NCBI RefSeq assembly: GCF_903642205.1
Contig: NZ_CAHJWH010000014.1
Coordinates: forward strand, 1 to 35,295
Length of the DNA stretch: 35,295 nt
Direction of reading: 5' to 3'
Source of the DNA: Caulobacter sp. S45
Lineage (GTDB): Bacteria; Pseudomonadota; Alphaproteobacteria; Caulobacterales; Caulobacteraceae
This document shows, one piece after another, positions 1 to 35,295 of the stretch. Made by a program: the position numbers and the translations under genes. Under the pieces are notes generated by a model. It saw only the letters and a program-made list of their open reading frames with translations. It did no database searches and was not told where the DNA came from. Every line of letters starts with the position of its first letter. Within the stretch, counting starts at the first letter, position 1.

Positions 1-1258
1 GCGTGGCCTCGGCCATGGCGGACGCGGTGTAGCGGGCGGCGCGGGCGTGGGCGGCTTCGCCGAGGCTTGCGCGCCGAGCCGGGTCCGTGGCGAGGGCGTC
101 CAGGCGGGCGGTGAGGGTGGCGTCGTCGCCGGGCGGGAAGAAGACCGCTGCCCCCTCCCAGAGTTCGCGGAAGGTGGCGATGTCGGAGAGGGCGAGCGGA
201 CAGCCAGCCTGGGCCGCCTCCAGCACCGCCAAGCCGAAGGGCTCGTAGAGGGAGGGAGAGACGAAGATGGGGCGGGCGGCGAGGCGGGCGTCCAGGTCAG
301 TCCCGGAGAGCGGGCCGAGGACGCGGATGTGTTGCAGCGCGACGCCCTGGCCGCCTGGACCCGCGATCGGGCCGGCGGCGGCGATGTCGATCCCGACCAG
401 GCGGCCGCTGGCTCGATCCAGTGTGGCGAGGTCCTTACCCCCGTCCCACAGCCTGCCCGCGGCAAGCACCGCCTGCGAGCCACGGGTCGCGGCGCCGCCA
501 AGCGCAGGAGGGTCGGCCAAGTCGCCGGGTCTTCTCTCCCCCTGCGCAGCGGGGGCAGGGGACGAGGCGAAGCCTGGTGGGGGAGGCGTCGCCGCGGCCG
601 GCGTACCAACAGCCGGCGGGGATGCCCCCTCCGTGACGACGCTACGCGTCGCGCCACCTCCCTCGCTACGCAGGGAAGCAGGATGGAGGGGCGGCGTCCT
701 GCCGTTGAGGACGACATGCGGAGCTTTGGACAGCCCGTAGGCTGTCTTGGTCGCTTCGGCGAAGGCGCGGCTGGGGGCGAGCAGGACGTCGGCGGCTGCG
801 TAGCCCCGGGTGCTCAGGCGGGCGCGCCAGGCGAGGTCTGGAGGCAGCGGCGCGGCGCCCTTCACGGCCGACCACCAGGTGGCCACGCAGGAGTGGCAGG
901 CGGCGAGGACCGGGACGGGAAGGGAATCGAAGGCCGCAAGAGCCGGGCTGTTCAGATGGATCAGGTGCGGACTCAGCTCGGCGACCAGCGCCGACAGGCG
1001 TGCGGCGGAGGCGGCGACCTCGGCCTCGTCGCCGGCGGTCCAGTCCAGCTCGCCGCCCAGTCCGCGCACCTCGAGGCCGGCGAGCGCCGCCTGTCGGCGC
1101 CGATCCTCGTCGGGCGCGGGACCGAGCACCGCCAAGGTGACGCGCAGCCCGGCCCGCACCAGCTCGCGGCCGAGGTCCAAGGCGTAGGTCCATACTCCGC
1201 CTACAGCGTCCGTGGTCATCAGGACGTGCGGTGCGCCCGCTGGTGGAGGACGGCTCAC
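1..1258 (-). CDS. Glycosyltransferase family 4 (GT-B fold), 3' end beyond window
   Basis: A GT4-type glycosyltransferase, expected to move a sugar from a nucleotide-sugar donor to a glycan or lipid acceptor in the cytoplasm. Frame -1 is open from GTG 1258 to the left edge, so at least 419 residues are seen and the C-terminus is missing. The GTG overlaps the TGA of the radical SAM gene (GTGA), supporting this start; ATG 1219 is an alternative. The N-terminal Rossmann half includes the DAVGGVW glycine-rich stretch near residue 18. The C-terminal half has EPFGLAVLE at residues 339-347, the E-x7-E donor-binding signature. Residues about 193-242 (P-, A- and G-rich) are encoded by a dispersed palindromic repeat inserted in frame between the two halves. 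Acceptor and donor are unknown. It is the last visible gene of the leftward cluster. Confidence 0.86.
   Translation of the reverse strand, partial: MSRPPPAGAPHVLMTTDAVGGVWTYALDLGRELVRAGLRVTLAVLGPAPDEDRRRQAALAGLEVRGLGGELDWTAGDEAEVAASAARLSALVAELSPHLIHLNSPALAAFDSLPVPVLAACHSCVATWWSAVKGAAPLPPDLAWRARLSTRGYAAADVLLAPSRAFAEATKTAYGLSKAPHVVLNGRTPPLHPASLRSEGGGATRSVVTEGASPPAVGTPAAATPPPPGFASSPAPAAQGERRPGDLADPPALGGAATRGSQAVLAAGRLWDGGKDLATLDRASGRLVGIDIAAAGPIAGPGGQGVALQHIRVLGPLSGTDLDARLAARPIFVSPSLYEPFGLAVLEAAQAGCPLALSDIATFRELWEGAAVFFPPGDDATLTARLDALATDPARRASLGEAAHARAARYTASAMAEAT
534..682. repeat. GC-rich palindromic dispersed repeat, copy 1 (inside the glycosyltransferase gene)
   Basis: About 149 bp with inverted ends (a CCCTGCGCAGCGGGGG-like left end, CTCGCTACGCAGGG right end) and internal CCCCCTCCGT and GCGCCACCTC blocks. 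The same blocks in the same order occur at 31406-31540, and a related layout at 16809-16919. Triplets in the glycosyltransferase frame (TTA, CTA and TCA on the plus strand would be stops) show no stop, so the element is translated as roughly 50 low-complexity residues. I see no transposase and no clear target duplication. Confidence 0.75.
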
Positions 1259-2541
1259 GCGCAGGCGGCTTCCAGCTCGGCCAAGGGGGCGGGGCGCTCG
1301 GCCTGGATGTCGCTGAAGCGGTCGAACTGCGTCAGGTAATGGGCGTGGGCGCGCTCCCAGGCCTGGTCGTCCGGCTCGCCCCAGAGCTTTCGGTAGTCGG
1401 GTGTGGACGGGTAGGGGTAGAGCGGCACCGGGTCGTTGGCCCAGACGCCGGCCGCCAACAGCTTCTCGCGCCAGGCGTCCACCAGGGCGGCCTCGCCGCC
1501 GTTGGCCTCGATCAGGTTGGCCTGGACGAAGGGCACGCTGCGGCGGGCGTGGATCAGGCGGTCGGCCAGCTCGTCGGTGGAGGCGCGGCACATCTTGTCG
1601 AGCGCGGCGCGCCCCTCGAAGGTCAGGCTCTCCACGCCCGCCTCGATGGACACGCAGCCGGCCGCGCCCAGCAGGTCGAGCATGTCGGGCTTCCAGAGGT
1701 CGATGCGGGTCTGCACGCCGAATTCGATGGCGCGCGCCTGCAGCGCCTCCAGCAGCGGGCGGTTGGGCAGGAAGATCTCGTCGACGAAGTAGAGGTAGCG
1801 CACCCCCTGGGCGATCAGGCCGTCCACCTCCTCCAGCAGGAGGGGCAAATCGCGCTTCCTGTAGGCGTCGCGGAAGTCGATCTTGGCGCAGAAGCTGCAG
1901 TGATAGGGGCAGCCCCGGGACGCCTCGACCTCAGCGCCAGGGCCGACGCCCTCGGTTCCGTAGCGATGGTGGTGGTGGGCGTGCCGCCGCAGCCATTCCG
2001 CCGGCCAGTGCAGCGCAGGCAGGTCGGTGAAGCGGCTGGCGTGGGCGGGGCCGGTCACCACCGTCGCGCCGTCCCGCTCGAAAGCGATGGCCGGCACGCT
2101 GTCCAGCGGCGGACGCGCGGCGAGGATGGCGACAATCTCCTCGCATTCGCCGCGCACGACGATGTCGCAGCCGAGCTTGCGGAGCGTCGGTCCGGGGGTG
2201 GACGAGCCGTGCGGGCCGACGGCCACGGTGGTCCCGCCGCGCCCGTCCAGCGCCAGCAGCACCTCGCGCGGGATGCGCAGCTCCGGCTGGGTGCAGCGCC
2301 AGAACAGGTAGGTGGGCGCGGTGGCGACCACGGTCAGGTCCGGCCCATAGGCCGCGACCTCGTCGGCCTGGGCGGCGATGGTGGCGGGGACGAGGTGGCC
2401 GTCGAAGATGCGCGCCTCGTGGCCCGCCCGCTCCAGCAGGGCCTGGGCGTAGCCGAGCTCCAGCGGCAGGTGCGGCTCCCGGCAGCCGAAATAGGTGCTG
2501 TGCTCGAAGCTCCAGGGCGGGTTGACGAGAGCTACGCGCAT
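1255..2541 (-). CDS. B12-binding-type radical SAM protein
   Basis: A 428-residue radical SAM enzyme with a cobalamin-binding-like N-terminal Rossmann domain (MRVALVNPPW, then an ELGYAQALLERAGHE stretch), followed by the SAM core. Its CxxxCxxC cluster motif, CPYHCSFC, has cysteines 211, 215 and 218, which would hold the 4Fe-4S cluster. Such proteins use SAM, often with cobalamin, for methylations or rearrangements on unreactive carbons. Its place between an epimerase and a glycosyltransferase suggests a sugar, lipid or glycan substrate, but that is inference. ATG 2541 was chosen because the conserved VALVNPP strand begins there and the upstream epimerase stops at 2546, leaving 4 nt. Its own TGA overlaps the next gene's GTG. 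I do not see a classic DxHxxG cobalamin loop, so actual B12 binding is uncertain. Confidence 0.85.
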   Translation of the reverse strand: MRVALVNPPWSFEHSTYFGCREPHLPLELGYAQALLERAGHEARIFDGHLVPATIAAQADEVAAYGPDLTVVATAPTYLFWRCTQPELRIPREVLLALDGRGGTTVAVGPHGSSTPGPTLRKLGCDIVVRGECEEIVAILAARPPLDSVPAIAFERDGATVVTGPAHASRFTDLPALHWPAEWLRRHAHHHHRYGTEGVGPGAEVEASRGCPYHCSFCAKIDFRDAYRKRDLPLLLEEVDGLIAQGVRYLYFVDEIFLPNRPLLEALQARAIEFGVQTRIDLWKPDMLDLLGAAGCVSIEAGVESLTFEGRAALDKMCRASTDELADRLIHARRSVPFVQANLIEANGGEAALVDAWREKLLAAGVWANDPVPLYPYPSTPDYRKLWGEPDDQAWERAHAHYLTQFDRFSDIQAERPAPLAELEAACA

Positions 2542-2545
2542 GGAG

Positions 2546-3655
2546 TCACTGGGCCGTTTCTGCGACGCGGTCGGCCAACTTGACCCCACGCGCCCCGGCC
2601 AGCCAGGCGGCGAGCTCCGCCACGCCCTCGCGCCATCCCCGTGCAGGCTTCAGCCCCAGCTCGGCCATGGCCCGTCGGTTGTCGGCCACGAAGTAGCGCT
2701 GGTCGCCCGCTCGCCAGTCGGAGAAGTCCAGCAGCACCGGCCGGCCGACCAGCGTCTCGATGTGGGCCAGCAGCCGGCGCAGGCTGACGGCGTTTGCGGG
2801 ACCGCCTCCGAGGTTGAAGGCGCGCCCGCCCACGCGCCCGATGTCGCGCCAGACCGCCATGTAGGCCTCCACCGCATCCTCCACGTGCAAGATGTCGCGC
2901 ACCTGGCGCCCGTCGCCGTAGATGCTGATCGGCTCGCCCGCCAGCGCGCGGATCAGGAAGTGGGCCACCCAGCCCTGGTCCTCCGTGCCCATCTGGCGGG
3001 GACCGTAGATGCAGCTCATCCGCAGCACCGCGGTCGGGAGGCCGAAGCTCCGGGCGTAGTCCAGCACGTACTGGTCCGCCGCCCCCTTGGAGCAGCCGTA
3101 GGGGGTGTGGAAGTCCAGGGGCCGGGCTTCGGACACCCCGTAGCGGCGCACCCCCGGATCGGCCGGAGCGTAGGCGCCGTCCTCCAGCCGCATCTCCAGG
3201 TCGTCGAGGTCGCCGTACACCTTGTTGGTGGAGGCGAAGACCACAGGCGTCGTCCCGCCCGCCGCGCGCAGGCTCTCCAGCAGCGACAGGGTGGCGCGCA
3301 CGTTGACGTCGAAGTCCTCCACCGGGGCGGTAAGGCTGGTGGTGACCGCCACCTGGGCCGCCAGGTGGAACACCGCGCTGGCGTCATGGGCCACGGCGTC
3401 CAGCGAAGACGCGTCACGCACGTCCGCGATCACCGCGGATATACGCTGCGGGTGCCGGCGCGTCAGCCAGTCCAGGTTCTGTTCGACGCCGGCCCGGGCC
3501 AGGGCGTCATAGACCACCACGTCGTGGCCTTCGCGCGCCAGCCGGTCGGCCAGGTTGCAGCCGATGAAGCCCGCCCCGCCGGTGACCAGCACCGGGCGGA
3601 CGGACCTGATCGCGGGAGCGGACACGTTGGGGTCCGAGACGCTCTCAGCGCTCAT
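2546..3655 (-). CDS. NAD-dependent epimerase, CDP-paratose 2-epimerase-like
   Basis: A 369-residue extended short-chain dehydrogenase/epimerase. The NAD-binding TGGAGFIG lies at residues 25-32, and the catalytic YxxxK is Y186/K190 (YGCSK). The STNKVYG stretch near 142 and the GPRQMGTEDQGWVAHF block resemble CDP-paratose/CDP-tyvelose 2-epimerases (RfbE type), so the likely substrate is a nucleotide sugar epimerised at C2; the exact sugar is not settled by sequence. ATG 3655 overlaps the upstream epimerase's TGA (ATGA), so I prefer it to a longer N-terminal extension that is Arg/Gly-rich and lies in the upstream gene. It is the second gene of the leftward operon. Confidence 0.9.
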   Translation of the reverse strand: MSAESVSDPNVSAPAIRSVRPVLVTGGAGFIGCNLADRLAREGHDVVVYDALARAGVEQNLDWLTRRHPQRISAVIADVRDASSLDAVAHDASAVFHLAAQVAVTTSLTAPVEDFDVNVRATLSLLESLRAAGGTTPVVFASTNKVYGDLDDLEMRLEDGAYAPADPGVRRYGVSEARPLDFHTPYGCSKGAADQYVLDYARSFGLPTAVLRMSCIYGPRQMGTEDQGWVAHFLIRALAGEPISIYGDGRQVRDILHVEDAVEAYMAVWRDIGRVGGRAFNLGGGPANAVSLRRLLAHIETLVGRPVLLDFSDWRAGDQRYFVADNRRAMAELGLKPARGWREGVAELAAWLAGARGVKLADRVAETAQ

Positions 3656-4764
3656 GCCACCAGGCCCCGGACTTCCAGTTCGCGCCGCGCCTCGCCGACG
3701 CGATCGGTCGCTTCCTGGCGGGCCACCCATTCCGCCAGTTCCGCCAGGCCGGCGTCGAAGTCCTGCCGGGGCGTGTAACCGAGCTGTTGGCGAGCCTTGG
3801 AGATGTCGGGAATGCAGTGGCGGATGTCGCCGACGCGGGTCTTGCCGGTCACTTCCGGCGCCACGCCGGGGCGGCCCATGGCGCGGGCCACCGCTTCCGC
3901 CACCTGGTTGACGGTCTTCTCCTCCCCACCGCCGATGTTGAACACCTCTCCGTCCGCCGCGTCCTGCTCGAGAGCCAGGGCGAAGGCCTCGGCCACATCG
4001 CCGACATGGACGAAGTCGCGGCGCTGTTCGCCGTCCTCGAAGACCATGGGCGGCTGGCCATTGGCGATGCGCGAGGAGAAGATGGCGAGCACCCCGGTAT
4101 AGGGGTTGGAGAGCGCCTGGCCCGGGCCGTAGACGTTCCAGAGCCGCAGCGCCGAACAGGCCATGCCATAGGCCGGGGCCACGGTGAGGGTGAGCCGCTC
4201 CTGCACGTATTTTCCAAGCGCATAGACGGAGGCGAGCGCCGGCCGCTTGCCCTCCGGCGTCGGCATGGGGACCAGCGGGCGGCCCTCGGCGTCGACGGGG
4301 TCCCAGCCGCCGTCGCGCGCGCGGCCAGCCCGCACGACCTCCTCGTACAGCCGCCCGTCGAGGTCCCGGTACAGCCCCTCGCCGTAGATGCTCATGGACG
4401 AGGCCGTGACGATCTTGCGGACGGGCCTGTCGATCAGCTGCTGCAACAGCACGGCGGTGCCGTAGTCGTTGACGGAGGTGTAGCGGTCCACCGCATACAT
4501 GCTCTGGCCCACGCCCACCTCCGCGGCGAGATGGATGACGCTGTCGCAGCCCTTCAGCGCCGTGATCAGCGTGCTCTCGTCGCGGATGTCGCCGATGACC
4601 AGTTCCGCATCGGCCGCAAGCTCGGCAGGGCGGCCGCGCCCCTGGTGCACCTGCTCGATCAGCGCGTCGAGGACGCGGACGCGATGGCCCCGGGCCAGCA
4701 GCGCCTCGGACACGTGCCGACCTATGAAGCCGGCGCCGCCGGTGATCAGGACGGTTTCCCCCAA
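3652..4764 (-). CDS. NAD-dependent epimerase/dehydratase, dTDP-L-rhamnose 4-epimerase-like
   Basis: A 370-residue extended SDR with TGGAGFIG at residues 8-15, the Ser-rich TASSMSIYGEG strand near 120-130 and the catalytic pair Y181/K185 (YALGK). The insert between the Ser strand and YxxxK, and the RLWNVYGPGQALSNPYTGV block, match nucleotide-sugar 4-epimerases acting on dTDP-6-deoxyhexoses; substrate assignment is tentative. It is the first gene of the leftward operon, opposite the inositol-phosphate synthase across a 215 bp shared upstream region. It is clearly different in sequence from the neighbouring epimerase, so the two probably catalyse successive or parallel steps rather than being a recent duplication. 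Confidence 0.9.
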   Translation of the reverse strand: MGETVLITGGAGFIGRHVSEALLARGHRVRVLDALIEQVHQGRGRPAELAADAELVIGDIRDESTLITALKGCDSVIHLAAEVGVGQSMYAVDRYTSVNDYGTAVLLQQLIDRPVRKIVTASSMSIYGEGLYRDLDGRLYEEVVRAGRARDGGWDPVDAEGRPLVPMPTPEGKRPALASVYALGKYVQERLTLTVAPAYGMACSALRLWNVYGPGQALSNPYTGVLAIFSSRIANGQPPMVFEDGEQRRDFVHVGDVAEAFALALEQDAADGEVFNIGGGEEKTVNQVAEAVARAMGRPGVAPEVTGKTRVGDIRHCIPDISKARQQLGYTPRQDFDAGLAELAEWVARQEATDRVGEARRELEVRGLVA

Positions 4765-4979
4765 TGTGCTCCCCCCTCGCGCCGACGACCGGTGGCGGAC
4801 CCTGCCCCTGCAGCCGGCCAGACCCAGCCCCGCCTCATCATCTAAGTTCCCGTTGGAACCCGAAGCGGGGCCGGGGTCAAGCCATTCAGAGCTTCCTAAG
4901 GCGTCAGCAGCGAAATGGGTTTCCCAAGCCGCGGCAATAGCGTCTAAGCTACAAAGCTTCGAGTTGAACCGGGCGCGTA
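4765..4979. promoter_or_regulatory. Divergent promoter region between epimerase and inositol-phosphate synthase
   Basis: A 215 bp non-coding stretch between the starts of the leftward and rightward arms of the cluster. Both promoters must lie here or very close by. The 60 bases before the synthase are poorer in GC than their surroundings and contain a short inverted repeat, AAGCT-ACAA-AGCTT at 4946-4959. I could not identify convincing -35/-10 boxes, and the synthase start lacks a strong Shine-Dalgarno sequence. Confidence 0.45.
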
Positions 4980-6104
4980 ATGGACGGAACTCTGCCGATC
5001 GGCCGCAAAACGGTGCGCCTGGGGATCGTGGGCGTGGGCAACTGCGCTTCCTCGCTGGTGCAGGGCTTGAGTTTCTACGGCTCCACGCAATCGAACGCGC
5101 CCGTGCCCGGGCTGATGCACCTGGAGCTTGGCGGCTACCACGTCGGTGATATCGAGGTGGCGTCGGCCTTCGACGTGACCGCCCCCAAGGTCGGTTGTGA
5201 CGTGGCGGAGGCGATCTTCGCAGTTCCCAACAACACCCACACCTTCGCCCAACCGCCCCGGACAGGGGTCACGGTTCAGCGCGGCCCGACGCTCGATGGC
5301 ATTGGCAAGTACGTGCGCGACAACGCCGCGGACTCCGATGCGCCGGTGGTGGACGTGGCCGAGGCGCTGCGCCGATCGGGCACCGAGGTGGTGGTCTCCT
5401 ATCTGCCCGTGGGCTCTCAGGCGGCGACGGAATACTACGCCGAGGCGGCGCTGAAGGCCGGCTGCGCCTTCGTCAACTGCGTGCCGGTGTTCATCGCCTC
5501 CGACCCCGTCTGGCGAGGCCGGTTCGAGACCGCCGGCCTGCCGATCGTGGGCGACGACATCAAGAGCCAGGTGGGCGCCACCATCGTCCACCGCATGCTC
5601 GCCAACCTGTTCCGCGAGCGCGGCGTGCGGCTGGACCGGACCTACCAGCTCAATGTCGGCGGCAATTCCGACTTCCAGAACATGCTGGAGCGGGAGCGGC
5701 TGGAGTCGAAGAAGATCTCCAAGACCCAGGCCGTCACCAGCCAGCTCGGCGAGCCGCTGCCGGCGGGCGACGTGCACGTGGGGCCGTCGGACTTCGTGCC
5801 TTGGCTCACCGACCGCAAGTTCGCCTTCATCCGGCTGGAGGGCACCACCTTCGGCGGCGTGCCGCTGAACTGCGAGCTGAAGCTCGAGGTCTGGGACAGC
5901 CCCAACTCCGCCGGCGTGGTGATCGACGCGGTACGCTGCGCCAAGCTGGCGCTCGACCGCGGCATCGGCGGCGCGCTGACCGGGCCGTCCTCCTACTTCA
6001 TGAAGTCGCCTCCCACACAGTTCACCGACGAGGAGGCGCGTGAGCGGACCGAGAGCTTCGTCGCCGGCGAGGGGGTCGCCGAAGGCGCCGGCGTCGGGGA
6101 GTGA
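4980..6104 (+). CDS. ino1: myo-Inositol-3-phosphate synthase
   Basis: A 374-residue protein that converts glucose 6-phosphate to 1D-myo-inositol 3-phosphate with bound NAD, in the cytoplasm. GVGNCASSL at residues 18-26 is the NAD-binding loop of the short bacterial (actinobacterial-type) form. NVGGNSDF near residue 225 and the following [11 protein letters not shown] stretch carry the conserved lysines of the active site. Length fits the short bacterial form rather than the >500-residue eukaryotic one. ATG 4980 gives a small N-terminal extension; GTG 5012 is a possible alternative. It opens the rightward arm and its TGA overlaps the next gene's GTG. Most proteobacteria lack inositol-containing lipids, so its presence among sugar enzymes implies a dedicated inositol product. 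Confidence 0.92.
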
Positions 6105-6691
6105 CGACCACCTTCCACCTCGTGCGCCACGGCAGCCACGACCGCCTCGACCGCACCCTCTGCGGTCGCATGGACGGTGTGCGCCTCGGTACCGCCGGAC
6201 AGAAGGAGGCGCAGGGCGCAGCGGAGCGGCTGGCCGGCGACGATCTGGCGGCCGTGGTCAGCAGCCCGCTGGAGCGATGCCGCCAGACGGCCGACGCCGT
6301 AGCCGAGGGCCACGGCCTGCCGGTCGAGACGGACGCCGCCTTCGTAGAGCTCGACTTCGGCGAGTGGACCGGCCTGTCCTTCACCGAGCTGGAGGCCGAT
6401 CCGCGCTGGGAGCCTTGGAACAGCCGTCGCAGCCTGAACCGGCCGCCCGGCGGCGAAAGCCTGGGCGAGGCGCAGATGCGCAGCGTACGGGGCCTGGAGC
6501 AGCTCCGCGCCCGCCATCCCGGACAGGCGGTCGCGGTCGTCACGCACAGCGACATCATCAAGGCCCTCGCCGCGCACGTCCTGGGCCTGAACCTCGACCT
6601 GTACCATCGCTTCGACGTCGACCCGGCCTCCATCACCACCCTGGCGCTGGGGGACTGGGGCGCGAAGCTGATCCGCCTCAACCTCCGCTAA
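6101..6691 (+). CDS. Histidine phosphatase (phosphoglycerate mutase-like) family protein
   Basis: A 196-residue histidine phosphatase. The LVRHG motif gives the phosphorylated His10, and VVTHSD supplies the second active-site histidine, H149. [11 protein letters not shown] and ELDFGEWTG are typical of cobC/PhoE-type phosphatases rather than true mutases. The GTG start overlaps the stop of the inositol-phosphate synthase (GTGA), so translation is coupled. An attractive inference is that it dephosphorylates inositol 3-phosphate or another cluster sugar phosphate; family members have diverse small-molecule substrates, so this is not shown by sequence. The 3' end, including the stop, is copied in a short tandem repeat. 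Confidence 0.88.
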
Positions 6692-6723
6692 GCCCGAACT
6701 CCGCTAAGCCCGAACTCCGCTAA
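6682..6723 (+). repeat. 16-bp tandem repeat (about 2.6 copies) over a stop codon
   Basis: The unit ACTCCGCTAAGCCCGA (first copy with one mismatch) is repeated so that CTCCGCTAA occurs three times. The first TAA ends the histidine phosphatase; the others lie in the 59 bp gap before the glycosidase gene. It looks like replication slippage. I see no regulatory role. Confidence 0.85.
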
Positions 6724-6750
6724 ATCTGGCGTCAGAAAGGACCCCGCCCT

Positions 6751-7659
6751 GTGATCGAAGCGGCGATGATCTGGAACGAACCCAACAACAAGTCGCATTG
6801 GGACCCGGAGGTCGACCCGGACTGGTCTCGCTTCGGCGAGCTGGTGACCCGCGCAGGCTCGGCGATCCGCTCAGCCAACCCACAGCTGCCGCGAGTGCTT
6901 GGCGGCATGTCGCCGATCGACCCGGACTTCCTCCGCAAGCTTGAGCGCTACGGCGCCATGAACGCCCTGGACGCGGTGGCCGTGCACGGCTTCCCGCTGG
7001 ACTGGAACCTGTGGTCCATCAATGACTGGCCGGCCAAGCTGGCGGAAATCACCTCCGTCACCCATAAGCCCGTCTGGGTCAGCGAGGTGGGGGTCTCCTC
7101 CTTCGGGGCCGAGGAGGTGCAGGCCTGGGGCCTGACCCGCACCGCCGAGCTGCTGCACGGCCGCTCCCCTCGGGTGCACTGGTACTCGCTCTACGACCTG
7201 CCCCGAGCCTGGGAGGCCACCACCCGCCACAAGGAGGCGGAAGGCAGCTCCTACTATCGCCACTTCTACATGGGTCTGCTGCGCGAGGACGGCGCGCCCA
7301 AGCTGGCGCTGGAGGCCTACCGGCCCCATGCGGGTTGGATGGGCCTGTGCCAGTGGTTCCACTTCCAGGACCATCGGCTGGACGAGGCTGTGGGCTGGAT
7401 GAAGGAACTGGGCGTCACCTACCTGCGCACGGGCCTGTCCTGGGCCGACAGCTTCCGACCCGGCGCCCTGGACTGGTTCGACCGTCAGATGGAGGCGCTG
7501 TCAGGCTTCGACGTCACCGTCACCTTCTGCTTCACGCCCGAGCACCTGGGCGTCGCGCCCCACCACAGCAGCGCCCCCGAGCGACCTGAGGACTTCGCCG
7601 AGTTCTGCGCCGCCATGGTGGAGCGCTACGCCCCGGCCCGCGCTGTCGCTGCAGCCTGA
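6751..7659 (+). CDS. Clan-A glycoside hydrolase-like protein with circularly permuted barrel order
   Basis: A 302-residue protein related to (beta/alpha)8 glycosidases of the GH39/GH5 type. IWNEPN lies at residues 7-12, putting the usual beta-4 acid/base glutamate at E10. E112 in VSEVG is in the position of the beta-7 nucleophile. The barrel then closes at GLLREDGAPKLALEAY (about 175-190), as a normal C-terminus would. From residue 195 the protein continues with GWMGLCQWFHF and LGVTYLRTGLSW, which look like strands 1-3 of such a barrel, ending with the helix that should precede strand 4. So the missing N-terminal third sits at the C-terminus. GTG 6751 follows an AAAGGA about 9 nt away; there is no room upstream for a normal N-terminal part. 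No signal peptide is seen. The substrate may be the glycan made by this cluster. Confidence 0.75.
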   Translation: MIEAAMIWNEPNNKSHWDPEVDPDWSRFGELVTRAGSAIRSANPQLPRVLGGMSPIDPDFLRKLERYGAMNALDAVAVHGFPLDWNLWSINDWPAKLAEITSVTHKPVWVSEVGVSSFGAEEVQAWGLTRTAELLHGRSPRVHWYSLYDLPRAWEATTRHKEAEGSSYYRHFYMGLLREDGAPKLALEAYRPHAGWMGLCQWFHFQDHRLDEAVGWMKELGVTYLRTGLSWADSFRPGALDWFDRQMEALSGFDVTVTFCFTPEHLGVAPHHSSAPERPEDFAEFCAAMVERYAPARAVAAA

Positions 7660-7663
7660 CCAG

Positions 7664-8173
7664 GTGAGCCCGACCGCCCTTGCGGGGTTGGACCTGGACT
7701 GGGTCACGCCCGGCCTGGCGGTGGGCGGCGCGTTCCCGACGTCGGCCATCCCGACCCTGGCGGCTGGGGGCGTGGGCGCCGTGATCGACTTGCGCAGCGA
7801 GGCCAAGGACGATGCGGCCGGGCTTGCCCGAGCGGGTATCGCGTTGCTGCACCTGCCGACGCAGGACCATTGCGCGTTGAGCCAGCGGGACATGGACGCC
7901 GGCGTCGCCTTCGCTCTGCCCAGGCTCGGCGACGGCGGGGTGCTGGTCCACTGTCGCGAAGGGATCGGCCGTTCGGTGACGCTCTGTCTATGCATCCTGA
8001 CGGCGACAGGCATGACGCCGCTGCAGGCCATGCGGACGATCAAGGCGGCGCGCGTCTGGGCGTCCCCGAGTCCACCCCAGTTCGACGCCTTCGCCACCTG
8101 GCTGGGACGGCGCGGCATCGAGGCTCCGCCCTTCCAGGCGCTCGCCGCCATCGCCTACAGCCACCTGGGCTGA
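7664..8173 (+). CDS. Dual-specificity/tyrosine-type protein phosphatase-like protein
   Basis: A 169-residue cysteine phosphatase. The P-loop HCREGIGRS (H96, C97, R103) matches HCxxGxxR, with D68 in PTQDHCALS as a likely general acid. The start is GTG 7664, just 4 nt after the preceding stop, and the stop lies 3 nt before the next gene, so it is inside the operon. Members act on phosphoproteins, but bacterial ones also act on phospholipids and phosphoinositides. Next to an inositol-phosphate synthase and a kinase-like domain, an inositol, sugar or lipid phosphate is a reasonable but unproven substrate. Confidence 0.82.
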   Translation: MSPTALAGLDLDWVTPGLAVGGAFPTSAIPTLAAGGVGAVIDLRSEAKDDAAGLARAGIALLHLPTQDHCALSQRDMDAGVAFALPRLGDGGVLVHCREGIGRSVTLCLCILTATGMTPLQAMRTIKAARVWASPSPPQFDAFATWLGRRGIEAPPFQALAAIAYSHLG

Positions 8174-8176
8174 GCC

Positions 8177-9946
8177 GTGCTGGTCTACGGCGACCAGGTC
8201 CGCATCGCCGACCCGCGCCAGGTCCTGGCCGGGCTGCGCCATGGTTTGCAGACCCTGGACACGGTCGGGCCGCCTGTGGAGCGTCACTCCCGCCTGGCCA
8301 GCCTCTTCATTTCCGCCGGCGAGCTGGCCCAAGGCCTCGCAGACGCCGCCTCCGCCGGCCAGGGCGGCGACGGCCCAAGTGCTGAGGAAGACGCTGCGAT
8401 CGCACTCGTCATGGCGCTGGCCAGCGCGACGCTCGACTCCTGGCGGGCCTTGGGAGAGGAGACTGTCGCGCCAGCGGTCGAGAAGGTCGCGCTCCGAGAC
8501 GCCCTGACCTGCGTCGAAGGACTGCCCCTGCCCGCCGAGGTGGAGCTGAAGACCGCCGAGGGCTATGCCTTCTACGCCCTCTACCCGGAGGCCTACGCCG
8601 AGGCGGCCCTTCAGCTCCCGTCCTGCGGCGAGCATCGGGTAATCGGCATCCGCAGCATCGGCTCAGGCCTCGCAGCCGTGGTGGCTGCAACGCTTGGCGC
8701 TGGCCGGCCCACGACGGTGCGCCCCGTCGGACATCCCTTCCAGCGCCGCCTGCAGCTTACCTCCCGCTTGGAAACCAGCCTGAAGGCGAGCGCCAAGAGC
8801 CGGTTCATCGTCGTGGACGAGGGGCCTGGCCTGTCGGGAAGTTCCTTCGGCGCAGTCGCCGACGCGCTGGAGGGCCTGGGGGCGGCTCCGCCCCGGATCA
8901 CCTTCTTGCCCGGCCACGGCGGCGAGCTCGGTTCGAAGGCGAGCGAGGCGCATCGCGCCCGGTGGGCCACGGCTGAGCGCCCCTGCGTGAGCTTCGATAC
9001 CCTCGTCCTGCGCGCCGAGGCGCCCGGGCACAGGCTGCAGTCCTGGTTCGCGGACCTGACGGGCGGGGAAGACGCGTCCCTGATCGAGGTCTCCGGAGGC
9101 GCCTGGCGAGCGCACCGCTATGCGGAAGAGGCCGCCTGGCCCGCTTCCAACACCCACCAGGAGCGGCGCAAGTTCCTCCTGCGGGGTCCGGCAGGAACCT
9201 GGCTGCTGAAGTTCGTGGGCCTGGGCGCTGCGGGCGAGCGCGCCTTCGCCCAGGCCCAGGCCCTGGCGGGCGCAGGCTTTGCGCCCCAGGCCAGCGCGCT
9301 GCGCTACGGCTTCCTCGCCCAGCCCTGGCTGGCGGACACCCGTCCCCTGCAGCTCCGCCCTGAGGATCGGCACGCCTTCGTCCGGCGGCTGGGCGACTAT
9401 CTCGGCTGGCGGGCGGAGCATCTGCCGGCTCCCGATCGCGCCGGCGCATCCTTGACGACCCTGCTGGAGATGGCGCGCGTCAACGTCGCCGAATCCCTGG
9501 GCGGGGCGGCCGCGAGGTCCCCCGCCTTGGCGGAGGCCCTCTGGACGTCGGCGACGCCGCTCCGTCGCGTCTGGACGGACAATCGGCTGCACGCCCACGA
9601 GTGGCTGGAGCAGGGCGAGGGCGGCTGGCTCAAGGCCGACGGGGTGGATCATGCAGCCGCACACGACCTGATCGGCGCCCAGGACATCGCCTGGGATCTC
9701 GCCGCCGCAAGATCGGAGTTCGAGCTGGAGGTGTCCGAGGCGGCGCTCCTTCTGGCCATCGTGCGGGAGCGGGCGGAGGTCGATCCCGACCTGGTCGCCT
9801 TGCTTGAACCCATCTACCTGGCCTTCCAGCTGGGGGTCTACACCCTGGCGGCAGAAGCTCATGGCGCCTGGCCCCAGGAACGCGTGCGCCTCCAGCGCAT
9901 GGGCGCGGCCTACCGGCGCCGCTTGTCCAGGCGGCTATTCGAATGA
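8177..9946 (+). CDS. Phosphoribosyltransferase-like domain fused to APH-like kinase domain
   Basis: A 589-residue two-domain protein with a GTG start 3 nt after the phosphatase stop. The first half holds a type I phosphoribosyltransferase-like fold: RVIGIRSIGSGL near residues 152-163, then FIVVDEGPGLSGSSF at 210-224, equivalent to the PRPP-binding loop (hydrophobics, acidic pair, small residues). The second half looks like an aminoglycoside-phosphotransferase/choline-kinase fold: a WLLKF strand with K345, an LKADGVDHAAAHD block near 488-500 and a DIAWD motif from D503 that would bind metal. It could therefore attach a phosphoribosyl group and phosphorylate a product or substrate, but both reactions are inferred from domain type. 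The usual APH catalytic HxDxxxxN motif is not seen in its normal form. I know no characterised protein of this layout. Confidence 0.72.
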   Translation: MLVYGDQVRIADPRQVLAGLRHGLQTLDTVGPPVERHSRLASLFISAGELAQGLADAASAGQGGDGPSAEEDAAIALVMALASATLDSWRALGEETVAPAVEKVALRDALTCVEGLPLPAEVELKTAEGYAFYALYPEAYAEAALQLPSCGEHRVIGIRSIGSGLAAVVAATLGAGRPTTVRPVGHPFQRRLQLTSRLETSLKASAKSRFIVVDEGPGLSGSSFGAVADALEGLGAAPPRITFLPGHGGELGSKASEAHRARWATAERPCVSFDTLVLRAEAPGHRLQSWFADLTGGEDASLIEVSGGAWRAHRYAEEAAWPASNTHQERRKFLLRGPAGTWLLKFVGLGAAGERAFAQAQALAGAGFAPQASALRYGFLAQPWLADTRPLQLRPEDRHAFVRRLGDYLGWRAEHLPAPDRAGASLTTLLEMARVNVAESLGGAAARSPALAEALWTSATPLRRVWTDNRLHAHEWLEQGEGGWLKADGVDHAAAHDLIGAQDIAWDLAAARSEFELEVSEAALLLAIVRERAEVDPDLVALLEPIYLAFQLGVYTLAAEAHGAWPQERVRLQRMGAAYRRRLSRRLFE

Positions 9947-10064
9947 AGCTCGCGGCGCCCGGACCACGCGCCGCAGTGACGTCGGCCATCGCGCCTTGAT
10001 CCCGCGTCCAAGCTCGCCGAAGACGGGGCCCGAAGCGACGGTGACGGGTGGAGGCGGCGAATAC

Positions 10065-11207
10065 ATGGCGGAAACGACTCTCGGCGCGCTCTCGATGGCT
10101 TGGAAGCGATGGCTGTTCGACGATGCGCTCCCGCTCTGGGCCTCCGCCGGCGTCAACCCGGCCACCGGAGCCTTCGAGGAGGCGATCGGGTGGGACGGCG
10201 CGTTCGTGCCGGCGCCCCTGCGCGCCCGGGTCCAGGCGCGACAGGTCTACGTCTTCGCCACCGCCGGCGCCCTGGGCTGGCCGGGTCCCTGGCGGGAGCG
10301 GCTGCAGGGCGGCCTCGACTTCATCGCCCATTATCGTCGCCCGGACGGTCTATACCGGACCAAGGTGGATCGAGCTGGTTCGCCGGTCGACGACACCCCG
10401 GTCCTCTACGACCAGGCCTTCTTCCTGTTCGCCGCGGCCGCAGCCGCACGCCTCGCTCCGGCGCAGGAGGCGGCGCTGGAAGCAGACGCCCTCGCCCACC
10501 TGAACGCGGTGGAGCGTCACTTCCGCCACCCGAGCGGTGGCTTCTGGGAGGCCGACGCTGATCGTCCGTTCCAGTCCAACGCGCACATGCACCTTCTCGA
10601 GGCGATGCTCGCCTGGGAGGAGCTCACCGGACGCCCACGCTGGCGCGACGCGGCCGATCGCATCGTCGAGCTGTGCCTGGACCGCTTCATCGACCGCCAG
10701 AGCGGCGCGCTGCGAGAGTTTTTCGACGCGATCTGGTCGCCGGCGCCGGGCGAGCTCGGCCGGATCGTCGAGCCCGGCCACCAGTTTGAATGGGCCTGGC
10801 TGCTGAAGCGCTGGGCCGACAAGCGCGGTCACGCCGAGGCCGTGACCGCCGCCCGCCGGCTGTTCGAGATCGGCGTCACCCACGGTGTCGATGCCGCGCG
10901 CGGCGTGGCCTTCAACGCGCTGGACGATGGGCTCGCCCCCCTCGATCCCGTCGCCCGTCTGTGGCCGCAGACCGAACGCGTCAAGGCCGCCCTGAGCCTG
11001 GCCGGAGACGATCGCGACGCCCAGGTCGCCGCCGCCTGCGCCGGCCTGCAGCGCTACATCAAGGCCGCGCCGCGCGGCCTCTGGCGCGACCGGCTGAAGC
11101 CCGACGACGCCTTCGTGGATGAGCCCGCCCCGGCCAGCTCCTTCTACCATATCGTCTGCGCGCTCAACGAGCTGTTCGCCGCTGCAGACGCCTTCTCCAG
11201 CCCCTGA
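10065..11207 (+). CDS. AGE-family sugar epimerase/isomerase
   Basis: A 380-residue (alpha/alpha)6-barrel protein of the N-acylglucosamine 2-epimerase / mannose isomerase family. AHMHLLEA near residue 172 and EPGHQFEWAWLL from about residue 236 carry the conserved catalytic histidines and acidic residues of the family. The start was set at ATG 10065, preceded by GGAGG at 10050-10054; a longer reading frame runs back into the upstream gene but has no family similarity. It lies 118 bp after the phosphoribosyltransferase/kinase gene on the same strand, so it may belong to the same operon or have its own promoter. It probably interconverts free sugars such as mannose/fructose/glucose or N-acyl hexosamines. 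Confidence 0.87.
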   Translation: MAETTLGALSMAWKRWLFDDALPLWASAGVNPATGAFEEAIGWDGAFVPAPLRARVQARQVYVFATAGALGWPGPWRERLQGGLDFIAHYRRPDGLYRTKVDRAGSPVDDTPVLYDQAFFLFAAAAAARLAPAQEAALEADALAHLNAVERHFRHPSGGFWEADADRPFQSNAHMHLLEAMLAWEELTGRPRWRDAADRIVELCLDRFIDRQSGALREFFDAIWSPAPGELGRIVEPGHQFEWAWLLKRWADKRGHAEAVTAARRLFEIGVTHGVDAARGVAFNALDDGLAPLDPVARLWPQTERVKAALSLAGDDRDAQVAAACAGLQRYIKAAPRGLWRDRLKPDDAFVDEPAPASSFYHIVCALNELFAAADAFSSP

Positions 11208-11296
11208 GCCCTTGCCGTCGGAGGTCTAGGCGGCGCCCCGTCGCCTTGCCAGGAGCGCCACGTTCATGGTGCAACCTGCCAAGGCGGGGTTTGGGC

Positions 11297-12613
11297 ATGT
11301 ACGGGTGGCGCAACGCACAGAGCCTCGTGGGCCTCGCCCTGACCATCGGCCTGTGCTGGGCCGTGTCGGAGGACCGGCGGCGTTTCCCTGTCCGGCTGGC
11401 GGTCGGCGCCCTCGGCGTCCAGCTCGGCCTGGTGCTGCTGCTGTTCGGGTTTGCTCCGGCTCAGGGCCTGCTGCAGGGCGTAGGTGCAGGCGTGGACGCC
11501 CTGGCGGGCTCCACCCAGGCGGGCACGCAGTTCGTGTTCGGCTATCTGGCCGGCGGCGACCAGCCCTTTCCCATCAACAACGCTCAGCCCTTGTATCTGT
11601 TGGGCTTTCGGGTGCTGCCGGTGATCCTGGTGATCTGCGCCCTGGCGGCGCTGCTGTGGCACTGGGGCGTGCTGCGGGTGGTCACGCGGGCTTTCGGCTT
11701 CGTGTTCCAGAAGACGCTGGGCCTGCGCGGCGCCCCGGCCCTGGGGACCGCCGCCACCATCTTCCTCGGCCAGGTGGAGGGCCCGATGTTCGTGCGCGCC
11801 TACCTCGGCGCCCTGACCCGCTCGGAGCTGTTCACCCTGATGGCGGTGGGGCTGAGCTGCGTGTCCGGCTCCACCATGGTGGCCTACGCCACCCTGCTGA
11901 AGGGCACGCTGCCCCACGCCGCCGCCCACGTGCTCACCGCCTCGCTGATCTCCGCCCCCGCCGGCGTCCTGCTGGCCCGCATCCTGGTGCCGCCGAAGCC
12001 CGGCGAGGAGGCGGAGCGGGGCGACTACGGGACAGACCGCCGCTACGACAGCTCCACCGACGCCCTGATCCGCGGGATCGGCGACGGACTGCAGGTGGCG
12101 CTAAACGTGGGCGCGAGCCTGATCGTGTTCGTGGCCCTGGTGTCGCTCTGCGACCGCATCCTGGGCCTCTTGCCGCCCATAGGCCGCCATCCGGTGACGG
12201 TGGAGGGCATGCTCGGCGTGCTCTTCACCCCGCTCGCCTGGGCCATCGGCGCGCCGGCCAACGAGGCGGCCGCAGCGGGTCGGCTGCTGGGCGTCAAGCT
12301 GGTGCTGACCGAGTTCTCCGCCTTCATCCAGCTTGGACAGACGCCGGTCGGCGTGATCTCCGGCCATACCCGCATGGTGCTGACCTACGCCATCTGCGGC
12401 TTCGCCAACATCGCCTCGGTGGGCATCACCGCCTCAGGCTTCGCGGTGCTCGCGCCCGAGCGGCGGCAAGAGGTGTTCGGCATGGTGTGGAAGGCGCTGA
12501 TGGCCGGCTTCCTGGCCACCTGCATGACGGCGTCTATGGTCGGCGCCTTGCCCGACGCCCTGTTCGGCCTACAACCGGGGCCCGCCTCGGCCTCGGCAAG
12601 TTCCCGCCCATGA
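11297..12613 (+). CDS. Concentrative nucleoside transporter (CNT/NupC family)
   Basis: A 438-residue inner-membrane symporter for nucleosides, driven by protons or sodium. Hydrophobic segments are spread along the whole length. The IFLGQVEGP block (about residue 155), GSTMVAY (about 192) and the C-terminal GFANIASVGI are conserved in CNT proteins around the nucleoside- and ion-binding sites. Start ATG 11297 gives the usual N-terminus; TTG 11246 would add 17 residues unlike the family. The stop overlaps the next gene's ATG (ATGA at 12610-12613). Confidence 0.92.
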   Translation: MYGWRNAQSLVGLALTIGLCWAVSEDRRRFPVRLAVGALGVQLGLVLLLFGFAPAQGLLQGVGAGVDALAGSTQAGTQFVFGYLAGGDQPFPINNAQPLYLLGFRVLPVILVICALAALLWHWGVLRVVTRAFGFVFQKTLGLRGAPALGTAATIFLGQVEGPMFVRAYLGALTRSELFTLMAVGLSCVSGSTMVAYATLLKGTLPHAAAHVLTASLISAPAGVLLARILVPPKPGEEAERGDYGTDRRYDSSTDALIRGIGDGLQVALNVGASLIVFVALVSLCDRILGLLPPIGRHPVTVEGMLGVLFTPLAWAIGAPANEAAAAGRLLGVKLVLTEFSAFIQLGQTPVGVISGHTRMVLTYAICGFANIASVGITASGFAVLAPERRQEVFGMVWKALMAGFLATCMTASMVGALPDALFGLQPGPASASASSRP

Positions 12614-13231
12614 AGCTCTACAGCGACGCGTACGCGCCCAATCCGCGCCGCGTGCTGTGGCTGATGGCGGAGAAGGGGATCGCCGACATCGAGGTGGTCC
12701 ACGTCGACCTCGCCGGCGGCGCCCACCGGGCCCCCCGGTTCCTCGACATGGCTGGCGTCTCCGCCGTCCCCCAGCTCGAACTCGACGACGGCGAGGTGCT
12801 GGGCGAGTCGCTGGCCATCTGCCGCTACCTGGAGAGCCTCTATCCCAAGCCGAACCTGTTCGGCCGCGATCCGCTGGAGACCGCCCGCATAGAGGCCTGG
12901 ACCCGCCCGGGCCGAGCTGATGTTCGCTACCCCCCTGATGCACGCGGTGCGTTACGGCCACCCGGCGCTGGCGGCCGTGGAGCCCAACCAGTCCCCCGAG
13001 CGCGCCGCCACCGCACGGGCGACGGCCGATGCAGCGCTTCCCCTGTTCGAGCGCCAGCTGGATAGGCGCGCTTGGCTTTGCGGTGACCGGCTGACCATTA
13101 CCGATATCGTGGCGGGCTCGGGCCTCGGCTTCGGGCGGATGATCGCCTACCAAGTGGGCGAGGCCTATCCCAACCTGCAGCGCTGGGCCAAGGCGGCCAT
13201 GGCCCGGCCGGGGGCCAAGCCGAAGCGTTGA
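12610..13231 (+). pseudogene. Glutathione S-transferase, frameshifted
   Basis: The first frame, from ATG 12610, encodes a thioredoxin-fold GST domain (MKLYSDAYAPNPRRV, then GVSAVPQLE and ESLAICRYLE near residues 49-78, the glutathione gamma-glutamyl site). At about 12906-12908 the reading shifts: after EAWTR the sequence continues sensibly only in the +1 frame, as AELMFATPLMH, through to TGA 13231. One extra C in CGCCCGGG explains it. Joined, the product would be about 206 residues, normal for the family. Unshifted translation runs in an aberrant Arg/Pro-rich frame. It is either a recent pseudogene or a sequencing error; both domains are otherwise intact. Confidence 0.85.
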
Positions 13232-13296
13232 GCCGCTTGCCCCAACGCAAGCTCCGTGCAGGAATGCAGAGGCCACAGCGCAAGGAGTCGCCCGCG

Positions 13297-13851
13297 ATGC
13301 AGCCCCGCTACTCCAACCTGAACCAGGCGCTGCACTGGATCACCGCCGCCTGCATGCTGGCCATCCTGCCGCTGGCCTGGGTGATGACCAATGCGGCGGA
13401 GAAGACTCCGCACCTCTCGTCCATGTACAACTGGCACAAGACGCTGGGCACGATCGTGCTGTTCGTGACGATCTTCCGCCTGGTCTGGCGCTTCATCGAC
13501 AAGCCGCCGCCCTACGCCCAGCATCTGGCCAAATGGGACAAGGGGTTGTCGCACGCCACTCTGTGGCTGCTCTACGCCGTGCTGCTGTGGATGCCGACGA
13601 CGGGTTTCATCATGGCTGAGTCCGAGGGCCACCCCACCAAGATATTCGACCTGATCCCCACGCCCCAGCTCTGGCCGGTGAACAAGGCGCTGGCCGACCA
13701 GTTCGGCTACCTGCATGCGCTGGGCCAGTGGGCGGTCTACGGGCTGATCCTGCTGCACGTGGCCGGTGTCGCCTTCCACCTGATCTGGGGCCGCGACGGG
13801 GTGACCGGCCGCATGCTTCCCCCTTACGCCACCGAGCCGCCCGCTGTGTAA
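13297..13851 (+). CDS. Cytochrome b561 family protein
   Basis: A 184-residue inner-membrane di-haem cytochrome with four predicted membrane helices. Histidines in the right places for haem ligation are H13 (ALHWIT), H47 (NWHKT), H140 (LHALG) and H154 (LLHVAG). It would pass electrons between the quinone pool and periplasmic acceptors. ATG 13297 is preceded by AAGGAG at 13282-13287, 9 nt away, so the longer frame from 13228 is not needed. It follows the GST by 65 bp. Confidence 0.9.
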   Translation: MQPRYSNLNQALHWITAACMLAILPLAWVMTNAAEKTPHLSSMYNWHKTLGTIVLFVTIFRLVWRFIDKPPPYAQHLAKWDKGLSHATLWLLYAVLLWMPTTGFIMAESEGHPTKIFDLIPTPQLWPVNKALADQFGYLHALGQWAVYGLILLHVAGVAFHLIWGRDGVTGRMLPPYATEPPAV

Positions 13852-14009
13852 GGGCGTCGCAGCGCACTGCCGCCGGCGCACTCAAAGTGGGTCGTTCCGG
13901 CGCGTTCGATCCCCGGAAATTGATCTGCCTTTGTCGTGCTTTTCGCCGGCCTTTTCCCGCTTTTCGAACCTTCTTGTAGTCGGGGACACGTCAGGGTGAG
14001 GGGGCGCGC

Positions 14010-15182
14010 TCACATCCCCACCGTCTCCCGCCCGAGCGCCGCCACGTCCGACACGCCCGCCAGGCCCATGGCCAGGTCGAGTTCGCCGATCATGTTGTCG
14101 ATCACGGCGGCCACGCCCGCCTCGCCATCCACGGCCAGCCCCCACAGGTAGGGGCGGCCCAGCAGCACCGCTCGTGCGCCGAGCGCCAGCGCCTTGAGGA
14201 TGTCGGCGCCGCTGCGCACGCCGCTGTCGAACAGTACCGGCATCGGGCCCGCAGCGTCCACGCAGGCGGCGAGCTGGGCGGCGGAGCCCACCGCGCCGTC
14301 CACCTGGCGGCCGCCGTGATTAGAGACGACGATGGCGTCCCAGCCGGCCTCGGCCGCCATCCGGGCGTCGGCGGGGTGCTGCACGCCCTTCAGCACCACC
14401 GGCAGTCGGGTCCAGTCGCGGATGCGCTGCAGCCGCTCCCAGTCGAGCGTCGGGTCGGAATAGATGGTGGCGAACAGGCGGCAGGCAGCGGCCACGTCCT
14501 CTTCCGGCGGCCGGGCCAGCATGGTGCGGAACACGGGGTCGGAGGTGTACTGGGCCAGGCCCTGGCCGGTCTGGAAGGGCAGGAAGCCGTGGTCCAGGTC
14601 CACCGGGCGCCAGCCCAGCATGGTGGTGTCCAGCGTGATGACGATGGCCTCGCAGCCGCAGGCCTCCGCCCGCTGCACCAGGGAGCGGGCCAGATCGTCG
14701 GACCGGGTCCAGTAGAGCTGGAACCAGCGCGGGCCCTCGCCCATGGCGGCGGCGCAGGTCTCCATGTCCACCGAGGCCTGGTTGGAGAAGACCATGGGCA
14801 CGCCCCGGGACGCCGCGGCCCTGGCGGTGGCGAGGTCGCCCTCGGGGTGGCAGAGGTCCTGCACGCCCACAGGCCCGAGCAGCAGCGGCGCGGGCAGGCG
14901 GCGGCCGAACAGCTCCATGCCCAGGTTGCGCGCGCCGACGTTCCTCAGCATGCGCGGCACGATCCGCACCGCGTCCAGCGCCTCGCGGTTGGCCCGCAGC
15001 GTCGCCTCCGCGCCCGAGGCCCGCAGGTAGCCGAAGCCCTCCGGCGACATCGCGGCCTCCGCCGCCTGCTCCAGGGCCGATATTTGAAACGGGGTGCGCG
15101 CGCGCTGGCCCCGCGCCCCGGCCTCATAGGTCTTGGCGAGCCGTACCTGGCCGGGGCCTGCGTGTCGCGACTGGGTCTGCAC
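14010..15182 (-). CDS. FMN-dependent alpha-hydroxy-acid oxidising enzyme, lactate 2-monooxygenase-like
   Basis: A 390-residue TIM-barrel flavoprotein. SNHGGRQVDG contains the catalytic base H289, and VVLKGV carries the FMN-contacting lysine. The long mid-region (RPVDLDHGFLPF, GQGLAQYTSDPVFR) resembles lactate 2-monooxygenase rather than short LldD/lactate oxidase forms, suggesting oxidation of L-lactate or a similar 2-hydroxy acid, possibly with decarboxylation to acetate. There is no membrane segment. It is divergent from the acyl-CoA synthetase at 15271, with 88 bp between the starts. Confidence 0.87.
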   Translation of the reverse strand: MQTQSRHAGPGQVRLAKTYEAGARGQRARTPFQISALEQAAEAAMSPEGFGYLRASGAEATLRANREALDAVRIVPRMLRNVGARNLGMELFGRRLPAPLLLGPVGVQDLCHPEGDLATARAAASRGVPMVFSNQASVDMETCAAAMGEGPRWFQLYWTRSDDLARSLVQRAEACGCEAIVITLDTTMLGWRPVDLDHGFLPFQTGQGLAQYTSDPVFRTMLARPPEEDVAAACRLFATIYSDPTLDWERLQRIRDWTRLPVVLKGVQHPADARMAAEAGWDAIVVSNHGGRQVDGAVGSAAQLAACVDAAGPMPVLFDSGVRSGADILKALALGARAVLLGRPYLWGLAVDGEAGVAAVIDNMIGELDLAMGLAGVSDVAALGRETVGM

Positions 15183-15270
15183 GGTCGTCTCCCAGGGCGC
15201 GCCCGGACGGCGATCCCTGGACGGGTTCTAGGTCAAAGGCCTATGAGGCTCCAGTGCGTAAGGAGCATCG

Positions 15271-16806
15271 ATGACGGCCGGGGAGCGCCTGCAGCAGCCG
15301 TTCGGGACCCTGCCGGACCTGGTCCGCGCCCACGCCGCCGAGCGGCCGGAGCGGCTGGCGGTGATCGGCCTGGGCTCGGCCCTGACATACCGCGATTTCG
15401 ACGAAGCCATTGACCGGGTCGCCGCCGCCCTGCAGCGCGATGGGTTGAAGCCCGGAGACGTAGCGGCGGTCTGCGCGAGCGCCTCGTCGGCCTATGCCAC
15501 CGTCTTCCTGGGCATCCTGCGCGCCGGGGTCACGGTCTCGCCGCTGGCCCCCGGCTCCACGGCGGAGAGCCTGGCCGGCATGGTGGAGGACTGCGCCGCG
15601 CGCATCCTGTTCCTGGACCGCGAGGTGGCCGCAGCCCTGGCGCCTGTGGCGGATCGCCTGCCGGCGCTGCGCGTCGCGCTCGACGGGTCCGACGCCGCCC
15701 GCCCGTTCGAGACCTGGATGGCTGAGCCGGGCTCGCCGGTCGCGCCCGTCACGGTGCAGCCGAAGGGCGCGTTCAACATCATCTACTCGTCCGGCACCAC
15801 GGGCCGGCCCAAGGGCATCGTGCAGCCCAACAGCCTGCGCTGGGCTCAGTTCAACCGCGCCGCCTATACGGCGGAGACGGTGAGCCTGGTGTCCACGCCG
15901 CTCTACTCCAACACCACCCTGGTCAGCTTCCTGCCGACGCTGGCCAACGGCGGCGCGGTGGTGCTGCTGCCCAAGTTCGACGCGGGCGAGTTCCTTGCGC
16001 TAGCGGAGCGCCACCGCGTCACCCACGCCATGCTGGTGCCGGTGCAGTACCGCCGGCTGATGCAGCACCGGGATTTCGACGCCTACGACCTGTCGAGCTT
16101 CGTCATCAAGTATTCCACCAGCGCGCCCTTCCCTGCGGAGCTGAAGGCCGAGGTGCTGCGGCGCTGGCCGGGCGGCTTGGTGGAGTTCTACGGCATGACC
16201 GAGGGCGGCGGCTCCTGCGCCCTGCTGGCCCACGAGCATCCCGACAAGCTCTCCACCGTGGGCAAGCCCATGGAGGGGCACGACGTGCGCCTAATCGACG
16301 AGCAGGGCCGCGAGGTGGCGGCGGGGGAGGCCGGCGAGGTGGTCGGCCGCTCGCCCGCGATGATGAAGGGCTACCACAACCAGCTCGACAAGACGCGCGA
16401 GGCGGAGTGGATGTCGCCGGAGGGCCTGCGCTTCATCCGCACCGGCGATGTTGGCCGCTTCGACGCCGACGGCTTCCTGACCCTGATCGACCGTCGCAAG
16501 GACATGATCATCTCCGGCGGCTTCAACATCTATCCGAGCGACCTGGAGGCCGAGCTGACGGCCCACCCGGAGGTGGTGGAGGCCTCGGTGTTCGGGGTGG
16601 CCTCCGAGACTTGGGGCGAGACGCCGGTGGCCGCCGTAGTGCTGAAGCCCGGCGCGGAGCTATCTGCGGCGGAGCTTCGCGTCTGGGTCAACGGCCGCGT
16701 CGGCAAGACTCAGCGCCTCACCGAACTGCACCTCGTCGACGCCCTGCCTCGCAGCGCCATCGGCAAGGTGCTGAAGCGCGAACTAAGGGAGATGTTCTCG
16801 GCCTAG
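15271..16806 (+). CDS. AMP-binding acyl-CoA synthetase / fatty acid-CoA ligase
   Basis: A 511-residue ANL-superfamily ligase that activates a carboxylic acid with ATP and joins it to CoA. The P-loop YSSGTTGRPKG spans 172-182. EFYGMTEGGG and RTGDVGRFD are the adenylate-binding A5 and A7 motifs. The C-terminal K499 in IGKVLK is the adenylation lysine. TAAGGAG at 15259-15265 lies 5 nt before the ATG. Substrate preference cannot be read; the sequence looks closer to medium- or short-chain and aromatic acid ligases than to long-chain FadD. It is probably co-regulated with the divergent lactate-oxidising enzyme. Confidence 0.9.
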   Translation: MTAGERLQQPFGTLPDLVRAHAAERPERLAVIGLGSALTYRDFDEAIDRVAAALQRDGLKPGDVAAVCASASSAYATVFLGILRAGVTVSPLAPGSTAESLAGMVEDCAARILFLDREVAAALAPVADRLPALRVALDGSDAARPFETWMAEPGSPVAPVTVQPKGAFNIIYSSGTTGRPKGIVQPNSLRWAQFNRAAYTAETVSLVSTPLYSNTTLVSFLPTLANGGAVVLLPKFDAGEFLALAERHRVTHAMLVPVQYRRLMQHRDFDAYDLSSFVIKYSTSAPFPAELKAEVLRRWPGGLVEFYGMTEGGGSCALLAHEHPDKLSTVGKPMEGHDVRLIDEQGREVAAGEAGEVVGRSPAMMKGYHNQLDKTREAEWMSPEGLRFIRTGDVGRFDADGFLTLIDRRKDMIISGGFNIYPSDLEAELTAHPEVVEASVFGVASETWGETPVAAVVLKPGAELSAAELRVWVNGRVGKTQRLTELHLVDALPRSAIGKVLKRELREMFSA

Positions 16807-16808
16807 AT

Positions 16809-16919
16809 CCTCCCCCTTTGGGGAGGGGAGCCAAGCGCAGCTTGGTGGAGGGGGGCAGCGCCGCCGCTTCGCGCTGGCCCCCACAGTCGGCTGCGCCGAC
16901 AACTCTCCCAGAGGGGGAG
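16809..16919. repeat. GC-rich palindromic dispersed repeat, copy 3
   Basis: About 111 bp between convergent genes. It starts with a hairpin (CTCCCC-CTTT-GGGGAG), then GCCAAGC-GCA-GCTTGGT, a GGAGGGGGG block, CCCCC, a second hairpin (GTCGGC-TGC-GCCGAC) and ends with AGAGGGGGAG, inverted to the start. The order of blocks matches the copies at 534-682 and 31406-31540. In this position it could also stop transcription from both sides. Confidence 0.75.
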
Positions 16920-16931
16920 CATCCATCGGTC

Positions 16932-18113
16932 TCATCGCGACAGGGCGCGCGTCATGCGGTCCAGGCCGTCGAGCGTCATGGGATACATCCGCTCCTCCAG
17001 CAGCTGGCGGAGGATGGCGGTGGACTGGCTGTAGCCCCAGGCGGGCTCGGGCGTGGGGTTGAGCCAAGCCACGCGGCGGAAGTGGCCGGTGAGCCGCTCC
17101 ATCCAGGCCGCCCCGCTCTCCGGGTTCCAGTGCTCCACCGCGCCGCCGGGCTGGACGATCTCGTAAGGGCTCATGGCCGCGTCGCCCACGAAGATCAGCC
17201 GGTAGTCCGGGCCGAAGGTGCGCAGCACGTCGGCGGTGGGCGTCTGCTCGGTCCGCCTACGGGCGTTAGACTTCCACACGCCCTCATAGACGCAGTTGTG
17301 GAAGTAGAAGTATTCCAGGTGTTTGAACTCCGACCGCGCGGCCGAGAAAAGTTCTTCGGACGCACGGACGTGGTCGTCCATGGAGCCGCCCACGTCGAGA
17401 AACAGCAGCACCTTCATGGCGTTGCGCCGCTCGGGCGCGAACTTCAGGTCCAGCGTGCCGGCGTTCTGGGCGGTGGCGCGGATGGTGCCGTCCAGGTTCA
17501 GCTCCTCCGCCGCCCCCTCGCGCGCGAAGCGGCGAAGCTTCCTGAGCGCCAGCTTCAGGGTGCGGGTGTTCAGCTCCACCCCGTCGTCGAGGTCGCGGAA
17601 CTCGCGGCGGTCCCAGACCTTGACCGCGCGCCTGTGGCGGGACTTGTCCTGGCCGATCCGGACGCCTTCGGGGTTGTAGCCGTAGGCGCCGAAGGGCGAG
17701 GTTCCAGCCGTCCCGATCCATTTGCTACCGCCCTGGTGGCGCTCCTTCTGTTCCTCCAGCCGCTGGCGCAGCGTCTCCATCAGCTTGTCGAAGCCGCCCA
17801 GCGCCTCCACGGCCGCCATCTCCTCAGGGCTCAGCGTCTTCTCGGCCAGCTTCCGCAGCCACTCCTCGGGGATGTCGGTGGTCAGGTCCTCGCCCGAGAC
17901 CGCCTCGAGACCCTTGAAGTGCTGGGCGAACACCCGGTCGTAGCGGTCAAACCAGCGCTCGTCCTTCACCAGGGCGGAGCGGGCAAGGAAGTAGAAGTCC
18001 TCCACGCTGTAGTCGGCGACCCCCGCCTGCATCGCGCCGAGCAGCGACAGGTGCTCGGTGATGGAAACCGGGACGCCGGACTTGCGCAGGCCTTCGATGA
18101 AGCCGGTGAACAT
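16932..18113 (-). CDS. CoxE-like VWA domain protein
   Basis: A 393-residue protein with an N-terminal helical region and a C-terminal von Willebrand A domain. DVGGSM (D240-M245) is the DxGxS metal-ion adhesion motif; FVGDAAMSPYE near residue 310 fits a later part of the VWA fold. CoxE-like proteins work with MoxR ATPases as chaperone-like pairs that help assemble or activate metalloenzymes. The partner ATPase gene lies just upstream on the same strand, separated by 155 bp that consist almost wholly of an inverted repeat. The target enzyme is not evident in the window. Confidence 0.87.
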   Translation of the reverse strand: MFTGFIEGLRKSGVPVSITEHLSLLGAMQAGVADYSVEDFYFLARSALVKDERWFDRYDRVFAQHFKGLEAVSGEDLTTDIPEEWLRKLAEKTLSPEEMAAVEALGGFDKLMETLRQRLEEQKERHQGGSKWIGTAGTSPFGAYGYNPEGVRIGQDKSRHRRAVKVWDRREFRDLDDGVELNTRTLKLALRKLRRFAREGAAEELNLDGTIRATAQNAGTLDLKFAPERRNAMKVLLFLDVGGSMDDHVRASEELFSAARSEFKHLEYFYFHNCVYEGVWKSNARRRTEQTPTADVLRTFGPDYRLIFVGDAAMSPYEIVQPGGAVEHWNPESGAAWMERLTGHFRRVAWLNPTPEPAWGYSQSTAILRQLLEERMYPMTLDGLDRMTRALSR

Positions 18114-18117
18114 CTAC

Positions 18118-18265
18118 TCTCCCTCCCCGCTTGATGGGGGAAGGGCTGGGGATGCGGGTCGACGACGGCGCCGTTCAAAGGTTGCCTCCAGGCTTGACGC
18201 CCTTTCTGAGCAGGGCGCCGCCGTCCACCCCCATCCCTGCCCTTCCCCCATCAAGGGGGAAGGGT
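18118..18265. repeat. Long inverted repeat between the moxR-like and VWA genes
   Basis: Left arm about 18120-18158 (contains CTTGATGGGGGAAGGGCTGG) and right arm about 18226-18264 (contains CCCTTCCCCCATCAAG) are near-perfect complements separated by about 67 bp. Sequence style differs from the copies at 534, 16809 and 31406, so this is a second repeat family. It ends 4 nt before the stop of the ATPase gene and would form a strong hairpin in the two-gene transcript. Confidence 0.8.
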
Positions 18266-18268
18266 TCA

Positions 18269-19108
18269 TCACCCCCGCCTCGACATGAACACCAGCCGCT
18301 CGAACAGCGAGACGTCCTGCTCGTTCTTCAGCAGGGCGCCATGGAGCGGCGGGATGACCAGCCTGGCGTCATCGCTGCGGAGCACCTCAGGGCTGAGGTC
18401 CTCGATCATCAGAAGCTTCAGCCAGTCCAGCAGCTCCGACGTGGCGGGTTTCTTCTTCAGGCCTGGCAGGTCCCTGATCTTGAAGAAGACGTTCAGCGCC
18501 TCGCGCGCCAGCGAGGCCTTGATGTCGGGATAGTGGGCGGCGACGATCTTCTCCATCGTCTCGCGGTCGGGGAAGCGGATGTAGTGGAAGAAGCAGCGGC
18601 GCAGGAAGGCGTCCGGCAGCTCCTTCTCATTGTTGGAGGTGATGATCACCACCGGTCGCTGGCGGGCCACGATGGTCTGCTTCGTCTCGTAGACATAGAA
18701 CTGCATGCGGTCGAGTTCGAGCAGCAGGTCGTTGGGGAACTCGATGTCGGCCTTGTCGATCTCGTCGATCAGCACCACTGTCGGCGTCTCGGAGGTGAAG
18801 GCCTCCCACAGCTTGCCGTGCACGATGTAGTTGGCGACGTCGTGCACGCGGGGATCGCCGAGCTGGCCGTCGCGCAGGCGCGAGACCGCGTCGTACTCGT
18901 AGAGGCCCTGCTGGGCCTTGGTGGTCGACTTGATGTGCCACTCGATCAGCGGCATTCCCAACGCGGCCGCCACTTCCTGCGCCAGCACGGTCTTGCCGGT
19001 GCCGGGCTCGCCCTTGACCAGCAGCGGCCGCTGCAGCTTGACCGCGGCGTTGACCGAGACCTCCAGGTCGCGGGAGGCGATGTAGCGGTCGGTGCTGGCG
19101 AAAGGCAT
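18269..19108 (-). CDS. MoxR-family AAA+ ATPase
   Basis: A 279-residue AAA+ ATPase. Walker A GEPGTGKT lies at residues 33-40 and Walker B VVLIDEID at 111-118. The sensor-1 ITSNNEKELPDAFLRRC segment with its arginine finger region is also clear. MoxR ATPases team up with VWA proteins to remodel or activate metalloenzyme targets, and the VWA gene follows downstream. The ATG at 19108 sits 72 bp from the divergently transcribed coiled-coil pseudogene, so the two share an upstream region. Confidence 0.92.
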   Translation of the reverse strand: MPFASTDRYIASRDLEVSVNAAVKLQRPLLVKGEPGTGKTVLAQEVAAALGMPLIEWHIKSTTKAQQGLYEYDAVSRLRDGQLGDPRVHDVANYIVHGKLWEAFTSETPTVVLIDEIDKADIEFPNDLLLELDRMQFYVYETKQTIVARQRPVVIITSNNEKELPDAFLRRCFFHYIRFPDRETMEKIVAAHYPDIKASLAREALNVFFKIRDLPGLKKKPATSELLDWLKLLMIEDLSPEVLRSDDARLVIPPLHGALLKNEQDVSLFERLVFMSRRG

Positions 19109-19180
19109 GTGGGCTCCGGCGGAAGGTAGGTGATCTAAACTTTACAGCCCAAGGATGCTATCTCGGCGTGAGGAGCCGCA

Positions 19181-19630
19181 ATGAACGCGATCGCCTTCGA
19201 CACCCACGCCCATGTAAAGCGCCTGGTGGGCACAGGCATGTCCAAACCTCAGGCGGAAGCGGTCATCTAGGCCTTGCGGCAAACCGCGGAATTGCCGGAC
19301 ATCAGCCATCTGACGACCAAGGCCGACCTGCAGGTCGCCAAGTCTGATCTCCAGGCTGCAATCGGCGAAATCCGGCTTGCGACCAAGGCCGACCTGCAGG
19401 TCACCAACTCTGATCTCCAAGCTGCGATCGCGGAAATCCGGCTTGCGACCAAGGCTGATCTACAGACGACCAAGTCCGACCTTCAGACCGGGACATCGGA
19501 AGTCCGGGCCGAGCTGACGGCGACCAGAGGTGAACTCCGGGGCGAGATCAAGGGCGTTCGAGGCGAGCTGATCTGGTGGATCATCGGGACTGGGGTGGCG
19601 TCGTGGGCGGCGCACCTGTTCATCAAGTAG
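19181..19630 (+). pseudogene. Coiled-coil membrane protein (DUF1640/CCDC90-like) with in-frame amber codon
   Basis: ATG 19181 follows GAGGAG (19170-19174) and opens a typical N-terminus (MNAIAFDTHAHVKRL). Codon 30 (19268-19270) is TAG; the frame then continues intact with ALRQTAELPD, heptad-rich repeats and a C-terminal membrane segment (WWIIGTGVASWAAHLFI) to the final TAG 19630. A single C-to-T change in a CAG codon would explain the stop. Without it the protein has 149 residues. Reinitiation at TTG 19274 could give 118 residues containing the coiled coil and membrane anchor. Family function is unknown, and assignment to this family is from memory of its layout. Confidence 0.75.
19315..19490 (+). 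repeat. 66-bp tandem repeat encoding 22-residue coiled-coil units
   Basis: Units begin at 19315, 19381 and 19447, each with GACCAAGGC(C/T)GA and SDLQ-coding blocks; the first two are about 90% identical and the third is partial and more diverged. They encode TKADLQ...SDLQAAI-type heptads inside the broken coiled-coil gene. Because the unit is a multiple of three, copy-number change would keep the frame. Confidence 0.9.
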
Positions 19631-19645
19631 GCCGCCGGCGCAACA

Positions 19646-20797
19646 CTAGGCCGCCTTCGGCAGCTCCGCCCGCAGCGCCTGGTAGCGCCGCAGGTGGAAG
19701 TCCGACGAGCCCAGCGCCTGCTCGATCAGGGTGGCGCGCTTGAAGTAGTGGCTGAGCGCCAGCTCCTCGGTCAGCCCGATGCCGCCGTGGATCTGCACCG
19801 CCGCCTGGCCGACGCTGGTGCAGGACCGGCCCACATAGGCCTTGGCGGCGGAGACTGCTGCGCCGCGCTCTGCGGCGGGCAGGTCGAGCTTCAGGGTCGC
19901 CATGAAGGTCATGGAGACCGACTGCTCGGCGGCGATGAACATGTCCACCATGCGGTGCTGCAGCACCTGGAAGTCGGCGATGGGGCGGCCAAACTGGCGG
20001 CGCTGCTTGGTGTACTCCACCGTCTGGCGCACCAGCTCACTCAGTACGCCGCCCGCCTCCGCGCAGAGCGCCGCGCGGGCCTCGTCCAGCACGGCCTCGA
20101 CGTGGGGCAGCGCCTGGCCTTCCTCGCCGAGCAGGGAGTCGGCGCCCAGCGACACGCCCTCGAAGGTGATCTCGGAAGCACGCTTGCCGTCGACGGTAGG
20201 GTAGTCGACCGTGCTGACCCCGGCGGCGTCCTTGTCCACCAGGAACAGGGACACGCCCTGCGCCTCCCGCTGGCCGCCCCCGGTGCGGGCGGTGACCAGC
20301 AGTTTCGACGCCCAGGGCGCGGCCACGACCACGGCCTTCTTGCCGTCCAGCCGCCAGCCCTCTCCATCCTTGCGGGCGGTGGTGGAGACGTTGGCCACGT
20401 CGTAGCGGCTGGCGGGCTCGCCCCAGGCGAGGGCGGTGACCAGCTCGCCGCCGATGATCTGCTCCACTGCGGCATGGGCGGCGGGGCTGTCGTAGCGCTT
20501 CAGCAGGCCTGCGCCGATCACCACCGTCTCCAGGAACGGTTCGATCACGAGCGCGCGGCCGAGTTCGGTCATCACCACCATGGTGTCCACCGGGCCGCCG
20601 CCGAGCCCGCCGAGCTCCTCCGGCAGGGCGGCGCCCAGCACGCCCACGTCCTGCGCCAGGGCGCGCCAGATCTCCGGCCGCCAGCCCGCTTCGGACGCCA
20701 CGGCCTTGCGGCGGCTGTCCGTGTCATAGCTGGTCCGCAGGAAGCTCTGCAGGGAGTCGCGAAGCAGGCGCTGCTCTTCGCTGAAGCTGAAGTCCAT
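19646..20797 (-). CDS. Acyl-CoA dehydrogenase, pimeloyl-CoA dehydrogenase small-subunit-like
   Basis: A 383-residue flavoprotein of the acyl-CoA dehydrogenase family, introducing a 2,3 double bond into an acyl-CoA. MDFSFSEEQRLLRDS at ATG 20797 is the usual N-terminus, and QRRQFGRPIADFQVLQHR near 285 and HGGIGLTEE near 345 are conserved family blocks. It resembles the PimD-type partner in two-subunit dehydrogenases. The larger partner lies immediately upstream (37 bp), making a heteromeric enzyme likely. A longer frame upstream of 20797 overlaps the partner gene and is not real. Confidence 0.88.
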   Translation of the reverse strand: MDFSFSEEQRLLRDSLQSFLRTSYDTDSRRKAVASEAGWRPEIWRALAQDVGVLGAALPEELGGLGGGPVDTMVVMTELGRALVIEPFLETVVIGAGLLKRYDSPAAHAAVEQIIGGELVTALAWGEPASRYDVANVSTTARKDGEGWRLDGKKAVVVAAPWASKLLVTARTGGGQREAQGVSLFLVDKDAAGVSTVDYPTVDGKRASEITFEGVSLGADSLLGEEGQALPHVEAVLDEARAALCAEAGGVLSELVRQTVEYTKQRRQFGRPIADFQVLQHRMVDMFIAAEQSVSMTFMATLKLDLPAAERGAAVSAAKAYVGRSCTSVGQAAVQIHGGIGLTEELALSHYFKRATLIEQALGSSDFHLRRYQALRAELPKAA

Positions 20798-20834
20798 GGA
20801 TGAGGGTCCGGTCTGTGCTGCTTGCGTGCGGGCG

Positions 20835-22031
20835 TCAGAGCCCCAGCACGGCCTTGGCGATGATGTTGCGCTGGATCTCGTTGGAGCCGCCGTAGATCGA
20901 GGTCTTGCGCATGTTGAAATAGGTGTCGGCGACGCCGCGAGCGGAGCGCGGGCCGACCGGCGCCTCGTTGCCGCCGGTGGCGTTGTGCAGCAGGTGGGGG
21001 GCGGCATAGCGGCCGGCCGCCTCCATGGCCAGTTCGGTGGCGCGCTGCTGGATTTCGGTGCCCTTGATCTTGAGCAGGCTCGACTCCGGCCCCGGTCCCT
21101 TGCCTTCGGCCTCACGGGCCAGGCCGCGGAGCTCGGTGTACTCGAGCGCCATCAGCTCGATCTCCAGCTCGGCCATCTTGCGGGCGAAGAACACGTCGTC
21201 CTCGAGCGGATGACCGTCGATCGTCTCCTCGGCGGCGATGTCGTGCAGGCGGTCGATGGCGCGCTTGGAGCGGGCGACGCCGGCGATGCCGGTGCGCTCG
21301 TGGGCGAGCAGGAACTTGGCGCAAGTCCAGCCCTTGTTCTCCTCGTAGATGCGCTGCTCGACGGGCACGCGCACGTCCTCCAGCCACACCTCATTGACCT
21401 CGTGGGCGCCGTCCAGGGTGATGATCGGCCGGACGGTGACGCCGGGCGATTTCATGTCGAGCACCAGGAAGCTGATGCCCTCCTGCTTCTTGACCGAGGG
21501 ATCGGTGCGGACCAGGAAGAAGCCCCAGTCGGCGTGCTGGGCGAGCGTGGTCCAGGTCTTCTGGCCATTGACGACATAGTGGTCTCCGTCGCGCACCGCC
21601 CGGGTGGAGAGCCCGGCGAGGTCCGAGCCCGCTCCAGGCTCCGAATAGCCCTGGCACCACCAGGTCTCGCCCAGCATGATCGGGGGCAGGTACTTGGCCT
21701 TCTGCTCCGGCGTGCCGAAGGCCATGATGACCGGCGCCACCATGTTCACCCCGAACGGCAGGATCGGCACCGTGCCGGCACGGGCGTTCTCCTCGGCGAA
21801 GATGAACTTCTGGATCGGGGTCCAGCCCGGGCCGCCGTATTCCACCGGCCAGGACGGGGTGGACCAGCCGCCCTTCCTGCCCAGGATCTTGTGCCAGGCG
21901 AGGTAGTCCTCGCGGCCCAGCTCCTCGCCCGCGTCCTGCTTTGCGCGCACCTCGGCGGGGTAGTTCTGCTCTATGAACGTGCGGACCTCGTCGCGGAAGG
22001 CGAGGTCTTCGGGGGAGAAGTCGAGGTTCAT
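20835..22031 (-). CDS. Acyl-CoA dehydrogenase, pimeloyl-CoA dehydrogenase large-subunit-like
   Basis: A 398-residue acyl-CoA dehydrogenase. QGYSEPGAGSDLA near residue 127 is the FAD-contacting signature and YGGSNEIQRNIIAK the C-terminal flavin/adenine site. The layout and N-terminus (MNLDFSPEDLAFRDEVR) look like PimC-type large subunits acting on dicarboxylic or branched acyl-CoAs. ATG 22031 is 11 nt after the ligase stop. Ligase, large subunit and small subunit are transcribed in that order and probably form one operon for activation and first oxidation of a carboxylic acid. Confidence 0.9.
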   Translation of the reverse strand: MNLDFSPEDLAFRDEVRTFIEQNYPAEVRAKQDAGEELGREDYLAWHKILGRKGGWSTPSWPVEYGGPGWTPIQKFIFAEENARAGTVPILPFGVNMVAPVIMAFGTPEQKAKYLPPIMLGETWWCQGYSEPGAGSDLAGLSTRAVRDGDHYVVNGQKTWTTLAQHADWGFFLVRTDPSVKKQEGISFLVLDMKSPGVTVRPIITLDGAHEVNEVWLEDVRVPVEQRIYEENKGWTCAKFLLAHERTGIAGVARSKRAIDRLHDIAAEETIDGHPLEDDVFFARKMAELEIELMALEYTELRGLAREAEGKGPGPESSLLKIKGTEIQQRATELAMEAAGRYAAPHLLHNATGGNEAPVGPRSARGVADTYFNMRKTSIYGGSNEIQRNIIAKAVLGL

Positions 22032-22042
22032 CGGGAGAGCCT

Positions 22043-23821
22043 TCAGGCGTTGGCGGGGGCGGCCTCGAACAGCCGCTTCAGTTCGGGCTTGAGGATCTTG
22101 CCGTTGGCGTTGCGGGGCAGCGGTTCGTGACGGAACAGGATGCGGACGGGCGTCTTAAATCCTGCCAGACGGGCGCGGACATAGGCCTTGAGCTCCGCCT
22201 CGTCCGCCGTCGCGCCGGGCTTCAGGGTCACCACCGCGCCGGGCTCCTCGCCCAGCGTCCGGTGGGCGATGGGCACCAGGGCGGCGTCCATGATCGCGGG
22301 GTGGGTGTAGAGCACGTCCTCCACCTCCACCGAATAGATGTTCTCGCCGCCGCGGATGATCACGTCCTTGATGCGGTCGACGATGTAGCAGAAGCCCTCC
22401 TCGTCGATCCGAGCCAGATCGCCGGTCTTCAGCCAGCCGTCCTGGAAGGTCTTGGCGGTGGCCTCGGGCTTGTTCCAGTAGCCGCGCGCCACGTGCGGGC
22501 CATAGACCCACAGCTCGCCGACGCCTCCCGGAGGCAGGGCGTTGCCCTCGCCGTCCACCACCTTCATGTCGCCGACCGGGGTGGCGGGCCCGCAGCTGTC
22601 TGGACGGCGGGCGTAGTCCTCAGCCATGTGGTGGGTGAAGGTGGCGCAGGTCTCGGTCATGCCCCAGCCCGTCCCGCTCCGGGCCTGGGGCCACGCCTCG
22701 TCCATGCGCCGCACCAGCTCGGGCGCCGCGGGGGCGCCGCCATAGGTGATGCTGTCCAGGCTGGACAGATCGTACTTGGGCCGCGCCGGATGCTCCAGCA
22801 ACTGCCACGGTATGGTGGGGACGCCGCCGATGGAGGTGGCCCGCTCCTGCTCGATCAGGGCCATGCAGGCTTCCGGCTCGAAGCGGCGCATGAGCACGAG
22901 CTTGATGCCCGTGGCCATGGCGACGTTCAGCAGCGAGAAGCAGCCCGTGACGTGGAAGAAGGGAATGGACACCACATAGGCCTTCTGCACCGCCGAGTCG
23001 GGCTCCGGCGGGGCCTCGCCGCGGCGCACGAAGCTTCTGGCCACGGAGTAGAGCGAGGTCAGCACCGGCGTGGTCACCGCCCGGTGGCAGGCCGCCACCC
23101 CTTTGGCGTTGCCCGTGGTGCCGGAGGTGTAGAACAGCGTGGCGTCGGCTTCGGGCGCTATGGTCAGGGGCGGCGCGTCCACCGCGGGCAGGGCGGCCCA
23201 GGCGCTGGGCGCGCCCAGCACATCCAGCAGGTCGAGCGCGCCGTCCAGAGGGTCTGCGCCCGTGCGGCGACAGACCAGCACCTGGGTCAGGTCGGCGCAT
23301 CCGGGCAGCTGCGCCCGGGCGCGTTCGTAACGCTCGCCATCGAACACAGCGACCTTGGCGCCGGAGTCCTTCAGCCCGTAGGCGAGCTCGCCCGCCGACC
23401 ACCAGGCGTTCAGCGGCGTCGCCACCGCACCGGCGAGCGCTGCGCCGTAGAAGCAGACCGGCCATTCCGGCAGGTTCCGCATGACCACCGCCACGCGGTC
23501 GCCGGGCTTCACGCCCGCGCCGACCAAGTGGCGGGCGAAGGCCATGGCGGCGCGGCCGAAGGCGTCGAAGCTGATCCGCTCGGCCTCGTTGACCAGGAAG
23601 GTGCGCTCGCCGAAGGCCTGGGCGGCGAAGAACAGCTCGACCAGCGATTTGGGACCGTTCTTCCAGGCGCGAACGTTCAGCCCGTCGCGCTGCCAAGCCT
23701 CCATCTCGAACATGGCGCCGGGCGCGGTGAGCAGGGTCTGCGATTCCGCCAGGCTCACGGCCGGCCAGGCCTTGATCGGGTCCGCGTCCGCCTCGTTGGA
23801 GAGAAGCGCCGCCTGGGTCAT
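22043..23821 (-). CDS. AMP-binding acyl-CoA ligase
   Basis: A 592-residue ANL ligase. FYTSGTTGNAKG spans about 230-241; GMTETCATF and KTGDLARID are the adenylate motifs; NANGKILK near the end holds the catalytic lysine. ATG 23821 was chosen for the excellent Shine-Dalgarno GGAGGTGAC directly upstream (plus-strand 23823-23833); the longer open frame to 24022 lacks such a site. It is the first gene of an operon with two acyl-CoA dehydrogenases. The acid activated is unknown. Confidence 0.9.
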   Translation of the reverse strand: MTQAALLSNEADADPIKAWPAVSLAESQTLLTAPGAMFEMEAWQRDGLNVRAWKNGPKSLVELFFAAQAFGERTFLVNEAERISFDAFGRAAMAFARHLVGAGVKPGDRVAVVMRNLPEWPVCFYGAALAGAVATPLNAWWSAGELAYGLKDSGAKVAVFDGERYERARAQLPGCADLTQVLVCRRTGADPLDGALDLLDVLGAPSAWAALPAVDAPPLTIAPEADATLFYTSGTTGNAKGVAACHRAVTTPVLTSLYSVARSFVRRGEAPPEPDSAVQKAYVVSIPFFHVTGCFSLLNVAMATGIKLVLMRRFEPEACMALIEQERATSIGGVPTIPWQLLEHPARPKYDLSSLDSITYGGAPAAPELVRRMDEAWPQARSGTGWGMTETCATFTHHMAEDYARRPDSCGPATPVGDMKVVDGEGNALPPGGVGELWVYGPHVARGYWNKPEATAKTFQDGWLKTGDLARIDEEGFCYIVDRIKDVIIRGGENIYSVEVEDVLYTHPAIMDAALVPIAHRTLGEEPGAVVTLKPGATADEAELKAYVRARLAGFKTPVRILFRHEPLPRNANGKILKPELKRLFEAAPANA

Positions 23822-24086
23822 GTCACCTCCCACGAGAATGGTCGGGCTGCGCGGCAAGGGCGGCGGCCTCGTTTGACGTTTCCTAGGCCGTTCCGGCGCG
23901 CTCGCCAACGGGCGTCCTTGGCTTCGGCAGGTATTTTCTCCAAGCTTGCGACATCTCGGAAGCCTCAAACTGCCCCGAACGCCGTTGTTCCCCATGGCGC
24001 TGTCGCCATACGGACCATTCAAATCCGGGCCGCGGGTCCGGCGTGGCGTTGCCCGCGCCTCGGATCGGCGCTAGGTCGGATGGGCG

Positions 24087-24341
24087 ATGACCGGAGCCAT
24101 GGTGGGCCAGACCTCCCGCTACGAGCGCAAGCGCGAGGCGATCCTCGAAGCGGCGGCCACGCCGTTCTACGCGCGCGGGCTGGGCGGCGCGACCATCGCC
24201 GAAGCCCAGCCGGTCACCGGCATGATCAATGCGGCGGCCGAGCCGCCGCGCTGGTCGCCCCTGGCCACCGCCGACACCGCCGCGGACCTTTTCCTGCAGC
24301 CGCTGATGACCGGCGTGTTCACGCCCCTGCGGCGACGATAA
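24087..24341 (+). pseudogene. TetR-family regulator remnant
   Basis: An 84-residue open frame starting with a TetR DNA-binding N-terminus (RYERKREAILEAAATPFYARGLGGATIAE as separate recognisable blocks), but after helix 2 the sequence diverges: the recognition helix with its YYYF/K-type residues is missing. A short tail (LFLQPLMTGVFTP) follows. Full TetR proteins have about 190-220 residues, so this is probably an internally deleted and drifting regulator. Its position, divergent from the acyl-CoA ligase operon and upstream of the hydrolase, suggests it once controlled one of them. Confidence 0.65.
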
Positions 24342-24377
24342 CCCACCCGCCTCGCCAGGCCAGTCCATGGAGCGATC

Positions 24378-25613
24378 ATGACATCGGAGACCCTCGCCGG
24401 CCTGTCCACCGCACGGCTGGAGCGCATAACTGAGCTGCTGAACACCCACTATGTCGACCCTGGCAGGATCGCCGGCTGCCAGATCCTGGTCGCCCGCCAT
24501 GGCGAGGTCGCCTACAGCCGGAGCCTCGGCCTGATGGACCGGGAGCGCGCCAAGCCGTGGGCCGACGACACGGTGGCGCGCATCTACTCCATGACCAAGC
24601 CCATCGCCTCGGTGGCGCTGATGATGTTGTGGGAGCGCGGCCTGTTCCAGATCGACGAGCCGGTCGCCAAGGTGCTGCCGGAGTGGCGGGACCTGAAGGT
24701 CTGGGTCAGTGGCGAGAGCGAGGCCATGCGGACCGAGGCGCCGCACCGCCCGGTCAGCTTCCGCGACCTCCTCAGCCACACCTCGGGCCTCACCTACGGC
24801 ACCCTGCTGGAGACCCTCGGCGCGCCGGCGAGCCGCGATCCGGTGATCGCCGCCTACAAGGCGCTGAAGGTGCGCATGGAGCCAGACGAGGACCTGGACG
24901 CCTTCGTCGCCAAGCTGGGTCGGCTGCCCCTGCGCTACCAGCCCGGCCAGCAGTGGATGTACTCCCTGGCCACCGACGTCATCGGCGCCCTGGTCCAGCG
25001 CCTGTCGGGCAAGCCGTTCGACGTCTTCCTGCAGGAGGAGGTCTTCAACCCGCTCGGCATGGTGGACACGGGCTTCCATGTGCGCCAGGAGAACGTGGAT
25101 CGCTTCGCCGCCTGCTATGCGCGCCGCGCCGACAAGACCCCCGTGCTGCAGGACGATCCCCAGGCCAGCCCCTACCTGCACCCGCCCGTCTTCCTCTCGG
25201 GCGGCGGCGGCCTGGTCTCTACGATGGCCGACTACCACCGCTTCTGCGAGATGCTGCGCCGGGGCGGCAAGCTGGACGGGGAGCGGATCATCGGCCCGCG
25301 CACCCTGGCCTTCATGATCCGCAACCATCTGGCCGGCGGCAAGTCCCTGGCGGAGCTCTCCATCGACAGCTTCTCCGAGACCACGCCGGCCGGCGTCGGC
25401 TTCGGCCTGGGCTTCGCCATGACCACCGACGGCGTGCGGGCCGGAACGCCCAGCGAGGGCGACTACTTCTGGGGCGGCGCGGCGTCGACCGCCTTTTGGG
25501 TCGATCCCGTCCAGGACCTGGTGGTGATCTTCCTCACCCAGCTGCTGCCCTCCACCAGCTTCAACTTCCGCGGTCAGCTGAGAAGCCTCGTCTACAGCGC
25601 CATCGTGGCGTGA
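24378..25613 (+). CDS. Serine hydrolase, class C beta-lactamase/esterase-like
   Basis: A 411-residue protein of the beta-lactamase/penicillin-binding-like esterase family. The SxxK motif SMTK puts the nucleophile at S71 and base at K74; FRDLLSHTSGLTYG near 130-145 and the YSLATDVIGALV segment near 194, with a tyrosine in the YxN position, follow in the usual order. No signal peptide is seen, which favours a cytoplasmic esterase (EstB-like) acting on esters or lactones over a periplasmic beta-lactamase. It lies between the decayed TetR gene and the SDR/hydrolase/monooxygenase operon. Confidence 0.87.
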   Translation: MTSETLAGLSTARLERITELLNTHYVDPGRIAGCQILVARHGEVAYSRSLGLMDRERAKPWADDTVARIYSMTKPIASVALMMLWERGLFQIDEPVAKVLPEWRDLKVWVSGESEAMRTEAPHRPVSFRDLLSHTSGLTYGTLLETLGAPASRDPVIAAYKALKVRMEPDEDLDAFVAKLGRLPLRYQPGQQWMYSLATDVIGALVQRLSGKPFDVFLQEEVFNPLGMVDTGFHVRQENVDRFAACYARRADKTPVLQDDPQASPYLHPPVFLSGGGGLVSTMADYHRFCEMLRRGGKLDGERIIGPRTLAFMIRNHLAGGKSLAELSIDSFSETTPAGVGFGLGFAMTTDGVRAGTPSEGDYFWGGAASTAFWVDPVQDLVVIFLTQLLPSTSFNFRGQLRSLVYSAIVA

Positions 25614-25686
25614 GGCGGCGCGTCCTGATCCGCCAAGGCCAGTCGAACCGGCCTATGATCCCGAACGAACGAGGAGGCGATCCACG

Positions 25687-26505
25687 ATGACGCAACGCAT
25701 GCAGCTGGATGGCCGCACCGCCCTGATCACGGGTGCAGGGAGCGGGATCGGCCGGGCGGTCGCGGTGTCGCTGGCGCGGCGGGGCTGCAATCTCGCCCTG
25801 GCCGACGTGAACGAGGCAGGCATGGCCCAGACCGCCGAGGAGATCGGGTCGGCTGTGCGCATCACCCGCCATCGCCTCGACGTCTCCGACCCCGGGGCGA
25901 TCTCGGAGGCGCCCGCCCGGGTGCTGGCCGACCATCCGGGCGTCGACGTGCTGGTGAACAACGCGGGCGTGGCGCTGGGCGGCGGCTTCGAGCAGGTGGC
26001 GGCGGCCGACTTCGAGTGGCTGTTCTCCATCAACTTCTGGGGCGTGGTGCGCATGACCCGCGCCTTCCTGCCGATCCTGCGGAGGAGCCCCGACGCGCGG
26101 TTGGTGAACCTGTCCAGCATCTTCGGCATCATCGCCCCGCCGGGCCAGACGGCCTATGTCGCCAGCAAGTTCGCCGTGCGGGGCTTCTCGGAGTCTCTGC
26201 GCCATGAGCTGAAGGACAGCCCCGTCGGCGTGACCGTGGTGCATCCGGGCGGGGTGGCGACCTCCATCGCCCGGAACGCCCGCCTGCCCCCCGGCGCGTC
26301 GGCGGCCGACATGGAACGGCGGCTGAAGTTCGCCGAATCCAAGCTCACCCTGTCCCCGACCGTCGCCGGCGAGACCATCGTGCGCGCCGCCGAGCGCCGC
26401 CGGCCCCGCGTGATCGTCGGCCTGGACGCCAAGATCGCCGTCGCCGCCGAGCACTTCGCGCCGGTCTCCTACTGGAAGCTGCTCGGCCAGCGGATGAGCG
26501 CATGA
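25687..26505 (+). CDS. Short-chain dehydrogenase/reductase
   Basis: A 272-residue classical SDR using NAD(P). TGAGSGIG spans residues 15-22, NNAG is near 96, S143/S144 (NLSSIFG) and Y157/K161 (YVASK) complete the active site. GAGGAGG at 25671-25677 lies 9 nt before ATG 25687. Its stop overlaps the ATG of the hydrolase (ATGA), and that gene in turn overlaps the monooxygenase, so the three are co-translated. In such a setting it would oxidise an alcohol to the ketone used by the monooxygenase, or act on the product. Confidence 0.92.
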   Translation: MTQRMQLDGRTALITGAGSGIGRAVAVSLARRGCNLALADVNEAGMAQTAEEIGSAVRITRHRLDVSDPGAISEAPARVLADHPGVDVLVNNAGVALGGGFEQVAAADFEWLFSINFWGVVRMTRAFLPILRRSPDARLVNLSSIFGIIAPPGQTAYVASKFAVRGFSESLRHELKDSPVGVTVVHPGGVATSIARNARLPPGASAADMERRLKFAESKLTLSPTVAGETIVRAAERRRPRVIVGLDAKIAVAAEHFAPVSYWKLLGQRMSA

Positions 26506-27470
26506 AGCTCCTCTCCCTCGCTCTGCTCGGCGGCGTGGCGGTCGTCGCCGCCACTGGCGGCGGCCTCGCCGCCTTCGCCGGCCTGACCGCGCGCCGGGTC
26601 GAGGCGGCGCTGCCGCCCCAGGGCCGCTTCATCGACATAGACGGCAACCGCATCCACTACCTGGACCAGGGTTCCGGGCCGGTGGTCCTGATGGTGCACG
26701 GCCTGGGCGGCCAGATGCGCAACTTCACCTACGCCCTGGTCGACAAGCTGACGGACCGCTTCCGCGTGGTGGTGATGGAGCGGCCGGGCGCCGGCTACTC
26801 CCGGCGCGCGCCCGGCGCCTCCGCCCGGCTGGGCGTCCAGGCCGACGTGGTCGCCAAGTTCATCGGGGCGCTGGGACTCGGCAAGCCGCTGCTGATCGGC
26901 CACTCGCTGGGCGGCGCCCTGTCCCTGGCCGTGGCGCTGGAGCACCCGGAGGCGGTGGGCGGGCTGGCCCTGGTCTCGCCCCTGACCCAGCCGCAGGACG
27001 CCCCGCCCAAGGTCTTTGCGGGCCTGTACATCCCCTCTCCCTTCCTGCGGCGGCTCTTGGCCTGGACCGTGGCGACGCCCCTGGCGATCCGCAACCGGGA
27101 CGTGGTGCTGGCGCAGGTGTTCGGGCCCGAAACCGCGCCCGACGACTTCGCCACCCGCGGCGGCGGCGTGCTCAACCTTCGCCCGCGGAGCTTCTATGCC
27201 ACCTCCACCGACCTTGTGGCCGTGAGCGAGGACCTTCCCGGCTTCCACGCCCGCTACGCCAGCCTGAAGCTGCCGGTGGGGATCATTTTCGGCGAGGACG
27301 ACCGCATCCTGGACGCCCGGGTGCATGGCTCGCCCATGACCGGCCAGGTCCCGGGCCTGACTTACGAGACCATCGAGGCCGCCGGCCACATGATCCCGCT
27401 CACCCAGCCCGACCGGGTGGGCGCCTTCGTCACGGCCGTGGCCGGGCGCGTCTTCGGGAGGACCGCATGA
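26502..27470 (+). CDS. Alpha/beta hydrolase
   Basis: A 322-residue alpha/beta hydrolase with an N-terminal hydrophobic segment (residues 2-28), probably a membrane anchor or uncleaved signal. HGLGG (66-70) forms the oxyanion region; GHSLGG gives nucleophile S135; D266/D267 in FGEDD and H296 in AAGHMIPL complete the triad. Next to a Baeyer-Villiger-type monooxygenase, the natural role is cleavage of the ester or lactone it produces. Both ends overlap neighbouring genes by 4 bp. Confidence 0.9.
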   Translation: MKLLSLALLGGVAVVAATGGGLAAFAGLTARRVEAALPPQGRFIDIDGNRIHYLDQGSGPVVLMVHGLGGQMRNFTYALVDKLTDRFRVVVMERPGAGYSRRAPGASARLGVQADVVAKFIGALGLGKPLLIGHSLGGALSLAVALEHPEAVGGLALVSPLTQPQDAPPKVFAGLYIPSPFLRRLLAWTVATPLAIRNRDVVLAQVFGPETAPDDFATRGGGVLNLRPRSFYATSTDLVAVSEDLPGFHARYASLKLPVGIIFGEDDRILDARVHGSPMTGQVPGLTYETIEAAGHMIPLTQPDRVGAFVTAVAGRVFGRTA

Positions 27471-28942
27471 GCCAGACCCATTTCGACGTCATCATCATCG
27501 GCGCCGGACTCTCCGGCGTCGGCGCCGCCCACCACCTGCAGCACAAGTGTCCGGACAAGACCTACGCCATCCTGGAGGGACGGGACACGATCGGGGGCAC
27601 CTGGGACCTGTTCCGCTATCCGGGCATCCGCTCGGACAGCGACATGTACACCCTGGGCTACGTCTTCCGGCCCTGGACCGAGGCCAAGGCCATCGCCGAC
27701 GGCCCCTCGATCCTGAACTACATCCGCGAGACGGCGGCGGAGGACGGCACCGCGCGCCACATCCGCTTCGGCCACAAGGTGACGGCCGCGTCCTGGTCGT
27801 CGACCGAGGCGCTGTGGATGGTCGAGGCCCTACGGAGCGACGGGGAGCGCGTGTCGTTCACCTGCGCCTTCCTGTTCACCTGCACCGGATATTATGACTA
27901 TTCCGGCGGCCACATGCCGGACTTCCCAGGCGCGGAACGATTCGCCGGCCGGCTGGTGCACCCCCAGGCCTGGCCCCAGGACCTGGACTACACCGGCAAG
28001 CGCGTCGTGGTGATCGGCAGCGGCGCCACCGCGGTCACCCTGGTGCCGGCCATGGCTGAGACGGCCGCCCACGTCACCATGCTGCAGCGCACGCCCACCT
28101 ATGTGGTCTCGCGCCCCTCGGTGGACGCCTGGGCGGACAAGATGCGCGCGCGCCTGCCGGCCAAGCTGGCCTACGGCCTGGTCCGCTGGCGCAACGTGCT
28201 GGTCGGGATGTTCTTCTACAATCTAGCCAGGAAGCGCCCGACGCGGACGCGCGAGCGCATCCTGGGCTGGGTGCGCGACCACCTCGGCCCCGACTACGAC
28301 GTCGCCTCCCACTTCACCCCGCCCTACGACCCCTGGGACCAGCGGGTGTGCCTCGTGCCCGACGCCGACCTGTTCAACGCCTTGAACAGCGGCCGGGCCG
28401 AGGTGGTCACCGACCACATCGACAGCTTCACCGGTGACGGCATCCGGCTGAAGTCGGGCAAGGTGCTCGCCGCCGACATCGTGGTGGCGGCCACAGGGCT
28501 TCGCCTGCAGCACCTGGGCGGCATGGCTGTCCAGGTGGACGGCGGGCCGGTCAAGCTGTCCCAGTCCATGGGCTACAAGGGCTGCATGTACAGCGACGTG
28601 CCCAACATGGCGTCCTGCTTCGGCTACACCAACGCGTCGTGGACGCTGAGATGCGACCTGACCTGCGACTATGTCTGCCGCCTGCTGAACCACATGGACG
28701 CCCGGGGCCTCGCCTTCGCCATCCCGCGCAAGCGCGACCCGGCGCTGACCGAAGAGCCCATGCTCAGCTTCACCTCCGGCTATGTCCAGCGCGCCATCGA
28801 CAACTTCCCCAAGCAGGGGTCGAAGGCGCCGTGGAAGCTGCGCCAGAACTATGCGCTGGACCTGCTGGACATGAAGTTCGGTAAGCTGGACGACGGCGCG
28901 CTGGAGTTCCACCGGCGGGCGCCGGATCGGATGGCGGCCTGA
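27467..28942 (+). CDS. Flavin monooxygenase, Baeyer-Villiger type (EthA-like)
   Basis: A 491-residue FAD/NADPH monooxygenase. GAGLSG (12-17) is the FAD Rossmann motif; the Baeyer-Villiger fingerprint F-x-G-x3-H-x3-W is present as F159, G161, H165, W169; GSGATA (184-189) is the NADPH Rossmann motif. Length and N-terminus resemble EthA-type enzymes that insert oxygen next to a ketone or oxidise sulfur. It is the last gene of the SDR - hydrolase - monooxygenase operon and overlaps the hydrolase stop by 4 bp. Confidence 0.92.
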   Translation: MSQTHFDVIIIGAGLSGVGAAHHLQHKCPDKTYAILEGRDTIGGTWDLFRYPGIRSDSDMYTLGYVFRPWTEAKAIADGPSILNYIRETAAEDGTARHIRFGHKVTAASWSSTEALWMVEALRSDGERVSFTCAFLFTCTGYYDYSGGHMPDFPGAERFAGRLVHPQAWPQDLDYTGKRVVVIGSGATAVTLVPAMAETAAHVTMLQRTPTYVVSRPSVDAWADKMRARLPAKLAYGLVRWRNVLVGMFFYNLARKRPTRTRERILGWVRDHLGPDYDVASHFTPPYDPWDQRVCLVPDADLFNALNSGRAEVVTDHIDSFTGDGIRLKSGKVLAADIVVAATGLRLQHLGGMAVQVDGGPVKLSQSMGYKGCMYSDVPNMASCFGYTNASWTLRCDLTCDYVCRLLNHMDARGLAFAIPRKRDPALTEEPMLSFTSGYVQRAIDNFPKQGSKAPWKLRQNYALDLLDMKFGKLDDGALEFHRRAPDRMAA

Positions 28943-29024
28943 GGCTTGGCGATCCTCCACATGGGCTAGCTTGAGCTATAAGGCTGCAACCGGCCGCCTG
29001 GACGGCTGCAAGGAGGACGCCGCC

Positions 29025-29792
29025 ATGTCGGACAAGGTGATCTATCGCGCGAGCGAAGGCGTGGCCGAGGTGCGGCTGAACCGGCCGGAGAAGAAAAACG
29101 CCATCCTGCCGGAAATGTACGCCGCCATGGCCGACGGCATCCTCGCGGCGGAAACCGACGCGGCCGTCCGCGCCATCGTCATCGGCGGGGAGGGCGGGTC
29201 CTTTACCGCCGGCAATGACCTGTCCGACTTTCTGAACCGCCCGAGCTCCGAAGAGACCCCGCCAGTGCGCCGCTTCATGACGGCCCTGAGCCGGGCGGAG
29301 AAGCCGGTGGTGGCCGCGGTGGACGGGCTGGCCATCGGCATCGGCACGACGCTGCTGCTCCACTGCGACCTTGTGGTGGCGAGTACGCGCTCGCGCTTCC
29401 AGATGCCGTTCGTGAACCTCGGCCTGGTGCCGGAGTTCGCCAGCTCCTGGCTGCTGCCGGCGCGCATCGGATACCCGCGCGCCGCCGAGCTGCTGCTCCT
29501 GGCGGAGTCGATGGATGCCGTTACCGCCAAGGACTTCGGCCTGGTGAACCGTGTGGTGGAGCCTGCCGAGGTGGAGGCCGCGGCCCTGGACCTCGCCCGC
29601 CGCCTCGCCGCCAAGCCGCCGGAGGCGTTGCGCCAGTCCAAGCGGCTGATGCGGGCGGACCCGGATAGCGTGCTCCAGAGGATGGAGCAGGAGAATGCGG
29701 AGTTCAGCCGTCTGCTCGCCTCGCCGGAGGCGCGCGAGGCCTTCACCGCCTTCCTGGAGAAGCGCGCGCCCGACTTCGGCAAGGTCGCCTGA
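29025..29792 (+). CDS. Enoyl-CoA hydratase/isomerase family protein
   Basis: A 255-residue crotonase-fold protein. SFTAGNDLSDF near 60-72 is the first oxyanion loop and the VDGLAIGIGTTLLLHCD block near 100-116 the second. In place of the two catalytic glutamates of true hydratases there is only one candidate (VPEFASSWLLP, E near 138), so isomerase or another crotonase reaction is possible. ATG 29025 follows AAGGAGG at 29010-29016, 8 nt away; the upstream ATG-like extension from 28971 has no such site. Confidence 0.88.
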   Translation: MSDKVIYRASEGVAEVRLNRPEKKNAILPEMYAAMADGILAAETDAAVRAIVIGGEGGSFTAGNDLSDFLNRPSSEETPPVRRFMTALSRAEKPVVAAVDGLAIGIGTTLLLHCDLVVASTRSRFQMPFVNLGLVPEFASSWLLPARIGYPRAAELLLLAESMDAVTAKDFGLVNRVVEPAEVEAAALDLARRLAAKPPEALRQSKRLMRADPDSVLQRMEQENAEFSRLLASPEAREAFTAFLEKRAPDFGKVA

Positions 29793-29823
29793 TCGGCCAC
29801 CGAAGGCAGTTTGCGAGCGCGTC

Positions 29824-29860
29824 GCAATTTCATTGCATCTGCAAGTCACTTGCATATAGA
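29824..29860 (+). promoter_or_regulatory. Promoter with 7-1-7 palindromic operator upstream of the porin operon
   Basis: TTGCAT (29833-29838) and TATAGA (29855-29860), 16 bp apart, form a good sigma70-like promoter. The spacer is filled by the perfect palindrome TGCAAGT-C-ACTTGCA (29840-29854). A second inverted repeat, GCAAT-TTC-ATTGC, lies at 29824-29836 across the -35 box. The 7-1-7 layout and TGCAA/TTGCA ends resemble Fur-family operators, and the operon ends in a Dyp peroxidase of the EfeB type, which is often iron-regulated. Binding by Fur is an inference; repression from this position would be direct occlusion. Confidence 0.6.
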
Positions 29861-29901
29861 ACCCGTCACGGCCGCTGATAGAGCGGACCTTGGCGGGGTG
29901 A

Positions 29902-31395
29902 GTGGTGAGGAGATCGAAGTTTCAGCGGCCGGGGCGCGCCGCTGCAGGCTTGGTGGGAGCTGCGCTCGCGCTCGGCGCCGCCGGGCAGGCGCAGGCCTCC
30001 CCACCGGCCCTGTCGGTTCCGGTCAGCTCCGAGCAGGCGGCCGGCGGCGCGCCGCAGGGCTTCAGCGGCTATCTGTCGAGCCTGCAGAAGTCGAGCTTCC
30101 TGCTCGGCGACATGTTCGGCCTGCGCACCGAGCTCAGCAGGTTCGGCGCCTCCCTGGCCATCCAGGAGACGAGCGAGGTGCTCGGTAACGCCACCGGCGG
30201 CATCCACAAGGGCGCCGAATACGACGGCCTGACCCAGGCCATCTTCCAGCTGAACACCCAGCGCGCCTTCGGCCTCTACGGCGGCCTGTTCAACGTCAGC
30301 GCGCTGCAGATCCACGGCCGCAACCTGTCGGCCGACAACCTCGGCACGATCCAGACCGCCAGCGGCATCGAAGCCGATCGCGCGACGCGGCTGTGGGAGC
30401 TCTGGTACGACCAGAAGTTCCTCGACGAGGACCGGGCCGACATCAAGGTCGGCCTGATCAGCGCCGACCAGGAGTTCATCGTCAGCCCCAACGCGCTCTA
30501 TTTCGTCAATACCATGTTCGGCTGGCCGGCCCTGCCGTCCTACGACCTGCCCGGCGGCGGCCCGGCCTATCCGCTGTCCGCGCCCGCGGTGCGGTTCCGC
30601 TGGCGGCCCGTGGACCCGGTGAACATCCTGGTCGGCGTGTTCAACGGTGCGCCATCCAGGACCAATGACGGCGACGCCCAGGTGATCAACGCCTCGGGAA
30701 CCCAGTTCCCGACCAACGGCGGCACGCTCACCTTTGTTGAGCTGCAGTACACCTACCCGGCGCTCGGCGCGATGGTGATGCCCGGGGCCGGCGCGCCGCT
30801 CGGCCATACCTACAAGATCGGCGCATGGTACGATTCGGAGGCGTTCGACGACGAGCGCTTTGACGACCATGGCGTGCCGCTCGCCTCGCCGCTCAGCGAC
30901 GGGTCGCCGCTTCGCCACCGCGGCCAGTACTCGGTCTATGGCGTGGCCGACCAGATGCTCTGGCGCCAGCAGGACGACCCCAACCGCTCGGTCAGCGCCT
31001 TCACACGGGTCATGGGTTCGCCCCAGGCCGACCGCAATTTCTTGAGCTTCAGCGCCAATGTGGGCCTGACCTACCACGATCCCGTGGCCAACCGCCCTGA
31101 CGACACCCTGGCCATCGGCCTGGGTTACGCCAAGGTGAGCCACGTGGTGACCGACGCTGACCGCGACGCCGCGGCGGTGGCGCGGGCGGTCGATCCGACT
31201 ATCTATGGTCCGGCCCGCCACGACGAGACCTTCATCGAGGCGACGTATCAGTACCAGCTTCGGCCCTGGTGGCAGGTGCAGCCGGACTTCCAGTACACTT
31301 TCACCCCCGGCGGCGGCGTCGCCGACCCCAACCAGCCCACGAACCGCGTGAAGAGTGAAGCCGTCTTCGGAGTGCGCACCAATGTCCTGTTCTGA
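29902..31395 (+). CDS. Outer-membrane carbohydrate-selective porin, OprB-like
   Basis: A 497-residue predicted outer-membrane beta-barrel. A signal peptide (RRSKF basic start, AAGLVGAALALGAA core, cleavage after AQAS near residue 33) leads into alternating hydrophobic strands such as FGLYGGLFNVSALQI and WWQVQPDFQYTF, ending in a hydrophobic strand with terminal F (TNVLF) as expected for BAM recognition. GTG 29902 directly follows an in-frame TGA at 29899-29901, fixing it as the earliest start; GTG 29905 is equally possible. It is the first gene after the palindromic promoter. Substrate unknown. Confidence 0.85.
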   Translation: MVRRSKFQRPGRAAAGLVGAALALGAAGQAQASPPALSVPVSSEQAAGGAPQGFSGYLSSLQKSSFLLGDMFGLRTELSRFGASLAIQETSEVLGNATGGIHKGAEYDGLTQAIFQLNTQRAFGLYGGLFNVSALQIHGRNLSADNLGTIQTASGIEADRATRLWELWYDQKFLDEDRADIKVGLISADQEFIVSPNALYFVNTMFGWPALPSYDLPGGGPAYPLSAPAVRFRWRPVDPVNILVGVFNGAPSRTNDGDAQVINASGTQFPTNGGTLTFVELQYTYPALGAMVMPGAGAPLGHTYKIGAWYDSEAFDDERFDDHGVPLASPLSDGSPLRHRGQYSVYGVADQMLWRQQDDPNRSVSAFTRVMGSPQADRNFLSFSANVGLTYHDPVANRPDDTLAIGLGYAKVSHVVTDADRDAAAVARAVDPTIYGPARHDETFIEATYQYQLRPWWQVQPDFQYTFTPGGGVADPNQPTNRVKSEAVFGVRTNVLF

Positions 31396-31405
31396 GCGCA
31401 CTTCA

Positions 31406-31540
31406 TCCTCCCCTACGCAGCGGGGGAGGGGGACCATGTGGAGCATGGTGGAGGGGGCTGCAGCCCAGTGTCGCTCCGGGGCGGCCCCCTCCGTCACGGG
31501 CCTGCGGCCCGCGCCACCTCTCCCGCTTCGCAGGGGAGGA
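31406..31540. repeat. GC-rich palindromic dispersed repeat, copy 2
   Basis: About 135 bp in the 166 bp between the porin stop and the next likely start. Left end CCCTACGCAGCGGGGGAGG and right end CCGCTTCGCAGGGGAGG are inverted; internal CCCCCTCCGTCACG and GCGCCACCTC blocks match the copy at 534-682 in order. It is open in the frame of the downstream gene, so an upstream start would add repeat-derived residues to that protein. Confidence 0.8.
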
Positions 31541-31561
31541 CGATTTGCGGGGATCGCCACC

Positions 31562-32668
31562 ATGGCGGGGTTACTCGCCCTCGCATCCACCGCACAGGCC
31601 GCCCCCAAGGGCTACCTGGAAACCATCCACCGCCACGTCACCCTGACCTCCAGCGTCACCGACAACGGCGACCTGAACCCCTACGCCATCGTCGTGGCGC
31701 CGGTGAGCGCGGGCAAGGTGCAGAAGGACGACGTGCTGGTCGACAACTTCAACAACCTGTCGAACCTGCAAGGGACGGGCACCACCATCGTGCTCTACCG
31801 CCCCTCCACCCGGCAGACGATCCTGTTCGCCAAGCTGCCCCGGACCCTGTCGGGCTGTCCGGGCGGGGTGGGGCTGACCACCTCCATGGCCATGCTGAAG
31901 ACCGGCTGGGTGATCGTGGGCTCCACACCCAGCACGGACGGCACCACCGCCACCAAGGGCGACGGCTGCCTGATCGTGTTCGACCCCAACGGCAAGCCGG
32001 TGCGGGTCTGGTCCGGGTCCCACATCATCGACCCCTGGGGCAACATGGCGGTGAAGGACGACGGGGCGACCGCCACCCTGTTCATCAGCATGGCCGGCGA
32101 GGGCATCCCGGCGCCGACCGTGCTCGATCCGAAGACCAAGCTGCCCATCGTGGTGAAGAAGGCCAGCGTGCTGCGTGTGAAGCTGACCATCCCGGATGGC
32201 AAGCCGCCCGAGATCGCCGAGGAGACGGTGGTGGGCGACGGCTTTTCCCAGCGCGCTGACCGGGACAACTTTCTGCTCGGCCCCACGGGCGAGGCCCTGG
32301 GCGGCGACGGGACCCTCTACGTGACCGACGGGCTGGACAACGTGATCACCGCCATCCCCGACGCCCTCACCCGCACCGACAGCGCCGGCACCGGCAAGGA
32401 GGTGACCAAGGACGGCCTGCTCGCCTGGCCGCTGGCCCTGGCCTGGACGCCGGAGGGCCACCTGCTCGCCGCCAATGGCAAGGACGGCCGGGTGGTGGAG
32501 GTCGATCCCGTGGCCGGCAAGCAGATCTACGCCCAATGGATCGACAACGATCAGGCCCAGTCGCCGCCTGGCAACGGCGACCTGTTCGGCATCGCCATGC
32601 TGCCCGACAACTCCGGCTTCTATTATGTAGAGGATGACGTGAACACGCTGATGCGGGCCTCCCGATGA
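31562..32668 (+). CDS. Secreted NHL/SMP-30-like beta-propeller protein
   Basis: About 368 residues from ATG 31562. Repeated blades (DVLVDNFNNLSN, GCLIVFDPNGK, GDGTLYVTDGLDNV, HLLAANGKDGRVVEVDP) are typical of six-bladed NHL-type propellers. The start is uncertain: ATG 31562 gives only MAGLLALASTAQA before the likely cleavage site and no basic n-region, while the frame upstream reads LRRGGRFAGIAT, a better signal-peptide start, but runs into the palindromic repeat (ATG 31436 and 31445 lie inside it). The stop overlaps the peroxidase ATG. Role unknown; it is likely periplasmic, possibly handling a ligand or substrate with the peroxidase. Confidence 0.8.
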   Translation: MAGLLALASTAQAAPKGYLETIHRHVTLTSSVTDNGDLNPYAIVVAPVSAGKVQKDDVLVDNFNNLSNLQGTGTTIVLYRPSTRQTILFAKLPRTLSGCPGGVGLTTSMAMLKTGWVIVGSTPSTDGTTATKGDGCLIVFDPNGKPVRVWSGSHIIDPWGNMAVKDDGATATLFISMAGEGIPAPTVLDPKTKLPIVVKKASVLRVKLTIPDGKPPEIAEETVVGDGFSQRADRDNFLLGPTGEALGGDGTLYVTDGLDNVITAIPDALTRTDSAGTGKEVTKDGLLAWPLALAWTPEGHLLAANGKDGRVVEVDPVAGKQIYAQWIDNDQAQSPPGNGDLFGIAMLPDNSGFYYVEDDVNTLMRASR

Positions 32669-33984
32669 GCGGCGGCTGCCCATTCATCGGGAGTTCGGGC
32701 GGCGTCGGTGGCGACGGCGGGGCGACCCGTCGTCGTTTCCTGTCGGGCGCTGCGGGGATCGCCGGCGCCGTGGGGGCGGTCGGCGCGGCCTCGGCCAAGC
32801 CGGCGCCCTCGACCCACGCGCCGCTGACCCCGACCGCGGCCCCGGACAGCGCCACCCTGCCCTTTCACGGGTCCCACCAGCAGGGGATCACCACCCCACA
32901 GCAGGCGCACGTCTACTTCTCCGCCTTCGATCTCACCGCCGAGAACCGCGCCGATGTCGCCAGGCTGATGCAAGCCTGGACCCTCGCCGCCGCCCGCCTG
33001 ACCGCCGGCCAGCCGGTGGACGCCGAGGAGGACCCAGCCCAGCCGCCCGCAGACTCCGGCGAGGTGGCCGGCCTGCCGGCCGCCCGCCTCACCCTCACCT
33101 TCGGTTTCGGCCCAGGCCTGTTCAGCAAGGACGGGCGCGACCGCTACGGCTTGGCGGCCAGGCGGCCCGAGGCCTTCGCAGACCTGCCGCGCTTTGTGGG
33201 CGACCAGCTCGTGCCCGAGCGCACCGGCGGCGACCTCTGCATCCAGGCCTGCTCGGACGAGCCGCAGGTCGCCTTCCACGCCGTGCGCCAGCTCACCCGC
33301 GTCGCGGCTCCCTATGCCAAGACCCGCTGGGTGCAGAACGGCTTCCTGGCCGGCTATGCCCCCGGCGAGACGCCTCGCAACCTGATGGGGTTCAAGGATG
33401 GCACGCTGAACGTCGCCACCAAGGACCCCAGGGCGCTAGACCAGTTCGTCTGGGTGGGCGCGGAGGGTGGCTGGATGAAGGGCGGGACCTACATGGTCGC
33501 CCGCCCGATCCGCATCGCGCTCGAACACTGGGACACCATGAAGCTCGGCTTTCAGGAGCAGACGGTGGGCCGCCACAAGCGGTCCGGCGCCCCGCTCGGC
33601 GGGACCGACGAGCAGGCGCCCCTGGCGCTCGACGCGGTGGACAAGGACGGCAACCCGCTGACGCCCGAGAACGCCCACGTGCGCCTGGCTTCGCCGCAGA
33701 ACAACGACGGCGCCCAGATCCTGCGCCGCGCCTACTCTTACGACAACGGCGTCAGCTTCGTGGCCGAGCGCTGGCCGCCCTGGCGCCAGGGCATGGAGGT
33801 GGACGCAGGGTTGATGTTCGTCTGCTACCAGCGCGACCCGCGCACCGGCTTCAGCAAGATTTTCGAACGCATGTCCAAGTTCGACATGCTGAATCAGTTC
33901 GTCACCCACGTCGGCGGCGGCCTGTTCGCCGTGCCCCCCGGGGCGGATCGCGGCGGCTGGATTGGGCAGGGGCTGCTGGCCTAG
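32665..33984 (+). CDS. efeB: Tat-exported Dyp-type haem peroxidase, EfeB-like
   Basis: A 439-residue Dyp peroxidase. TRRRFLSG (residues 21-28) plus a hydrophobic stretch ending at AASAKP is a twin-arginine signal, so the folded haem protein is exported. GFKDGT (242-247) is the GxxDG catalytic motif with D245, and H304 in GRHKRSGAPL is the expected proximal haem ligand. EfeB proteins act as peroxidases and have been linked to iron release from haem; here the usual EfeU permease and EfeO partners are absent, replaced by a porin and a propeller protein. ATG 32665 overlaps the preceding stop. Confidence 0.91.
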   Translation: MSGGCPFIGSSGGVGGDGGATRRRFLSGAAGIAGAVGAVGAASAKPAPSTHAPLTPTAAPDSATLPFHGSHQQGITTPQQAHVYFSAFDLTAENRADVARLMQAWTLAAARLTAGQPVDAEEDPAQPPADSGEVAGLPAARLTLTFGFGPGLFSKDGRDRYGLAARRPEAFADLPRFVGDQLVPERTGGDLCIQACSDEPQVAFHAVRQLTRVAAPYAKTRWVQNGFLAGYAPGETPRNLMGFKDGTLNVATKDPRALDQFVWVGAEGGWMKGGTYMVARPIRIALEHWDTMKLGFQEQTVGRHKRSGAPLGGTDEQAPLALDAVDKDGNPLTPENAHVRLASPQNNDGAQILRRAYSYDNGVSFVAERWPPWRQGMEVDAGLMFVCYQRDPRTGFSKIFERMSKFDMLNQFVTHVGGGLFAVPPGADRGGWIGQGLLA

Positions 33985-34013
33985 AGCCCGTCCCCGCCAA
34001 GGGGCAGGACCCC
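33985..34013. terminator. Possible bidirectional hairpin between convergent genes
   Basis: The 29 bp between the peroxidase stop and the aldo/keto reductase stop contain GTCCCCGCCAAGGGGCAGGAC, an imperfect GC-rich inverted repeat. There is no clear T-run on either side, so terminator function is only suggested by position. Confidence 0.3.
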
Positions 34014-35069
34014 TTATCTCGCGTTCGGCCGTCCGGCTTCCGCCAACTGCTTGGCCCGCGCGCCTTGCGTCTCGAACATCCAGCCGGGGTACTCACGCGG
34101 CAGGGCGCTGACCTTGGCCAACGTGTCCAGCTCCGCCTTGCTCAACTCCACCTCGGTGGCCTTGAGGTTGTCCTCCAGCTGTTCGGGCTTCTTGGCGCCG
34201 ATGATGACGCTGGACACCACCTTCTGGTGCAGCAGCCAGGCCAGGGCGATCTGGGCCACCGAGACGCCGTGCGCCTCGGCGATCGGCTTCATCGCGTCGA
34301 TGCAGTCGAACGCCCGCCCGCGGTCCACCGGCGGGAAGTCGAAATTGGCGCGGCGGCCGTCGCCGCCCTTCTCGTCCTCGCGCGCGTACTTGCCGCTGAG
34401 CAGGCCTCCGGCCAGCGGGCTCCAGACCAGCAGGCCCACGCCCTCGCTCTTCAGCATCGGCACGATCTCGCGCTCTAGGTCGCGGCCGGCCAGGGTGTAG
34501 TAGGCCTGCAGGCTCTCGAAGCGGTGCAGGCCCAGGCGCTCGGCGATCCCGAGCGCCTTCATGATCTGCCAGGCTGCCCAGTTGGACACGCCCACATAGC
34601 GGACGTGGCCGTGGTTCACGAGCGTGTCCAGCGCGCGCACCGTCTCCTCGATCGGCGTCGCCACGTCGAACCCGTGGATCTGGTAAAGGTCGATGTGGTC
34701 GAGCTGGAGCCTGCGAAGGCTGGTCTTCACCGCATCGATCAGGTGCAGCCGCGAGGCGCCCTTGGAGTTCGGCCCCTCCGTTCCGGTGGGGCCATAGGCC
34801 TTGCTGGCGACCACCACGTTCTCGCGCGGCACGTTGAGCGCCTTCAACGCCCTGCCGGTCATCTCTTCCGAACGGCCCTCGGAATAGACGTCGGCGGTGT
34901 CGAGGAAGTTGATACCGCCGTCCAGCGCCCGGCCGATCAGGCCTTCCGCGGCGCCCTGGTCCAGGTCGCCGATCTTGCCCCACATGCTGTCGCCGCCACC
35001 GAAGGTCATGGTTCCGAGGCAGAGCTCGGACACGAACAGGCCCGTTCGGCCCAGCTTGTTCATACGCAT
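34014..35069 (-). CDS. Aldo/keto reductase
   Basis: A 351-residue NADPH-dependent TIM-barrel oxidoreductase. The catalytic tetrad is D57 and Y62 (LDTADVYSEG), K90 (VASKAYG) and H132 (YQIHGFD); the C-terminal SSVIIGAKKPEQLEDN binds the cofactor. It is of the YajO/Tas-like or auxin-induced-protein-like type acting on aldehydes or ketones; the substrate is not deducible. ATG 35069 is favoured over ATG 35078 because GAGG lies 9 nt before it; ATG 35063 is also possible. No operon partner is visible. Confidence 0.9.
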   Translation of the reverse strand: MRMNKLGRTGLFVSELCLGTMTFGGGDSMWGKIGDLDQGAAEGLIGRALDGGINFLDTADVYSEGRSEEMTGRALKALNVPRENVVVASKAYGPTGTEGPNSKGASRLHLIDAVKTSLRRLQLDHIDLYQIHGFDVATPIEETVRALDTLVNHGHVRYVGVSNWAAWQIMKALGIAERLGLHRFESLQAYYTLAGRDLEREIVPMLKSEGVGLLVWSPLAGGLLSGKYAREDEKGGDGRRANFDFPPVDRGRAFDCIDAMKPIAEAHGVSVAQIALAWLLHQKVVSSVIIGAKKPEQLEDNLKATEVELSKAELDTLAKVSALPREYPGWMFETQGARAKQLAEAGRPNAR

Positions 35070-35144
35070 GGTGGTCATCCTCGACGGCCGGTCGGCTCGC
35101 ACCTGTGCTGAACGCGGGGCAAGGGTTCGCGTTCGCTTGCCTCT

Positions 35145-35175
35145 CCGCTCATCCCGGCGAATGCCGGGACCCAGA
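35145..35175. repeat. REP-like hairpin
   Basis: TCCCGGC-GAAT-GCCGGGA (35152-35169) is a perfect 7-4-7 hairpin followed by CCCAGATC. This form (CATCCCGGCGAATGCCGGGACCCAG) recalls short extragenic palindromes scattered through alphaproteobacterial genomes. It lies about 80 bp upstream of the aldo/keto reductase start. The rest of 35176-35295 shows no gene; the window ends with GAACGAGGAG, possibly a ribosome-binding site for the next gene. Confidence 0.6.
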
Positions 35176-35295
35176 TCGAAAGGCGATGAGTTTGGCCGGA
35201 CGATGCAGGCCACGCCTAATACCAGTTCTCTGGGGGCATGACTCGGGGGGCTTGCGGGGATGGTCTCGGGTTGATTCAAGGTGGTGAACGAGGAG

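Follow-up and report, generated by a model that had tools for sequence, protein, structure and literature searches.

A widespread natural circular permutation in a glycosidase-like (beta/alpha)8 barrel with ordinary-order sisters in the same pathway

The window analyzed here, a stretch of 35,295 nucleotides that constitutes contig 14 of the 3.26 Mb draft genome of Caulobacter sp. S45, carries on its forward strand a circularly permuted glycosidase-like gene (positions 6751-7659) that encodes 302 amino acids from a GTG start and has 80 homologous loci with the same order. A Shine-Dalgarno-like AAAGGA (6736-6741, forward strand) can be read in the sequence 9 nucleotides before the GTG. On the same strand the gene is preceded by a histidine phosphatase gene (6101-6691), which stops 59 bases upstream of the permuted-gene start, and by an inositol-3-phosphate synthase-like gene (4980-6104; TIGR03450, 537 bits, below the cut-off of 638). 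On the reverse strand lie the genes of NAD-dependent epimerase A (3652-4764), of NAD-dependent epimerase B (2546-3730), a homologue of the domain that is fused to a linear glycosidase elsewhere, and of a TIGR04295 B12-binding radical SAM protein (1255-2589; 695 bits, cut-off 400). A 16-bp tandem repeat, CTCCGCTAAGCCCGAA, present in 2.6 perfect copies at 6683-6723, covers the histidine phosphatase stop codon and about half of the 59-bp gap. Directly downstream of the permuted gene there is a PTP-SAK dual-specificity-type phosphatase (7664-8173, 48.2 bits), which is also found near it in a few other loci. For a 589-amino-acid protein at 8177-9946, neither Pfam nor NCBIfam gave a match (E up to 1), but several other genomes have homologues of it close to the permuted gene. 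Farther downstream, 9804-11207 encodes a member of the N-acylglucosamine 2-epimerase family (265.6 bits).

A homologue search confirmed at least 560 relatives among at least 594 pattern matches. The best 80 of these loci were inspected, and all of them match the window protein from residue 1 with 71-78% identity, place a WNEPN motif at residue 8 and show the swapped order described below. The first-pass annotation had pointed out this motif near the N terminus and had argued that the 59-bp gap leaves no room for a lost N-terminal part, and it was right on both counts: WNEPN occupies residues 8-12 of the window protein (6772-6786, forward strand; all 81 permuted proteins have it at residue 8), and only nine open codons separate the GTG from an upstream in-frame stop. 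The codon at the residue-1 position is ATG in 61, GTG in 16 and TTG in 2 loci. With a start codon in this place in 79 of the 80 loci, a lost or longer N terminus was rejected. The exception, L053, has ACC at the residue-1 position and an in-frame GTG just before it. Open stretches upstream of the gene in other loci overlie the upstream gene in another frame (3 loci examined).

Retaining beta-glycosidases of clan GH-A have their acid/base Glu after strand 4 and their nucleophile Glu after strand 7. In the window protein an Asn-Glu pair (N9-E10) follows the strand at residues 2-7, E10 being the predicted acid/base, and E112 (7084-7086, forward strand), the predicted nucleophile, sits in WVSEVG at the end of the strand at 108-113; both roles are assigned by homology. 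When the window protein and 79 loci (all but L024) were aligned, the WNEPN motif and E112 proved invariant (80/80), and so is much of the sequence around both glutamates. The position of E112 in the predicted model and its invariance agree with the first-pass annotation, which had named it the strand-7 glutamate.

Relatives with the ordinary order came from a class-wide sample comprising 385 genomes. Fifteen of these gave a match: eight with the full-length permuted form, six with a linear form, and G130 with a remote, weak match. The linear relatives share WNEPN and have 30-36% identity to the query over two segments that lie in one long frame, with query residues 190/198-293 encoded first and residues 3/7-191 next. 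Five of the six were translated, and each joins a glycosidase domain in ordinary order to an NAD-epimerase. The linear fusions include proteins of Tistrella mobilis (WP_014747405) and Rhizobium etli CFN42 (WP_011427519), both annotated as epimerases, and the carriers of the linear domain in general are annotated as epimerases or SDR proteins. The fusions and the permuted form thus share the WNEPN motif, whereas they differ in that the former have the strand order 1-8 and are joined to an epimerase and the latter is a free protein.

A linear profile built from the five translated relatives matched the window protein as two swapped segments: profile positions 109-288 aligned with residues 6-187 (96.6 bits) and positions 3-102 with residues 197-294 (53.1 bits). 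When the window protein was rotated at residue 196, the two matches merged into a single domain covering model positions 4-288 with 154.3 bits, and when all 302 rotations were scored the ten best rotation points were 188-197. Shuffling the second segment of the protein rotated at 196 gave, over 200 trials, 96.9 bits on average and never more than 101.3 bits, compared with 154.3 bits unshuffled. The swapped two-segment match to the linear profile was obtained for all 81 permuted proteins and, reciprocally, a linear query matched as two swapped pieces in the eight permuted genomes of the class-wide sample (8/8). The first segment, residues 1-195 (6751-7335, forward strand), corresponds by the linear profile and by PslG residues 156-356 to strands 4 to 8, and the second, residues 196-302 (7336-7656, forward strand), corresponds by the linear profile to strands 1 to 3, the matches of its part-model being weak. 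The best rotation points and the secondary structure of the model place the new junction at residues 185-197 (7303-7341, forward strand). PslG of Pseudomonas aeruginosa is the best PDB relative by sequence (whole-sequence match with the family profile, E 1.6e-6) and could also be aligned in swapped order, with query residues 200-295 corresponding to PslG 25-130 and 4-56 to PslG 133-183, the strand 1-3 match being weak (6.4-7.8 bits). Clan GH-A barrels run from strand 1 to strand 8 along the chain; the order of strands 4-8 followed by 1-3 in the window protein, which the first-pass annotation had proposed, is borne out by the swapped segments and the single domain after rotation and is now near certain.

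AlphaFold2, run on the 80-row alignment, predicted a (beta/alpha)8 barrel with eight strands (residues 2-7, 48-53, 75-80, 108-113, 142-145, 197-200, 224-228 and 254-259), with a pLDDT of 89.1 and a pTM of 0.88; the model is uncertain at residues 161-167. This is not the barrel-less structure against which the first-pass annotation had staked its proposal. The final long helix (279-293) corresponds, in the alignment, to the part of the linear relatives just before WNEPN. The new chain ends fall between helix 3 and strand 4. At the junction, only three residues separate helix 8 (185-193) of the model from strand 1 (197-200), and there is no additional linker. That this connection is short, and that only a single chain was modelled, could be taken in favor of a domain-swapped dimer, with each barrel completed by strands 1-3 of the partner subunit and no chain closing by itself; nevertheless, a short helix-strand turn is normal for the barrel fold and the single-chain model reaches the pTM given above, and we regard such a dimer as improbable.

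In VIA, the single-chain model behaved as expected when a sequential aligner is given a permuted relative. Taken as a whole (residues 3-294), the chain matched generic TIM barrels with Z scores of up to 13.2, at 3.5-4.5 A and about 10% identity, while PslG was found close over model residues 1-195 only (PslG 156-356, 175 residues, 2.3-2.4 A, 23-24% identity). Residues 186-302 modelled alone had a pLDDT of 90.4, and in VIA 46 of the 50 matches listed for them were N-terminal parts of glycosidases, mostly GH1/GH5 as judged by titles, with weak Z scores of 5.0-6.2 that lie below the caution line of 8. A second, fragment alignment was made of the window protein and a hand-picked 41 of the 80 loci. 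Foldseek gave no match under E 0.001 for residues 186-302, its top rows being unrelated proteins. With the whole model against the PDB it listed mandelate oxidases first (TMq 0.34-0.36) and did not include PslG among the 50 matches listed, an order that may also reflect a sequential search with a permuted chain.

Judged by record titles, the 80 loci belong mostly to alpha-proteobacteria, including Microvirga, Roseomonas, Bradyrhizobium, Devosia and Methylobacterium among others, and a few to gamma-proteobacteria such as Steroidobacter. In one locus, L076, the permuted homologue is accompanied by both epimerases, A and B; its short contig carries the label of a Thermoleophilia MAG and is perhaps mis-binned or the result of a transfer. 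In a phylum-wide sample a full-length permuted copy was present in 12 of 398 genomes, all of the class of the window, and in a set of 41 near relatives of the window genome it was present in four, its own genome included. A fifth near relative, G012 (L085/L086), has a broken remnant of the permuted gene that corresponds to residues about 55-178 and consists of two pieces with one internal stop. Compared with the copy of G001 (91% identity), the window gene showed a dN/dS of 0.137, with similar values for its halves (0.148 and 0.120); the permuted gene is under selection and is not a wreck. These data bear on the possibility that the gene is a non-functional damaged tandem pair or fragment, in which the end of a first copy runs into the start of a second. 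Duplication followed by loss of ends is a usual route to circular permutation, so the remote origin of the gene may have looked like this, and the broken copy in G012 also speaks for it. However, the same start and order recur in 80 of 80 other loci at the identity given above, the catalytic residues are invariant, both halves are similarly constrained and the model is a high-confidence single barrel. The first-pass annotation had asked whether other genomes carry the same order and had named close homologues with an ordinary N-terminal half as the sign of damage; all 80 inspected loci carry the order and none has such a half. A damaged pair was thereby already refuted, and we leave it a negligible chance.

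The first-pass annotation had named GH39/GH5 for a structural comparison. The protein is GH39/PslG-like, but it lies below the Pfam gathering cut-off of GH39 (PF01229; 12.2 bits, cut-off 26) and of every other family, among them GH53 (PF07745; 17.4 bits, cut-off 24) and Glyco_hydro_cc (PF11790; 16.8 bits, cut-off 21). Among the 80 members, matches at E up to 0.1 were obtained by 13 for GH39 (best 0.011), by 32 for GH53 (best 0.00089) and by 76 for Glyco_hydro_cc (best 2.7e-5). In three linear fusions Pfam recognized nothing in the glycosidase domain at E up to 0.05. Given these scores and the Pfam-silent linear domain, we file the protein as clan GH-A-like and not as GH39. Its Sinorhizobium (S. 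meliloti) homologue is named 'beta-xylosidase' in some public records.

The relationship between the two forms was examined in two trees. For the careful one, 36 permuted sequences were chosen by hand, from which L026, L028, L059, L068, L131 and L149 (junction pattern) and L132 (start pattern) were dropped; the remaining 29, rotated for alignment, were combined with 16 linear sequences and 6 PslG-like outgroup sequences, L143 and L095 being excluded from the outgroups for their weak profile matches (5.0 and 14.7 bits). The permuted sequences fell on one side of a branch with support 94/85, the linear fusions were grouped with 100/99, and both were separated from the outgroups with 99/97. A quick tree with 49 of the 81 permuted sequences cut by profile coordinates, including some that had been dropped from the careful tree, kept the three groups with a permuted-side support of only 75 (SH-aLRT). 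These moderate supports, together with several very long outgroup branches, make a single permutation event on the stem of the permuted group likely rather than demonstrated. Since the permuted and linear groups are sisters, the tree alone is silent about which order is older, and the fused linear domain could in principle have been re-made from a permuted ancestor. Yet the remote PslG-like proteins match the linear profile collinearly, in one piece, and the order in PslG is likewise linear, which renders this reverse polarity very unlikely, and we retain the permuted order as the derived one.

Full-length permuted and linear forms did not overlap across the 385 genomes (8 and 6, respectively). 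Strict mutual exclusion was nevertheless dropped as a claim because two genomes with a permuted gene carry linear traces. In G243 the end of a linear glycosidase-epimerase fusion lies at a contig edge (L126, G243:C108:1-3000), and in G386 the linear domain is degenerate, lacking either catalytic motif, and still fused to the epimerase (L128, G386:C1:4040000-4046000), the permuted gene of the same genome being intact. In G284 a short sequence matches the tail of the linear form, and epimerase B was not found in the stretch examined.

The neighborhoods of the two forms have much in common. The linear-form cassettes, seen in Tistrella, R. etli, Geminicoccaceae, Paracoccus and Agrobacterium, contain epimerase A, the fusion of the glycosidase with epimerase B, four glycosyltransferases, a UDP-glucuronate decarboxylase or SDR protein, and TIGR04290; some also contain TIGR04295. 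A homologue of epimerase A precedes the linear fusion in Tistrella and R. etli, and the free epimerase B of the window is 63% identical to the fused domain of L096 and L097. In the window, epimerase A, the histidine phosphatase and the inositol-3-phosphate synthase-like gene count as neighbors from this cassette. TIGR04290 scored over its cut-off in 16 of the 385 class genomes, and these include all 14 genomes with either form (14/14, p 8e-24); the remaining two, without either form, are drafts 82-83% complete. It lies directly upstream of the permuted gene in seven of the eight permuted genomes, the exception being the window genome, where it is found on a different contig, accompanied by a nucleotidyltransferase and a glycosyltransferase. 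More broadly, a TIGR04290-like methyltransferase is encoded directly upstream in 71 of the 80 loci (both of the two that were scanned exceeded the TIGR04290 cut-off) and overlaps the start of the permuted gene in L001, L008 and L013. Among the examined flanks of the 80 loci, a zinc dehydrogenase occurred in 32 and a Gfo/Idh oxidoreductase in 33. The permuted and linear forms belong to one uncharacterized TIGR04290/TIGR04295 oligosaccharide cassette. Because stress genes lie near some cassettes, an EcfG-like general-stress promoter pattern was also sought in the window; its single match (23968-23991, against 1.54 by chance) lends no support to such a promoter.

Taken as a whole, our reading, to which we give a probability of roughly 0.85, is that the product of the gene is a (beta/alpha)8 glycosidase of clan GH-A type with a natural circular permutation, which probably arose in one event, and that it serves an oligosaccharide cassette. 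In it the old C terminus (helix 8) is joined directly to the old N terminus (strand 1), and the helix 3-strand 4 loop is where the new ends were created, giving the chain order 4-5-6-7-8-1-2-3. The permuted chain would close into an ordinary barrel as a monomer and thereby bring E10, at the end of strand 4, and E112, at the end of strand 7, into the positions of the catalytic pair of a retaining beta-glycosidase. The permutation event was probably a single one that postdates the common ancestor shared with the epimerase-fused linear glycosidase domains of other alpha-proteobacteria. A chain that starts at strand 4 has no room for a signal peptide, and as the linear sister is fused to an epimerase, both forms should be cytoplasmic. 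The adjoining inositol-3-phosphate synthase-like gene suggests that the oligosaccharide product may be inositol-linked.

The catalysis, substrate and product of the permuted protein are inferred, and the best reading is a cytoplasmic retaining beta-glycosidase or transglycosidase that would process the cassette product, most likely by trimming or transferring its sugars. A different role for the same permuted barrel, as a transglycosidase or as a non-catalytic binding or scaffold subunit of the cassette instead of a hydrolase, is a lesser possibility that we take seriously. The company of glycosyltransferases and sugar epimerases would suit it, and the linear form of G386, fused to its epimerase after losing both motifs, indicates that the domain can persist without them. 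The invariance of both glutamates and of their surroundings in the permuted form (80/80) favors catalysis instead, although sequence cannot separate hydrolysis from transfer. Going beyond the hydrolase or transglycosidase reading, we offer as a tentative speculation that the free permuted enzyme was favored after a single old permutation, that it replaced the fused linear domain, by loss or decay, in many alpha-proteobacteria, and that with the linear form it makes up an undescribed family acting inside the cell on an inositol-linked oligosaccharide; the dead linear domain beside the intact permuted gene in G386 would fit such loss or decay. If this were true, the permuted/linear pair would constitute a natural before-and-after experiment within one pathway.

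In comparison with known systems, PslG is a glycosidase linked to polysaccharide synthesis. It is the best solved relative (PDB 5bx9, 4zn2, 9g17) both by sequence and, over residues 1-195, by structure, but it has a longer chain in linear order, in contrast to the order 4-8 then 1-3 of the window protein. Among the titles and abstract openings listed by a literature search of freely accessible papers, none describes a circular permutation in clan GH-A/GH39-like barrels. Natural circular permutations within the glycosidase (beta/alpha)8 barrel seem to be rare, GH70 being the published case of strand reordering that we found. GH70 enzymes carry their conserved motifs in the order II-III-IV-I, and by this motif order their break would sit about where that of the window protein does, before strand 4. 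The barrels of GH70 glucansucrases and GtfB-type enzymes are described as circularly permuted relative to GH13, so that, as in our case, a permuted catalytic barrel has permuted and non-permuted relatives (PMC11299179). These enzymes differ in belonging to clan GH-H and in being extracellular multidomain proteins that make alpha-glucans, and the window protein has no GH70 row in Pfam at E up to 1. Permuted topologies have been described also for the GH3 glycosidase GlyA1 (PMC5104943) and for GH13 MalS (PMC10223318); judged by these descriptions, they are permuted domain arrangements and not strand reorderings in a single-domain clan GH-A barrel. The window case belongs to another clan than GH70 and is small, with about 300 residues in one domain. 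Family searches miss such an enzyme because a profile built on the linear order recognizes only one of its halves at a time. The analyses above confirm the observation and support its reading as a natural circular permutation that is widespread and has ordinary-order sisters in the same pathway, and since these sisters lie in the same gene cluster, natural proteins can be compared to test what strand order does to folding, stability and activity.
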